55,713 nt of DNA from Acidocella sp. GTDB lineage: Bacteria > Pseudomonadota > Alphaproteobacteria > Acetobacterales > Acetobacteraceae. Each line of letters starts with the position of its first letter. Position 1 is the first letter of the stretch. The position numbers and the translations under genes were made by a program. The notes beneath the pieces are model-generated. The model had not been told where the DNA came from. It ran no database searches and was given only the letters and a program-made list of their open reading frames with translations. Location of the stretch: assembly GCA_026224875.1 (NCBI GenBank), contig JAMFRU010000045.1, positions 1 to 55,713 of the forward strand, read 5' to 3'. Shown here piece by piece: positions 1 through 55,713 of the stretch.

Positions 1-152
1 GGTTAACCGCACGTGGAAAAAGCCACAAATGCGCCCTCACCGCATGCGCACGAAAACTCCTCATCTTCGCAAATACAGTCGTCGAAAGAGGAAGGCCATG
101 GCAAAAAATGACCCCTTAAAGCAAGGCTTCAATCTAATGGTTGCTACGCTTG

Positions 153-1415
153 CTAATTTGTCGGGTTTACGACGCGGCCCATAAAGAGGATCTGGCCGGT
201 GGCGTTATCGCGGATGAGGTAAAGGAAGGGGTGATCCGCGATGAACGGAATCGGCACGGGAGGTGGACCAAGTTGGGGCATCGGCGCGGCGGCAGACACG
301 GCAACGCCAATTGCAGTCACGGCGGCCGCCTCGGTGCCGACTTCGTCTACATCCAGATGAGCCTTGTGGATGACGAAATTCACGTAAAGTGGGCCAGACG
401 GGTCGGTCGCAATACCGGTGAGATTGCATCTGGTAAAATCGAACAGCTGTTTCAAGCCGAGGGCTTGCAGAGCCGGAATCAGGTTAAAGCTGTTGTCAGC
501 TGAAAATTTCGGTAGCGTGACGTGCACGAGCGGATACTGCTTACCGTCCAGGAGCGTGCTGAGTTCGGACAAGGTCAGGCCAGCCTCGACCGCCGGCAAA
601 CCGTCTTTCGCCTTGGGAAGCACGATGACCATTGAGGTATCGTTGTAGCGGTAATCGAGGACAAGTATTTGTACGTGATCATCCTCGGCGTACCCGAGCT
701 CATTTGTCATTGTCATGGTGTCGGCTTGCACGTCGTCGCCCGCGGCTACGTGAAACGGCGCTTTTTGCGTCGAATCAACATAGAATGGCTGTTGCCAGCC
801 TGCCTTAAAATAGACGGCGTTGGTGAGAACCAGCCGTGTCGACCCGCTCAGCATCATAGGGGAAATGATCGAGGGGATTTTGCCGTGTGTTTGCACGCTA
901 ACCCAGCTGTTGATTTTATCACTCGCAGCATCGGGATTGGCAAAATCAACACGCCGCAAATCGCCCCCAAAATCGGATTTAATGGAGGTGATATAGCTGG
1001 CGTTGAATTTGTAATGACGGGCGCCCCAGAGGGCATTCGCCGTTTCGAATTTGGAGCCGTCGGGCTCAGAGTCGCCCAGCGGCGGTTGCGCCGCGAAATC
1101 CTTTAAATAGGTGGCAGTCAGGTCGCCGCCATCGGCGGGCGCCAAATTGTCCAGATGTAGAGTTTTTGCTATTTCTGTAGCCGTACCGGCCTTGGCGCCA
1201 GCGTAAACCATGCCCAGAGCGGTCGAAACGCTGTAGGGAGCGAAAAAGAAGTTTCCCGGTTGACGGCTGATCTGGCCATACAGATCAATGGCGAATTCGT
1301 TCTGAGCGATCGCGAGCGCAGGGGTGACATAGGTCAAGCGCGGCGGTGGTGCGGGTGCTGTGCAGGACGCTAGACAAAGCCCAAGCAAAATCTGCAATTT
1401 CAGAGGGTTTTTCAT
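153..1415 (-). CDS. Serpin-family lipoprotein (serine protease inhibitor)
   Basis: About 420 residues, the usual length of a serpin plus an export signal. The N-terminus is a short basic-hydrophobic stretch ending in a lipobox (LCLASC, Cys near residue 18) followed by a Pro/Ala linker, so the protein is probably lipid-anchored outside the inner membrane. The serpin core is recognisable from FFAPYSVSTALGMVYAGA, through LVLTNAVYFKAGW, to the hinge EVGTEAAAVTA and the end segment DHPFLYLIRDNATGQILFMG. A hinge with small residues after Glu-x-Gly-Thr is typical of inhibitory serpins that trap a protease by loop insertion. The target cannot be read from the loop, which is Ala/Pro-rich. ATG at 1415 is preferred over an in-frame GTG at 1424 because an AGGTG lies 8 bases upstream. 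The gene looks less GC-rich than its neighbours, so horizontal acquisition is plausible. Confidence 0.9.
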   Translation of the reverse strand: MKNPLKLQILLGLCLASCTAPAPPPRLTYVTPALAIAQNEFAIDLYGQISRQPGNFFFAPYSVSTALGMVYAGAKAGTATEIAKTLHLDNLAPADGGDLTATYLKDFAAQPPLGDSEPDGSKFETANALWGARHYKFNASYITSIKSDFGGDLRRVDFANPDAASDKINSWVSVQTHGKIPSIISPMMLSGSTRLVLTNAVYFKAGWQQPFYVDSTQKAPFHVAAGDDVQADTMTMTNELGYAEDDHVQILVLDYRYNDTSMVIVLPKAKDGLPAVEAGLTLSELSTLLDGKQYPLVHVTLPKFSADNSFNLIPALQALGLKQLFDFTRCNLTGIATDPSGPLYVNFVIHKAHLDVDEVGTEAAAVTAIGVAVSAAAPMPQLGPPPVPIPFIADHPFLYLIRDNATGQILFMGRVVNPTN

Positions 1416-1613
1416 AGACGGCACCTAACAGACGAGCAGGGAATCGTGTCCAGGACAGTCATAGCTGGATTGTTGTGGCCTTAAAATGGCACGTCCGTGA
1501 TTTGATCACTTATTCCGCTCTGTGCCCTCACGCCATGGGCGGAACGTCCGCTGCTGTTGCCAAGGGCGCGGCAATACCCCGGCGGCTTTCTACCCCATAC
1601 GGACATCCGAGGT

Positions 1614-2171
1614 TTAGATCGTTCCAAATTCCCGCCAGATTTTTACGCGGGCTTTGCCGTGGATGCGCTCGGCCAGGAGGTTGGGGATTTCCATTTCGTC
1701 GCCGGGGCCGAATTCGGCGATGATGAGGGCGTTGGGGGCGAGCCAGTTGCGGTTGCGCAATGTGGATAGGGCTTGGGGGATGAGGTTTTTTCCGTAGGGC
1801 GGGTCTAGGAAGATCAGGTTGTGGGGTTCCCCGGGCGGGGCGAGTAGGACGTCGCCTGCCACTACGCGCGATGTTACCCCGCATGCCGCGATGTTCTGCT
1901 TTAGCGCTGCCAAAGCCGGGCGGGATTGTTCAAAGAAGATGGCGGAGGCTGCGCCGCGGGAGAGGGCTTCCAGGCCGTAAGCGCCGGTGCCGGCGAATAC
2001 GTCCAGCACTTTTGCGCCGCGCAACTCGCACCAGGGGGCGTGGGCTAGGATGTCGAATACGGCTTGGCGGGCGCGGGTGTTGGTGGGCCGCGTTTCTAGC
2101 CCCTCTGGGGCGGCGAGGCGGCGGCCTTTCCATGTGCCGGCGATGATGCGCGGGCCTGGGGGGATGGTCAT
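1614..2171 (-). CDS. rsmD: 16S rRNA (guanine(966)-N2)-methyltransferase RsmD
   Basis: About 185 residues, the normal RsmD length. The N-terminus RIIAGTWKGRRLAAPEG and the following RPTNTRARQAVFDIL are family hallmarks. The SAM-binding segment DVFAGTGAYGLEALSRGA (around residue 50) and the catalytic NLIFLDPPYGK (around residue 125) are intact. It methylates G966 of 16S rRNA during small-subunit assembly. The open frame continues upstream into a repeat region, but the family alignment starts at the ATG at 2171, so that start is chosen. It lies on the same strand as the pseudouridine synthase at 2440, separated by a 268-bp repeat-filled gap. Confidence 0.95.
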   Translation of the reverse strand: MTIPPGPRIIAGTWKGRRLAAPEGLETRPTNTRARQAVFDILAHAPWCELRGAKVLDVFAGTGAYGLEALSRGAASAIFFEQSRPALAALKQNIAACGVTSRVVAGDVLLAPPGEPHNLIFLDPPYGKNLIPQALSTLRNRNWLAPNALIIAEFGPGDEMEIPNLLAERIHGKARVKIWREFGTI

Positions 2172-2241
2172 GGGGTGGTGGAAAGAGGCTGGGTTTTGGC
2201 TTGGATTTGCTGGGGCTGGCGGCCTCGGGCTCCCAACACTT

Positions 2242-2340
2242 CGGCATTGGAGAGAGGGAGGGCAAAGGCGTGGATGCCCACATGCGCGGGCATGACGGGG
2301 TGGTGGGACCACGCCTTTGCCCTCCCTCTCTCCAATGCCG
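2242..2340. repeat. REP-like element with a 31-bp perfect inverted repeat
   Basis: 2242-2272 is the exact reverse complement of 2310-2340. The 37-base loop contains a second small hairpin (gatgccc..gggcatgacgg, 2273-2303) that recurs elsewhere in the window. The element sits between the pseudouridine synthase and rsmD, where it could act as a strong transcript hairpin. A further palindrome (gggcctgaggccc, 2353-2365) and the motif ccagaggcgtgcttcgcac (2381-2399) follow, so the whole gap is made of repeats. Confidence 0.85.
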
Positions 2341-2439
2341 GGCGGGATCCAAGGGCCTGAGGCCCTTGGCGGGTCCCACGCCAGAGGCGTGCTTCGCACG
2401 ACGGCAGAGCCCTGGCCTTTTTCCCACACCCCATGATTA

Positions 2440-3201
2440 TTACCCCAGGCCCGGCACCTGTTCGCGCAGGATTTTGCCGTTGACTTCCTCGGCGCAGCTG
2501 CGGGGGAGGGTGCCTAGTTGGAAGGGGCCGTAGGCGACGCGGATGAGGCGGGTGACGGGCAGGGCCAGGGCTTCCATGACGCGGCGGAGTTCGCGGTTTT
2601 TGCCTTCGCGCAGGGACATGGACATCCAGGTGTTGGAGCGCTGGACGGAGTCTATCGCGGCTTCGATGGGGCCGTATTTTATGCCGTCCACGGCAAGGCC
2701 TTCGGCTAGGCGTTTGATTTTTTCGGGGGCGACGCCGCCGTGGACGCGCACGCGGTAGCGGCGCAGCCAGCCGGTGGCGGGGAGTTCCAGCTTGCGGGCC
2801 AGTGTGCCGTCGTTGGTGAGCAGCAGCAGGCCCTCGGAGGTGAGGTCTAGCCGGCCGATGGAGATGACGCGGGGCAGGCCGGGGGGGAGTTTGTCGAAGA
2901 CGGTGGGGCGGCCTTCGGGGTCTTTATGGGTGGTGACCAGGCCTTCGGGCTTGTGGTAGCGCCAGAGGCGGGTGCGGTCGGGCTCGGAGACAAGTTTGCC
3001 GTCCACCAGCACCATGTCCCCGGGTTTTACGAACACGGCGGGGTGGGTGACGGGCTCATTGTTCATCCGCACACGGCCGGCCTCGATCATGGCTTCGGCA
3101 TCACGCCTGCTGGAGATGCCGGCGCGGGAGAGGAATTTGGCGATGCGTTCGCCGCGTTCGCCGGTTTCAGTCTCTTCGGTGGTGTCGTTGTCTTCAGTCA
3201 T
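2440..3201 (-). CDS. rluB: RsuA/RluB-family pseudouridine synthase
   Basis: 253 residues. An acidic Thr/Glu-rich start is followed by an S4 RNA-binding domain (ERIAKFLSRAGISSRRDAEAMI, residues about 17-75) and the RsuA-type catalytic domain with the GRLDLTSEGLLLLTNDG signature (catalytic Asp around residue 120) and a late REGKNRELRRV motif. It converts a uridine of rRNA, probably in the 23S peptidyl-transferase region, to pseudouridine. RluB versus RluE/RsuA specificity is inferred from the S4 domain and basic C-terminal region. The ATG at 3201 has an AGGGG about 8 bases upstream. Its first 8 bases overlap the end of the amidotransferase gene upstream, suggesting co-transcription. Confidence 0.9.
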   Translation of the reverse strand: MTEDNDTTEETETGERGERIAKFLSRAGISSRRDAEAMIEAGRVRMNNEPVTHPAVFVKPGDMVLVDGKLVSEPDRTRLWRYHKPEGLVTTHKDPEGRPTVFDKLPPGLPRVISIGRLDLTSEGLLLLTNDGTLARKLELPATGWLRRYRVRVHGGVAPEKIKRLAEGLAVDGIKYGPIEAAIDSVQRSNTWMSMSLREGKNRELRRVMEALALPVTRLIRVAYGPFQLGTLPRSCAEEVNGKILREQVPGLG

Positions 3202-3904
3202 GGCATGCCCCTATGAAGGCGGCGTATAGGGCATGATCGCCGGGATCGACAAAATATTCCGGGTGCCATTGCACACCGATGCAGAATTTTTGGCCGGGGT
3301 CTTCCACGCCTTCGATCACGCCATCGGGCGCCAGCGCGTTAACCACGCTGCGGCCAGGCGCGCGCACGGCCTGGTGGTGCGAGGTGTTGGCGCGCATTTT
3401 TGCCCCCACGATATCGTACAGCCTGGTGCCCGGCAAAATATTTACGTCGTGCCCCGGCTCGTAATGCCAATGCTTCTGCTCATGCGCCAGGGCGTTTGGA
3501 ATCGCATCCGGTATATGCTGGTGGAGCGCGCCGCCGAGGGCCACGGCAAGCAATTGCTGGCCGCCGCAAATGCCGAGCAGCGGCATGTTGCGGGCCATCG
3601 CGCCGCGCAGCAACGCCAGCTCCGCGGTGGTACGGCCGGCCTTTAACTCAACGGTTTGGTGCGTTTCCGTCTCGCCGTACAAAGCCGGGTCAACATCGAA
3701 AGCGCCGCCGGTGACGATCAGCCCGTCGAGCTGGCTCAGGTAGTCTTCCGCCAGGGCGGCATCATGCGGCACGGCGACGGCCAGGCCGCCATGCGCGTTC
3801 ACCGCATCCATGTAATTCTGCCGCAGCGCGTACCAGGGGTATTGCGACCAGCCGCCAGCCGGTTCGGCATCCAGTGTCAGGCCGATCAGGGGGCGTTTTT
3901 TCAT
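3194..3904 (-). CDS. Class I glutamine amidotransferase, gamma-glutamyl-GABA hydrolase family (peptidase C26)
   Basis: About 236 residues. The nucleophile motif GICGGQQLLAVALGG (Cys around residue 112) and the His-Glu pair in GVQWHPEYF (around residue 213) complete the class I amidotransferase triad. The early IGLTLD and DGLIVTGGAFDVDPALYGE segments match the PuuD/C26 group, which hydrolyses gamma-glutamyl bonds, for example gamma-glutamyl-GABA in putrescine breakdown. No putrescine genes are nearby, so the substrate is unknown. ATG at 3904 is preferred to an upstream GTG at 3913. It overlaps the pseudouridine synthase by 8 bases and is divergent from tadA. Confidence 0.88.
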   Translation of the reverse strand: MKKRPLIGLTLDAEPAGGWSQYPWYALRQNYMDAVNAHGGLAVAVPHDAALAEDYLSQLDGLIVTGGAFDVDPALYGETETHQTVELKAGRTTAELALLRGAMARNMPLLGICGGQQLLAVALGGALHQHIPDAIPNALAHEQKHWHYEPGHDVNILPGTRLYDIVGAKMRANTSHHQAVRAPGRSVVNALAPDGVIEGVEDPGQKFCIGVQWHPEYFVDPGDHALYAAFIGACHD

Positions 3905-3951
3905 GGCTAGCACCTAGACCCGGCGCGGCGGCTAATGCAAATCTAACTCCC

Positions 3952-4395
3952 ATGATCCCCCCCATGGCAACCGCCCTCAAACTAGCCTGCGAAGCTGCCG
4001 AAGCTGGCGAGGTTCCCGTGGGCGCGGTGCTGAGCAATGACGACGGCGTGGTGTTTGCAACCGCCCGCAATTACGTGGAGCAGGAACAGAACCCGGCCGC
4101 CCATGCCGAGATGCTGGTGCTGGCCCAGGCCTGGGCCGTGCGCGGCGGTAAGTATTTTACCGATTGTACACTGACGGTGACGATGGAGCCCTGCGTGCTG
4201 TGCGCCGGGGCGATCGCCGCCTTCCGCGTCGGCAAGCTGGTATTTGGTGCGTATGACCCCAAGAGTGGTGCGGTGGAGCATGGGCCGCGCGTGTTCACCC
4301 ATGCCGGCACGCATCATAAGCCCGAGATTATCGGCGGGGTGCGCGAGGCGGAATGTTCCGCGTTGCTGAAGGCGTTTTTCGCGAACAAACGCTGA
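3952..4395 (+). CDS. tadA: tRNA-specific adenosine deaminase TadA
   Basis: About 147 residues, a typical TadA length. The zinc-deaminase motif is complete: HAE (His about 51, catalytic Glu about 53) and PCVLC (Cys about 81 and 84). TadA deaminates the wobble adenosine of tRNA-Arg(ACG) to inosine and is usually essential. The open frame extends further upstream, but the similarity begins near the ATGs at 3952 and 3964. The former is used here and the latter (MATALKLA) is also possible. The stop codon overlaps the start of rnhB (TGATG), so the two are translationally coupled. Confidence 0.93.
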
Positions 4396-4994
4396 TGCCG
4401 GACTTGACCCACGAGCTGCGGCTGCAATGCGTGGTGGCGGGGGTGGATGAGGTTGGCCGCGGGCCGCTGGCTGGGCCGGTGTTTGCCGCCGCGGTGATAT
4501 TGCCGGCGCAAATGCCGCGCGGGCTGGCGGGGCTGATCGATGACTCTAAAAAACTATCAGCGCCCCGCCGGGCCATTGCTTTGGCGGCGTTGCGGGAGAG
4601 CGGCGCGCATATCGCGCTTGGGGCGGCCTCGGTTGCCGATATTTTTCGCCTGAATATTCTGCATGCCTCGATGCTGGCGATGCGCCGCGCCATTGCCCGG
4701 CTGCCGGTGCGGCCTGACCATGTGCTGGTGGACGGCAACCGCAAACCTGGCTGCGAGATGCCCTGCACGGCGCTGGTCGGTGGTGATGGGCTATCGCTGT
4801 CCATCGCGGCTGCTTCCATTGTGGCGAAAGAGGCGCGCGATGCGCTGATGGCACGGCTGGCGCAGCGCTACCCGGAATATGGCTGGGAGAAAAATGCGGG
4901 CTATGCGGCGGCGGTGCATCGCGCGGCGATTATCCGCTGCGGGGCGACGCGGCATCACCGCATGGGATTCGGGGCATTGCTGCGCGGGTTGTAG
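4395..4994 (+). CDS. rnhB: Ribonuclease HII
   Basis: 199 residues from the ATG at 4395, which overlaps the tadA stop. The RNase HII motifs are present: [16 protein letters not shown] with the catalytic Asp-Glu pair (about D18/E19), [15 protein letters not shown] with the third acidic residue (about D113), and SIVAKEARD. It cleaves RNA in RNA-DNA hybrids, including single ribonucleotides left in the genome. The frame opens upstream inside tadA, but no family residues are found there. The second half of a two-gene unit with tadA. Confidence 0.95.
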
Positions 4995-5130
4995 GGTTTT
5001 TCCAGCGGCGATAATCATGCCGGAAACGGATTGGTTTTTTCGTTTTTATCTGAATTGATTTGGCCGCGGCAGTTGCTCGGTGACTGCGAAAACGGGCGGA
5101 AGAACAAAGAGCAATCCAGGATCCGTGCCG

Positions 5131-5166
5131 CGAATGGCGGATGGCGCTTCGCTTATCCGCCATTCG
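5131..5166. repeat. REP-like hairpin, 12-bp perfect arms
   Basis: cgaatggcggat (5131-5142) is the exact complement of atccgccattcg (5155-5166), with loop ggcgcttcgctt. The loop and the cttatccgcc arm resemble the REP hairpins of many proteobacteria. It lies in the gap between two convergent genes, rnhB and the small lipoprotein at 5237. Confidence 0.7.
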
Positions 5167-5181
5167 TTTCATTTAACAGAC

Positions 5182-5222
5182 GCTGTTTTTCCAACGATGC
5201 AGTGTATCGTTGGAAAAACAGC
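5182..5222. terminator. Strong hairpin (17-bp perfect arms) between convergent genes
   Basis: gctgtttttccaacgat (5182-5198) pairs exactly with 5206-5222 across a 7-base loop. The AT-rich stem stands out from the GC-rich surroundings. It sits 14 bases past the stop of the lipoprotein gene on the minus strand and could end transcription in both directions. There is no clear U tract outside the stem, so a repeat or attachment-like role is also possible. Confidence 0.55.
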
Positions 5223-5236
5223 AATTGATCACAATG

Positions 5237-5431
5237 TTATGGCGTGCTGCTTTGCGTGTTCGTTGTGGTGGTCGAAACCGGCGGCGGCGGCGGCACGGCC
5301 GGCGCTGTCGTGGTTTCCGAAGTGGTCGTGGTGGTTGGCGGCGGCGGGGCGCCGCAGGACGTCAGCACAGTCATGCCGCCGATGAGGGCAGCACTTGCCA
5401 ATAACCGGATACCGAATTTGTAGTTTTTCAT
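5237..5431 (-). CDS. Small Thr/Pro-rich lipoprotein, function unknown
   Basis: 64 residues. A lysine-containing start and hydrophobic stretch lead to the lipobox LTSC (Cys about 26), after which the mature peptide is almost entirely Pro, Thr, Ser and Ala. There is no folded domain. The tail resembles a flexible wall-spanning or surface spacer. It lies 12 bases downstream of a second exported protein with the same Thr/Pro composition (5444-5752), and the two probably share a transcript and an origin by duplication. Function unknown. Confidence 0.72.
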   Translation of the reverse strand: MKNYKFGIRLLASAALIGGMTVLTSCGAPPPPTTTTTSETTTAPAVPPPPPVSTTTTNTQSSTP

Positions 5432-5443
5432 TTCGATATCCTT

Positions 5444-5752
5444 TTACGGGCTGGTGGTCGTGGTGGATTGGGTGGTTGTCGCCGGCGGCGGCGGGGCAGC
5501 GGTCGTGCTGGTCGTGCTGCTCTCGCTGGCGGCGCCATAGGCATTGCCGTAGGTGGTTTTCTTCGACGACGACGTATCGCCCATGCCGTCATTCGAGTTC
5601 TTGCTCTCGGTCGAGCTCATCGTGCCCGGGGCGGGTGCCACAACGGCGGGCGCGGTTGTGGTCGTGGTGCTGTCGGACGAGCTGGTCTGGGCCATGGCCG
5701 CGCCTGAGATCAGGAACAAAGCGCAGGTGGCCGCTGTAAGATATTTCTTCAT
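5444..5752 (-). CDS. Exported Ser/Thr/Pro-rich protein, function unknown
   Basis: 102 residues with a clear Sec signal (MKKYLTAATCALFLISGAAMA, cleavage after about residue 22). The mature part is low-complexity: Ser/Thr runs, Pro/Ala blocks and a central NSNDGMGDTSSSKKTTYGNAYGAASE patch. No catalytic motif is visible. The composition matches the lipoprotein just downstream. On the minus strand a GGAGG-type site precedes the ATG at 5752. It may be a disordered, possibly glycosylated envelope protein, but that is conjecture. Confidence 0.72.
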   Translation of the reverse strand: MKKYLTAATCALFLISGAAMAQTSSSDSTTTTTAPAVVAPAPGTMSSTESKNSNDGMGDTSSSKKTTYGNAYGAASESSTTSTTAAPPPPATTTQSTTTTSP

Positions 5753-5918
5753 CGTAATCCTCCATAATTCCGGTTAAACAACTTAAATGCCGTGGCGCAT
5801 GCGCACCGCAGTCCCTGTTGCTTGGAGTTCCGATATGGGGCGAAGGTGGTTTATATCAACTTCGAAATTTGTTCATGATTGCGACATGTGTCCGCGATAT
5901 GGCGGGAGCATGGAGGGC

Positions 5919-6338
5919 TTATGACACCACCCAGGGATTCACCACGGCAACACCCGTGCCGGCAAAATCGCTCACATTGCATGTTACCACCGCCATGCCG
6001 TGTACGGCGGCCGTCGCGGCGATATAGGCGTCTCGCTCCGGCCTCATCTTGGGTACGTGCAATTGGGCGCAACGCAATGCCACGGCGCTGTCAACGGGCA
6101 GGATACGCCCGGCAAATTGCGGCAGCACGTGGCGTTCCAGCCAGTTGCGCAGCGGTATTGCCTGTGCTGGGCGGCGAAGCTCCAGCCGCAGCACGCCCAG
6201 CTCCAGCTCCATCACCGTGATGGCCGAAATATAAAATGTATCCGCATCTGCCGCCGCAGCCCATGCGGCAACATCGGGGCTTATTCGTCCAGCCGGTTTA
6301 CGCAATTCGGAGATGACATTGGTGTCGAGCAGATACAC
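5919..6338 (-). CDS. vapC: PIN-domain ribonuclease toxin, VapC-type
   Basis: 139 residues. The PIN acidic residues are present: Asp5 in YLLDTNVISEL, Glu in ITVMELELGVL (about 44), Asp in RPERDAYIAATA (about 101) and Asp in TCNVSDFAGTG (about 123). VapC toxins cut tRNA or rRNA when freed from the antitoxin. The start is GTG at 6338, two bases after the antitoxin stop (TAG-GC-GTG), so translation is coupled. The RNA target cannot be told from sequence. Typical length, no damage seen. Confidence 0.9.
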   Translation of the reverse strand: MYLLDTNVISELRKPAGRISPDVAAWAAAADADTFYISAITVMELELGVLRLELRRPAQAIPLRNWLERHVLPQFAGRILPVDSAVALRCAQLHVPKMRPERDAYIAATAAVHGMAVVTCNVSDFAGTGVAVVNPWVVS

Positions 6339-6340
6339 GC

Positions 6341-6598
6341 CTAATCAAACTCAGCCGGGCGCGGCAAGGCGACCCGTGGCGGGATATCCAGTTCGATATC
6401 GTCGAAATCCGGCATGGCCAGCGCCTCGACAATATTGCGTTTTTGCCCGGTCAGGCGGCGGTATTCCTCGATGCTCAGCAGCACATGGGCCGGCTGGCCG
6501 CGGTCGGTGATGATCACCGGGCCCGAGGCTGCCGCTTTTTTGGCGCGGCCGGTGTCCTGGTTGAATTCCCGGCTGGTGAGGATGGTGCTGGTGCTCAT
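6341..6598 (-). CDS. Antitoxin of the Phd/YefM family
   Basis: 85 residues. The N-terminal DNA-binding part (ILTSREFNQDTGRAKKAAASGPVIIT) and the middle segment RGQPAHVLLSIEEYRRL are diagnostic of Phd/YefM antitoxins. The acidic C-terminal half (MPDFDDIELDIPP) would wrap the VapC partner. A GGAG lies 9 bases before the ATG. A near-perfect 18-bp palindrome 20 bases upstream is the likely autoregulatory operator. The Phd-type antitoxin with a PIN toxin is a common mixed pairing. Confidence 0.9.
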   Translation of the reverse strand: MSTSTILTSREFNQDTGRAKKAAASGPVIITDRGQPAHVLLSIEEYRRLTGQKRNIVEALAMPDFDDIELDIPPRVALPRPAEFD

Positions 6599-6617
6599 GG
6601 TGGCGTGCTCCGCGCAA

Positions 6618-6635
6618 TGTAGAAACGTTACTACA
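6618..6635. promoter_or_regulatory. Probable operator/promoter of the toxin-antitoxin operon
   Basis: tgtagaaacgttactaca is a palindrome with a single mismatched pair, centred on AACGTT. On the minus strand a TTGATT lies 17 bases before a TAACGT inside the palindrome, a weak sigma-70-like match, so binding by the antitoxin would block the polymerase. The position, 20-37 bases upstream of the antitoxin start, fits conditional autorepression. Confidence 0.6.
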
Positions 6636-6690
6636 AAATCAGCGCAAAATCAAGCTTTACCTACCCCAGGCTTTACCAACTCATCGCAAA

Positions 6691-6709
6691 CCCCGCCCGC
6701 CGGGCGGGG
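6691..6709 (-). terminator. GC hairpin after the DUF3576 lipoprotein gene
   Basis: ccccgccc (6691-6698) pairs with gggcgggg (6702-6709) across a 3-base loop, 8 bases beyond the stop codon of the gene at 6718. On the minus strand it is followed by TTTGCG, a poor U tract, so termination is plausible but unproven. Confidence 0.5.
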
Positions 6710-6717
6710 CGCAAAAC

Positions 6718-7251
6718 CTACTGGCCGTTCTGCGAGGCCGCCTGCAAATCGGCGGCGCGGGACAGGATCCGGTCTTCCAGCCCGCTGGCCAGCGACGGGT
6801 CCGCCGGCGCATCGGCCCAGCCGGTGCCGGTTTGCACCTGGTGGAACACGCTGATCTGGATGGCGTTGGCCGTGAGCTGCTTGCTCAGGATATAGGCGTT
6901 GACCTTGAAGCGCTCTCCCGGCGTGCTGGCCGGGCTGTACCAATCGGTGATCACGACGCCGCCGAACGGGTCCGCCGAGACCAAGGGCATGAAGGACAGC
7001 GTGTCCAGCGTGGCGCGCCACAGATAGGCGTTCACCTGGATCTGGGTGGCCTGGCTGTTGGTGCTGCTGCTGCCTTTGCCGAAGGTCCAGCCGAGGCCGC
7101 TGGAATCAGCCCCGGCCTGACCTTGAGGCAAACCGGAGTTCTGATAGTTGTTGACGTCGGCGTTCGAGGTTTTCACGCCGCTGCACGCACCAAGGCTTAG
7201 CAGCGCCGTTACCAGCGCGACAGGGACGGCAATGTTTCCAAGACTCCGCAA
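6718..7251 (-). CDS. DUF3576-family outer-membrane lipoprotein
   Basis: 177 residues. A hydrophobic signal ends in lipobox LGAC (Cys about 23). The mature protein has a Gly/Ser/Asn linker, then the DUF3576 core: QVNAYLWRATLDTLSFMPLVSADPFGGVVITDWY and KVNAYILSKQLTANAIQISVF. The family is found mainly in alphaproteobacteria, is predicted to be outer-membrane-associated and has no settled function. It lies downstream of the porin gene on the same strand but behind a strong terminator, so it is probably transcribed on its own. Confidence 0.85.
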   Translation of the reverse strand: MRSLGNIAVPVALVTALLSLGACSGVKTSNADVNNYQNSGLPQGQAGADSSGLGWTFGKGSSSTNSQATQIQVNAYLWRATLDTLSFMPLVSADPFGGVVITDWYSPASTPGERFKVNAYILSKQLTANAIQISVFHQVQTGTGWADAPADPSLASGLEDRILSRAADLQAASQNGQ

Positions 7252-7340
7252 ATTCGCTCTCCAAGACCCTAAACTGCACGCTGTTTAGCCGCGCGCGCCC
7301 CATCCGCCAAGGGCAAGCAGGCTAGGGACATAAAATGGCA

Positions 7341-7376
7341 CAAAAAAGGGTGGCGGTTGCCCGCCACCCTTTTTTG
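7341..7376. terminator. Rho-independent terminator of the porin gene
   Basis: caaaaaagggtggcgg (7341-7356) and its exact complement (7361-7376) form a 16-bp stem with a 4-base loop and A/T runs on both ends. On the minus strand the GC stem is followed by TTTTTT, a classic terminator 23 bases after the porin stop. The symmetry lets it work in both directions. Confidence 0.88.
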
Positions 7377-7398
7377 CAAACGTAGGCTGATTAGAGGC

Positions 7399-8721
7399 TT
7401 ACCACTTAAACGTGGCGCCGGCGGCGATTGCCTGCACGTGGTCATTGCCGCTCTTCGTGGCCGCAAAGGCGGTCGGCGCAGCGCCATGCACGTTGCCGTA
7501 CATGTACTGCACGAACAGGCTCAGCGGCTTGGCGACGATGTAGTTGCCACCGACGGCCACGCCGTATTCGCTCAGCGTATGGCCCTCAACGCCCTTGCCG
7601 GCGGCGCCGACGACGCCGTTGGATTCCTGCTGGTCCCAGAAGGACGCGCCAAGCACATAGGGCCCAACGGTATAAGCAGCGCCCGCAATATAGCCCAGCG
7701 CGTCGCGCGTGCCGACCTTCTTGAAAGCATACTTGTCGACGAGCGAACCGCCCTTGACGTTAGCGCCCACAGTCAGGCTGTCCGTGTCCGTCAGCAGACC
7801 GCCATAGGTCGTCTGCGCACCGAACTGCCAGACGTTCATGCCCGAATAGCCCTGGGTGGAGCCGATGTTGCCGAGCGGCGAGCTGCCGAGCCAACCACCG
7901 GAAATCTTGGTGGCGAGGCCGAATTCCTTGATCTGGTAATCGACCATGGCATCGACCGTGTTGCGGCGGCGGTTGGAGCTGCCACCGACGATGCTGGAAG
8001 CACTGTTGCCGTAAATGCTGGAGGTCGACGCGTCGCCCTCTTTGATGCCGTTGGAGTTCGGCTCGTAGCTGATGCCGGCGGAAAGCTTGCCGCCGATCGG
8101 GTCCACGAAGGCCGGGGTCAGGTACACGATCTTGTTGGTCGTGTAGAGCGCGCCCTGGTCAGCATAGATGAACTGGGTGGGTGCGCCGACGGGGAGCATG
8201 GTCACCATGGTGCCTTCGCCGGTCCACTGGTTGCCGTCACCGAAGGTCTCGATCACGCCGTGCTGCAGCAGGTCGAAAGCATTGTCGCCTTGGCCGAGGC
8301 GGACATAACCGGCCTGTTCCGTGCCGATATAGCCATAGGCGCGGCGAACGTAGAGGCTGTTCACGCCGTTGGTGGAAGTGCCGTTGTTGTTCACGCCCGC
8401 GCCGTTGGCATTGGAAACGGCGGTACGCAGTTCGATCTGCACACCGTAGCTGATGCCGTTGATCGTCTTCCCGTCAAAGCCGGGATACAGGCGGACATCG
8501 CCGGTCTCAGCAATAGGGCCAAGCTTATAAGCCGTGCCGGCGGCGACCGTGCCGCCGGACATGCCGCTGCCAGCGATGTCACCAAAGGAGAACTGCAAAA
8601 AGCCGTTCAGATGAACCTGGACGGTGCCGGCGGCAACGGGCTTGAGAGCCTGGGCATGGGCCGCGCCGCCTGCGAGCAAGGTGCTCAGCGAAGCCGCAGT
8701 GGCCAGAAGAAGTTTACGCAT
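7399..8721 (-). CDS. Outer-membrane porin (beta-barrel)
   Basis: 440 residues from the ATG at 8721, which has an AGGAG about 8 bases upstream. The frame runs further back but the signal peptide begins here: MRKLLLATAASLSTLLAGGAAHAQ. The mature protein is rich in alternating aromatic/Gly strands (VQVHLNGFLQFSF, YGVQIELRTAVSNA, SLYVRRAYGYIGTEQAGYVRLGQG) and ends in FKW, the terminal aromatic that directs barrel insertion. The YVRRAYGYIGT..GYVRLGQ segment is typical of alphaproteobacterial porins. It should form a trimeric diffusion channel. A long AT-rich 5' region and a strong terminator suggest a highly expressed single gene. Confidence 0.9.
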   Translation of the reverse strand: MRKLLLATAASLSTLLAGGAAHAQALKPVAAGTVQVHLNGFLQFSFGDIAGSGMSGGTVAAGTAYKLGPIAETGDVRLYPGFDGKTINGISYGVQIELRTAVSNANGAGVNNNGTSTNGVNSLYVRRAYGYIGTEQAGYVRLGQGDNAFDLLQHGVIETFGDGNQWTGEGTMVTMLPVGAPTQFIYADQGALYTTNKIVYLTPAFVDPIGGKLSAGISYEPNSNGIKEGDASTSSIYGNSASSIVGGSSNRRRNTVDAMVDYQIKEFGLATKISGGWLGSSPLGNIGSTQGYSGMNVWQFGAQTTYGGLLTDTDSLTVGANVKGGSLVDKYAFKKVGTRDALGYIAGAAYTVGPYVLGASFWDQQESNGVVGAAGKGVEGHTLSEYGVAVGGNYIVAKPLSLFVQYMYGNVHGAAPTAFAATKSGNDHVQAIAAGATFKW

Positions 8722-9076
8722 GAATTCATCTCCTAGATCGCCGGATTGTACCGGCATTCGTGTATTGAGAGCCTCGATGAAGACCGCTGCCGGCCCAACC
8801 GTACGGCCGTGAGGCCGAACGCTCGCCGCCCTTAAAACCGCATCCTTAAACTGTGGCAATGTTTTGGAGAGCCATCTCCGGCGTTTCGTGCCCACTGTGG
8901 CTTGGCGGCAACATGTATATGACGTTAGTATGAATTTTTCTGATAAAAAATGCTGCAAAATTCATAAAGTGTCAGTTTTATGACAATTCACGGCATTATC
9001 TAAATACTAAAACCATAGATTTATTTATTGGCTTTCACGCATGGCTGGCGGCGCACCGGGATGATTAAAAACCGTG
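8722..9076. other. 355-bp intergenic region upstream of the porin
   Basis: No gene is seen here. The stretch 8920-9040 is markedly AT-rich, as expected for the porin promoter region. It contains tgtca-N6-tgaca (8970-8985), a perfect 5-bp inverted repeat that may be a regulator site. No riboswitch or tRNA fold was recognised. Confidence 0.5.
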
Positions 9077-9676
9077 CTACAATGCAGGAAAAAACGCCTC
9101 CATGGCGCCCGCCGCGGCACAATCCGGGCCCAGAGCGCGCATGCCGCGCCCGCTAATTCCCCCTAAGGCCGCGGAACTTGTCTGCCCGGCCGTTTGTGCA
9201 GCCAGGCGCGCCAGGCGCCGCCAGCCCGCAGCCCCCAGCACCGGGGCACCGCCATGGCTTTTTGTGACATAGACAGGCGAGATGAAGAGCAGTTTCGCGC
9301 CCGCCCGGCGGCCCCGCAGCAGCTCCGCCGGGTTATGCGCCGAGGAAGTAACCAGCGGGGGCAGCTTTTGCACACCCCGGCGCCCGGCCCGCAGATGCAG
9401 CCCGGCATGCAGGCATGCTGCCAGCCGCGCATCGCCCGCCACCACCAGGGCCAGCCGCCGTACACGGCACAAGGAGGCTATCTGCCGCCCCAAGGCTTTA
9501 CGGTTGGGTGCGGCATCGTGCCGGAACACCACGCCGCACAAGCCGCGCGGCAAGGCTGCTATTACCGGCAGCGGGTCCGGCAGGCGGGCGGCATCGGTAA
9601 AGAACCATAGAGGCGGAATTTTGCCCCGCCCCCGCTGCTTTACCCTGCGCCCCCAGGCCAGTAACCCTGCATCCAT
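9077..9676 (-). CDS. Divergent thiamine-phosphate-synthase-like (ThiE/TenI) protein
   Basis: About 199 residues. The segment PPLWFFTDAARLPDPLPVIAALPRGLCGVVFRH and the later VTSSAHNPAELLRGRRAGAKLLFISPVYVTKS and ALGGISGRGMRAL follow the beta/alpha-barrel order of ThiE/TenI proteins. The usual ThiE motifs (HS.. EA.. GADY and GPxFPTxTK) are replaced, so activity as a thiamine-phosphate synthase is doubtful. The start is put at the ATG at 9676, which shares CATG with the yggS start. Another ATG at 9688 is in frame. A frame continues upstream antisense to yggS but is not real. Confidence 0.75.
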   Translation of the reverse strand: MDAGLLAWGRRVKQRGRGKIPPLWFFTDAARLPDPLPVIAALPRGLCGVVFRHDAAPNRKALGRQIASLCRVRRLALVVAGDARLAACLHAGLHLRAGRRGVQKLPPLVTSSAHNPAELLRGRRAGAKLLFISPVYVTKSHGGAPVLGAAGWRRLARLAAQTAGQTSSAALGGISGRGMRALGPDCAAAGAMEAFFPAL

Positions 9677-9677
9677 G
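9674..9677. other. Shared CATG: opposed start codons of ThiE-like gene and yggS
   Basis: ATG for yggS occupies 9675-9677 on the plus strand and ATG for the ThiE-like gene occupies 9676-9674 on the minus strand. Each gene's promoter and ribosome-binding site must lie within the other's coding region if both starts are correct. Confidence 0.55.
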
Positions 9678-10355
9678 CCCGCTCCCATAGCCGACCCTAG
9701 CGCGATCGCCGCAAACCTTAAATCCATTTTGGACCGCATTGCGCGTGCCGCTCTGGGCGCCGGGCGCGACCCCGCCGCTGTTACCTTGGTTGCCGTGAGC
9801 AAAACCCATGGGCAGGCGGCGGTGCTGGCTGCCCTTGCCGCCGGGCAGCATGTGTTCGGCGAGAACCGGGTGCAGGAGGCGGCCGAAAAATTCCCCCTGC
9901 AGGGTACCCAGCTGCACATCATCGGCGGGCTACAGACCAACAAGGCCGCGCAGGCCGTGCTGCTGGCCGATGCCATCGACAGTCTGGACCGCGCCTCCCT
10001 GGCGGATGCCATTGCAACCGCGGCGCAAAAAGCCGGGCGGCTGCCGCAATTGCTGGTGCAGGTGAATATAGGCGATGAGGCGCAAAAATCCGGCGTGGCC
10101 CTGGCCGAGGCGGATTCTTTCATCCGCGCCATGCGCGCTCGTTTCGGCGCAAACCTCGCCGGGCTTATGTGCATCCCGCCCGAGAGCGCGGACCCATCAC
10201 CCTATTTCCAGCGGCTCGCCGCCATGGCGGATGAGCATGGTCTGGCCGTGCGCTCCATGGGCATGTCCGGCGATTTCGAGGCCGCCATCGCCGCTGGGGC
10301 CACCCATGTGCGGGCCGGCAGCGCGATTTTCGGGGCGCGTATGGTCGCGAAATGA
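9675..10355 (+). CDS. yggS: YggS-family PLP homeostasis protein
   Basis: 226 residues, the family norm. The PLP lysine lies in TLVAVSKTHG (about K39). Other hallmarks are VFGENRVQEAAEKF, LHIIGGLQTNKA (usually IGxLQxNK), LLVQVNIGDEAQKSG, GLMCIPP and RSMGMSGDFEAAIAAGATHVRAGSAIFGAR. YggS/PLPBP binds pyridoxal 5'-phosphate without known catalysis and buffers free PLP, affecting amino-acid metabolism. The start MPAPIADPSAIAANL fits family alignments. It is divergent from a ThiE-like gene with no spacer. Confidence 0.93.
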   Translation: MPAPIADPSAIAANLKSILDRIARAALGAGRDPAAVTLVAVSKTHGQAAVLAALAAGQHVFGENRVQEAAEKFPLQGTQLHIIGGLQTNKAAQAVLLADAIDSLDRASLADAIATAAQKAGRLPQLLVQVNIGDEAQKSGVALAEADSFIRAMRARFGANLAGLMCIPPESADPSPYFQRLAAMADEHGLAVRSMGMSGDFEAAIAAGATHVRAGSAIFGARMVAK

Positions 10356-10535
10356 AAGATTCAAGATATCTTTCGGCATATTTATGGAATCTTGGTAATT
10401 TCTAATGTTAAATCACGGCCGTACATCTGTGCGCAGCCGCGTTTTGGCTGTAAGGCAAAGTCGTTTATTTGTTGTTGTGTTCGTTTTTTGCCCGACTCGA
10501 ATATCAGGTCAGGTCTCTTAGGGAGTTAACGCCCG

Positions 10536-11420
10536 GTGCTCAGGCTATCGGTCCCGTTCCGCCAGGCACTATCCCGGCTCAGCCCCGTACTGATGCTGAT
10601 GCTTTCGCTCGGCTGCATTTTGATCGGCCGCGCCGACCAGAATTTCGACAACGACCTGCGCACCGGGCTCAATGATATTCTCGCCCCCGCCTATATGGTG
10701 TTCTCCGCCCCCATCGAGGCGGCCGAGCACGGCACCGGGGTCATTGGCCATCTGTTCTCGCTGAGTGAAGAGAATGCGCAGTTGCGCGAGCAGAATACCG
10801 AGCTGCTGCAATGGCAGGAGGTGGCCATGGCTCTTCAAGCACAAAATGACGCGCTGAAAGCCTCGCTGCATTACGTGCCATCGCCCATGCCGCAATATTC
10901 CACCGGCGAGGTGGTGGCCGATACCGGCGGAATTTACGACCGCTCGGTGCTGGTGCTGGTGCCGCCGGCCAATGGCGACCCGCAGAATCTTGTCGGCGCC
11001 GTGGCCATGGATGGCCGGGGCGTGGCCGGGCGCGTGGTCGAGGCCGGGGCGCGGTCCGCACGCGTGCTGCTGATCACCGACCTCAACAGCCGCATTCCCG
11101 TGGCTTTGGGTGCCAATGGCGCCCCGGCGCTGATGGCCGGGCGCAACGGGCCCGATCCCTCGCTCATCTATTGGTCCCCGGGCCAGCCGCCGGCTGAAGG
11201 GGCGATGGTGCTGACCTCGGCGCAAGGCGGCGCGTTCCCGCCTGGCCTGCCCATCGGCGTGGTGCATTACGATGCGCAGAACGACCCGGTGGTGCTGCCG
11301 CTGGCCTCACTGGATTCCCTGCGCCTGCTGCGGCTGTTCAGCTATCCGGATAATCTGCCGGTGCTGACCCAGATCCCCCATACCAAGCCAGCAGCCACGG
11401 CGCATCACGGCAAGCATTAG
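10536..11420 (+). CDS. mreC: Rod shape-determining protein MreC
   Basis: 294 residues from a GTG at 10536, with GGGAG 10 bases upstream. An N-terminal membrane segment (LSPVLMLMLSLGCILIG, about residues 15-32) is followed by a coiled coil (LFSLSEENAQLREQNTELLQWQEVAMALQAQNDALKAS, about 70-110) and the beta-rich MreC domain with VVADTGGIYDRSVLVLVP and DLNSRIPV. MreC sits in the inner membrane and links MreB to the PBP2/RodA synthase. mreB, usually immediately upstream, is absent here; yggS occupies that place after a 180-bp gap. First gene of the elongation cluster. Confidence 0.92.
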   Translation: MLRLSVPFRQALSRLSPVLMLMLSLGCILIGRADQNFDNDLRTGLNDILAPAYMVFSAPIEAAEHGTGVIGHLFSLSEENAQLREQNTELLQWQEVAMALQAQNDALKASLHYVPSPMPQYSTGEVVADTGGIYDRSVLVLVPPANGDPQNLVGAVAMDGRGVAGRVVEAGARSARVLLITDLNSRIPVALGANGAPALMAGRNGPDPSLIYWSPGQPPAEGAMVLTSAQGGAFPPGLPIGVVHYDAQNDPVVLPLASLDSLRLLRLFSYPDNLPVLTQIPHTKPAATAHHGKH

Positions 11421-11966
11421 ATGAGCCGCCTGCCTACCTCGCGCCGGCGCCAGAGCATCTGGCGCCTGCTGGATGCCGCCGCACGCTGGGTGGTGCCGAG
11501 TGCGATGCTGGCGTTCGGCCTGTTCCTGCTTGGCCTGCCCTTCCATATTCCTGGCCAGGCCCTGCTGCGCCCGGCCTATGCCATGGGCTGCGTGTATTTT
11601 TGGTCACTATTCCGCCCAGGCTCGATGCCCGTGCCGCTCACCGGGCTGATCGGGCTGCTGCTCGACCTTATGGGCGTAACGCCGCCCGGGCTCTGGGCCG
11701 TGCTGCTGATCGTACTGCAATCGGCCACCTTCATCTCCCGCCGCCGCCTGGCCCCGGCGCGCTTTCTGGTCACCTGGGGGGTGTTTACCGGTTTTGCCGC
11801 CGTGGCCTCGCTGCTGGCCTGGGCACTGCAATCGGGCCTGGCGCTGCGCCTGCTGCCGGCCTGGCCCGTGGGGCTGGAAATCCTCATCTCGGCGGCACTT
11901 TACCCGAGCCTGGCGGCGGTGCTCGTGCATGTGCATCGCGGCCCCGCGGCAGTGGAGTTAGCGTGA
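11421..11966 (+). CDS. mreD: Rod shape-determining protein MreD
   Basis: 181 residues, mostly transmembrane helices (about five), starting immediately after the mreC stop (TAGATG). Features of MreD are the helix pair around LRPAYAMGCVYFWSLFRPGSMPVPLTGLIGLLLDLMGVTPPGLWAVLL and a late LEILISAALYPSLAAVLVHV. It is an inner-membrane partner of MreC in the elongasome. Its stop codon lies at the beginning of a 12-bp tandem repeat (11962-11985). Confidence 0.88.
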   Translation: MSRLPTSRRRQSIWRLLDAAARWVVPSAMLAFGLFLLGLPFHIPGQALLRPAYAMGCVYFWSLFRPGSMPVPLTGLIGLLLDLMGVTPPGLWAVLLIVLQSATFISRRRLAPARFLVTWGVFTGFAAVASLLAWALQSGLALRLLPAWPVGLEILISAALYPSLAAVLVHVHRGPAAVELA

Positions 11967-11990
11967 GCGAAAACGTGAGCGAAAACGTGA
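11962..11990. repeat. 12-bp tandem duplication at the mreD end
   Basis: cgtgagcgaaaa occurs at 11962-11973 and again at 11974-11985, followed by a partial third copy. It includes the mreD stop codon and two GTG triplets, and lies in the 43-base gap before mrdA. Confidence 0.8.
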
Positions 11991-12009
11991 TCGAAGCGGG
12001 GGAGCTGAC

Positions 12010-13902
12010 ATGAGCAGGGCGGGCCGGGTCGCCAAGGACCGCTCCGCCTTCACCCGGCGGGCGGTGCTCATCGGCGCGGCCGAGGCGGCGGTGTTCGGCG
12101 GCATCGCCGTGCGGCTGTATCATCTGCAGATCACCCAGCACGGCACTTACGCACTGCTGGCGCGGCAGAATTCTATTTCGGAGCGGCTCGTCGCCCCTGA
12201 ACGCGGGTTGATCACGGACCGCTTCGGCACGATTCTGGCGGGCAATGAGCAGCATTGGCGGGCCTTGTTCATGCAGGCCATGGCGCCGGAGCCCGAGGCC
12301 GTGCTGCAGAATTTTTTCACGCTGGTGAATGTGAGCCCCGATGAGCAGGCCCGCATCGCCCAGGATCTGGCCAGCCGGCCGGGCTATATTCCGGTTATGC
12401 TCAAGGATTTTCTTAACTGGCAGGATATGGCCGCCATCGAGGTGAACACGCCCAATCTGCCGGGCGTGGTGGTGGAGGTGGGCGCCAGCCGCGTGTACCC
12501 GCTGGGGCCGCAGGCAGCGCACATGGTGGGCTACGTCGCCCGGCCCAACCGCAAGGAGGTGGCGGTGAACCAGGTGCTCTCGCTGCCCGGCATGCGCGTG
12601 GGCCGCACCGGTGTGGAGGATTCCCAGGACCAGGCCCTGCGCGGCCAGCCGGGCTTTGTGCAGACGGAGACCAATGTGCATGGCGCGCTGGTGCGCGAGG
12701 TAGCACACGACGCCGGTACGCCGGGCCAGACCGTGGCACTCAGCATCGATGCCGGGTTGCAGCAGCTGGCGATCCAGAGCCTGGCCGGTAACACCGGTGC
12801 CGTGGTGATGCTGGATGCGACCAATGGCGAGATTCTGGCGATGGCCAGCACGCCGGGGTTCGATCCCGGGCTGTTCGACAAGGGTGTGCCCTCCTCCGTG
12901 TGGAACGGGTGGATGGCCGATGCCAAGGACCCGCTGCAGAACAAGGCCACCGCCGGACTGTTCGCGCCGGGTTCCACCTTCAAACCCACCGTCGCCCTCT
13001 CCGCCATGAAGGCCGGGCTGCTCAATGGCGACACCATCCTCACCTGCACCGGCTCCTTCACCCTTGGCGACCATGTGTTCTGGTGCGACAACCATGTGGC
13101 GCACGGCTCCATCAACATGGTCACGGCGCTGCAGGTGAGCTGCGACGTGTTTTTCTACCAGGTGGCGCTGATGTCGGGCATCGACCGCATGGCGGCGATG
13201 GCAAGCCAGCTCGGCCTCGGCGTCGATCTCGGCGCGGACCTGCCCAATGTGTCGCCCGGGCTGGTGCCGACGCTGGCATGGGCGCGGGCGAGGGGCATCC
13301 ATTGGGCCCAGGGCAGCACCGTGGTGCAGGGCATCGGCCAGGGCTACACCCAGCTTACCCCGCTGGCGCTTGCCACCATGATCGCGCGCGTGGCGACCGG
13401 TACGGCGGTGGGGCCGCATATAACCCGGCGGATCGGCGGCGAGCTGCAGAACGGCGCGGACCAGGATGATTGGCCGGATCTGGATGTGGATGACCGCTAT
13501 CTCGCGGTTTTGCGCCAGGGGCTGTTCGAGGTGGTGAACACGCCCCAGGGGACGGCCTATTCCTCAAGGCTGGATTTGGACGGTGTGCAGATGGCGGGCA
13601 AGACCGGCACGGCGCAGGTGCATAACAACTCCGCGGCCGAGAAGCAGAAGAATTTTAATGATATGACGATGGCCTGGGAGAACCGGCCTAACGCGCTGTT
13701 CGTGGGCTACGCCCCGGCCGCCAACCCGCGCTATGCCATTGCCGTGGTGGTGGAGCATGGTAATTTTGGCGCGCAATCGGCCGCCCCGATTGCCAAGGCG
13801 ATGATGACCTATGCCATACAGAACGACCCCGCCGGGCGGGATTTGCCGCTCAGCGTGCCGCTGCAATCCACCACCCAAACTTTGCCGGTGACTGGAACAT
13901 GA
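12010..13902 (+). CDS. mrdA: Penicillin-binding protein 2 (peptidoglycan D,D-transpeptidase)
   Basis: 630 residues. A membrane anchor (AVLIGAAEAAVFGGIAVRLYHL, about 15-40) precedes the PBP dimer domain (LVAPERGLITDRFGTILA) and the transpeptidase domain. Active-site motifs are complete: S322-T-F-K, S377-C-D379 and K531-T-G-T. PBP2 cross-links new glycan strands during lateral growth, working with RodA. The ATG at 12010 follows GGGGAG by 7 bases. It lies within mreC-mreD-mrdA-rodA. No truncation was seen; the C-terminal tail is a short Pro/Thr-rich extension. Confidence 0.95.
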   Translation: MSRAGRVAKDRSAFTRRAVLIGAAEAAVFGGIAVRLYHLQITQHGTYALLARQNSISERLVAPERGLITDRFGTILAGNEQHWRALFMQAMAPEPEAVLQNFFTLVNVSPDEQARIAQDLASRPGYIPVMLKDFLNWQDMAAIEVNTPNLPGVVVEVGASRVYPLGPQAAHMVGYVARPNRKEVAVNQVLSLPGMRVGRTGVEDSQDQALRGQPGFVQTETNVHGALVREVAHDAGTPGQTVALSIDAGLQQLAIQSLAGNTGAVVMLDATNGEILAMASTPGFDPGLFDKGVPSSVWNGWMADAKDPLQNKATAGLFAPGSTFKPTVALSAMKAGLLNGDTILTCTGSFTLGDHVFWCDNHVAHGSINMVTALQVSCDVFFYQVALMSGIDRMAAMASQLGLGVDLGADLPNVSPGLVPTLAWARARGIHWAQGSTVVQGIGQGYTQLTPLALATMIARVATGTAVGPHITRRIGGELQNGADQDDWPDLDVDDRYLAVLRQGLFEVVNTPQGTAYSSRLDLDGVQMAGKTGTAQVHNNSAAEKQKNFNDMTMAWENRPNALFVGYAPAANPRYAIAVVVEHGNFGAQSAAPIAKAMMTYAIQNDPAGRDLPLSVPLQSTTQTLPVTGT

Positions 13903-13915
13903 GAGTGACCGGGAC

Positions 13916-15076
13916 ATGATACTGGAATCCTCGCTCTCGCTGCGCCGGCCGTTCCGCGAGCGCTCCTTCGGCATCGCGGGCAAATTGCTGCGCATCAACT
14001 GGCTGTTCATGCTCTGCATCTGCCTGCTGGCGGGGGTGGGCTACGCGGCATTATATTCCGCCGCCGGGGGCAGTCCGCAGCCTTACGCGCAGGGGCAGAT
14101 CATCCGTTTTGCCGGCATGATGGCCGCGGTGCTGTGCATCGCCATGGTGGATATCCGCATCATCGCGAAAATCTCATGGCCCTCCTACGTGCTTGGTATT
14201 TTGCTGCTGCTGGTGGTGATGAAGTTCGGCCATACCGGGCTGGGTGCTAAACGCTGGATCTCGGTCGGCGGGATTGAATTGCAGCCCAGCGAGCTGATGA
14301 AGCTCTTCCTCGCCATGGCGCTGGCGGCGTATTTCAAACGTGCCTCGCCGGAGATGACCGGCAACATCTTGTTCGTGCTGCCGGCGGTGCTGGCGATTAT
14401 GATTCCGTTTGGGCTGATCCTGAAGGAACCAAATCTCGGCACGGCGGTGATCACCGCTGCCATCGGCGGTGTGGTGATGCTGGCGGCGGGGGTGCGCTGG
14501 TGGTGGTTTGCCATTATCGTGGCCATTATCGCGGTCTCGGCACCGGTGCTGTTCGACCATCTGCATGCCTATCAGAAGGCGCGGATTACGACCTTTCTCA
14601 ACCCGGGGTCTGATCCTTTGGGCGCTGGGTACAACATCATCCAATCCAAAATCGCTTTGGGTTCGGGCGGGTTTTTCGGCCAGGGGTATCTGCACGGCAC
14701 GCAGAACCAGTTGAATTTTCTGCCCGAGAAACAGACGGATTTCGTGTTCACCATCATCGCCGAGGAGTTCGGGTATTTCGGCAGCATGGTGGTGCTGGCA
14801 CTGCTGTTCGCCATCGTCACTTTGGCCTTCTACACCGCGATGACCTGCAACCATGTGTATGGGCGGCTGGTGGCACTCGGCATCGGCACGAATTTCTTCC
14901 TGTACTGCTTCGTCAATCTGTCGATGGTGATGGGGCTTATCCCGGTGGGCGGCGTGCCGTTGCCGCTGATCTCCTATGGCGGTTCAGCGCTTACGGCGGT
15001 GATGCTCGGCTTTGGTGTGCTGCAATCGATCCATGTGCATCGCGACGTGGAATTCGGCGATGGCGACGATTTCTGA
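13916..15076 (+). CDS. rodA: Peptidoglycan glycosyltransferase RodA
   Basis: 386 residues with about ten membrane helices. SEDS-family hallmarks are seen: GAKRWISVGGIELQPSELMKLFLAMALAAYF (about 112-145), LKEPNLGTAV, NIIQSKIALGSGGFFGQGYLHGTQNQLNFLPEKQTDFVFTIIAEEFG (about 240-290) and GVPLPLISYGGSALTAVM near the end. RodA polymerises lipid II during cell elongation with PBP2 as partner, whose gene ends 13 bases upstream. Confidence 0.95.
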   Translation: MILESSLSLRRPFRERSFGIAGKLLRINWLFMLCICLLAGVGYAALYSAAGGSPQPYAQGQIIRFAGMMAAVLCIAMVDIRIIAKISWPSYVLGILLLLVVMKFGHTGLGAKRWISVGGIELQPSELMKLFLAMALAAYFKRASPEMTGNILFVLPAVLAIMIPFGLILKEPNLGTAVITAAIGGVVMLAAGVRWWWFAIIVAIIAVSAPVLFDHLHAYQKARITTFLNPGSDPLGAGYNIIQSKIALGSGGFFGQGYLHGTQNQLNFLPEKQTDFVFTIIAEEFGYFGSMVVLALLFAIVTLAFYTAMTCNHVYGRLVALGIGTNFFLYCFVNLSMVMGLIPVGGVPLPLISYGGSALTAVMLGFGVLQSIHVHRDVEFGDGDDF

Positions 15077-15100
15077 ACTCATGCTTTCTAGTACGGTTAA

Positions 15101-15868
15101 ATGTCCTTCCTGATTTTTGACTCCGGCATCGGCGGATTGGGCGTCGTCGCGCAATTACGCGCGCTGGCGTCAACACGCCCCCTCACCTATCTCGCGGATA
15201 ACGGCTTCTTCCCTTATGGCGAGAAAACCGATGCGGTGCTGGTCCCGCGCATTGTGGATTTGCTTGGCCGGGCCATCGAATTTTTCAAACCGCAGGCGCT
15301 GGTGGTGGCGTGCAATACCGCCAGCACCATAGCACTGCCCAGCCTGCGCGCGGCGTATAGCCTGCCGATCATCGGCTGCGTGCCGCCGATCAAGCCCGCC
15401 GCCGCCGCGAGTGTGAGCAAAACCATCGGCGTGCTCGCTACCGCCGCTACGGTGCGCCGGCCGTATTTGAACGATCTCATAGACCGTTTCGCACCCGATT
15501 GTAGCGTACACTCGCTTGGCACACCAACTCTGGCGGAGCTGGCCGAGCAAAAATTCCGGGGTGCGACAGTGGATGTCGGCCCCGCCATAGCACCTTTGTT
15601 CGCGCAGCCCGGCGGCGATGCCATCGATGCCATTGCCCTGGGCTGCACCCATTACAGTTTTCTGGTGCCGGAATTTTTGGGCCTGTATCCAGGCATTTCC
15701 TGGTTCGACCCGGCATTGCCCGTGGCGAAGCAGACGCTGAAAATAACGGCGGGCCTGCCCGAAGATGAAAACACCCAGGCGCAGACAGCATATTTTACGG
15801 GCGAGACGCTATCACCCGCTTTGCTCGCCCCTTACGGTTTTAACTGCGCAGAAACATTCCAATGGTAA
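15101..15868 (+). CDS. murI: Glutamate racemase
   Basis: 255 residues. It begins with FLIFDSGIGGLGVV, carries the two catalytic cysteines in VVACNTAST (about C71) and IALGCTHYSF (about C183), and ends normally. It makes D-glutamate for UDP-MurNAc-tripeptide. It follows rodA by 24 bases, so it probably extends the elongation operon to precursor supply. Its last 29 bases overlap the end of the convergent TauE/SafE gene. Confidence 0.95.
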   Translation: MSFLIFDSGIGGLGVVAQLRALASTRPLTYLADNGFFPYGEKTDAVLVPRIVDLLGRAIEFFKPQALVVACNTASTIALPSLRAAYSLPIIGCVPPIKPAAAASVSKTIGVLATAATVRRPYLNDLIDRFAPDCSVHSLGTPTLAELAEQKFRGATVDVGPAIAPLFAQPGGDAIDAIALGCTHYSFLVPEFLGLYPGISWFDPALPVAKQTLKITAGLPEDENTQAQTAYFTGETLSPALLAPYGFNCAETFQW

Positions 15869-16601
15869 GTGCAATACCAATGCAGGCAACCGCGATGCGC
15901 AGCACGTTGACCGGTGCCCGGCGTAATATGGTGACGCCGATATAGCCGCCGATAATGGCGGTGATGCATTGATCCGCCGCCAACCCCCAGGCGACATGGC
16001 CGCGCACGACAAAAATCAGCACCGCCGCGACATTCATGATGCCCGCCAGCACATTCTTGGTCGCCCCCGCATGGCGCACCGCCATGCCTGCGGCGGTAAG
16101 GGCCGCCAGCATGAGAATGCCGATGCCGCCGCCGAAATAACCGCCATAAACCGCGATGATGAATTGCACCGCCATCGCCACCTTGGGCGGCAGCAGCGGC
16201 GCTTCATCCTCAGCCCGCTTCCTGGCGAAAAAATTGCCCCAGATGAACACCAATGTGGCAAATAAAATGAGCCAGGGCACCAGATGGGTGAAGACCGAAA
16301 CTGGCGTTGCCAGCAGCAGCACCGCACCTATGGCGCCGCCGATGATGCTGATGACGACAAGTGTGCGGAGCGACAGCCCAGATGCGCCTTGCGCCAGGCT
16401 GCGCCCGGCCCAGCCCATGGTGAGCTGTGCCGGGAACAGCGCGATGGTGGAGTTTATATTGGCCGCCCGTGGATCGAGCCCGGCGAACAGCAGCGCCGGG
16501 AACGTTAAAAACGACCCGCCGCCCGCAATGGCATTCTGCGCCCCGGCGAGAAACCCCGCCAGGCCGACCAGAATATACGCCAGCGTTAAATGAGTTTCCA
16601 T
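15840..16601 (-). CDS. TauE/SafE-family membrane transporter
   Basis: 253 residues with about eight hydrophobic helices. The family signature is [45 protein letters not shown] near the N-terminus, repeated in weaker form as VYGGYFGGGIGILMLAALTAAGM in the second half. Members export sulfite, sulfoacetate or related anions across the inner membrane, but no sulfonate genes are here, so the substrate is open. Its start overlaps the end of the upstream PfkB gene by 16 bases. The 3' end overlaps murI. Confidence 0.88.
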   Translation of the reverse strand: METHLTLAYILVGLAGFLAGAQNAIAGGGSFLTFPALLFAGLDPRAANINSTIALFPAQLTMGWAGRSLAQGASGLSLRTLVVISIIGGAIGAVLLLATPVSVFTHLVPWLILFATLVFIWGNFFARKRAEDEAPLLPPKVAMAVQFIIAVYGGYFGGGIGILMLAALTAAGMAVRHAGATKNVLAGIMNVAAVLIFVVRGHVAWGLAADQCITAIIGGYIGVTILRRAPVNVLRIAVACIGIALTIGMFLRS

Positions 16602-17563
16602 AAATCCGCTTCTGGGGGGCGCGCGCCAATGCGGCTAATGGCCAAAGCCGCCGCCTTGGCACCCAGTATGCCCGCTGCTTCCAGCCCCGCGCCACGCGTA
16701 TATGCGGCCAGGAACCCGGCGGCATAGGCATCGCCGGCACCGGTTGTGTCCACCACCTCAGCCGGCACCGCCGCAATCTCGACCATTTTGCCGCCCTGGA
16801 GAATAACCGCACCCTTTTCGCTCTGCGTCAGCACGGCGAGCGGGATGTCTTTCGCGGCCCGTTCGGCAGCATCGGCAAAATCATTGCACTGGTACAGGCT
16901 GCACACCTCCGCCTCGTTGGCGAAGAGAATGTCCACGCCCTCGGCGATCAGCCGGCGGAACCCGTCGCGGTGGCGGTCCACGCAGAACGCATCCGAGAGC
17001 GAAAGTGCGGTCTTCTGCCCGGCGGCGCGGGCCATGCGCGCGGCCTCGGCAAAGGCGGCCTGGGCCGCCGGCGGGTCGAACAGATACCCCTCAAGGTACG
17101 TAACAGCGGAGGCGGCGATAATCGTCTCGTCCAGATCCGCCAGCGAAAACTCACCGCCGGCGCCCAGATACGTGTTCATCGTGCGCTGGCCGTCCGGCGT
17201 TACCAAAATCAGGCAGCGGCCCGTGGGAATCGGCGCCAGCAGCGGTTTGGTCGCATAATGCACCCCGGCCGACGCAATCTCCTCGCGGAACACCTCGCCC
17301 AAATCGTCGTGGCCGACCTTGCCGAGAAACGCCACCCTGGCGCCCAAAGCCGCCGCCACCGCGCAACTATTGGCAACCGACCCGCCCGAAGCGGTTATCC
17401 CGCCCGCCATCGCCGCCGTCAGCCGGGTCGCCGTATCGGCGTCAATCAGCGACATCGCGCCCTTCGGCATGTCATGCCGGCTTAAAAAACCGTCATCGGT
17501 CTGTAATAGGTAATCGACAATGGCATTGCCGATGCCAGTAATATCAAAACGGGTGACGGCCAT
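16586..17563 (-). CDS. PfkB-family sugar/nucleoside kinase (adenosine-kinase-like)
   Basis: About 325 residues from the ATG at 17563, which has AAGGAGAG about 8 bases upstream. It starts FDITGIGNAIVDYL, as adenosine-kinase-like PfkB proteins do, has GGSVANSCAVAAALGARVAFLGKVGHDDLG in place of the usual N-terminal motif, and carries the C-terminal DTTGAGDAYAAGFLAAY with the catalytic Asp (about 252). It phosphorylates a sugar or nucleoside hydroxyl with ATP. The substrate is undecided between adenosine, ribose and others. It is divergent from bactofilin and upstream of the TauE gene. Confidence 0.9.
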   Translation of the reverse strand: MAVTRFDITGIGNAIVDYLLQTDDGFLSRHDMPKGAMSLIDADTATRLTAAMAGGITASGGSVANSCAVAAALGARVAFLGKVGHDDLGEVFREEIASAGVHYATKPLLAPIPTGRCLILVTPDGQRTMNTYLGAGGEFSLADLDETIIAASAVTYLEGYLFDPPAAQAAFAEAARMARAAGQKTALSLSDAFCVDRHRDGFRRLIAEGVDILFANEAEVCSLYQCNDFADAAERAAKDIPLAVLTQSEKGAVILQGGKMVEIAAVPAEVVDTTGAGDAYAAGFLAAYTRGAGLEAAGILGAKAAALAISRIGARPPEADLWKLI

Positions 17564-17708
17564 GCCTGCAAACTCTCCTTGTACCTGCGCAACCAGCGCA
17601 GGAGCGGTTAGCATCCCGAACCCAAAGCGGCAAACCGGCTTTGAGTTGTCGCGGCGCACACCCCCGTGCTAGGCGGAGGGATACCACGGGAAACGCCACG
17701 GAGGATTT

Positions 17709-18347
17709 GTGTTCGGCAAACGTAAGCTCGAAGACGCCGCAACGGCCAAGCCGCAACCGCCAGCCGCGGGGGTGAGTACGCAAGCCGATCCGCCGGCCGC
17801 GCCTGCCGAACCGCACGCTGACGCCGGTCCGGACGCTTCAGTAGAGAATACAAATCCGGCCGATGCTGCCCCCTTCCCCCAAAGCCTTAAGGAGTTCCCC
17901 ATGGCACGTTCGCCCTTCGCCCCGCCCCCCATTCCCTCGGCCCCGGCCAGCGTGCCCGCCCGCGCCACCGTTACCAGCACCCCCGCGCGCGACGCCTCGC
18001 TGGAACGCCGCACCCTCGTCGTCGGCCGCGGCATTAGCGTGCAGGGCACCGTGCAGGACGCCGAACGCCTGGTGGTTGAAGGCACCGTGGAAGCCACCAG
18101 CATCAATGGGCTGATCGAACTCTCCATCGCCCACGGCGGCGTGTTCAAAGGCGAAGTCGAAGTCGAGGAAGCCGAAATCGCCGGCACCATCGATGGCACC
18201 CTCGTCGCCCGCCAAACCCTCGTCGTCCGCGCCACCGGCCGCATCCTCGGCGTGGCCCGCTGCCGCCGCCTGCAAGTAGAAGACGGCGGCCAAATCACCG
18301 GCCGCATCGAGATGCTGACCGATGCTTCGGTGCTGTCTGAGGTATAG
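17709..18347 (+). CDS. Bactofilin family cytoskeletal protein
   Basis: 212 residues starting with GTG (MFGKRKLE), a GGAGGA site 4-8 bases before it. A Pro/Ala-rich disordered N-terminal region (about 1-95) precedes the bactofilin beta-helix (RTLVVGRGISVQGTVQDAERLVVEGTVEATSINGLIELSIAHGGVFKGEVEVEEAEIAGTIDGTLVARQTLVVRATGRILGVARCRRLQVEDGGQITGRIE). Bactofilins self-assemble without nucleotide and scaffold cell-wall enzymes. Its closeness to the mre/rodA/murI cluster fits a shape role. The last codons and the TAG stop lie inside a large palindrome shared with gshB. Confidence 0.93.
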   Translation: MFGKRKLEDAATAKPQPPAAGVSTQADPPAAPAEPHADAGPDASVENTNPADAAPFPQSLKEFPMARSPFAPPPIPSAPASVPARATVTSTPARDASLERRTLVVGRGISVQGTVQDAERLVVEGTVEATSINGLIELSIAHGGVFKGEVEVEEAEIAGTIDGTLVARQTLVVRATGRILGVARCRRLQVEDGGQITGRIEMLTDASVLSEV

Positions 18348-18589
18348 ACCTCGGTTTGGGGTTAAAAAAAGGCGAGGGCTCTGCCCCTCGACCCCGCTGG
18401 GGCCTGAGGCCCCAGCCCCCCGCTACCTGAGAACTAAAAAAGAGGCCTGCTTCCACGCTGTTTCAACAGCTAGGCGGCAGGCCTCTTTTTTAGTTCTTAA
18501 GCTAATGGGGTCTGGGCCTCAGGCCCAGTGGGGGTCGAGGGGGCAAAGCCCCTCGCCTTTTTAACCCCAAACCGAGGTCTATACCTCAG
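18337..18589. repeat. 253-bp nested palindrome covering the stop codons of bactofilin and gshB
   Basis: 18337-18363 is the exact reverse complement of 18563-18589, and similarity continues inward with few mismatches to about 18420 and 18505. Inside each arm are further palindromes (18397-18415 and 18512-18528). A perfect 20-bp terminator stem lies at the centre. Both convergent genes end within the arms (TAG at 18345-18347; TGA on the minus strand at 18588-18586). Confidence 0.9.
18431..18496. terminator. Bidirectional terminator at the palindrome centre
   Basis: gaactaaaaaagaggcctgc (18431-18450) pairs exactly with 18477-18496, with a 26-base loop. Read in either direction the GC part is followed by a T-run and TAGTTC, so it should stop transcripts from bactofilin and from gshB alike. 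Confidence 0.82.
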
Positions 18590-19533
18590 GCCGCACGGAT
18601 GGCTTCGATCTTCGTCCAGATTTGGGCGGAGAGGTTTAGGTTGTTGAAGCGGGCTATTTGTTGGAGGCCGGTGGGGCTGGTTACGTTGATTTCGGTTAGG
18701 TAGTTGCCGATGACGTCTATGCCGGTGAAGAGCAGGCCTTGGGCTTTTAGGGTGGGGCCTATGGCGGCGCAGATTTCGTGTTCGCGTTCTGTGAGTGTTG
18801 TGGCTTCGGGTGTGCCGCCGGCGTGCATGTTGGAGCGCGAGTCGCCTTCCGCTGGCACGCGGTTTATGGCGCCTGCGGGTTCGCCGTCTATGAGGATGAT
18901 GCGTTTGTCGCCTTTGCGCACGGCGGCTTCGTAGCGTTGCACCATGAGGGGCTCGCGGGTGGCGGCGAAGAACATATCGAGCAGCGAGCCGAGGTTTTCG
19001 TCATCGGGTTTGATGCGGAACACGCCGATGCCGCCGTTGCCGAACAGCGGCTTGACGATGATGTCCTTATGCAAAGCGCGGAAATCGCGAATGGATTGCC
19101 GGTCCCAGGTGACGATGGTGGGCGGCATGAGATGCGGGAAATGCGTGACGAGGAGTTTTTCGGGCGCGTTGCGCACCGCGGCCGGGTTGTTCACCACCAG
19201 GGTTTGCGGGTGGATATGCTCCAGCATATGGGTGGCGGTGATATAGGCCATGTCGAAGGGCGGGTCCTGGCGCATCAGCACCACGTCCATTTCGGCGAGG
19301 TTGATCAGCGTTTCGGGGCCGAATTCGTAATGCGCGCCGTGGATGTTCTGCACGGTTACCGGCTGCACGCGGGCGAACAGGCGGTTGCCGTCCAGCCACA
19401 TGTGCCGCACCTCGTAATGCCAGAGCTTGTGGCCGCGGGTTTGGGCTTCCAGCATCAGCGCAAAGGTGGAGTCGCCGGTGATGTCGATGCTGTGCAGCGG
19501 GTCCATCTGCACGGCTATTTTCAGTGGTTTCAT
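18586..19533 (-). CDS. gshB: Glutathione synthetase (prokaryotic type)
   Basis: About 315 residues from the ATG at 19533, with an AGAGGA upstream. It begins MKPLKIAVQMDPLHSIDITGDSTFALMLEAQ, the standard GshB start. The ATP-grasp segments are IIVKPLFGNGGIGVFRI (about 150), PLMVQRYEAA, and GIDVIGNYLTEINVTSPTG (about 285). It joins gamma-glutamylcysteine and glycine to make glutathione. It converges on bactofilin with the nested palindrome between. A glutathione reductase gene is present at 39.6 kb. Confidence 0.95.
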   Translation of the reverse strand: MKPLKIAVQMDPLHSIDITGDSTFALMLEAQTRGHKLWHYEVRHMWLDGNRLFARVQPVTVQNIHGAHYEFGPETLINLAEMDVVLMRQDPPFDMAYITATHMLEHIHPQTLVVNNPAAVRNAPEKLLVTHFPHLMPPTIVTWDRQSIRDFRALHKDIIVKPLFGNGGIGVFRIKPDDENLGSLLDMFFAATREPLMVQRYEAAVRKGDKRIILIDGEPAGAINRVPAEGDSRSNMHAGGTPEATTLTEREHEICAAIGPTLKAQGLLFTGIDVIGNYLTEINVTSPTGLQQIARFNNLNLSAQIWTKIEAIRAA

Positions 19534-19588
19534 GCCGTCCTCTAAATCTGCGCTTTGGCCGCTTTCGCAGCGGGCCGCTTGCACGCTA

Positions 19589-19966
19589 TCAGGAGGCGGG
19601 CGGGCGCTCCAGTGCCGCAGCCGTTACGGTGCGCGCGAAGCTTTGCATGCAGCTGGCCTGGTCACCACCATCGGGCACGGCGGCGGCCACGCGGGGGGTG
19701 CCGCCGGCATCGGGATATAGGAACACCTGGAGGCCGCAGACGGCGTTTTCATACACCCAGACCTGGGCCTGGCCATCGGTCCGGCGTATCATCGGCGGCC
19801 CGAAATCGGCGTTCAGAATTTGTGGTGTGGAGCCCACGAGGGCCTGCGTGCTGGCTGGTGTAAGCCCGGCGCTGGCAGAGACCGCGGACGGCGCCGCGGC
19901 GCAACCAGCCAGACCGGCAAGCCCAAACCCAAACGCCAAAAGTCTGAAAACGACGTGGCCGGCCAT
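19589..19966 (-). CDS. Small exported lipoprotein, function unknown
   Basis: 125 residues. The hydrophobic start ends in lipobox LAGC (Cys about 22). The mature protein contains LVGSTPQILNADFGPPMIRRTDGQAQVWVYENAVCGLQVFLYPDAG, a layout (Leu-Gly-x, Phe-Gly-Pro-Pro, Arg-x-Asp-Gly, Trp-x-Tyr) recalling SmpA/BamE-like folds, which is a loose resemblance only. Two later cysteines could form a disulfide. It lies 55 bases upstream of gshB on the same strand, so co-transcription is possible. Confidence 0.7.
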   Translation of the reverse strand: MAGHVVFRLLAFGFGLAGLAGCAAAPSAVSASAGLTPASTQALVGSTPQILNADFGPPMIRRTDGQAQVWVYENAVCGLQVFLYPDAGGTPRVAAAVPDGGDQASCMQSFARTVTAAALERPPAS

Positions 19967-20180
19967 GCAAACTCTGAATACGGGGTAATCTCTTATCCAC
20001 TATATCAAGGCACCAATTAATTGCCATGGGATGAACGGCATTTTAGTTCATTTTTATGGTGCAGCGCGAGATATAATGTCATAATCTATTCAGTAGATCG
20101 CCTTATTCGTGCCTTGGTTAAGAGTGATCTTCAGCACTATGGAAAGCCAATCCAGAGTTTCTAACAACGGAGTGTCCCCA

Positions 20181-20336
20181 ATGCCCGTAAACATGCTGAA
20201 GACCGAAGCCGAGCTACGTCACGCGGTCATTGATCGCCTGATTGCCGCCAGTTTGAGCGAAGGCAAACCCGCACGTGAAGCCACGCTGGAGCGCTGGCGC
20301 TCGCTGGGCGCCAAGACCGGGCAGCCCGGCGCTTAA
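20181..20336 (+). CDS. Small hypothetical protein, 51 residues
   Basis: The peptide MPVNMLKTEAELRHAVIDR and its continuation IAASLSEGKPAREATLERWR is predominantly helical and charged, with no recognised family. The ATG at 20181 has a GGAG about 12 bases upstream; an in-frame ATG at 20109 gives 75 residues, but its added part lacks coding character. AT-rich promoter-like sequence lies at 20040-20110. Its TAA stop overlaps the TAA stop of msrA on the opposite strand (TTAA, 20333-20336). Confidence 0.6.
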   Translation: MPVNMLKTEAELRHAVIDRLIAASLSEGKPAREATLERWRSLGAKTGQPGA

Positions 20337-21025
20337 TTTTTGTTTTGGGCGCGTTTTGAATATAGTACAGGTTGCGCCGCATAAAATTGCGGATACTGCG
20401 CCTGCAACGCCTGCACCTTCGGCAGATCATTATAGGCGATATAAGGATTGTCCGGGTGCAGGGTTAAAAAATCCTGATGATATGCTTCGGCCGGGTAGAA
20501 AGGCTGCACCGGGTCCAGCCTGGTAACGATTGGCGCGGGGTAGGTTTTTGCCGCCGTCAGCTGGGCCAGATAGGCTTTGGCAATCGCCTGCTGCTGGTCG
20601 TCCGTGCCGTACCAGATTTCCGAACGATATTGTGTGCCTTGGTCGGGGCCCTGGTAGTTCAGCTCGGTCGGGTCGGTCGCCACGCTCACATAAATCCGCA
20701 GAATTTGCCCGTAGCTGACCACGCGCGGATCGAATGTGATCTGCACCGATTCCGCATGGCCGGTGGTGCCGGTCGAGACGGTTTCATACTGCGCGGTATC
20801 CGCCGCACCCCCGGTATAGCCCGCCACCACCTGGCGCACGCCCTTCACATGTTCGAACACGCCTTGCACGCCCCAGAAGCAGCCGCCGGAGAGGGTTGCC
20901 ACCTCCTGTGGTGCGCCGATATGCGGATCGAACGCCGGCGCGGGTGCTGCCATGGCAACCCCAGCCTTTGCCCCCGCGAGTGCAAGTGACGCCAGGACGA
21001 AGCCGGCTGCGTAAAGCGTTCTCAT
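20333..21025 (-). CDS. msrA: Exported peptide-methionine (S)-S-oxide reductase MsrA
   Basis: 230 residues from ATG at 21025, with a Sec signal peptide (MRTLYAAGFVLASLALAGA, cleaved near AMAAP). The MsrA core carries the catalytic Cys in LSGGCFWGVQGVFEHVKGV (about C49), VAGYTGG, TGHAESVQITFDP and YRSEIWY. The C-terminal region has no obvious resolving cysteine, which is unusual. It reduces the S-epimer of methionine sulfoxide in proteins. The signal puts it in the periplasm, where electrons must come from an outside thioredoxin-like donor. Divergent from msrB. Confidence 0.92.
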   Translation of the reverse strand: MRTLYAAGFVLASLALAGAKAGVAMAAPAPAFDPHIGAPQEVATLSGGCFWGVQGVFEHVKGVRQVVAGYTGGAADTAQYETVSTGTTGHAESVQITFDPRVVSYGQILRIYVSVATDPTELNYQGPDQGTQYRSEIWYGTDDQQQAIAKAYLAQLTAAKTYPAPIVTRLDPVQPFYPAEAYHQDFLTLHPDNPYIAYNDLPKVQALQAQYPQFYAAQPVLYSKRAQNKN

Positions 21026-21141
21026 TGAATTCCCCGTTTGCGCGTTTGAAGTGTAGCTCGAAGCGGCTTTGAAGCGGCGCGGCCGCGCGCCTATATACAG
21101 ACTATCTGGCGCGGGCATGCCCGCAGACAAGGGAGAGATAA

Positions 21142-21552
21142 ATGAGTTCCGATGCCCCGACGGTATTTCCCGTAAGCCATTCTGAAGAAGAGTGGCGCCT
21201 TATTCTCACGCCGGAGCAATATTCCGTGCTGCGCGGGCATGGCACCGAGCAGCCTGGCAGCTGCGCTCTGAATTACGAGAAGCGCGCGGGGCATTTTTCC
21301 TGCGCCGGCTGCGGCCAGATCCTGTTCATCGGCGGCACGAAATTCGAGAGCGGCACCGGCTGGCCTAGTTTCAACGACCCGGTGGAAGGTGCCGTCGGCA
21401 CCACGCTCGACCGCAGCCACGGCATGATCCGCATGGAGGCGCATTGCAGCAACTGCGGCGGGCATCTCGGCCACGTGTTCCAGGACGGCCCGCCCCCAAC
21501 CGGGTTGCGCTATTGCATCAACGGCGTGGCGATGAATTTTGTGCCGGCTTAG
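21142..21552 (+). CDS. msrB: Peptide-methionine (R)-S-oxide reductase MsrB
   Basis: 136 residues, no signal peptide, so cytoplasmic. Zinc-binding CxxC pairs are CAGCG (about C54/C57) and CSNCGGHLGHVF (about C103/C106). The catalytic cysteine lies in GLRYCINGVAMNF (about C126). SGTGWPSF is the substrate-site motif. A GGGAGAG lies 8 bases before the ATG. It is divergent from the exported msrA with 116 bases between, so the two epimers are handled in different compartments. Confidence 0.95.
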   Translation: MSSDAPTVFPVSHSEEEWRLILTPEQYSVLRGHGTEQPGSCALNYEKRAGHFSCAGCGQILFIGGTKFESGTGWPSFNDPVEGAVGTTLDRSHGMIRMEAHCSNCGGHLGHVFQDGPPPTGLRYCINGVAMNFVPA

Positions 21553-21560
21553 GGGAAGGA

Positions 21561-21588
21561 AAAAGGCCAGGCTCTGCCCTGGCCTTTT
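21561..21588 (+). terminator. Terminator of msrB
   Basis: aaaaggccagg (21561-21571) pairs exactly with cctggcctttt (21578-21588) over a 6-base loop, 9 bases past the stop codon, ending in a T tract. Confidence 0.82.
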
Positions 21589-21620
21589 CACGGCCCCAAA
21601 CCCGGCAAAATTGACACAAC

Positions 21621-21656
21621 AAAAAGCCTGCCCTGGTTACCCAGGGCAGGCTTTTT
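21621..21656 (-). terminator. Terminator of the surface-protein gene
   Basis: aaaaagcctgccctgg (21621-21636) pairs exactly with 21641-21656 over a 4-base loop. On the minus strand the stem is followed by TTTTT, 25 bases after the stop of the 476-residue gene. It can also back up the msrB terminator in the other direction. Confidence 0.85.
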
Positions 21657-21680
21657 AGAACAATCGCCCGGTGGAAGCGA

Positions 21681-23111
21681 TTAGCCCGTGAGGCCGATGA
21701 TACCACCGGCGCTGTCGGTGATCGTGTGAACAGCCTGCTCCTGGCTCGAGGTCAGGCCCTTGAATTCGACACTGGTACCATCGCTCAGGGTCAGGTCGAG
21801 CTGCGTCGGGTCGAACTGATCGACGGCCAAGTGCGTGAGGGTTGCGGAAGTACCGTCTTCATTGGCGAAGTAGATGGAGGAGCTGTTGTTGATGAAGTTA
21901 TAGATGCTATAGTTGCCGCCGCCCACGGTGCCCGTATACACGCCATTGGCGCTGATGCTGCCGCTATAGAGGAAGTAGTTGTTGGTCGCGCCGGCCGTCG
22001 TGGAGCCGTAGACGGTTTCGCCGCTGGCCACGTTACCGAAGAAGAAGGTCTGCGCGCCGCTGCCGTCCGTGCTGATAACGCCGGTTGCCTGCGGGTTGCC
22101 GAGGCCGGGGTAGTTCAGGCCGGCGCCGAAGGAATTGGAACCGGTGGAGGAAGTGGCCACCAGCGTCTCGTTGCCGTTGCCCTGGGCAAGCACGTTGGCG
22201 CCTGCGGATTGAGCCTCGAGGAAGTCGCCCGAACCGGCGCCAACCAGGGTGACGGCACCCGCGCCGCCGACCAGTGAATTGCTGCCGGCCGCGCCGCCGA
22301 CGAAGAAGCCGCCGCCCGCGCCGCCGAAAGCGGTCACATGGGTCGCATCGGTTGCCCCACCAGCGAACACGCCGATGTGAATGGTCGCCGCGGCGGTGGA
22401 GTTGTTAACGAAGTTCAGCGTACCGCCAGAGTTGGCACTGTCCCAGAAGAAGTTCGTGGTGGCGTTGCCTTCGGCCGTCACATTGGCGTTGGCGCCCGTA
22501 TCCAACACGGTGGCGTTGCCGTTGACGGTCACAAAATCCGTGCCCTGGCCAACGAGATTGATGCTGTCGCTGCCGGCGGAGTAGATGGTTTCCGCATTGG
22601 TGCCGGCCGTGGTGAACAGCGTGACGGAGTTGGCACCACCGGCCAGGTATATCGTGCCGGCATCCGGGTCGGTTACGGTGTAGTCAACGTTGCTGTCCGC
22701 GCCGATGGTCAGTGTCGTGGTGCTGGCCACACCCGTGAGGGTGACGTTGCCAGGGGTCTGAACGAGGACATCGGTCACGCTAGCGGCGACGGTGGCCGCC
22801 GGATAATTGCCCGAGCCTGCGACGGTGCCGCCGACGGTATCCGTATTGGTGAATTCTTCGAACGTGGGGCTACCAGTGCCGGCGACGCTACCCGCAGCGA
22901 CATACTGCGTGCCGGCAGCAAGGTCGGTGTTGATGAAATTAGTCGACCCGGAAACCAGCCCGCTGCCGATGCCCGTGAGGTAATCCTGGATCACATTATT
23001 GAGCGAGCCTGCCGCGCTGGGCTGGCCAAAGAGCAACGATGACGGAATCGTCACAACGCCTGTATGGCCGTTAAACGCGCCACCAACTGTTAAAGATGCT
23101 ACGCCGCTCAT
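21681..23111 (-). CDS. Large Gly/Asn/Thr-rich beta-repeat protein, probable surface or type I-secreted protein
   Basis: 476 residues with no cysteine, few Lys/Arg and a strong Gly, Asn, Thr, Ala and Ser bias. Strand-like repeats run through the middle: TLTIGADSNVDYTV, NSVTLFTTAGTNAETIYSAGSDSINLVGQGTDFVTVNGNATVLDTGANANVTAEGN, GGAGSNSLVGGAGAVTLVGAGSGDFLEAQSAG. These resemble RTX-like beta-rolls and the S-layer-like proteins of acetic acid bacteria, but canonical GGxGxDxUx nonapeptides are few. There is no N-terminal signal peptide, which suggests type I secretion using C-terminal information. No ABC/MFP secretion genes are in the window. An AGGGG precedes the ATG. Confidence 0.72.
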   Translation of the reverse strand: MSGVASLTVGGAFNGHTGVVTIPSSLLFGQPSAAGSLNNVIQDYLTGIGSGLVSGSTNFINTDLAAGTQYVAAGSVAGTGSPTFEEFTNTDTVGGTVAGSGNYPAATVAASVTDVLVQTPGNVTLTGVASTTTLTIGADSNVDYTVTDPDAGTIYLAGGANSVTLFTTAGTNAETIYSAGSDSINLVGQGTDFVTVNGNATVLDTGANANVTAEGNATTNFFWDSANSGGTLNFVNNSTAAATIHIGVFAGGATDATHVTAFGGAGGGFFVGGAAGSNSLVGGAGAVTLVGAGSGDFLEAQSAGANVLAQGNGNETLVATSSTGSNSFGAGLNYPGLGNPQATGVISTDGSGAQTFFFGNVASGETVYGSTTAGATNNYFLYSGSISANGVYTGTVGGGNYSIYNFINNSSSIYFANEDGTSATLTHLAVDQFDPTQLDLTLSDGTSVEFKGLTSSQEQAVHTITDSAGGIIGLTG

Positions 23112-23498
23112 TGGAAACCCCTATTTAAATTCCACCGTTAAAACTATCTTTACCGTTGCACTGCGGTAGAATCAAGAAAAAAGAGATTAGTAGAAATCTA
23201 AAATCTTCTTCAGAAACCCCGCTCACATGGCTGGTATTCGATACTATAGATCGACTGCCGTAAAAAGTCTATTTTTATAGAAAAACCATTGTCGTGATCA
23301 CGCCTAAAACACAAACAAGTGATCGGTTTTCTGTGGGTATTTGCCGAATAAGGCACTAGTACTGACCTTTTTAGAGGCTCGATTCGAGGCTCCACATCAT
23401 TTAACGCAGATTTGACTCCCGACCCCGCCGGATGATCAAGGTTACGTTACTTTCATGTCCACAACAAATCTTACAACTGTAATATTTACGCTATCGAG
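23112..23498. other. 387-bp AT-rich intergenic region
   Basis: No gene is seen. Being AT-rich in a GC-rich genome, it likely holds the promoter and a long leader for the surface-protein gene, on the minus strand. A 7-bp direct repeat (gaggctc-gattc-gaggctc, 23375-23393) and a gatcac / gtgatc pair near 23298-23323 are the only structures noted. No RNA gene was recognised. Confidence 0.45.
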
Positions 23499-25250
23499 TT
23501 ATTCGCCTGACATTTCCTTACGCCTCTGGTCCAATGCCTCATTATAGCGCCTGAGCGCATATTGCTCCGTCAGTAACCCAAGCACCGCGCGTGACTCTGC
23601 CCCATCGAGCACCGCCAAAGCATCGGCCTGGGCGGATTCGAACGCCGCCAGCGCCTCCTTCACGCTCATCCCCGGCAACAGGAAGCGGTCCCGCAGGTGT
23701 AAAATCGACTCCACCATGCCGTCATCCGGCATGGCGGCTGCCTCGGCCGGGTAGGCGATGCCGGCGTAGCGGCACGACTCGCCGGTTACCACCACGCTCT
23801 GCGCGGCGCCCAAAGGCACATCCTGGCGAAAGGCGGCCAGGCTGGATTTCTCCCGCACCGTCAGCGCCACCGGGTGCATCATCCGGCCCACGGTAAGCGA
23901 TTTGATCCAGCCGACATCGACGGGAGAGCGGATCTGCTCGCCACGCAAATGGAAGCGCCAGGTGGCGAAGGAATAGCCGAACAGCCGGCGCACGGTGATG
24001 GTGGCGGCAATGGCGGCGGCCAGCACGGCCATGGTGACGGAAAAATTCTCGGTGCTCTCAAGCGCTAAGAAGGTCATGGTCATGGGCCCGCCGACGATGG
24101 CGGCCGCCAGCCCGCTCATGCCCACCACGGCGTACAGGCCGGAGGGCATGGGGGTAATGAAAGGCATGATACCGACGATGCCGGCGAACACCTTGCCGAA
24201 TATCGCCCCCAGAAACAGCGAGGCGAAGAACAGCCCGCCGCGGAAACCCGAGCCGATGGAAAAGGCCGAGGCCACCGCCTTGGCGATGAGGATGCCGAGC
24301 ACCACGAAAAATGGGAAAGACACATTAATATAGGCGTGCAGCGCCGTATGGCCCGAGGACATGGCTTTGGGCGTGAGGCAGCCGAGCAGCCCGACCACCA
24401 CCCCGCCCAGCAACGGCCGCGCCCAGAGCGGGATGTTGCTCCGGCGGAAAGCGGCCTCGATGGCCGTTACCCCGCGCATGATGACGATACCGGCCAGGCC
24501 GCAGGCGATGCCCTCTATTATAATGAGCGCGTAGGCATCATGCGGCACGGAACTGGGGAGGGTTACGATAAGCGGCGGCGAGGCAATGCCGGCGATTTGC
24601 ACCGTGAGCGTGCCGGCGAGTGCGGCCATGACGACGAAGGGCAAAGTGGATATGGAGTACACGCCGATAACCAGCTCAATACCGTAAAACGCGCCGCACA
24701 GCGGGGCGTTGAACGCCCCGCCGATGGCAGCCGCCGCACCGCAGCCGACCAGCACCCGCAGATCGTTGCGCCGCAGCCGCAATTTTTGCCCCACCCAGGA
24801 AGCAACGCCCGAACCGAACTGGGCATAGCCCGCTTCCATGCCCACCGAAGCGCCCACCCCGTTGGACCAGGCCGTCTGCGCCGCGACGATGAGCGAGTCT
24901 TTCAGCGACATGCGGCCGCCGTACAGCGCATTGGCCTCGATCGGGTCCACCAGATTACGCGGGCGCAGTTTTGCCAGCGCCCACATGGAGAGGCCGAGCG
25001 CCAGCCCGCCCAGGCTAGGCACGAGGATGACGAGTTCCGGGTTGAGCGTGGGCGATTCGGAGAGCCCCTGCCCTGGCGGCAAAGCAAACAGAAACATGTG
25101 CATCCAGGTGGTAACGCCGTTGATGAGCACCACGCCGAGACCGCCGGCCACGCCCACGGCGGTGGCGAGCACGGCCAGCCACACTTCATCGACCCGCACC
25201 AAGGCACGCAGCGCCGGCAAAATCGTGGGATGAGGTTTTTTCTCGCTCAC
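23499..25250 (-). CDS. CLC-family chloride/anion channel or antiporter
   Basis: 583 residues from a GTG. A hydrophobic CLC body of about 10-12 helices contains GVGASVGMEAGYAQFGSGVASWVG (in place of GxxxGREGPxxQ, gating-type Glu kept), CGAAAAIGGAFNAPLCGAFYGIELV, GSGFRGGLFFASLFLGAIFG, and GMSGLAAAIVGGPMTMTFLALE. The classic GSGIP and GREGP motifs are altered, so ion selectivity (Cl, F, nitrate) is uncertain. The C-terminal 150 residues, beginning VGRMMHPVALTVREKS, look like a CBS pair. Divergent from rsmA by 43 bases. Confidence 0.88.
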   Translation of the reverse strand: MSEKKPHPTILPALRALVRVDEVWLAVLATAVGVAGGLGVVLINGVTTWMHMFLFALPPGQGLSESPTLNPELVILVPSLGGLALGLSMWALAKLRPRNLVDPIEANALYGGRMSLKDSLIVAAQTAWSNGVGASVGMEAGYAQFGSGVASWVGQKLRLRRNDLRVLVGCGAAAAIGGAFNAPLCGAFYGIELVIGVYSISTLPFVVMAALAGTLTVQIAGIASPPLIVTLPSSVPHDAYALIIIEGIACGLAGIVIMRGVTAIEAAFRRSNIPLWARPLLGGVVVGLLGCLTPKAMSSGHTALHAYINVSFPFFVVLGILIAKAVASAFSIGSGFRGGLFFASLFLGAIFGKVFAGIVGIMPFITPMPSGLYAVVGMSGLAAAIVGGPMTMTFLALESTENFSVTMAVLAAAIAATITVRRLFGYSFATWRFHLRGEQIRSPVDVGWIKSLTVGRMMHPVALTVREKSSLAAFRQDVPLGAAQSVVVTGESCRYAGIAYPAEAAAMPDDGMVESILHLRDRFLLPGMSVKEALAAFESAQADALAVLDGAESRAVLGLLTEQYALRRYNEALDQRRKEMSGE

Positions 25251-25293
25251 GCGCTCACTGTTGCCATGGCTGGCGTTACGCTAACAAGCGTGA

Positions 25294-26148
25294 ATGTCCG
25301 CTTTTACGCCTGCTTTTACCACCACCCCGCCGCCGTTGCGCGACGTTATCGCCCAATTCAACCTGCGGGCGGATAAGTCGCTCGGCCAGCATTTTCTGCT
25401 GGAGCCGGGCCTGCTGGGGCGCATTGCCGCCGCGGCCGGGGATTTAACCGGGCTGAACGTGGTGGAAATAGGGCCAGGCCCCGGCGGGCTGACGCGCGCG
25501 TTGCTGGAAACCGGGGCCGCGCATGTAACCGCCATAGAATACGACCCGCGCGCCGCGGCGGCAATTGCAGCACTTGCGGCATTAAGCCCCCGGCTGACGA
25601 TTTTGCAGGGCGATGCAATGCAATCGGATATTCCCGCACTTGTGCCCGCGCCCCGGGCGATCGTGGCGAACCTGCCCTATAATATAGGGACACCGCTTCT
25701 CATCCGTTGGCTGCATGAGGCGGCGGCATATTCGTCTCTTACGCTCATGTTCCAGCTGGAAGTGGCCGAGCGCATTGCCGCCGCACCCGACACCAGCGCC
25801 TACGGGCGGATTTCCGTGCTGAGCCAGTGGCTGTGCGAGGTCTCCATGCAGATGCACATCCCGGCCAGCGCCTTTGCCCCGCCGCCGAAGGTGGATTCGG
25901 CGCTGGTACGGCTGGTGCCGCACGCGGTGCAGCCGTCTGGGGTGGAAATACGGGCGATGGAGCGGCTGACGGCGGCGGCGTTCGGGCAAAGGCGGAAAAT
26001 GCTGCGCGGGTCGTTGAAGGGGCTGGGCGGCGAGGCTTTGCTGGAGGCCGCGGGAATTGAGCCGACGCGGCGGGCCGAGACGTTAAGTGTGGCGGAGTTC
26101 GAGACGCTGATGCGGCTGCTGCTCAAGCGGGAAGCCAATCAAGGATAG
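25294..26148 (+). CDS. rsmA: 16S rRNA (adenine(1518)/(1519)-N6)-dimethyltransferase
   Basis: 284 residues. Features: ADKSLGQHFLLEPGLL, the SAM loop VVEIGPGPGGLTRALLETGA (about 50-70), NLPYNIGTPLLIRWL (catalytic NLPY, about 130), and PPPKVDSALVRL. It dimethylates two adenines in helix 45 of 16S rRNA (KsgA); loss gives kasugamycin resistance. ATG at 25294 gives the expected N-terminus. It is a single gene flanked by divergent and unrelated genes. Confidence 0.95.
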   Translation: MSAFTPAFTTTPPPLRDVIAQFNLRADKSLGQHFLLEPGLLGRIAAAAGDLTGLNVVEIGPGPGGLTRALLETGAAHVTAIEYDPRAAAAIAALAALSPRLTILQGDAMQSDIPALVPAPRAIVANLPYNIGTPLLIRWLHEAAAYSSLTLMFQLEVAERIAAAPDTSAYGRISVLSQWLCEVSMQMHIPASAFAPPPKVDSALVRLVPHAVQPSGVEIRAMERLTAAAFGQRRKMLRGSLKGLGGEALLEAAGIEPTRRAETLSVAEFETLMRLLLKREANQG

Positions 26149-26223
26149 CCCCAGCCGCACTTGACTGTACTCGATTTAGTAAGTTTATGTTAAATAGATA
26201 AATTTTGTAAATCAGGTACACCC

Positions 26224-27426
26224 ATGGATCCGATCCGCAATCCTTTCGCGCCAGGCGCCGGCAGTCCACCTCCGGAACTCGCCGGCCGCGACAGCGTGCG
26301 TCAAAAAATCCATCTGTGCCTGGAGCGCCTCCGCATCGAGCGTCCCGCAAAAAGCCTTATGCTTGTTGGCCTGCGCGGCGCCGGAAAAACAGTGCTGCTC
26401 GACCAGATGATGAAAGACGCCGAGGCCGCAGGCATCATTCCCATACGCATCGAGGCCCCGGAGGGACGCTCCCTGCCCGCCATGCTGGCCCCGCGACTGC
26501 GTTTGGCACTGCTCCGCCTGAACCGCGTTGCCAAGGCGGCGGATTACGCTGTTCGCGGGCTGAGGGCATTGGCCGGTTTCGCCACCAAACTGAAGTTAAC
26601 CTACAACGACATTGAAGTTGGGTTTGACTATGAGCCCGAGCCTGGCCTGGCCGATAATGGTGACCTTGAAGGCGATCTGAGCGCGCTGCTGGAGCAGGTC
26701 GGGCTGGCTGCAAAAGCTGCCGGCACTGTTGCCGCGATGTTTATCGATGAACTGCAATATGTCGAGGAGGCTCAACTCGCCGCTCTTATCTCCGCGCTGC
26801 ATCGTTGTGCGCAGAAACAGCTGCCCGTTACCCTCATCGGTGCTGGACTACCTCAGTTGCGCGGCAAAATGGGGGATGCCAAATCATACGCCGAGCGCCT
26901 GTTTGATTTTCTTGAAATCGGCCCGTTGAGCCCGGAAGACGCAGCAGCGGCGATTGTGAAACCAATTCTCGATGAAAGCGCCGGAATAGAGCCCACGGCC
27001 GTTGAGCTCATTATCCACCAAACAAAGGGATATCCTTATTTTCTGCAGGAATGGGGGAAGCATGCCTGGGATATCGCGTTACAGAGCCCGATCACCGCAA
27101 ATGACGTCACCCGCGCTTCCAATGAAGTCATCGCAGCGCTTGACGAAAGCTTCTTCAGGGTGCGGTTTGACCGCCTGACCCCTACGGAAAAACAATATCT
27201 GCGCGCCATGGCCGAACGAGGGCCAGGCCCGCACAGGTCTGGCGATATTGCCGCCGAACTCGTCCGGGAAACCTCGTCATTGGGACCAATCCGCAGCAGT
27301 TTGATCCGGAAAGGGATGATCTGGAGCCCCACCCATGGGGACACGGCTTTTACCGTGCCTTTGTTTGATGAGTTTATGAAACGCATTGTCCCGGGAACAG
27401 ACTGGCGGCGCATGCCCGCCGTATAA
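26224..27426 (+). CDS. AAA-type ATPase, Cdc6/Orc-like architecture, function unknown
   Basis: 400 residues. Walker A is GLRGAGKT (about 49-56), Walker B is AAMFIDELQYV (D175-E176), followed by a sensor-1-like TLIGAGLPQL. The region after about 310 (ESFFRVRFDRLTPTEKQYLRAMAERG..RSGDIAAELVRETSSLGPIRSSLIRKGMIWSP) resembles a winged-helix domain. Similar proteins are annotated as ATP-binding proteins of archaeal-ATPase type, and many sit in mobile or defence settings. There is no partner gene here. Lower GC than its neighbours and a strongly AT-rich 75-bp upstream region suggest acquisition and separate regulation. Confidence 0.82.
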   Translation: MDPIRNPFAPGAGSPPPELAGRDSVRQKIHLCLERLRIERPAKSLMLVGLRGAGKTVLLDQMMKDAEAAGIIPIRIEAPEGRSLPAMLAPRLRLALLRLNRVAKAADYAVRGLRALAGFATKLKLTYNDIEVGFDYEPEPGLADNGDLEGDLSALLEQVGLAAKAAGTVAAMFIDELQYVEEAQLAALISALHRCAQKQLPVTLIGAGLPQLRGKMGDAKSYAERLFDFLEIGPLSPEDAAAAIVKPILDESAGIEPTAVELIIHQTKGYPYFLQEWGKHAWDIALQSPITANDVTRASNEVIAALDESFFRVRFDRLTPTEKQYLRAMAERGPGPHRSGDIAAELVRETSSLGPIRSSLIRKGMIWSPTHGDTAFTVPLFDEFMKRIVPGTDWRRMPAV

Positions 27427-27437
27427 ATGCGCGGCGC

Positions 27438-28358
27438 CTACTCCCCCACCAGCGCCTTGCCGAACTCCACCGGATCGAACGCGCGCAAATCGGCGATCTG
27501 TTCGCCGGTTCCCACCGCATGGATCGGCAGGCCGTATTTCTCGGCCAGGGCCACCACGATGCCGCCGCGCGCCGAGCCGTCCAGCTTGGTTACGATCAGC
27601 CCGGTCAGCTCCACCATCTCCTTGAAAACCCCGACCTGCGTTACCGCATTCTGCCCGGTGGTTGCATCCAGCGTGAGCAGCGTGGCGTGCGGCGCGGTGG
27701 GGTCGAGCTTTTGCAGTACGCGGATGATTTTTCGCAGCTCTTCCATCAGCGCCGTCTTGTTATGCAGGCGCCCGGCGGTGTCGATCATCAGCACATCGGC
27801 ACCCGTCTGCATCGCGCGGGATAACGCATCATGCGCCAGCGAGGCGGGGTCCGTGTTGGCAGGTGCGGTGACAACCTCAACGCCCGAGCGCGTGCCCCAG
27901 ACCTGCAATTGCTCCACCGCCGCGGCGCGGAACGTATCGCCCGCCGCCAGCACGGAAGTCAGCCCCGCCGCTTTGTAAACTGCGGCCAGTTTGCCGATGG
28001 TTGTGGTCTTGCCCGCGCCATTCACCCCGGTCATCAAAATCACAAACGGTTTTTTGCGCCGGTCGATCTCCAAGGGCAGCGCCACCGGCGCCAGAATTTT
28101 GCCGATCTCCTCGCCCAAAGTGTCGCGAATTTCTTCCGAGGTTACTTCCTTACCAAAGCGGGTAGAGCGAAACCCTTTGATGATGCGCGCCGCGACCACA
28201 GCCCCTAAATCCGCCGCGATCAGCTGTTCCTCCAGTTCCTCCAGCGCCTCGTCATCCAGCTTGCGCTTGGTGAAGGTGGCGGTGATGCTCTCGGTGAGTT
28301 TGGTGGCAGAGCGGGACAGCCCGGATTTTAGCCGGGCGAAAAAATCGGAAACGGCCAT
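27438..28358 (-). CDS. ftsY: Signal recognition particle receptor FtsY
   Basis: 306 residues, the short form lacking the acidic A domain. The N domain covers about 1-95, then the SRP GTPase: P-loop GVNGAGKTTT (111-120), G2 DTFRAAAVEQLQ, G3 DTAGR (193-197), LTLDATTGQNA, and TKLDGSARGG. It docks SRP-ribosome complexes at the inner membrane. Its start is one base past the end of dapF on the same strand, indicating a dapF-ftsY operon. It converges on the ATPase gene with 11 bases between. Confidence 0.95.
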   Translation of the reverse strand: MAVSDFFARLKSGLSRSATKLTESITATFTKRKLDDEALEELEEQLIAADLGAVVAARIIKGFRSTRFGKEVTSEEIRDTLGEEIGKILAPVALPLEIDRRKKPFVILMTGVNGAGKTTTIGKLAAVYKAAGLTSVLAAGDTFRAAAVEQLQVWGTRSGVEVVTAPANTDPASLAHDALSRAMQTGADVLMIDTAGRLHNKTALMEELRKIIRVLQKLDPTAPHATLLTLDATTGQNAVTQVGVFKEMVELTGLIVTKLDGSARGGIVVALAEKYGLPIHAVGTGEQIADLRAFDPVEFGKALVGE

Positions 28359-28359
28359 G

Positions 28360-29181
28360 TTACGCCAGCTCCGGCAGAGTGCCGGCGAAGGCGGTTTCGG
28401 CTGGGCCGCGCATCAGCACGCGGCCGTCCTCGCTCCAGGTAATCAGCAACTCGCCGCCGTCCATCACCACCGTCGCCTGGCGCGAGGTTAAGCCGCGCCG
28501 GTGCGCGTTCACCAGCGCGGCGCATGCGCCGGAGCCGCAGGCCAGGGTGAGCCCCGCGCCGCGCTCCCATACTCGCAGTTTTATGCGCGACGGACCGTCG
28601 ATGCGCGCAAAGCCGATGTTGGCGCGTTCGGGGAACATCCGGTGCGTCTCCAGCCTTGGCCCGATCAGCTCGATGGGCAGATGCGAGAAATCATCGACGA
28701 AGAAGGTCGCGTGCGGGTTGCCCATGGAGCAGGCGGCGGGGTCCGACACCGGGCCCAGGGCCAGGGACAGATGCAGCGTGTCGGCGGCACCGGCGAGCGG
28801 AATATCGCCCCATTCCAGAAGTGGTAAGCCCATATCCACCTCGACCAGGCCTGGCCCGAGGATTTCGCCGCGCAGTACGCCGGAGATGGTGCGAATGGTG
28901 ACCATGCGCGCGCCCGTTTCCTCGGCCAGCAGGGCCGCCACACAGCGCGTGGCATTGCCGCAGGCCCCCGCTTCCGTGCCGTCGGCATTGAGGATGCGCA
29001 TGAACGCATCCGCCCCGGCCGCATCGGGCTCGATGATGACCAGCTGGTCGCAGCCCACGCCTAGCCTGCGGTCCGCGATGTGGCGCACCATGGCGGCGGA
29101 GAGCTGCACCGGGTTGGTGCGGCCGTCGAGCACCACGAAGTCATTACCGGCGCCGTGCATTTTGAGGAAGGGAAGCGACAT
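28360..29181 (-). CDS. dapF: Diaminopimelate epimerase
   Basis: 273 residues from ATG at 29181; the frame extends to 29247, but the family starts here ([17 protein letters not shown]). Catalytic cysteines: C74 in GACGNATRC and C215 in LACGSGACA. It converts LL- to meso-diaminopimelate for lysine and peptidoglycan. Followed directly by ftsY, a pairing that may be operonic. Divergent from the dehydrogenase at 29256. Confidence 0.95.
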
Positions 29182-29255
29182 GGGGGCAAAATAGCCTGCC
29201 GGTGGCGGCGCGGCAAACGGGTTGCTTGCAGAGCTGATAAGGGCCAAAATTTCGC

Positions 29256-29993
29256 ATGGAAGCTATTGCACTCATCACCGGCGGCGGCAGCGGTATTGGC
29301 CGGGCCTCGGGGCTAAGACTGGCGGAGGCGGGCTGGCGCGTGGTGCTGGCCGGGCGGCGGCTGGATGTGCTGGAGGAGGCCGCCGCTGCGCATGAAAATC
29401 TCAGCGCAATTGCGGCGGATGTGACCGATGAGGCCTCGGTGCGCGCGTTGTTCGGCGAGATTATGCAGCGCCATGGCAGGCTGGACCTGCTGTTCAACAA
29501 TGCCGGCGTGTTCACCCCCGCCACGCCATTCGGCCAGACCAGCCTGGAGGCGTTCACCACCTCGCTCAACGTCAATGTCGTGGGCTCGTTCCTCTGCGCC
29601 CGTGCCGCCTTCCGCATCATGGCGGGGCAGACGCCGCGCGGCGGGCGGATCATCAATAACGGCTCCATCTCGGCGCATGTGCCGCGCCCGCAGGCGGTCT
29701 CCTACACTGTTTCCAAACACGCCATCACCGGACTTACCCGCAGCATCTCGCTGGAGGGCCGCGTGTTCGGCATCGCCTGCGGGCAGATCGACATCGGCAA
29801 TGCGGTGACGGAACTTTCCGCCGGCATCGCCAAAGGCTCCATGCAGGCGGATGAAAGCACCGCGCCGGAGCCGATGATGGATGTGGAACAGGCCGCCGCC
29901 TCGGTGCTGCACATGGCCAGCCTTCCGCTTTCCGCCAATGTGCAGTTCATGACCGTGATGGCGACCAGCATGCCGTTCATCGGGCGCGGCTAA
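29256..29993 (+). CDS. Short-chain dehydrogenase/reductase
   Basis: 245 residues. SDR landmarks: [18 protein letters not shown] (cofactor Gly-rich loop, about 6-23), LLFNNAGVF (about 78-86), and the active site Tyr-x-x-x-Lys in [17 protein letters not shown] (about Y149/K153). The basic AGRR after the second strand favours NADP. Substrate unknown. One base separates its stop from the following isomerase gene, so the two are probably one transcript in sugar-acid or aldehyde metabolism. Confidence 0.9.
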
Positions 29994-29994
29994 A

Positions 29995-30765
29995 ATGCGC
30001 TTCTCCGCCAATATTTCCACGCTTTTTACCGCGCTGCCGGTGCTGGAGCGGTTTGCCGCTGCGTCTCAGGCGGGATTCACAGCGGTTGAAATGCAATTCC
30101 CCTACGCGCACCGGCCGGCTGAACTCATTGCCGCCGCGAACGCCGCCGGCGTGGCGTTTGTGTCGATCAATGCCCCCGCCGGGGATTTCGCGGCCGGGGA
30201 GCGCGGCATCGCCTGCCTGCCGGGGCGGGAGGTGGAATTTCAAACCGGCATCGCCCAGGCCGTGAACTATGCCAATGCGTTGGGCTGCCCGCGCATCAAC
30301 TGCCTGGCCGGCAACATCCCCGAGGGCGCGAATGCAGATGAATGCTGGGATGTGCTGGTCGCCAATTTGCGCGACGCCGCGGATGTTTTTGCCACCCACA
30401 ATATCGAGATGCTGATCGAACCGCTCAACCGTGCTGATAACCCGCGTTTCGCGCTCAACGGCGCCAAACATACGCTCGATCTCATAACCGCCGTGGGGCG
30501 GCGTAATGTGTCGCTGCAATTCGACAGCTACCACAGCACCGCCGCGGGCGAGGATGCCCACGCCCAATTGGCGCGCCACATTACCAACATCGGCCATATC
30601 CAGATTTCCGACGCCCCTGGCCGTGGCGCACCGGGTACGGGTGATTTCGATTTTACGCGGTTCTTCCAGGCACTTTCGCATCTGCCCTACGAAGGCTGGA
30701 TCGGCTGCGAGTATTTTGACCCCGCACCCGGCTTCGCCTGGATGCGGAATTACGCGCTGAGCTGA
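29995..30765 (+). CDS. hyi: Hydroxypyruvate isomerase / 2-oxo-tetronate isomerase family protein
   Basis: 256 residues, a TIM barrel. Family residues are visible in AGFTAVEMQFPY, IEPLNRADNPRFAL (metal/acid Glu), VSLQFDSYHSTAAG, HIQISDAPGRGAPGTGDFDFTRFF and WIGCEYFDPAPG (second Glu). It interconverts hydroxypyruvate and tartronate semialdehyde, or 2-oxo-tetronates. The SDR one base upstream could act on the product. Its last 16 bases overlap the sulfotransferase end on the other strand. Confidence 0.88.
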   Translation: MRFSANISTLFTALPVLERFAAASQAGFTAVEMQFPYAHRPAELIAAANAAGVAFVSINAPAGDFAAGERGIACLPGREVEFQTGIAQAVNYANALGCPRINCLAGNIPEGANADECWDVLVANLRDAADVFATHNIEMLIEPLNRADNPRFALNGAKHTLDLITAVGRRNVSLQFDSYHSTAAGEDAHAQLARHITNIGHIQISDAPGRGAPGTGDFDFTRFFQALSHLPYEGWIGCEYFDPAPGFAWMRNYALS

Positions 30766-31565
30766 TAGCCGAATTTCTGCATCACTTCGCCATGCGTGGC
30801 CTCGATGCGCTTCACCTGGGCGGAGGTCAGGCCCTCGCGCCACTGCCCGGATTTGCCCGCGCGGAAAAAAGTCTCCGCACCACCGGCAGCACGATAACCC
30901 GCAGCCGCTTCCTGCCCCGCCAGCACATCAAAACCACTGAACGAAATGGCCCGCTGCAACCGCGCCGCCTCCACCTCGCCCGTGCCCAGAAACCGGATGA
31001 TGCGGGCGAAATAACGTTCAGGTTCCGCCAGCAAATCCTCATAGCGCACCAGCAACCGTTTAGGCGCGGCCACCCAGGAGAGCGCATGTTCCGACCATGA
31101 GCCGAGCAGCTCGAACACCTGTGCCGCATCGGTCGCATTCGCCGCCCCGGTATCGCCCATGAAATCGATCATCTCATCGATGCTTTTGCGCGCGAAAGCC
31201 GCATAGGAAACCGCAACATCGCGCGGATCGCGCACAATGAACACCGAACCCGCCGTTACCCCCGGCGTACACAATGGAATGCCGTGCAACGAGCGATTGG
31301 CGTTATGCGTTTTCACAAATACCAGATCCGGATGCAGCTTGGTCAGCTGCTCATGTACCGCGGGGCGCAACCGCTGTACCTGCTTCGCGCTCAAGGCCGC
31401 ATGGCCGGCCCCGTAAAAAATCCCGGCGCATTCCGCCACCGAGAAATCCACCAAATTATTGATGCTATGCGGCTCTTCCGCATTCACGATGTAATTATGC
31501 AGAAACGCCCGCACCCAGGTGTTCCCGGATTTAGGGTAGGAGGCCAGCCAAACGATACCGCCCAA
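30750..31565 (-). CDS. Sulfotransferase-family protein
   Basis: 271 residues, beginning with TTG at 31565. The PAPS 5'-phosphosulfate loop is at the extreme N-terminus (IVWLASYPKSGNTWVRAFLHN, residues 4-24) and the 3'-phosphate motif is SVFIVRDPRDVAVSYAAF (about 110-127). It should transfer sulfate from PAPS to a hydroxyl of an unknown acceptor. No PAPS synthesis genes are in the window. The TTG directly follows the SNF2 gene's TAA and is in the same frame; a GGAGG lies 8 bases upstream, inside the helicase end, which supports this start. Confidence 0.85.
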   Translation of the reverse strand: MGGIVWLASYPKSGNTWVRAFLHNYIVNAEEPHSINNLVDFSVAECAGIFYGAGHAALSAKQVQRLRPAVHEQLTKLHPDLVFVKTHNANRSLHGIPLCTPGVTAGSVFIVRDPRDVAVSYAAFARKSIDEMIDFMGDTGAANATDAAQVFELLGSWSEHALSWVAAPKRLLVRYEDLLAEPERYFARIIRFLGTGEVEAARLQRAISFSGFDVLAGQEAAAGYRAAGGAETFFRAGKSGQWREGLTSAQVKRIEATHGEVMQKFGYQLSA

Positions 31566-34292
31566 TTAAGCCGCCTCCGCCTCCGCATCTCGCTCGCCGC
31601 TGCCGCCGCCGAACAGATAATCGATATCGTCGGCATTGAACGCCAGCCCGCCGCCTTCCTGGAAGGCGATGGAAGCCAGCTCTGCCTTACGCTGTTGCAG
31701 CTCCAGAATCCGCTCCTCAACCGTATCGGTCGCGATCAGCTTGTACACGAACACCGATTTGGTTTGCCCAATGCGATGCGCGCGGTCGGACGCCTGGGCC
31801 TCCACGGCCGGATTCCACCAGGGATCGTAATGGATCACGGTATCGGCCGAGGTCAGGTTCAACCCGCGCCCGCCGGCTTTCAGCGAGATCAGGAACAGCG
31901 GCACCTTGCCCGCCTCAAACGTCTCCACCGGCGTGGCGCGGTCGCGCGTATCGCCGCGCAATTCCACGAACGGTATGCCGATCTCATTCAAACGCGGCTT
32001 GATGAGATCAAGCATCGAGGTGAATTGCGAGAACACGAGAATGCGCCGGCCTTCGGGGATCAGCTCGGCGACCATCTCCATCAGATCATCGAGTTTCGCG
32101 GAGCTTTCGGTGCCGCGCGCATTGCCCAGACGCACCAGCCGCGGATCGCAGCAGGCCTGGCGCAGTTTCAGCAGCGCATCAAGCACGATGACGCGGCTTT
32201 GCGCCAGAGTGCGCTCGGCCATCTGCTCGCGCACGGTCTCGTACAACGTGCCGCGAATGGTCTCGTATAATTCGCGCTGGTCGGGCGCCAAGGTGATGCG
32301 GCGCAAAATCGTATGTTTCGGCGGCAGTTCGGTTGCCACCTCGGATTTGGTCCGGCGCAGAATGAAAGGGGCGATGCGCTGCACCAGCTGGGCGCGGCAT
32401 TCGGGGTCGCCGTTCTTCTCAATCGGCGTGCGGAAGCGCTTGGTGAAACCGCGCCTATCACCCAGCAGTCCCGGCATCAAAAACGCAAATTGCGACCACA
32501 ACTCATCCAGATTATTCTCGATCGGCGTGCCCGAGAGGCAGATTTTATTGGTGGTCTTCAGCTGGCACACCGCGCGCGTCGCCCGCGCCTCTGGGCTCTT
32601 GATGGCCTGCGCCTCATCCAGCACCACGATATGCCAGGGCAGATGCTTCATAATCTCGATATCGCGGGTCAGCACCGTATAGGTGGTGATGACGACCTGC
32701 ACGTCTTCCAGCCGGTCGCGTTTTTCGTGCCGCTCCAGCCCGTGCAGCACCACCACGCTTAAATGCGGGGCGAATTTAATCAACTCGGCGGTCCAGTTGG
32801 CAACGAGCGAGGTTGGCACCACGATCAGCGCGGGTGCTGTCAGCCGGCCTTCGGCATGTTCCACGCAAATATTCGCGATGGTCTGCGCGGTTTTGCCCAG
32901 GCCCATGTCGTCGGCCAGGAACCCGCCGAGACCGTGGCTTGCGAGATGCTGCAGCCAGTCCACGCCCTGCTGCTGATAAGGACGTAAGCTACCCTTGAAT
33001 TCTTCCGGCACTTCCACCGGGATAATATCCGGCTCGCCACGAAACCGCTCGACATAGGCTTCGATATCCGCCGCATTGGCCCAGGAGGTGGTAAGCACAT
33101 CCTCCAGCTCCAGCACCGTGGCGGCCGCACCCATGGGGAGAATCAGCGCTTTTTCGGCGGTACGCCCGGCGGCTTCGATGAGGTCGCCCATCACCGCCAG
33201 CAGGCGTTTTATGCGTTCGGCTGGGAGTTTGATGACGCGGCCGTCTTCGAGCGAGGTGATGATCTCGCCTTCAACAATCTGCGCCGCCTCAATCCCGCCG
33301 CGCGCCAGCAAATGTTCCAGAATGGGCAGCAGCGGGTGGCGCTCGCCGTCGATCTCGATGCCGAATTCCAGGCTGAACGTGCCCTTGTCGCCATCCTCGA
33401 CCGTAACGTCGATATTGCCGACATTCTCGGCCAGCTGCGGGCCGAAATTCGCGTCGATATGGTTCTGCCAGCCGAGCGCGGTCAGCTCCGGGATACGCAC
33501 GGCAACGAAATGATGCCACCTTGCGGCGGCTTCCTGGCCGCGGAAGGTGAGCACACGCTGGCCACGCGCGGATTTGCCGTCGGCCACGCGCATCTGCACG
33601 AAACCATCCGGGCGCAGCAGGTCCAAAGCCAGGACCTCGGCCGCAACGTCGCGGCGGATATAGGCGATCTGCCCGGCCGAGCGCACGCGCACAAATGGGT
33701 TCTCATCGGCGCCATCAACGCGTACGCCGCCGTAATCGTAATCCAAAGTCAGCACGTCGATCATGCGCTGGCGGTTGTGCTCATCGGGCCCATGCACGCG
33801 GCGCAAATGCAGCACCGGAATCATCGTGCGTTCCAGCACCGTGGCGCCGGCCTCCGGCGCATCCTCCGGCGCGGGGGAAAGTATGGCAGCCGGGCGCGGG
33901 CGGCGGCCGGTGGCGCGAATGCGCTGCGGCGGCGGCGGGCCTGGCGGGCGGTCGCGCGCCGGGATGATCGTATCGATCATGCTTTTCGGCTCGGGCTTGC
34001 GCAGTTCCGGGAATTTGGCGAGGGCGGCCAGAGCGGTTGCCGCCAGATGCCGGCAGCCACGCTCGCCGCAGCTGCATTCGCGCTCGGCAAAGGAGATACG
34101 GCTGCCCTTCTGCTCAGGGGTGATCGAGCAGGAACGGCGGGTGCCGTCCATATCCTCAATCGCGCCTTCGATGGTATCGCCCTGCAGCGACACATCTTTC
34201 ACGAAGCCCAATGCCATGACGCTCTGCGCGCGGCGCATTACCGTCGCGTCAAAAATCCGGTCAAAATCCTCGGCGGAAAACGGCACCGGCAT
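31566..34292 (-). CDS. SWIM zinc-finger SNF2-family DEAD-like helicase
   Basis: 908 residues. N-terminal SWIM finger (ECSCGERGCRHL, about 70-82), Pro/Arg-rich linker (about 115-150), then a regulatory region, then SNF2 helicase: GGFLADDMGLGKTAQT (about 458-473, Walker A Lys about 469), IVVLDEAQAIKSPEA (DEAQ, about 558), SGTPIENNLDELW, FSQFTSMLDLI, and VEAQASDRAHRIGQ (motif VI, about 838). Proteins of this Swi2/Snf2 type act on chromatin-free bacterial DNA or with RNA polymerase (RapA-like), role unproven. The stop is immediately followed, in frame, by the sulfotransferase start. Confidence 0.9.
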   Translation of the reverse strand: MPVPFSAEDFDRIFDATVMRRAQSVMALGFVKDVSLQGDTIEGAIEDMDGTRRSCSITPEQKGSRISFAERECSCGERGCRHLAATALAALAKFPELRKPEPKSMIDTIIPARDRPPGPPPPQRIRATGRRPRPAAILSPAPEDAPEAGATVLERTMIPVLHLRRVHGPDEHNRQRMIDVLTLDYDYGGVRVDGADENPFVRVRSAGQIAYIRRDVAAEVLALDLLRPDGFVQMRVADGKSARGQRVLTFRGQEAAARWHHFVAVRIPELTALGWQNHIDANFGPQLAENVGNIDVTVEDGDKGTFSLEFGIEIDGERHPLLPILEHLLARGGIEAAQIVEGEIITSLEDGRVIKLPAERIKRLLAVMGDLIEAAGRTAEKALILPMGAAATVLELEDVLTTSWANAADIEAYVERFRGEPDIIPVEVPEEFKGSLRPYQQQGVDWLQHLASHGLGGFLADDMGLGKTAQTIANICVEHAEGRLTAPALIVVPTSLVANWTAELIKFAPHLSVVVLHGLERHEKRDRLEDVQVVITTYTVLTRDIEIMKHLPWHIVVLDEAQAIKSPEARATRAVCQLKTTNKICLSGTPIENNLDELWSQFAFLMPGLLGDRRGFTKRFRTPIEKNGDPECRAQLVQRIAPFILRRTKSEVATELPPKHTILRRITLAPDQRELYETIRGTLYETVREQMAERTLAQSRVIVLDALLKLRQACCDPRLVRLGNARGTESSAKLDDLMEMVAELIPEGRRILVFSQFTSMLDLIKPRLNEIGIPFVELRGDTRDRATPVETFEAGKVPLFLISLKAGGRGLNLTSADTVIHYDPWWNPAVEAQASDRAHRIGQTKSVFVYKLIATDTVEERILELQQRKAELASIAFQEGGGLAFNADDIDYLFGGGSGERDAEAEAA

Positions 34293-34431
34293 AGGCTATA
34301 CTTCGCTCCAACAATTTTAACCCGGGCCGGGCCCGCAAAAACGCCCCGGAAGACGGGGCCAACGGGTGTAATACCCTATTCGCCACAAAAGGCGAGAGGG
34401 AATCCATGATTTTTCGCCTACGTTATGGCTG

Positions 34432-34740
34432 CTATGGCGGCGCGCCGAGGGCAACGACTTTCATCACAACGCCCTGGAGGCGGCCGGGCCGCGAATCACT
34501 TGGCCCTAGGCCCATCCATTCAGCTTCCACATATGTCAGGTATGCTATCAATTCGCTCTGAAGCTTCTTCTCGGGCGACTTCATCAAAACCACTATACCA
34601 TTGACATAGCTATCGTATTCATCATCAACGCCGCTCGGATCCGCTACGCCAAGAGGGTCCCATTCTGAGTTCAAGAGCTCGCGCAGCTCCCAATGCCATT
34701 GCGTCCAGCCGCTCCTGTCGTGGTTAGAAAGAGGATACAT
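34432..34740 (-). CDS. Small conserved hypothetical protein, DUF1871-like
   Basis: 102 residues. The segment LLNSEWDPLGV followed by DEYDSYVNGIVVL and a late Glu-x-x-Met-Gly-Leu resembles small bacterial proteins with the WDPIGV..DEYDSY pattern, some of which occur as immunity-type or stress genes. No partner toxin is visible nearby. Lower GC than its neighbours. Five bases separate it from the nadE stop upstream, but no ribosome-binding site is evident, so translation may be coupled. Family name is a suggestion. Confidence 0.55.
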   Translation of the reverse strand: MYPLSNHDRSGWTQWHWELRELLNSEWDPLGVADPSGVDDEYDSYVNGIVVLMKSPEKKLQSELIAYLTYVEAEWMGLGPSDSRPGRLQGVVMKVVALGAPP

Positions 34741-34745
34741 GGCAG

Positions 34746-36410
34746 CTATTTCAACAGCGCCGTGAACCCGTTGGTCAGCGGGTAGCGCCGGTCGCGTCCA
34801 AAGGCACGGGAGGTGATTTTTACCCCCGGCGGGGCCTGGCGGCGTTTATATTCCGCGCGGTCCAGCAGTTTTTGCACGCGCACTACCGTGGCGCGATCAA
34901 ACCCCTCGGCCACGATCTCGTCGGGGGATTTCTCGCCCTCGATGAGATGGGCCAGGATGGCGTCCAGTATCTCATACGGGGGGAGACTGTCCTGGTCCGT
35001 CTGATTGGGGCGCAGTTCCGCGCTGGGCGGCTTGGTGATGACGCGCCGGGGCATGGCCGGGCCTGGCACGGTAAGCGCACCCGCCGGGTGGTTGGCGTTG
35101 CGCCATTTGCATAGGGCGAACACCGTCATTTTGTAGATGTCTTTCAGCACCGAATACCCGCCGCACATGTCGCCATACAGCGTGGCGTAGCCCACCGACA
35201 TCTCGGATTTATTGCCGGTGGTGAGCAGCATGGGCCCGAATTTGTTGGAGAGCGCCATGAGGATGAGGCCGCGCGAACGGGACTGGATGTTTTCTTCCGT
35301 TGTATCGGGCTGGCTCTCGGCAAAAGCCGGGCCGAGGGCTGCCTCAAACGCCGCCATGGCGCCGGAGATGGGGATGGTTTCGTAAGGGATACGCAGCATA
35401 TCCGCGCAGGCGGCGGCATCTTCCAGGGATTCGGTGGAGGTGTAGGGGCTGGGCAGCATTACCGCGCGCACACGCTCTGGCCCCAGGGCGTCGGCTGCCA
35501 CAGCGGCGGAAATGGCGGAATCGATGCCGCCGGAGAGGCCCAGTACCACGCCGGGAAAGCCGTTTTTGTTTACGTAATCGCGCAGGCCCCACATCATCGC
35601 CTGGTAGATCAGTTCCAGCCGGTCCGGCTCGGGGGACAAGGGTTGGGGCGTGCAGACCAGGCCCTTTTCCGTCCGGGTCCACGTCGTCAGGGTCACGGAT
35701 TCGGCAAAATACGGCATCTGCACGGCCAGTGACCGGTCAGCATTGAGGATGAAGGAGGCGCCGTCGAAGACGATTTCATCCTGGCCGCAGACCATGGCGG
35801 CGAACACGTAAGGCAGGCCGGTTTCCACCACGCGCTCCACGGCCAAGGTCACGCGGCGGGTCTGCTTGCCGTCCTCGAACGGGGAGCCGTTGATCGAGAG
35901 CAGCATTTCCGCACCCGTCTCGGCCAGGGTTTCGGAGACGGTGGGCATCCACCAATCCTCGCAGATCATCAAGCCCAGGCGGAAGCCGCGAAACACGATG
36001 GGGCCGGGGCACGGGCCGGAATTAAAAACGCGTTTTTCGTCGAACACGCCGTAATTGGGGAGTTCCACCTTGGCCCGGCGGGCGGCGATTTTGCCGCCTT
36101 CGAGCAGGAAGGCGGCGTTGTAGAGGTTGGCGCCGTCGCGCCAGGGGGTGCCGATGATCAGGCCGGGGCCGCCGTCTGCGGTGTCTTGCGCCAGAGCTTC
36201 GGCGGCGGCTTCGCAGGCGGCGACGAAGGCTGGTTTCAGCACCAGGTCTTCGGGCGGGTAGCCCGAGATGGAGAGTTCCGGGGTGACCACGAGGTCCGCG
36301 CCCAGCCGCGCACCTTCAGCCCGCGCGGCGCGGATGGCGGCAACGTTTTTGTCGATGGCGCCGAGATGCAGGTTGATCTGGGCGATGGCAATGCGGAGGA
36401 TGTCAGTCAT
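34746..36410 (-). CDS. nadE: Glutamine-dependent NAD+ synthetase
   Basis: 554 residues from ATG at 36410. The N-terminal nitrilase-type glutaminase domain (about 1-260) contains LVVTPELSISGYPPEDL (Glu), AKVELPNYGVFDEKRVF (Lys) and LMICEDWWMP (Cys). The C-terminal synthetase domain has GLSGGIDSAISAAVAADALG (about 290, PP-loop), NKSEMSVGYATLYGDMCGGYSVLKD and TKPPSAELRPNQTDQDSLPPYE. It amidates deamido-NAD with ammonia from glutamine. Near pncB; the two with the membrane protein appear linked. Confidence 0.95.
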   Translation of the reverse strand: MTDILRIAIAQINLHLGAIDKNVAAIRAARAEGARLGADLVVTPELSISGYPPEDLVLKPAFVAACEAAAEALAQDTADGGPGLIIGTPWRDGANLYNAAFLLEGGKIAARRAKVELPNYGVFDEKRVFNSGPCPGPIVFRGFRLGLMICEDWWMPTVSETLAETGAEMLLSINGSPFEDGKQTRRVTLAVERVVETGLPYVFAAMVCGQDEIVFDGASFILNADRSLAVQMPYFAESVTLTTWTRTEKGLVCTPQPLSPEPDRLELIYQAMMWGLRDYVNKNGFPGVVLGLSGGIDSAISAAVAADALGPERVRAVMLPSPYTSTESLEDAAACADMLRIPYETIPISGAMAAFEAALGPAFAESQPDTTEENIQSRSRGLILMALSNKFGPMLLTTGNKSEMSVGYATLYGDMCGGYSVLKDIYKMTVFALCKWRNANHPAGALTVPGPAMPRRVITKPPSAELRPNQTDQDSLPPYEILDAILAHLIEGEKSPDEIVAEGFDRATVVRVQKLLDRAEYKRRQAPPGVKITSRAFGRDRRYPLTNGFTALLK

Positions 36411-36813
36411 TCTGTTTATCTTTGAGCCAAAGATTTGCGCTGGGCGCAAACAGCAGCCCCGCGGAGAGGATGGAGGCTACGGCGAGGGCCAGCACTTCGG
36501 GGTTGAAGATGCTTCGCGACACGGCATTTTCGGCAAGGCCCATCAGTACCTGAACTACAAATATGTAGCGCGCCCAGCCAACGCCTGACCAGATGAGGCC
36601 TGCGACGGGGATGAGGAGCACGGCGTTGAGAAGCAACTGCAGGGCGGCGAAGACGGACGCCACGAGCCTGTAAGGGGCCGCCGGACCTGGCGGGCCGGGG
36701 TAGAGGGACCAGCCGACGTCCTTTGGCGAAAACACCAGCGGGATGACAGCGACGGCGGCCATCAGCAGCAGGGCGATGATGATGGCCGGCGGCCGGCGTA
36801 TGTTATTGCGCAT
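36403..36813 (-). CDS. Small integral membrane protein, function unknown
   Basis: About 136 residues from ATG at 36813. Four hydrophobic helices: IIIALLLMAAVAVIPLVF, LVASVFAALQLLLNAVLLIPVAGLIW, ARYIFVVQVLMGL and VLALAVASILSAGLLFAP. No family motif was recognised. Its end overlaps the nadE start by 8 bases. The short stretch between it and pncB holds a hairpin repeat (36828-36847). It may have a role in the NAD pathway only by position. Confidence 0.7.
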   Translation of the reverse strand: MRNNIRRPPAIIIALLLMAAVAVIPLVFSPKDVGWSLYPGPPGPAAPYRLVASVFAALQLLLNAVLLIPVAGLIWSGVGWARYIFVVQVLMGLAENAVSRSIFNPEVLALAVASILSAGLLFAPSANLWLKDKQND

Positions 36814-36827
36814 TTGTGCTGGCGTGG

Positions 36828-36847
36828 ATGCCCGCTTTCGCGGGCAT
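36828..36847. repeat. Hairpin repeat copy (atgcccgc-tttc-gcgggcat)
   Basis: atgcccgc (36828-36835) and gcgggcat (36840-36847) pair exactly around tttc, followed by gacggtgg. It belongs to the same family as the loops at 2273-2303 and 54154-54183. A second inverted pair, gggctc .. gagccc, follows at 36861-36895. Confidence 0.75.
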
Positions 36848-36902
36848 GACGGTGGAGAGAGGGCTCCGGCCCCGGCGGGTTGCAGGGCAGAGCCCTGGAA
36901 TT

Positions 36903-38048
36903 TTAACTTTCTCTTGCATTGCGCAGCAAAAATTCGCGCCCGACTTTCACCATCGGCTTGCCATTGTAAGCGATGATATCGGCCGTGGCGTAGGTTTCGC
37001 TCCAGCTTTCGGGGATGAAGCTGCCTGTTCCCACCACGTCGATGGGGGCTTTGGCATCCGCCATCACGGAGCATTTTTCCACGCCGAAGCCGGAGGATGC
37101 GACGATGCGGACGGCGGGGAAGCCGGCTTCGTCCAGGGCTTCGCGCATGCGCCAGATGGCGGCAGCCGATACGCCGGTGCCGATGAGGTAGCGCAGTTCG
37201 GCCTGGCTGCGGTAGCGGCGGAGCGCGCCTGGTACGCGGCGTTCCATTACGGCGTAGCTTTCCTGCGGGTCGAGGCCTTCGAGGAAGCGTCCGCCATGGG
37301 TATCGAGCCGCACGGCCAAACGCCCGGCTTGCGCCATTTCCCGAAAATGGTTGCAGACTTCCAAAGCGTCCGTCACCTCGCGGCCGAAATAATCCACCAG
37401 CACGGTGAGGTCGTCATGCGGGAAGCGTTCCACGAACATTTCGGCGGCACGGAGCGTGGAGCCGGCGTAGCCGATGAGGGCGTGCGGCATGGTGCCGTAG
37501 CCTACGGGCGCTCCGAAATAATGCGCGGTCCAGTCGTTGGCATTGCCAACGAAACCTTTCGCGCCCTCTTTCTGCGCGGCGCGAGACCCTACAGCGGCGG
37601 CATACGCCATGATCTCCTGCATTTCCGCCCCGGCGCAATGGCGAGCGTCCATGGCGAGAAAGGCTGCTTTGGGCAAAGCCGCGCACATCTGGAAGGCGTT
37701 ATGCGCCGCAACGCAAGCCGCACCGATTTTCTGCAAAGCCAAAGTTTCGAGGTCCGCCAGTGCCGCGAAGGAGCCGGTGACGTAAACCAGCGGCTCGCCC
37801 GCCCCCACCCAATCGCCTTCTGGGTGCAGCAGCTCGATATCAAATTTTTGCCCACGCTCGCGCGCCACGGCCTCCATCCATTCCAGCATCAGCGCCGGGG
37901 CGGAAACCACCGGGCGGCGCAGGAAGATGGCGTAGGTGACCCGCGCATCGCCGAATTTTTCGACGATGGCGCGGGTGCGATTGAAATACGTATCCGTGCG
38001 GGCGGCGATATCTGCATCGCCGAGCGGCCCAAGCAGCGAAGACGTCAC
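36903..38048 (-). CDS. pncB: Nicotinate phosphoribosyltransferase
   Basis: 381 residues from a GTG at 38048. Characteristic pieces: [90 protein letters not shown] and [14 protein letters not shown], with [13 protein letters not shown] and [11 protein letters not shown] at the end. It makes nicotinate mononucleotide from nicotinate and PRPP, feeding NadD and the nadE product. Start overlaps the DAHP synthase stop by 4 bases (GTGA). Confidence 0.93.
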
Positions 38049-39436
38049 GCGCCGGCCCGGCTGAAGCGGCGCGATTTCAGCTCTTCGGCCAAATAAAACG
38101 CCACCTCCAGCGACTGCTCGGCATTCAGCCGCGGGTCGCAGAAGGTCTCGTAGCGGGCGCCCAGATCATCTTCGGACAGGCCGCGCGCGCCACCGACGCA
38201 TTCGGTCACATTCTGCCCGGTCATCTCCAGATGCGCGCCGCCGGCGATGGTGCCCTCGGCCTCATGCGCATCGAAAAACCCGCGCAGCTCGGCCACGATA
38301 TCGTCGAACCGCCGGGTTTTAATCTTGGCGGCGGTGGTGATGCCGTTGCCATGCATGGCATCGCACAGCCACACCGGGGTGCGGCCCGAGCGTTTTACCG
38401 CGCGCAACAAAGGCGGCAGCTTTTCCGCCACTTTGCCGGCACCCATGCGGGCGATCAGCGTCAGCCGGCCAGGTTCGTTCTCGGGGTCCAGCCGGTCCAT
38501 GAGGCGCAGCAGATCGTCCGCCTCCATCGTGGGGCCGACCTTCATGCCGATCGGGTTTTTAATCCCGCGCATGAACTCCACATGCGCGCCATCGAGCTGG
38601 CGGGTACGGTCGCCGATCCACAGAAAATGCGCCGAGCAGGCATAATAATCGCCGGAGGTGGAATCCTCGCGGGTCAGCGCCTGCTCATAGGGCAGCAGCA
38701 GCGCCTCGTGGCTGGTGTAAAACTCGGTCTCGCGGATTTGCGGCGTGGCGGCACTGGTCAGGCCGCAGGCGGCCATGAAGCGCAAGGTCTCGTCGATGCG
38801 CACGGACAGATCCTGGTAGCGCGCCGCGAGCGGCGAGTTTTTAACAAAATCAAGGTTCCAGCGGTGTACCTCATGCAGATCGGCATAGCCGCCGGTGGCA
38901 AAGGCGCGCAGCAGGTTCAGCGTTCCGGCGGACTGGAAATAGGCGAATTCCATGCGGTTGGGGTCGGGCAGGCGCGAATCCGCCGAGAATTCCGGCCCGT
39001 TGATGATGTCGCCGCGATAGCTGGGCAGAGTTTCACCACCGATGGTCTCGTTATCCGAGGAGCGCGGCTTGGCGAACTGGCCCGCCATGCGGCCGAGTTT
39101 GACCACCGGCAGCGCGCCGCCATAGGTCAGCACCACCGCCATCTGCAGCAGCACACGGAACGTGTCGCGAATGACGTTGGCGGTGAAATCGCCAAAGCTT
39201 TCGGCGCAGTCCCCGCCCTGCAGCACAAACGCCTCGCCTTTGGAGGCACGGGCCAGCTGCGCCTTCAGATTCCGCGCCTCGCCGGCGAACACCAGCGGGG
39301 GGAATCGGGTCAGCCTGGCTTCCATGGCGGCCAGCCTGTCCAGATCGGGATAGCTCGGCACTTGCCTTATGGGGCAGTTGCGCCAGCTTTCGGGGGTCCA
39401 GCCATTACTCAGTGCGGCTGGGATGATCGTATCCAT
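38045..39436 (-). CDS. aroG: 3-deoxy-7-phosphoheptulonate synthase, class II
   Basis: 463 residues from ATG at 39436, preceded by CGGAGAG. It is a plant-type (class II) DAHP synthase: [33 protein letters not shown] (about 55-87), [61 protein letters not shown] and [10 protein letters not shown] with ARMGAG. It starts the shikimate pathway by joining PEP and erythrose 4-phosphate. It overlaps pncB by 4 bases. Confidence 0.95.
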
Positions 39437-39448
39437 GGTCTCTCCGTC

Positions 39449-39494
39449 GTGCAAAGCACGCCTCCAGCGCGGTGCGAAACACGCCTCTGGCGCG
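39449..39494. repeat. 23-bp tandem repeat in the aroG leader
   Basis: 39449-39471 (gtgcaaagcacgcctccagc..) is repeated with four changes at 39472-39494. The second copy matches, in reverse complement, the motif ccagaggcgtgcttcgcac at 2381-2399, with a single base changed. A ggcgtgct follows at 39503-39510. Lies between the aroG start and its upstream neighbour gor. Confidence 0.78.
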
Positions 39495-39557
39495 CCAAAG
39501 GCGTGCTATCGGGCCCTTATACTCAACAAATCTAGGCTAAAGCTACATAGGCCTATG

Positions 39558-40925
39558 CTAAACGGGGCCAATACCCGGCCCGGCAACCCTGGTCTGTGTC
39601 CGCAACGTCACGAACTCCTCCGCCGCGGTGGGGTGGATGCCGATGGTGCGGTCGAAATCGGCTTTGGTGGCCCCGGCGGTGATGGCAACGGCGATGCCCT
39701 GCATCATTTCCGGCGCGTCCTCGCCCAGAATATGCGCGCCCAAAACCTTATCGGTCGCCTCATCCACCACCAGCTTCATCACGGTTTTGCGCACCCGGCC
39801 GGTGAGGTTATGGCGCATGGGCGTGAATTTGCTGACGAAGATTTTGACCTTTCCATTCTTGGCGGCTTCCGCCTCGGTCAGCCCAACGGTGGCGATGGGT
39901 GGGATAGAGAACACGGCAGTCGGCACGTTGTTGAGGTTCACGCCGCGCGGGCGGTTGCCGAACAGAGTGTCCGCCAGCGCATGGCCCTCGGCGGTGGCAA
40001 CGGGGGTGAGGTTGAGCCGGTCCGTCACGTCGCCCAGGGCAAAAATATGCGGCACGGAGGTGGCGAAACGCTCGTCCACCAGCACTTCACCCTTCTCGCC
40101 AAGTTTCACCCCGGCGGCCTCCAGCCCCAGACCTTTGGTATTGGCGGCGCGGCCGGTGGCGAAGAACACCAGATCGACATCCAGCATGGTGCTGTCGCTC
40201 AACGCGATGCATTTGCCCGTTTCCGTCAGGCTGATCGATGTGGGCACCACGTCCGGATGCAGCACGATCCCGTTCGCCGTCAGCGCCTCGGCAAGTCCGG
40301 TGCGCATATCCTCGTCAAACCCGCGCAAGGGCAGCGGCTGGCGGTAGATGAGATGCGTCTCCGCCCCCAGCCCGGCAAAAATCCCGGCAAACTCCACGCC
40401 GATATAGCCGCCGCCGATGATCGCGACGCGTTTGGGCATCTCGGGCAGATAGAACGCGTCATCGGAGATGATCGCATTCTCGGCACCGGGAATGCTTAAG
40501 CCCGTCGGATATCCGCCGGTGGCGATAACAATGCGCTCGGCGGTGACGCGCTCGCCGCCGACATCGAGCGTATGCGCATCGATGAATTTTGCCCGCGCAT
40601 CAAAAATCTTAGCACCTGCCTGATCCAGCAAGCGGCGATAGATGGCGTTGAGCCGGGAAATCTCTTTATCCTTGGCGGCGATCAAAGCGGACCAGTCATG
40701 CGCGCCGGGGGACGCACCCCAGCCGAAGCCGCGCGCATCCTCTACGGTGGAACCATATTCCGCCGCCATCACCAGGAACTTCTTCGGCACGCAGCCAATG
40801 TTCACGCAGGTGCCGCCCCAGAACCTATCCTCCGCCACACCCACGCGCGCGCCGTGCCCGGCCGCAATCCGCCCGCAGCGTACACCGGCAGAGCCGCCGC
40901 CAATCACAAACAGATCGAAATCCAT
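39558..40925 (-). CDS. gor: Glutathione-disulfide reductase
   Basis: 455 residues. FAD loop VIGGGSAGVRCGRIAAGHGARV (8-29), redox pair in GGTCVNIGCVPKK (C40, C45), NADPH loop IIGGGYIGVEFAGIFAGLG (about 170-190), FATGR, and the C-terminal HPTAAEEFVTLR with the proton-donor His-Glu. The residues after the second Gly-loop (YRQPLPLRGFDEDM) match the Arg-rich NADPH site of glutathione reductases. It regenerates GSH made by gshB. ATG at 40925 is well placed. Single gene 121 bases upstream of aroG on the same strand. Confidence 0.93.
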   Translation of the reverse strand: MDFDLFVIGGGSAGVRCGRIAAGHGARVGVAEDRFWGGTCVNIGCVPKKFLVMAAEYGSTVEDARGFGWGASPGAHDWSALIAAKDKEISRLNAIYRRLLDQAGAKIFDARAKFIDAHTLDVGGERVTAERIVIATGGYPTGLSIPGAENAIISDDAFYLPEMPKRVAIIGGGYIGVEFAGIFAGLGAETHLIYRQPLPLRGFDEDMRTGLAEALTANGIVLHPDVVPTSISLTETGKCIALSDSTMLDVDLVFFATGRAANTKGLGLEAAGVKLGEKGEVLVDERFATSVPHIFALGDVTDRLNLTPVATAEGHALADTLFGNRPRGVNLNNVPTAVFSIPPIATVGLTEAEAAKNGKVKIFVSKFTPMRHNLTGRVRKTVMKLVVDEATDKVLGAHILGEDAPEMMQGIAVAITAGATKADFDRTIGIHPTAAEEFVTLRTQTRVAGPGIGPV

Positions 40926-40964
40926 ATTTCCGCTCCTACCCCTGCTTCAAGCGGGCTTCAGGGG

Positions 40965-43900
40965 TTACGTAGCATCTGCCGCGGCGGAAGCCAGCCCTCG
41001 CCGGGCTCGTGTGCGGGCGCTCGTGCGGGCGCTCGTGCGGGATCGAGCGCTCGGCGGAGCAGCTGCGCTTGGTGGAGCGCTTAATGCGGCGCTTGGCTGA
41101 GCGGCACCGGTTACCGTTTGCAGCCGGGCCAACGCTTCCGGGGTGGAGAAGAAACGCCCCGGCACCGCGCCCTTGGCCACGGGCTCGATCCGGCCGCTGG
41201 CGATATCGTCGATCGTGGCCAGCACCGCCTCGGGCGTGGCGGGGAAGGGAAATACCACGCCGAACTGCGCCGCGCGCACGCGGTCCGCCGGGGCGCCGAT
41301 ATCCGGCACCAAGGGGATGAACCCGTGCTTCACCAGCTCCGAGAGCGTGTAGGAATAGGTCTCCGGCCAGGCCGCCAGGAACAGACCGAGCCGCCCTTTC
41401 GCCTCGGCCAGCAATTCCGGCAACTCCTCTTCGGCATACTTGCCGGTGATGGTGACATTGCCGACCGCTTTAAGAGCCTTGTCGATATCGGTGTAGCCGA
41501 TGATGCGGAAGCTCCGATGCGGATGGGTGAGCCGCGCGCGGCGGGCAATATCCAGCAGCAGATGCGAGCCTTTATGCGGACCGATGGCGCCGAGCATGAC
41601 GATTTCATCATCATTCCCCTCCCGCGCCGCCAGCGCCACATCTTTATGCGGCTCCGGATGCGGCAGCGCCTCCCATTCATGCTGCGGGAAAATCCGGGCG
41701 AGATACCCGGCCGCGTTGGCCGAGGGCGCAATGCGATGGGTGAAATGCCCGAGCAGCCCGGCAAACAGATCGCGATGCGCGGCCGGCTTCAGCTCGGTCA
41801 TGCGCGAGGATGAATGCGCGCCTTCCATGTCCACGCAGCGCCCGCAGGTGGCGGCATCCGCGCCGCCACAGAAGCGCCCGATCGCGTCGATCATGGTCAC
41901 GCGCGGGCACAGGCTGTAAAAATCATGCGCCCAGAACGCGCTTTGGCGCCCCTTCAGCCAGGGGCCGAAGGCGGAAACGAATGCCGCCGGGAAGCCCAGG
42001 ATCTGGTGTACCATCACGCGCGACGGGTTCGCCGCATCCAGCAGTTCCAGCAGTTCCTTAGCTTCGGTCTGGCTGAAGCTTGCCTGCATCAGCGGGGTTT
42101 CGGCGCTCAGCTCCAGCAGCCCGCTTTCCCCCACCTGCAGTGAGAGCACATGCGCCCCGCCATAGCCGGTCTGCGCCGCGATATCGCGCACCGCCTTGGC
42201 CGTGCCGCCTTCCAGCATGTTGCTCACCACCAGCACGAATTGCGCACCCGCCGCCACGGCCCGGGCGAGCCGCGCCGCATCCAGCCGCCAGCGCAGCCGG
42301 CGCATGCCGTCCTCGCGCTCGAACTGCATGATGACCGGCACGTATTCCGGGTACAGGCGGTTCAGCCGGGGCAGGTTCTGCGCCAACAGGCTGGCCTTCT
42401 CGTTCACGAAGGAGATGCTCTCCTTATGCTCCACCAGCACGCCGCCCGCCGCGACATTGCGGTAGCCCAAGGCCGCCGCGCGGGCGCAAAAATCATTCTC
42501 CTCGCCATAGCCACGGCCAAACACCTCATCGAGCAGGCCGATCCGGCCCAGCACCTCGCCCTTGATGAACATGCAGAAGCCGTGCCCGGTCGGCACATCC
42601 TCAATCAGCCCGGCATTATGCTCCAGCGCCAGCGCGGCCAGCTCCGCCCAGGAAATATCGTCAAGTGCCGCGTGCCGCAGATGGGCCGAGGGGTAGGAGA
42701 AGATCGTGGCATTGCTCGACATCGCCGTTACGGTGCCGATTTCAGGATGCGCCTCGGCCACGCGACGCAATTCTTCCAGCCCACCCGCATACAGCACCGT
42801 GTCGGAGTTCAGCAGCAGCACATCGCCGCCGTTGGCCAGTTTCAGCCCACGGTTCACAGTGCGCACGAAGCCGACATTATCGGCATTGGTCAGCACCAAT
42901 GTGTTGGGCAGCTGCATGCAGGAGAGCAGCATCCCCGCCATCATCGGCTCGGGCGAGGCATCGTTGATCAGGATCAGCCGGTCGGTCTGTGCGTTGCGAT
43001 GCGCCAGCACCGAGGCGATGCAGGCATGGGTAATTTCCACGCCACGGTAAATGGGAATGATGATCGCAAGGCCTCGGGCCTCGGTGCTGGCGGGCTGGTT
43101 CTTGAACAGCGCCCCATCCTCGGCATTCCGCGCTTTTTCCAGATAATCGGCCATCGCCTGGTTCAATACCGCGCGCTCGCCCGGGCCGATGCCGGGCAGC
43201 TGCATATTCGCCAGCCGCGCCACGCGCTGCGCCGCCGTAACCGCCGCCGGCCGGCCGGCGAGGAGATACGGCCCCTCGAACAAATCCCGCGCGCTACCGG
43301 CCTCTTTAGCAGCAAAACGCAGGCTCAACGTCACCGGTTCGGTGGGTGAAAGTTCTTCCTCATCCAATGCGATATCGAAACCCGGGCTCACGGCCTCGAC
43401 ATGCACCGAGCGCACATCCTCGCGCCCCTCGTTATTGCGCCCCTCACCGGCGAGTTTGCCGTTGCGGTAGACCTCGATGTCAAAAACCCGGGCCGGCACC
43501 GCGGGCGAAAGCAGCCAGCCGGCACAGCGCGTGGCGGAGACCACATCCACATTGCCGCTCAACCCCAGATCGCAGCCGGTGACGGCGAATGTTGTGCCGT
43601 TGGCGCGCAGGGACAGCAGCATCTCGCCGGCGCCAAAACACTGGTCATCCAGTACGATGGCAAAACGCGCCGGGCGGAACAGCGGGTCGGGGTCATCGGG
43701 GTCGAACGCGCTCTGCGCCCGCCCGACCTCGATGCCCAGATGGTTGACGATGGTGATTTCGGGGGCGGCGAAGCCTGCGCTGCGCTCGCTCACCCAGCCG
43801 GTTACCCGGTCCTCCTCCAGCCAGGCCTGGCCGTCGAACAGCCCGGGGCCGGTGCCGATGGGCGAACCCGCCAGCTCCTCGCCATTGGCCAGAACATGCA

Positions 43901-44129
43901 CGTGGCGATGCCCCGCCGCATGCGGCACGGCAATGCGATAGGCCAAAGTGGAACGGCCGAAGCCCAGGGATGTGAGGTCGGCGCGATGGCGCGAGGCGCG
44001 GCCCTTGGCGAGCAGCTGGCCCTGCGCATCGACGACGGTAATCGCGCAATTGCCGCTGTCAGGCGTGGCAATCGCCCAGCCGGTCACGTAGGCGCCTTCC
44101 ATATTGTCGACATGCCCCTGGACCGCCAT
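40965..44129 (-). CDS. Large bifunctional glycosyltransferase (GT2 plus GT4-like)
   Basis: 1054 residues. An N-terminal region of about 340 residues has a repeated beta-type layout (GAYVTGWAIATPDSGN.., GWLLSPAVPARVFDIEVYRNGKLAGEGRN) also found in other surface-glycan transferases. GT2 core: LAIIIPIYRGVEITHACIASVLAH (about 352), DNVGFVRTVNRGLKLANGGDVLLLNSDT (about 415). A GT4-like part: VSNMLEGGTAKAVRDIAAQTG, FWAHDFYSLCPRVTMIDAIGRFCGG (Cys cluster), VMLGAIGPHKGSHLLLDIARR, and a late EEELPELLAEAKGRLGLFLAAWPETYSYTLSE. The tail (about 1012-1054) is a low-complexity Ala/Ser/Arg region with DNA repeats. Envelope polysaccharide or glycoprotein synthesis. Confidence 0.9.
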   Translation of the reverse strand: MAVQGHVDNMEGAYVTGWAIATPDSGNCAITVVDAQGQLLAKGRASRHRADLTSLGFGRSTLAYRIAVPHAAGHRHVHVLANGEELAGSPIGTGPGLFDGQAWLEEDRVTGWVSERSAGFAAPEITIVNHLGIEVGRAQSAFDPDDPDPLFRPARFAIVLDDQCFGAGEMLLSLRANGTTFAVTGCDLGLSGNVDVVSATRCAGWLLSPAVPARVFDIEVYRNGKLAGEGRNNEGREDVRSVHVEAVSPGFDIALDEEELSPTEPVTLSLRFAAKEAGSARDLFEGPYLLAGRPAAVTAAQRVARLANMQLPGIGPGERAVLNQAMADYLEKARNAEDGALFKNQPASTEARGLAIIIPIYRGVEITHACIASVLAHRNAQTDRLILINDASPEPMMAGMLLSCMQLPNTLVLTNADNVGFVRTVNRGLKLANGGDVLLLNSDTVLYAGGLEELRRVAEAHPEIGTVTAMSSNATIFSYPSAHLRHAALDDISWAELAALALEHNAGLIEDVPTGHGFCMFIKGEVLGRIGLLDEVFGRGYGEENDFCARAAALGYRNVAAGGVLVEHKESISFVNEKASLLAQNLPRLNRLYPEYVPVIMQFEREDGMRRLRWRLDAARLARAVAAGAQFVLVVSNMLEGGTAKAVRDIAAQTGYGGAHVLSLQVGESGLLELSAETPLMQASFSQTEAKELLELLDAANPSRVMVHQILGFPAAFVSAFGPWLKGRQSAFWAHDFYSLCPRVTMIDAIGRFCGGADAATCGRCVDMEGAHSSSRMTELKPAAHRDLFAGLLGHFTHRIAPSANAAGYLARIFPQHEWEALPHPEPHKDVALAAREGNDDEIVMLGAIGPHKGSHLLLDIARRARLTHPHRSFRIIGYTDIDKALKAVGNVTITGKYAEEELPELLAEAKGRLGLFLAAWPETYSYTLSELVKHGFIPLVPDIGAPADRVRAAQFGVVFPFPATPEAVLATIDDIASGRIEPVAKGAVPGRFFSTPEALARLQTVTGAAQPSAALSAPPSAAAPPSARSRTSARTSARTRARRGLASAAADAT
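41011..41041. repeat. 12-bp tandem repeat in the glycosyltransferase tail
   Basis: gtgcgggcgctc at 41011-41022, 41023-41034 and a partial third copy from 41035. It encodes repeated Ser-Ala-Arg-Thr units near the C-terminus, about 45 bases before the stop codon. Confidence 0.8.
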
Positions 44130-44400
44130 CGATAACCCCGCTCGCTATTCGCTGTTGCCGTGTCTCACTAAAAGCGCCTCGCTTAAGCGCCACTCAAACG
44201 CCGCTTAACCATCCCCGCTTAACCATCCCCGCTTTACCACCATTGGGTGCGGCGGCGGAACAGCCATGTAACATCATTTGTTCACCATCGCGGCCGCCGG
44301 CTCAAGCCCCGGTTCAAGGGCATTTCAAGCCCGCTCAAGCTAATGTGAACAAAAATTAACGGTCAATGCATGTTACGCACTGTCACCGAGGCTCAATTTC
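44130..44400. promoter_or_regulatory. Divergent intergenic region with tandem gcttaaccatcccc repeats
   Basis: 271 bp between the divergent glycosyltransferase and YPDV-repeat genes, presumably holding both promoters. gcttaaccatcccc occurs twice in tandem (44203-44216, 44217-44230) with a degenerate third (gctttaccac). The stretch near 44343-44375 (gtgaacaaaaattaacgg) is AT-rich. No RNA gene was seen. Confidence 0.55.
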
Positions 44401-44871
44401 ATGGCAGAATGCTGCACCTGCGAAGATTCATTGTGGCCATTACTGACGAGGTTCGTTTTGCGCTCTTATAATTATCTTATCAGCGACGCCGGTTCAGCAG
44501 AAGGACATTATGTCGAATTGCTGGAAACCAGGCTTGTGGAATTGCTGCAGGCGCTTCTAATCCAGGTGCATGTGGACGAAACCTGGTATCTGACCGCCTA
44601 CCCCGACGTCGCCAGCGCGGTAAAGCGCGGTGACATGAAATCGGGGCGCGACCATTTCATCCGCTCCGGCTATTTCGAGAACCGGCTGCCCGGGCCCATT
44701 CATGTGGATGAGCGCTGGTACCTCGACGAATATCCCGACGTGGCGGGGGCAATCAAATCCGGCGCCTTCAGAAATGGGCAGCAACATTTCGAGCGCAGCG
44801 GCTTCAAGGAAGGCCGGCTGCCCAAGGCCGGGTGGTCCCTGCTCAGCCAAGCGGCGTCGATCGCTGCTTAG
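44401..44871 (+). CDS. Two-repeat YPDV-domain protein, function unknown
   Basis: 156 residues. Two tandem copies of a module of about 40 residues: HVDETWYLTAYPDVASAVKRG, then the tail GRDHFIRSGYFENRLPG; and HVDERWYLDEYPDVAGAIKSG, then GQQHFERSGFKEGRLPK. The pattern (WYLxxYPDVAxAIxxG...GxxHFxxSGxxExR) occurs in bacterial surface and glycosyltransferase-associated proteins, including in multiple copies. Residues 1-55 are unrelated and could include an additional helix. No signal peptide. Divergent from the double glycosyltransferase, suggesting work on the same glycan or partner. The stop lies in a 15-bp tandem repeat. Confidence 0.75.
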   Translation: MAECCTCEDSLWPLLTRFVLRSYNYLISDAGSAEGHYVELLETRLVELLQALLIQVHVDETWYLTAYPDVASAVKRGDMKSGRDHFIRSGYFENRLPGPIHVDERWYLDEYPDVAGAIKSGAFRNGQQHFERSGFKEGRLPKAGWSLLSQAASIAA

Positions 44872-44898
44872 TTGAGCGCGGCCTAGTTGAGCGAGGCC
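44869..44898. repeat. 15-bp tandem duplication between YPDV gene and ygfZ
   Basis: tagttgagcgcggcc (44869-44883) and tagttgagcgaggcc (44884-44898) differ at one base. The first copy starts at the stop codon of the YPDV gene, and the second ends at the stop codon of ygfZ on the other strand. Confidence 0.85.
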
Positions 44899-45728
44899 TA
44901 ACCGGGCAGGCGCAGCCAGGCCGGTAAATGCGGCGTTAGTTGCGCCGCCCCTGCCGTTAGGGATTTGCCCAGCGCGTCAACCCGCAGCATGGCCAAGGCC
45001 AGTTGCGCGGCGCTGGAACGCAAGGTTCCGACCTCCACCCCATCCGCAAACACCGGCGTGCCGGGCGCTGCGGGCGCGCTCAGCGCCACCGGCACCAGCC
45101 GGCGTTTGACCAGCCCGCGGTATTTGGTGCGCGCCGTGAGCTCCTGGCCCATGTAGCAGCCCTTGTCCCAGGCGATGCCGGAGAGCTCATCGAACCCCGC
45201 TTCGAGCAGCAGGGTTTTATCCACTTCCAGGTCCGGCGGTCCGTCCGGCAGGCCCAGCGCGATGCGATGCGCGGCGTAGTCTTCCGCGCCGGCATTGGGG
45301 GCAAACGCCGTTTCGCTCAATGGTTCGCTCAACAAACGATACCCCGCATCGGGCAAGCGCGGGTCAGGCGCGCTGATGGGCACTTCCGGCGGCGGCCCGC
45401 CCCAGGCGGCGTAAACCTCGTATTGCGCCGAGGCATCGGCCAGTTCCACCGCCGCGCGCAGTTTGAAGCGCCGCAGTTTCGGCAGCAGCACGGGGATGTC
45501 GGCTGCGAACACATCCAGCAGCAGCGCTTCGGCTGTGGCGAAAATGAAGAAATCAGCCAGGTACTTGCCCTGGGGGCTCAGCAGTGCCGCCCATACCGCC
45601 TGGCCAGGTGCCGCGTTGCTCACCTCGTTGCTGACCAGCCCGTTGAGGAAGGATACGCGGTCTGCGCCAGTGACGGCAATGACACCGCGTTGCGATAAAT
45701 GCGCCAGATGCGTGATGTGATTAAGCAT
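44898..45728 (-). CDS. ygfZ: YgfZ/GcvT-like folate-binding protein (iron-sulfur cluster repair type)
   Basis: 276 residues from ATG at 45728. YgfZ signature KGCYMGQELTARTKYRG (about 194-210) is intact with the conserved Cys; VTGADRVSFLNGLVSNEV and QGKYLADFFIF are typical N-terminal segments. It helps assemble or repair Fe-S proteins in a tetrahydrofolate-dependent way. Ends in a duplicated 15-bp repeat. Divergent from the heptosyltransferase-like gene. Confidence 0.93.
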   Translation of the reverse strand: MLNHITHLAHLSQRGVIAVTGADRVSFLNGLVSNEVSNAAPGQAVWAALLSPQGKYLADFFIFATAEALLLDVFAADIPVLLPKLRRFKLRAAVELADASAQYEVYAAWGGPPPEVPISAPDPRLPDAGYRLLSEPLSETAFAPNAGAEDYAAHRIALGLPDGPPDLEVDKTLLLEAGFDELSGIAWDKGCYMGQELTARTKYRGLVKRRLVPVALSAPAAPGTPVFADGVEVGTLRSSAAQLALAMLRVDALGKSLTAGAAQLTPHLPAWLRLPG

Positions 45729-45795
45729 GGCCGGAACATGGGCTCCACCTGACGGCGCGGCAACCCCAGTTTGCCCGCCGCGGAGCGGTAAGCTC

Positions 45796-45838
45796 ATTTG
45801 AGGGACGCGGAGCGGCCAACCTTATTTGAGGGGCGCGG
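45796..45838. repeat. 15-bp repeat pair upstream of the GT9 gene
   Basis: atttgagggacgcgg (45796-45810) recurs as atttgaggggcgcgg (45824-45838), 13 bases apart, 14 bases before the GT9 frame. It lies in the divergent gap with ygfZ. Confidence 0.7.
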
Positions 45839-45863
45839 GCAAACCGGCTAGATGCGCGGCAGC

Positions 45864-46778
45864 ATGCGCATTCTCTTCATCACCTCCTCCCGTATCGGCG
45901 ACGCCGTGATCTCCTGCGGCATTTTAGAGCGGCTGCGGCTGGAACATCCCGGCGCGCGCTTTACCATCGCCTGCGGCACGGTGGCGGAGGGGGTTTTTAC
46001 CCGCTTCCCCGCCCTGGAACGGCTGATCGGCTTCGAAAAAGAGGGGTTCGACCTGCATTGGTTGAAACTCTGGGGCAAAACAGCGCTGAACCTCTGGGAC
46101 CTGGTCGTGGATGTGCGCGGTTCCGGGATTTCGTTCTTCCTCGCCACCAAACGCCGCAAAATCCTGCGCGGCGGCCGCCGGCCAGGGCGGCGCTACGTGC
46201 AGCTGGGCGATGCCTTTGGGTTTGCCCCCGCCCCTCTACCCGTGGCCTGGACCGCCCCCGCCGATGAGGCCAAGGCCGCGGCGCTACTCGGCGACGCCCC
46301 GATCATCGCCCTCGGCCCCACCGCCAATTGGGATGGCAAAATCTGGCCGCCCGAGCGTTTCATCGCTCTCTACCACGCCCTTGCCCTGCACATCCCCGGT
46401 GCCCGGCCCGCCATTTTCGGCGGTCCAGGTGAGGCGGAAGCCCGCCGCGCCGCCCCCGTGCTGGCCGCCCTCCCCGCTGCCATCAACCTCACCGGCACCC
46501 TCACCCTCCCGGAAGCCGCCGCCTGCCTGCGCCGCGTTCACATTTTCATCGGCAATGATTCCGGGCTGATGCACCTCGCCGCCGCCGCCGGTACCCCGAC
46601 TTTGGGCCTGTTCGGCCGCTCCAAGGCCAGCGAATACGCCCCCGCCGGTCCGCGCACCGCCATCGCCGTGGCACCCGGCCCCGAAGGTGATGCCCCGATG
46701 GAGGGGTTGAATGTTGACGCCGTGCTCGAAGCGGCGTGTTCTCTGCTGGATATAAAGGTGGCCGCCCATGAGCACTGA
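45864..46778 (+). CDS. Glycosyltransferase family 9 (heptosyltransferase-like)
   Basis: 304 residues from ATG at 45864 (an in-frame ATG at 45852 adds four). N-terminal MRILFITSSRIGDAVISCGILERL and the C-terminal HIFIGNDSGLMHLAAAAGTPTLGLFG are the GT9 hallmarks; IIALGPTANWDGKIWPPERF lies between. GT9 enzymes add heptose to the lipopolysaccharide inner core or related glycans. Acceptor unknown. Overlaps the dihydroorotase start by 11 bases, so the two are translationally coupled, which is an odd mix of pathways. Confidence 0.9.
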   Translation: MRILFITSSRIGDAVISCGILERLRLEHPGARFTIACGTVAEGVFTRFPALERLIGFEKEGFDLHWLKLWGKTALNLWDLVVDVRGSGISFFLATKRRKILRGGRRPGRRYVQLGDAFGFAPAPLPVAWTAPADEAKAAALLGDAPIIALGPTANWDGKIWPPERFIALYHALALHIPGARPAIFGGPGEAEARRAAPVLAALPAAINLTGTLTLPEAAACLRRVHIFIGNDSGLMHLAAAAGTPTLGLFGRSKASEYAPAGPRTAIAVAPGPEGDAPMEGLNVDAVLEAACSLLDIKVAAHEH

Positions 46779-48102
46779 TAGTTACGATCTGATCATCGAA
46801 AATGGCACCGCGGTGCTCCCCTGGGGCGAGGCCTCCGCCGATATCGGTGTGCGCAACGGCAAAATCGCCGCCATCGGCAAAAACCTCGGCCCCGCGCGCG
46901 AAACTTTTAACGCCGCCGGCCTGCACGTCCTGCCCGGCATCATCGACCCGCATGTGCATTTCCGCGACGGCGGCGAAGGCGGCATCCCCGGCGTGGAGGA
47001 CATGCGCTCCGGCTCGCTCGCCGCCGTGCTGGGCGGTGTGACCACGGCACTGGACATGCCCAACACCAAACCGCCCACGGTCGATGCAGCCACCGTAAAA
47101 CTAAAATACGACTACATCCCCGGCCACACCTATTGCGATTTCGGTTTTTACGCTGGCGCCACCAAGGAAAACGCCGATTACGTGGGCACTCTTGAAGACA
47201 TGCCCGGCGTGTGCGCGGTAAAAGTCTTCGCGGGTTCCTCCACCGGCGATCTGCTCGTGGAAGATGACGCCAGCATCGAGCGCGTGCTGCGCGGCTCGCG
47301 CCATCTCGTCGCCTTCCACGCCGAAGACGAATACCGGTTACGTGAACGCAGACCCCGTTTCTCCGTCGGTGACCCCTACGCCAGCCACGCCGAATGGCGC
47401 GACCCGGAATGTGCCGCGCTGGGCACCCGCCGCGTTACAGCACTGGCCCGCAAGACCAACAAGCGCGCGCATATCCTGCATGTTTCCACAATCGATGAAT
47501 TCGCCTTCATCCGCGAAAACAAGGATATCATCTCCGCCGAAGTGCTGGTGAACCACCTGCTGCAGATCGGCCCCGAAGCCTATGAGCGCCTCGGCGGCTA
47601 CGCGGTGATGAACCCGCCCATCCGCTCCCAGGAGCACGTAAACGCAGCCTGGGCCGCCATCGCCGACGGTACCGCCGACACCATCGCCTCCGACCACGCC
47701 CCGCATTCGAAAGAATCCAAGGAGCGCCCCTGGCCCACCTGCCACTCCGGCCTCACCGGCGTGCAAACCATGCTCCCGCTGATGCTCACCCAGGTAAACG
47801 CCGGCCGCCTCTCCCTCATGCGCCTGGTGGACCTCATGTCCGCCGGCCCGGCGCGAATTTATGGCGCCGTCGGCAAGGGCCGCATCGCCGCCGGGTATGA
47901 TGCGGATTTCTCAATCGTCGACATGAACGCCAAACGTAAAATCGAGAACTCCATGATCGCCAGCCAATGCGGCTGGACCCCCTTCGCCGGCACCCAATGC
48001 ACCGCCTGGCCCATGGCCACGATTATTCGGGGTACGGTGGTGATGTTTGAAGGTACGGTACCGGGCGAGCCGTTGGGCCAGGTCATCAAGTTCCGCAAGT
48101 AA
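46768..48102 (+). CDS. pyrC: Dihydroorotase (amidohydrolase superfamily)
   Basis: 444 residues. The metal-binding HxH is in IIDPHVHFRDGG (about 60-71), the bridging Lys in VCAVKVFAGSS (about 152), the further ligands in LVAFHAEDEYR, HILHVSTIDEF, and the catalytic Asp in TIASDHAPHSKE (about 309). This layout fits class I dihydroorotase (PyrC/AllB type), which closes carbamoyl aspartate in pyrimidine synthesis. AllB-type allantoinase is an alternative but no purine genes are nearby. The 3' end has a diverged partial copy at 49604-49716. Confidence 0.87.
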   Translation: MSTDSYDLIIENGTAVLPWGEASADIGVRNGKIAAIGKNLGPARETFNAAGLHVLPGIIDPHVHFRDGGEGGIPGVEDMRSGSLAAVLGGVTTALDMPNTKPPTVDAATVKLKYDYIPGHTYCDFGFYAGATKENADYVGTLEDMPGVCAVKVFAGSSTGDLLVEDDASIERVLRGSRHLVAFHAEDEYRLRERRPRFSVGDPYASHAEWRDPECAALGTRRVTALARKTNKRAHILHVSTIDEFAFIRENKDIISAEVLVNHLLQIGPEAYERLGGYAVMNPPIRSQEHVNAAWAAIADGTADTIASDHAPHSKESKERPWPTCHSGLTGVQTMLPLMLTQVNAGRLSLMRLVDLMSAGPARIYGAVGKGRIAAGYDADFSIVDMNAKRKIENSMIASQCGWTPFAGTQCTAWPMATIIRGTVVMFEGTVPGEPLGQVIKFRK

Positions 48103-48119
48103 ATAGAGTTTTCGGAAGT

Positions 48120-49478
48120 TTAGAAGGGACGGTAAACCAACCACATCGTAATGACGGTGCAAGCCGCCCCAGCCGCGGCATTCGCTGCCAGCACGCGGCG
48201 GACAATGTTCGCCCATGCCGGTACGCCAGCCGGCACCGCCGCCAGGTTTAATGTTAGCAACAGCAGTGCCGGAATAAGATGCCGCCCTTGCAGCATGTCT
48301 ACTCTGGGCCAGCCGACCGGCTCATAAACGAGATAAAGTAACGCAATCAAAGTATAGATCGTAACCGGCAGCAGCCCGGCCATCATTAGGCGATAGCCCG
48401 GCGCCAGCCTCGGCATATCGCATGTGAACGGCAAGGCCAGGAAACCCAGAAACAGAAAATCTATTTCCCAGCCCGGCAGGGAAATTTCCGGCGGCCAGCC
48501 GCCAAACATTCCAATAGCAGCCTGCAGCAGGAAAGGGCCGCCCCAAAGCAACCAGCGTGTGACAAACCAGGCCGTATAAAGCTTGTGGTGCAGAACAAAG
48601 GCCATCTGCCGTGCGCTGTCGTTCCCCTCGCCATGCCATACCATCAGCCCGTGGCTCACGGCGAGCCATGCCACACAGCTCAGCAGCCCCGCCAGGATGA
48701 TCAAGGCTGGCGTGCCATATCCCGCGCGCCGCCCGCTAAAACACGGCGCCAATGCCAAAAGCAGAACCGGCCCGTAAGCAGCCTTGGACATTGTCAGAAT
48801 AATCCCAGCCAATGCCGCAAGCAGTGCGCCACGAGCGGACCATGCACCGTTCCGATAAGCCCGCAGGCAAAGTGCGACGAATAGCAGCATCGCGGAGAAC
48901 ATCCCCGCATCCTGCGAGATCGAGGCGTCCAAATACAGTACCGTGGGCAACAATGCCATCAACAGCAGCGCGTAACGGCCAAAAGGCGCCAGCCGTAGAG
49001 CGGCGGCCGTCATCGCCAGAGCGGCGGCGAGATTGGCGAGCCGCGCCGCGTAGAAGCAGGCAAGCGCGCCGCCGCCAGCCAGCCGCGCCAGCGCAATGCC
49101 AGATGCCTGCGGCAGATAACTGATTGGCGCGTACAACACCGTCGCTGAAAAATCGGCAAAGACGGTTTGCTTCGGCGCCAGCTTCAAGCTCAGCCAGCCA
49201 AGGGTCGCGGCCAACCGCTGCGGCTCTACGGCAGGGACTTTATAAATCGCCAGCGAGCCCACAAGTCCCTTGACCAGCAGCGTGAGCGAGACCGGAATGT
49301 CACCCCCTGCCACCCCGCCTTGCGCACGGCCCAAACCCACGAGGCAGCTCACTTGATAGGCACGAAAGAAATGCTGGATTTCGTCATTCACCTGCAACGG
49401 CGGCATAATAAAGCAAAGCAGCAGCCCCGCCGGCACCGCAATGAACAGGTAGAAAATCCACAAACGTTGCCCGCTCAT
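48120..49478 (-). CDS. DUF2142 multi-spanning membrane protein
   Basis: About 452 residues from ATG at 49478. Around a dozen hydrophobic helices; typical opening FYLFIAVPAGLLLCFIMPPLQVNDEIQHFFRAYQVS (DEIQHFxRAY motif, about 8-43) and later PISYLPQASGIALARLAG and VLYLDASISQDAGMF. DUF2142 proteins are grouped with GT-C-like enzymes of surface glycan assembly; function unproven. Its ATG overlaps the TGA of a truncated histidine-kinase copy (ATGA), indicating an operon origin behind a kinase. Converges on the dihydroorotase with 17 bases between. Confidence 0.85.
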   Translation of the reverse strand: MSGQRLWIFYLFIAVPAGLLLCFIMPPLQVNDEIQHFFRAYQVSCLVGLGRAQGGVAGGDIPVSLTLLVKGLVGSLAIYKVPAVEPQRLAATLGWLSLKLAPKQTVFADFSATVLYAPISYLPQASGIALARLAGGGALACFYAARLANLAAALAMTAAALRLAPFGRYALLLMALLPTVLYLDASISQDAGMFSAMLLFVALCLRAYRNGAWSARGALLAALAGIILTMSKAAYGPVLLLALAPCFSGRRAGYGTPALIILAGLLSCVAWLAVSHGLMVWHGEGNDSARQMAFVLHHKLYTAWFVTRWLLWGGPFLLQAAIGMFGGWPPEISLPGWEIDFLFLGFLALPFTCDMPRLAPGYRLMMAGLLPVTIYTLIALLYLVYEPVGWPRVDMLQGRHLIPALLLLTLNLAAVPAGVPAWANIVRRVLAANAAAGAACTVITMWLVYRPF

Positions 49479-49605
49479 ACCGGCAGCTCGATCGCCATCC
49501 TCAGACCTCCTCGCGGCCGGTCCCGCAGCAGGATCGAACCGCCATGGGCTACAACGATATCCTGGATCATAGCAAGTCCCAGGCCGGTACTTGCCGGTGC
49601 GTTGC
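49475..49605 (-). pseudogene. 3' fragment of a second histidine kinase gene
   Basis: The minus strand encodes TGLGLAMIQDIVVAHGGSI then LLRDRPRGGLRMAIELPV and a stop, matching the last 42 residues or so of the intact kinase (GLGLAIAHDIIVAHGGSILL..DRPQGGLRVAIELPV) over 50372-50502. The first 27 bases around the stop are identical, the remainder is diverged. It is cut at 49605 where dihydroorotase sequence begins, so the rest of the gene is missing. Its TGA overlaps the DUF2142 ATG. Confidence 0.85.
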
Positions 49606-49716
49606 ACCCACTGCACCGCCTGACCCATGGCCACCATCATCCGCGGCCAGATGGTGATGTTCGAAGGCACCGTGCCGGGCGAGCCGCTGGGGCAGGTGAT
49701 CAAATTCCGGAAGTGA
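49604..49716 (+). pseudogene. 3' fragment of a second dihydroorotase gene
   Basis: Aligns without gaps with 47990-48102, the end of pyrC: 20 differences in 113 bases, 15 of them synonymous. It encodes PMATIIRGQMVMFEGTVPG then EPLGQVIKFRK and TGA. A conserved Trp codon has become TGA, and only the last 37 codons remain, so it is non-functional. It is joined to the kinase fragment at a GC dinucleotide shared by both (49604-49605). Confidence 0.88.
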
Positions 49717-49773
49717 TGCCCTGCCTGCGATTCTGGACTTGATGTCGGGCATCGCCCACCTCATCTCGAGGCA

Positions 49774-50346
49774 ATGAAAATTGCCATCCTCGGTTGGGGC
49801 TCGCTGCTCTGGGACCCCAAAGACCTGCAATGCGCAACCCAGTTTGAGCTCACCGGGCCCAGCCTGCCCATCGAGTTCTGCCGCATCTCAAAAGACCATC
49901 GCCTCACGCTTATCATCGACGAAGACTTTGGCACGCTTTGCCAGACTTACGCCGCCACAAGCGCCTTCAACACGCTGGAAGAAGCCATGGAGAATCTGCG
50001 CCTGCGCGAGGGCATGTTCAGCGTCGCCGATGTCGGTTTTGTTGAACTGCACAGCCAGGAACGCAGCCGCGTCGCCGTTAAGCGCCATCCGCATGTGGTG
50101 GAGAGCATCGCCGATTGGGCACTGCACGCCGGCTACGAGGCCGTGATCTGGACCGCGCTTGAAAGCCATTTCGAAGACCGGACCACGGAACCTTTCTCCG
50201 TAAGTGCTGCCATGCGCTACCTGGAAGCACTGAAACAACGCGACGGGCAAGTTTTTGCGCGCGCGCTCACTTATATCCGCCGCGCGCCTGACGCGACGCA
50301 GACTCCCGTCCGCGAGCGCACCGCCGCCCAGTGGCCTGAGGCTTAA
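49774..50346 (+). CDS. Gamma-glutamylcyclotransferase-like hypothetical protein
   Basis: 190 residues. The start MKIAILGWGSLLWDPKDLQ and following GPSLPIEFCRISKDHRLTLIIDEDFGTLCQTYAATSAF suggest a GGCT-like fold (GYGSLxW analog), but it is a distant match; conserved hypotheticals with GWGSLIWDP are widespread. The rest (VESIADWALHAGYEAVIWTALESHFEDRTTEPFSVSAAMRYLEAL) is helical. The only GA-rich motif before ATG is too close (2 bases). It sits between the dihydroorotase remnant and the kinase; it may be the alternative cargo of this locus. Confidence 0.72.
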   Translation: MKIAILGWGSLLWDPKDLQCATQFELTGPSLPIEFCRISKDHRLTLIIDEDFGTLCQTYAATSAFNTLEEAMENLRLREGMFSVADVGFVELHSQERSRVAVKRHPHVVESIADWALHAGYEAVIWTALESHFEDRTTEPFSVSAAMRYLEALKQRDGQVFARALTYIRRAPDATQTPVRERTAAQWPEA

Positions 50347-50371
50347 CCACCGGCCAGATCGTAACGGCCGC

Positions 50372-51700
50372 TCATACCGGCAGCTCGATCGCCACGCGCA
50401 ATCCCCCCTGCGGCCGGTCCAATAGCAATATTGAGCCGCCGTGGGCAACGATAATATCATGCGCAATCGCCAGCCCCAGCCCGGTGCCGCCGGGGGCGTT
50501 GCTTTCAAACGGTTTCAGCAATGTCTTGCGCTGCGCCTCGGGAATCCCCGGCCCATCGTCGTCGATATTGATGTTCAGCCAACCCCGCCCGCTGCGGTGT
50601 GCGGCCACCCAGATGTGGTTGCCGTGACGTTTGGCGTTGTCGATGAGGTTGGTCAAAGCGCGGCGCATGGCTTCGGGGCGGAGCGTCACCACCAGCCCAG
50701 TTTCCACGCTCAATGAGATGGACGCATTGGCGCGGCGGGCGTTGATGCAGATTTCCTCCAGCAGCGCCGGCATGTCTGTTGCCACCGCCTGCTCGCTTCC
50801 CTCACCGCGCGCAAAATTCAGATAGATGCCGATGAGCCGCTCCATCTCCTCGATGTCGCCGGTCATGTCGGCGAGGTCTTCGGGCGTAACATGCGGCTGC
50901 ATGGCAAGTGCCAGGCGCAGCCGGGTTATGGGCGTACGCAGATCATGGCTCACACCGGCCAGCATGGTGGTGCGCTGGGCCATGAAGCGGCGCACCCGCT
51001 CCTGCATGCGGTTGAAGGCGGCGGCGGCGCGGCGTACTTCCACCGCCCCTTCCGGGCGGATCGGCCCGGTATCGCGCCCCATGCCGAACCGCTCCGCCGC
51101 CAGCGCCAGGCGCGAGATGCCCCGCACCTGGGTGCGCAAAAACAATGCCGCGATACCCGCCATCAGCACGGATGTGCCGATCACCCAGGTGAGAAACAGA
51201 TAGAACGTGCCAATGAACAATCGTTTGCGCGGCACATCGATGCGCAGCACGCCATCGGGCATCTGCACGTTCACGCGGATGATCCCCGGCGAGCTGTACC
51301 AGGCGACATTGAACGGCCGGTGCAGCTCGGCCGCCAAGGCGCGGGCGAGGTCGGTATCCACCGGCCCGGGCGCATCGGGTGCCGGCAGACGCCCCAGCAT
51401 CTGGTTCGGGGTGAACACGGTATTGAACTGAAAATGCTGGTCGGTTTCCTGGATGATCAGGTTGCGCGTCGCAGGATACCGGTCGATCTCGTCGATCATG
51501 AACCCAACCTCGCCGGCCACCCCGCCGGACAGCCGGCGCGAGAGTTCGGTGAGATGGTTGCCGTAGAACATCTGCAGCGCCACGGCTTCCAGCAGCACCA
51601 GGGGCAGCAGCACGATGAGCAAGGAACGCCCAAACAGCCCGCGCGGCAGGATTTTGCGCACGTAACGGTCGGGCGCCACCCCGCCGGGGCGGAGCCTCAC
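50372..51700 (-). CDS. Sensor histidine kinase, EnvZ/OmpR type
   Basis: 442 residues from GTG at 51700. Two membrane helices (SLLIVLLPLVLLEAVALQMFY, about 26-46; FYLFLTWVIGTSVLMAGIAALFL, about 166-188) flank a periplasmic domain of about 120 residues. HAMP (about 190-240), dimerisation box with phospho-acceptor H252 (AGVSHDLRTPITRLRLA), N-box NLIDNAKRHG (351-360), and DDGPGIP (381-387), GGTGLGLAIAHD (404-415). The periplasmic domain suggests an envelope or osmotic cue. It overlaps the regulator gene by 4 bases (GTGA). A short open frame MSGRYDLAGG, starting ATGAGCGG, overlaps its stop codon as a relic of a downstream gene. Confidence 0.93.
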   Translation of the reverse strand: MRLRPGGVAPDRYVRKILPRGLFGRSLLIVLLPLVLLEAVALQMFYGNHLTELSRRLSGGVAGEVGFMIDEIDRYPATRNLIIQETDQHFQFNTVFTPNQMLGRLPAPDAPGPVDTDLARALAAELHRPFNVAWYSSPGIIRVNVQMPDGVLRIDVPRKRLFIGTFYLFLTWVIGTSVLMAGIAALFLRTQVRGISRLALAAERFGMGRDTGPIRPEGAVEVRRAAAAFNRMQERVRRFMAQRTTMLAGVSHDLRTPITRLRLALAMQPHVTPEDLADMTGDIEEMERLIGIYLNFARGEGSEQAVATDMPALLEEICINARRANASISLSVETGLVVTLRPEAMRRALTNLIDNAKRHGNHIWVAAHRSGRGWLNINIDDDGPGIPEAQRKTLLKPFESNAPGGTGLGLAIAHDIIVAHGGSILLLDRPQGGLRVAIELPV

Positions 51701-52392
51701 GGACCTGGTTTCAAACTATAGCCCTTGCCACACACAGTGTGCAGAAACCGCGGCTCGCGCGGGTCGGGCTCGATTTTACGGCGCAGGCGCGTCACCTGCA
51801 CGTCGATGGCGCGTTCGTTCACATCATCCAGCCCGAGTGCCGCGGCCAAAGCCTCGCGCGTCAGTGTCTCGTGCGGCCGCGCCGCCAGCGCCAGCAGCAA
51901 AGCCAGCTCCGCGCCGGTCAGCCGGATGCGGGTATTGGGTCCCACCAGCTCGCCGCGCCCAGCATCGAACATCGCCTCGCCCAGTTGCAGCGGTGTGGCC
52001 GGCTGGGCCATGGGCTGGGCCCGGCGCAGCATGGCGCGGATGCGCGCCACCAGCACCCGCGGGTCGAACGGCTTGCCGAGATAATCATCGGCCCCGGCCT
52101 CGAACCCGGCGATGATATCCTCCGGCGTATCGCGCGCGGTGAGCAGCAGAATCGGCATGGTGGGGGCGCGGTCGCCGCGCAGATCGCCGGTGAATTCCAG
52201 CCCGGTTTCGCCGGGCATCATCACATCCAGCACCATCAGATCGAAATCCAGGCTGCGGAGTTTTTCGCGCGCCTCGGCGGCCGATTCCGCCTGGGTGATG
52301 CGGAAGCCCTGCTCGGCCAGATACCGCCCGGCCAACGCCCGCAGCCGCGCATCATCATCGACCAGCAATATATGCGGGGCTTCACCGCTCAT
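51697..52392 (-). CDS. OmpR-family response regulator
   Basis: 231 residues. Receiver domain: LLVDDDARLRALAG with acidic pocket, phospho-acceptor D56 in LMVLDVMMPG, T/S in LLLTARD, Lys in LGKPFDP (about 109). C-terminal winged helix (about 130-230): LTGAELALLLALAARPHETLTREALAAALG and NERAIDVQVTRLRRKIE, YSLKPGP. Paired with the histidine kinase by a 4-base overlap; together they probably control envelope genes, such as porins, though targets are not shown. Confidence 0.95.
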   Translation of the reverse strand: MSGEAPHILLVDDDARLRALAGRYLAEQGFRITQAESAAEAREKLRSLDFDLMVLDVMMPGETGLEFTGDLRGDRAPTMPILLLTARDTPEDIIAGFEAGADDYLGKPFDPRVLVARIRAMLRRAQPMAQPATPLQLGEAMFDAGRGELVGPNTRIRLTGAELALLLALAARPHETLTREALAAALGLDDVNERAIDVQVTRLRRKIEPDPREPRFLHTVCGKGYSLKPGP

Positions 52393-52446
52393 ATCCGGTT
52401 ATCGCTGTCGCTGTCGCTCATGCGCGACTATATGCACCGGTACGCG

Positions 52447-53013
52447 CTACGTACCAGTGCGCGGTACTTTCTGCGCACGGTGCTCCAGCCCGTCGACATA
52501 ATCGCGGCCCTGCTTATGCATCAGCCCGCGCAACACGCGCTTAAAACCTTCCACCGCCGGGCCGCCGGCCTCGCAATACGCCGCGACCAGCCGCTCTCGC
52601 TGCGCATCGTACAGGCGGCGTTCCAGAACCTGGCCTTTTTCGGTCAGGGTCAGCAGCCGCTGGCGGCGGTCCTGCTGGCCCGGCACCTGCGCCACGTAAC
52701 CACCATCGATGAGCGGCCCCAATACGCGCGTAAGACTTTGTTTGGTGATGCCGAGAATCGCCAGCAGCTCGCCGACTTTCAAACCCGGCCGCCGGGCCAC
52801 CCAATGCAGGCAGCGGTGATGCGCCCGGCCAAACCCCAGCTCGGCCAGAATAGCATCAGGTGCGGCGGTTAAGTCACGCAGCGCGAAAAACAGCATATCC
52901 TGCGCTGCCCGCAGCTCTTCCTCTCGCAAAAACAGGAGCCCGGCTCCGGGTGCTGCATGTTGCGAGCCGGGCGTTAAGTCACGTTTGGTCGAGGGAAACG
53001 GATAGTCTTGCAT
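52447..53013 (-). CDS. MarR-family transcriptional regulator
   Basis: 188 residues from ATG at 53013 (an in-frame ATG at 53049 also exists). Winged-helix MarR core: LAELGFGRAHHRCLHWVARRPGLKVGELLAILGITKQSLTRVLGPLIDGGYVAQVPGQQDRRQRLLTLTEKG. N-terminal helices likely form the dimer interface. Ligand unknown. It is divergent from a branched-chain aminotransferase, with an inverted repeat between them, and upstream of ompR/envZ-type genes, so it may control either. Confidence 0.9.
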   Translation of the reverse strand: MQDYPFPSTKRDLTPGSQHAAPGAGLLFLREEELRAAQDMLFFALRDLTAAPDAILAELGFGRAHHRCLHWVARRPGLKVGELLAILGITKQSLTRVLGPLIDGGYVAQVPGQQDRRQRLLTLTEKGQVLERRLYDAQRERLVAAYCEAGGPAVEGFKRVLRGLMHKQGRDYVDGLEHRAQKVPRTGT

Positions 53014-53049
53014 GGCAGATTCGCAATCTAAAGGGGTTTTGCACACCAT

Positions 53050-53094
53050 ATATGACAGTATACCTGACTTATATGCAAGTTTTTTCTGTCATAT
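53050..53094. promoter_or_regulatory. Candidate MarR operator region (inverted repeat)
   Basis: atatgacag (53050-53058) and ctgtcatat (53086-53094) form a perfect 9-bp inverted repeat with a 27-base spacer, in the AT-rich space between the MarR and aminotransferase starts. The spacer holds gtatac and cttatat sequences that could be overlapping divergent -10 regions. Two sites three helical turns apart would suit a dimeric repressor autoregulating and controlling the divergent gene. Confidence 0.55.
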
Positions 53095-53123
53095 TGATGT
53101 AGCGTAAACGGAGTGTGTTGACT

Positions 53124-54026
53124 ATGGCGCTGGTTCCTTTCGATGATCGTGATGGCTTTATCTGGTGGAATGGCGCGCTCATTCCCTGGCGCGAGGCCAA
53201 GCTGCACGTATTGAGCCATGGTCTGCACTATGGTTCGGCCGTTTTCGAGGGCGAACGCGCCTATGGCGGCAATATTTTCAAGCTCGATGCGCATAGCGAC
53301 CGGCTGATCGAGTCGGGCCGCCTGCTGGGATTCGAAATCCCCTATACCCGCGCCCAGATCAACCAGGCCTGCATCGATGTGATGGCCGCCAACAACCTGA
53401 CCGAGGCGTATATCCGCCCGCTGGCCTGGCGCGGTTCCGAGCAGCTCGCGGTTTCGGCGCAGCAGACCAAGATCAACCTCATGGTCGCCTGCTGGGAATG
53501 GCCGAATTTGTTCGGCACCGACCGGCTGAAAGGCGTGCGCCTGGGCCTGGCCGATTGGCGCCGCCCGCATCCGCAGACCGCCCCCACCGCTTCGAAAGCT
53601 GCCGGGCTGTATATGATCGGCACTCTGGCCAAGCATAAAGCGGAGGCCGAGGGCTATAACGATGCCATGATGCTGACATGGGACGGTTTTGTCGGCGAGG
53701 CCACGGGGGCGAATTTGTTCCTGACCATCGACGGCAAGCTCCACACCCCGACCCCGGATTGCTTCCTCGACGGGATTACCCGCAAAACCGTGATCTCGCT
53801 GGCCAAATCGCGCGGCATCGAGGTCATCGAGCGGCACATCCCGCCCGAGGATCTGGCCAAGGCGACCGAAGCGTTCGTGACCGGCACCGCCGCCGAGATT
53901 ACCCCCGTGCGCCAGATCGGCCCGGATTTTAGCTACGCGCCTAGCAGGATCACCGAGACTTTGTTGGCCGATTACGAGGCTCTGGTGCTGATGGCGCCGG
54001 AGGAAGTGGCCAAACGCGCCGCGTAA
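53124..54026 (+). CDS. ilvE: Branched-chain amino acid aminotransferase
   Basis: 300 residues from ATG at 53124 with GGAG 10 bases upstream (a GTG at 53115 is in frame). Fold-type IV PLP features: LHVLSHGLHYGSAVFEGERAY (about 27-47), PLP lysine K158 in PTASKAAGLYMIGTLAKHKAEAEGYNDAMML, GEATGANLFLTIDGKL and GTAAEITPVRQIG. It interconverts branched-chain amino and keto acids. Divergently organised with a MarR regulator. A single gene followed by a repeat-rich gap. Confidence 0.93.
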   Translation: MALVPFDDRDGFIWWNGALIPWREAKLHVLSHGLHYGSAVFEGERAYGGNIFKLDAHSDRLIESGRLLGFEIPYTRAQINQACIDVMAANNLTEAYIRPLAWRGSEQLAVSAQQTKINLMVACWEWPNLFGTDRLKGVRLGLADWRRPHPQTAPTASKAAGLYMIGTLAKHKAEAEGYNDAMMLTWDGFVGEATGANLFLTIDGKLHTPTPDCFLDGITRKTVISLAKSRGIEVIERHIPPEDLAKATEAFVTGTAAEITPVRQIGPDFSYAPSRITETLLADYEALVLMAPEEVAKRAA

Positions 54027-54053
54027 GGAGCGTTTATCCCCAGACCTGCTCGC

Positions 54054-54227
54054 CACCGTCTGACTGTTCACACCGGTTGACCGCCACCTCCGTCTGACCG
54101 CCCGCCACCGTCATCCCGCCCCACCCGTCATTCCCGGGACATGGGTGGGAGGAGATTCCCGCTTTCTCGGGAATGACGGGTGGTGGAGGGTCAGACGGTG
54201 GTGGGCGAGAGCGGGAATGACGGGTGG
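54054..54227. repeat. REP-like cluster with nested inverted repeats
   Basis: ccacccgtcattcccg (54121-54136) pairs exactly with cgggaatgacgggtgg (54168-54183), which recurs directly at 54212-54227. An outer pair ccaccgtctgac (54054-54065) matches gtcagacggtgg (54190-54201). The unit gattcccgctttctcgggaatgac (54154-54177) is a compensated version of the hairpin at 36828. It fills the 296-bp gap between ilvE and the acyltransferase, with no gene. Confidence 0.85.
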
Positions 54228-54322
54228 GGGTGAGAGGGATTGGGACGAACAAACCCTGACCTCGCCAAATCGTAATCCTCTGAAAATCTTGTAATACCGC
54301 GTTCAAAACCAAGCTTTAGGGC

Positions 54323-55585
54323 ATGGCGACCACTGCGGCAGCGACAGGCGACGACATCGCGGGTAAAGCGACCGGCAAGGCGGCCGGCAAAACCGCGCCG
54401 GGGCAAAAGCTCGTGCCCCTTGAAGGCCTGCGCGGCATCGCCGCCGCTGTAGTGGTGCTCTACCATCTCGTGCTGGGCTTCACCGCCAGGGGCGTGAGCG
54501 TCGTCCCACAAGGCCACGGTGCATTTGACACGCTGGCCCAGTTCGGCCTCGGGCTGCTCAACGGCAGCGCCGCGGTGGCGGTGTTCTTCGTCCTCTCCGG
54601 CTTCATCCTCAGCCTGCCGTTTTCCCGCGACAGGCGCATCTCCCGCGTGCTGGTCGCACTCCTGAAACGCTGGCCGCGCCTGGCCGGGGTAACAGTTATC
54701 GCCTGCCTGTTCGCCTATGGGCTCATCCTATGGTCCGGCCATGACTACAAAAACGCGGCCAGCATCACCGGCGCCGGCTGGATGGCGAGCCACGGCAACT
54801 CCCCCATCGACCACCGCCACCTCACCTGGGCCGGCGCGCTGCACGAGGGGCTGATCGCGGTGTTCACCAAAGGCGAGGTGCGGTTCGATTCGCCGCTCTG
54901 GACCATGCGGATCGAGCTGTTCTGCTCCTTCGCCATCTTCCTGGCGGCACCCATATTATTCGCCATCCGCAGTTGGCCGTTGCGCGTGGTCGTCATCGCA
55001 ATGGCCGTGTTTACCGCCGGCACCACCTTTCCCTACACGCATTTTTCGGACTTCCTGTGCGGCACCGTGCTCGCCATGCTGTTTTCCGAAGGAAGGCTGC
55101 CCGCCATCCCCGGTAAATGGGCCCTGCCCCTGGGCTTCGTGGTGCTGTATCTGTTCAGCTTCACCTATGAGCAGCAATTGCTCATCCACGCCCCGCTCAA
55201 AGCCATAATGCCGGCCGGTGATTCCGCGCATTTCGTCTGGGATATCGGGGCAGTGCTGAGCATACTGATCCTGCTCGGCAACCCCACCATGCACCGGATA
55301 TTCTCCGGCAACTGGGCCATCTGGCTGGGGCTGCTGTCTTTCCCCATCTATCTGCTACACGGGCCGATCATGCTTACAGTGGGCGCCAAAACCGTGGTCG
55401 CCGGCGCGGGATTGCTCGGCGTGAACGGCAGCGAGCTGATAGCCGCCATAATCAGCATAATGCTGACCGTGGCCTGCGCCGTGCCTTTGGCCCGGCTGGA
55501 CCAAGTGTGGCTAGGGTTACTCACCCGCGCCACAAAGCCGTTGCTCGTAAAACCAGCGGCAGCCCCGGTAGTGGCCGCCGAATAA
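54323..55585 (+). CDS. Acyltransferase family 3 membrane protein
   Basis: 420 residues. After a Lys/Gly/Thr-rich start (ATGDDIAGKATGKAAGKTAPG) come the acyltransferase-3 landmarks: LVPLEGLRGIAAAVVVLYHLVLG (R and H, about 31-53), FFVLSGFILSLPFSRDRR and FDSPLWTMRIELFCSFAIFLAAPILF. About ten membrane helices; near the end LSFPIYLLHGPIML. Such enzymes transfer acetyl or succinyl groups to cell-surface sugars (OafA type). The annotated start has a poor ribosome-binding site; a later start is possible. Confidence 0.88.
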   Translation: MATTAAATGDDIAGKATGKAAGKTAPGQKLVPLEGLRGIAAAVVVLYHLVLGFTARGVSVVPQGHGAFDTLAQFGLGLLNGSAAVAVFFVLSGFILSLPFSRDRRISRVLVALLKRWPRLAGVTVIACLFAYGLILWSGHDYKNAASITGAGWMASHGNSPIDHRHLTWAGALHEGLIAVFTKGEVRFDSPLWTMRIELFCSFAIFLAAPILFAIRSWPLRVVVIAMAVFTAGTTFPYTHFSDFLCGTVLAMLFSEGRLPAIPGKWALPLGFVVLYLFSFTYEQQLLIHAPLKAIMPAGDSAHFVWDIGAVLSILILLGNPTMHRIFSGNWAIWLGLLSFPIYLLHGPIMLTVGAKTVVAGAGLLGVNGSELIAAIISIMLTVACAVPLARLDQVWLGLLTRATKPLLVKPAAAPVVAAE

Positions 55586-55603
55586 CCTAGGACGAATCGA
55601 CAT

Positions 55604-55713
55604 TTAGCGCATCCAAATCATGCTTGATGCGAGTTGAACTGCGGCCAGGAAGTAAGCCGCTCTTCGGTCGTAGCGGGTTGCGATGCGCCGAAAATGCTTG
55701 AGCTTATTGAAGA
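55604..55713 (-). mobile_element. Partial IS5-family (IS1031-like) transposase, C-terminus
   Basis: Reading from the right edge, the minus strand encodes FNKLKHFRRIATRYDRRA then AYFLAAVQLASSMIWMR and a TAA stop. This is the conserved C-terminus of many IS5-group DDE transposases (FNKLKQFRRIATRYDK.. FLAAVxLASxxIWLR). The insertion sequence starts close to the acyltransferase stop, possibly near 55590, and continues outside the window. No terminal repeat can be confirmed from one end. Confidence 0.82.

Follow-up and report, generated by a model that had tools for sequence, protein, structure and literature searches.

The DNA analysed here, called the window below, is a stretch of 55,713 bases that makes up one entire contig (C109) of a 3.87 Mb genome assembled in 145 contigs, with a completeness of 95.11 and a contamination of 1.62. 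Gene and domain calls in the window gave the same order as the original prediction had read from the letters: pyrC, a DUF2142 gene, the tail of a kinase gene, the tail of a pyrC gene, a GGCT-like gene and an intact kinase gene. Coordinates are collected in Table 1. Intact pyrC also matched Pfam Amidohydro_1, and its product shares 94% amino acid identity with that of G026, the nearest sampled species. The intact kinase is 90% identical to that of G026; its top NCBIfam match was EnvZ, at 209 bits, under the cutoff of 415. The ends of pyrC and of the DUF2142 gene are separated by 17 bases, and the GGCT-like gene is 25 bases from the kinase.

Table 1. Features between pyrC and the kinase gene, in window coordinates.
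Feature	Position	Strand	Evidence
Intact pyrC (dihydroorotase)	46768..48102	+	NCBIfam PRK09060 dihydroorotase, 627 bits (cutoff 482)
Repeated 3′ end of intact pyrC	47990..48102	+	Repeat D2
DUF2142 membrane protein gene, 452 aa	48120..49478	-	Pfam DUF2142, 110 bits
Second kinase copy, 3′ fragment	49475..49605	-	96/131 identical to 50372-50502; repeat D1
Joint, shared GC	49604..49605	.	Bases common to both fragments
Second pyrC copy, 3′ fragment, with in-frame TGA	49604..49716	+	93/113 identical to 47990-48102; repeat D2
GGCT-like gene, 190 aa, family unconfirmed	49774..50346	+	Homologues at 71-74% in 3/37 genus relatives
Intact EnvZ-like sensor histidine kinase	50372..51700	-	Pfam HATPase_c, HisKA, HAMP

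Both tails align to the ends of the intact genes, as had been predicted. In a blastn search of the own genome the matches had E values of 3.7e-26 for the pyrC tail and 1.1e-17 for the kinase tail, and no further copy of either was listed at E ≤ 0.001. The two tails are also the only direct-repeat families of at least 70 nt that a repeat search reported in the window. Chance similarity is excluded. The fragments do meet at a common GC, and each runs to its own stop codon; in the pyrC tail an in-frame TGA replaces a tryptophan codon. The start codon of the DUF2142 gene overlaps the stop codon of the kinase fragment (ATGA) and, because such an overlap resembles that of coupled operon genes, the kinase-DUF2142 order appears to be the native one in that version of the locus. 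Directly after the stop codon of the intact kinase stands GCGG, the same four bases that follow the stop of the kinase fragment, where DUF2142 begins. This hints weakly at a former DUF2142 gene behind the intact kinase as well; the same GCGG is found after the kinase in 1 of 29 relatives (G007).

A joint with only two bases in common might also have been made by assembly or library preparation, as a chimera of two strains or species. Many of the relatives are metagenome bins, and the joint found no exact match in another collection, made up of viral contigs only. Assemblers, however, need overlaps far longer than 2 bases to join sequences, no run of N lies at the joint, and contamination of the genome is at the value given above. 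We regard a chimera as very unlikely.

The differences between tails and intact genes were then counted by class. In the original reading, 15 of 20 differences between the pyrC tail and pyrC were silent, and the copies had diverged under selection before one of them became a pseudogene. The first figure was recovered: 14 codon changes and the TAA/TGA difference are silent, and the other 5 bases cause replacement or nonsense changes. Over the 36 codons concerned, the pyrC tail differs from intact pyrC by 14.0 silent, 4 replacement and 1 nonsense changes, and intact pyrC differs from G026 by 14.5 silent and 8.5 replacement changes. Over the 42 codons of the kinase tail, the corresponding values are 23.2 silent and 11.8 replacement changes between tail and intact kinase, and 23.3 and 2.7 between intact kinase and G026. 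Since tail and intact gene are as far apart at silent sites as intact gene and G026, with too few replacements, the copies would have diverged mostly as working genes and been cut later. Because of its 11.8 replacements, against 2.7 for the intact kinase and G026, the kinase fragment does show relaxed constraint; the pyrC fragment hardly does so.

These counts bear on the reading that takes the fewest steps to the present layout, namely one tandem duplication of a segment running from the pyrC 3′ end through a cargo gene to the kinase 3′ end, with GC as the duplication joint and a different cargo lost later from each copy. The joint does have the form of a duplication joint. The fragments, however, would then have been dead from birth. 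In tests that are rough, being built on hand counts, few codons (36 and 42) and simple models, a dead-from-birth fragment is expected to have about 62% (pyrC) and 55% (kinase) replacements, against 5/19 and 11.8/35 found (P 0.002 and 0.004); when the neutral model is relaxed by setting its silent fraction to 0.35, the values become P 0.019 and 0.018. Truncation at the time of the split from G026 would predict 18 and 22 replacements, where counting by hand gave no more than 3 and 9 (P 1.3e-5 and 0.0013). A single tandem duplication is thus quite improbable. On these few codons, divergence mostly under selection with truncation afterwards is supported, in agreement with the original prediction, rather than a duplication cut at birth.

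Had the DUF2142 gene been neutral for as long as the fragments, a simple model would predict about 3.4 nonsense changes, and none was found (P 0.03). The GGCT-like gene is too short for the same test to be informative (P 0.24). In the last 36-42 codons of the intact genes (47992-48099 and 50375-50500), silent divergence between this genome and G026 is more than twice that of the rest of the gene: 1.03 vs 0.46 for pyrC, 1.40 vs 0.50 for the kinase. Against G017, the pyrC values are 0.72 for the end and 0.68 for the rest, with no such excess.

The boundary between pyrC and the kinase was compared across 38 genus genomes (own included), searched with the PyrC, kinase, GGCT-like and DUF2142 proteins. 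At E ≤ 1e-60 the kinase was absent in G020 and G030, and in a few fragmented genomes (e.g. G007, G013, G018) PyrC was present only as a fragment or a distant paralogue. The match to the kinase orthologue of G017 (C49:127581-128905) was split into two pieces that overlap and lie in different frames, so that this gene may be frameshifted or misread. Two blocks of the window are conserved, one around pyrC (about 38.7-48.1 kb) and one around the kinase (about 50.37-55.6 kb), and these lie apart in the relatives' stretches that were read; three genomes (G005, G017, G003) have pyrC and kinase on one contig, at distances of 32 to 62 kb. In a protein search of 29 pyrC loci, with flanks of at most 1.5 kb to either side, no relative of DUF2142, the GGCT-like protein or the kinase was found. 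Among the best 80 of 314 pyrC loci, with flanks of up to 6 kb (less at contig ends), a single kinase match was found, at 42%. Because the two blocks are separate in the relatives read, the pyrC-kinase boundary appears to be new in this lineage.

What lies next to each of the two genes varies among the relatives. The 28 relatives read after pyrC fell into 13 neighbour classes, and the 28 read after the kinase into 15, for flanks of at least 600 bp, with tblastx matches of more than 70 bits within the first 1000 bases taken as links, long non-coding gaps being able to inflate the number of classes. None of these 13 + 15 classes was linked to segments of the window. The sets exclude, for short flanks, pyrC of G025, G032 and G027 and the kinase of G035, as well as relatives without a fetched locus. 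The two kinase-side stretches of the window itself were linked together by the class script only because they overlap.

According to the original prediction, the spot between pyrC and the kinase is a variable cargo site across strains, so that a comparison of related genomes should uncover some with a single cargo gene between the same two flanks. The comparison gave no such case. Among the relatives examined, no genome had only the version with DUF2142 (version A) or only that with the GGCT-like gene (version B), and in 35 of 37 genus relatives, those readable on at least one side, partner gene and cargos were absent within 0.6-1.5 kb (G013 and G024 were unread on either side). We rejected the variable cargo site for the genus, where no neighbour class was linked; the comparison is one between species of the genus. 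The 3′ sides of pyrC and of the kinase are separately variable breakpoints, and a variable interval across species is not supported.

The two cargo genes were examined separately. The label GGCT-like, given at first reading, was not borne out: the protein has no Pfam, NCBIfam or PHROG match, a PDB sequence search gave chance-level matches (best E 0.08), and the structure model is poor (mean pLDDT of 49.7, from 5 sequences). Besides the homologues given in Table 1, short pieces were found in a fourth genus relative, and a draw of 397 genomes from the family gave G002 and G201 besides the own genome. Compared without gaps to the regions upstream of its homologues, the 60 bases upstream of the gene agree at 38 (G037), 27 (G002) and 29 (G004) positions, vs 16, 19 and 10 for the 60 bases on the side of the pyrC fragment. 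Because of this better match, the GGCT-like gene may have brought its own upstream region, although only the comparison with G037 is clear. DUF2142 matches occur in 26 of the 38 genus genomes (own included), with identities of 26-41%, some of them partial; the best by E-value is that of G029, at 36%. In the family draw, 13 of 397 genomes (own and G029 included) have one at E ≤ 1e-25, with identities of 31-41% apart from the own protein. The own genome holds several distant relatives of DUF2142 (about 29-34%), four of them clustered at C27:27781-33020 and others on C37 and C44.

Searches of the genus, the family draw, plasmids and viral contigs found no donor of either version. Neither pyrC nor the kinase lies beside the cargo homologues in the loci fetched, whose flanks measured 5-7 kb in G037, G002, G004 and G029 and 1.5 kb in the others. 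On plasmids, all matches to the GGCT-like protein were below 60%, and the DNA search returned only kinase/regulator and dihydroorotase stretches. Marks of a mobile-element cargo site were also looked for: none of the genes that were identified between the flanks codes for a recombinase, the window has no direct repeat of at least 70 nt other than the two tails, and the viral contigs contained no relative of either cargo.

The original prediction also proposed xenologous integration, or unequal joining with a related locus. An illegitimate joint at GC fits; the evidence for a foreign origin is suggestive only. At several silent sites (ACC, ATC, TTC, GTG) the pyrC tail keeps codons common in near relatives, while intact pyrC and G026 share other codons there. 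The tree places the pyrC tail outside the pair formed by this genome and G026, by 7.6 log units, and the AU test rejects neither its grouping with this genome (p 0.139) nor that with G026 (p 0.079). For the kinase tail the tree gave no placement. Both trees were drawn from hand-picked rows (16 of 33 for pyrC, 17 of 31 for the kinase). With G026 as outgroup, unique changes number 11 in the pyrC fragment vs 5 in intact pyrC, and most other outgroups give the reverse. The identity profile of the flanks has no clear crossover point or switch of ancestry, and base composition showed nothing striking. The last 20 residues of the pyrC tail are those of the own PyrC, an end that no other relative in the alignment has; this would fit a close paralogue equally well, and tends to speak against a foreign origin.

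A comparison of the two fragments with each other gave GC3 values of 33/36 for pyrC vs 27/42 for the kinase (P 0.006). Because of this difference, a single common donor for both seems doubtful, or else decay has been unequal. Replacements relative to the relatives, counted by hand, are 3 in the pyrC tail and 8-9 in the kinase tail (Fisher P 0.21), and private residues, counted by script, are 2 and 5.

The main rival explanation dispenses with a donor. Two complete tandem copies would have arisen in this lineage, worked and diverged, with cargo genes gained or lost differently in each, until a deletion joined the kinase of copy 1 to pyrC of copy 2 at GC. Working divergence followed by late truncation would be accounted for in this way, as would the agreement between the last 20 residues of both PyrC ends, and the GCGG after the intact kinase might be what remains of a DUF2142 copy since lost. 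Such a four-base relic is weak, however, given its presence in G007. A second pyrC and a second kinase would also have to be retained for long, and no second close copy was listed in the relatives, whose other PyrC matches are paralogues at about 30% or pieces at contig ends. We consider this history unlikely.

The explanation that we prefer, and to which we give about an even chance, is that an illegitimate event, perhaps between species, joined two versions of a lineage-specific boundary after they had diverged, which would make 47990-50502 a recombination scar. In this Acidocella-like lineage, pyrC and the kinase would have become convergent neighbours, which they are not in the relatives read. 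Two versions of the boundary, one with DUF2142 and one with the GGCT-like gene, would then have diverged for about as long as this species and G026, the flanking genes of both staying functional meanwhile, as the silent and replacement counts show on few codons. The versions would later have met in one chromosome, most likely by entry of DNA from a related lineage. We infer the joining step on the model of homology-facilitated illegitimate recombination: homology would have acted on one side, while on the other an illegitimate event at GC would have fused the 3′ ends of one kinase gene and one pyrC gene, each within its middle part. Since then both cut tails would have decayed, and both cargo genes are still open.

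Homology-facilitated illegitimate recombination is described in Acinetobacter, Pseudomonas stutzeri and Streptococcus pneumoniae as producing an illegitimate joint of low homology beside a shared flank, through which new cargo is brought in (PMC2884548). The present locus resembles its products in having a joint with little homology (two bases, GC) beside a shared flank, and new cargo; it differs in that the side of the homologous crossover is not visible and that foreignness is only suggested. The nearest concept is that of dimorphic loci, or small variable segments, in which alternatives are found in different strains (Touzain et al. 2010, PMC2884548). Here too, two alternative segments are tied to the same two flanks, but they stand in tandem in one chromosome, and among the genus relatives we found no strain or species with one segment alone between these flanks. 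Tandem merodiploids obtained by transformation are described as forming by pairing at repeats common to donor and host (PMC3784515). Like them, the locus has tandem copies with a new joint, but its copies have diverged, and the overlap at the joint is of 2 bases. A literature search, judged by titles, found nothing on this locus. We conclude that it is a real scar of known processes, that is, of ordinary genome shuffling, found in one lineage only, and not a new system.

Products of illegitimate joining seldom reveal the previous state of a locus. Two versions are preserved here with the cut tails of their flanks, so that the divergence which preceded the joint can be separated from the decay which followed. 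Tentatively, and with more doubt than for the scar itself, the locus may have recorded, in nature and in datable form, how two species' DNA was joined illegitimately, with the resident boundary and that of a sister species side by side, each with its own cargo. If so, all three stages would be readable: the earlier divergence, the joint and the later decay. The locus also calls for caution, in that alternative versions in tandem need not imply a variable site across species, the boundary having been found in this lineage alone.

Two further features were noted elsewhere in the window. An ORF of 156 aa at 44401-44871 has an internal repeat of about 40 residues, in two copies around DE.WYL..YPDVA. 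At 18327-18419 and 18507-18599 lies an inverted repeat with arms of 93 nt, 78% complementary, and a spacer of 87 nt; no second inverted pair of at least 70 nt was reported for the window.
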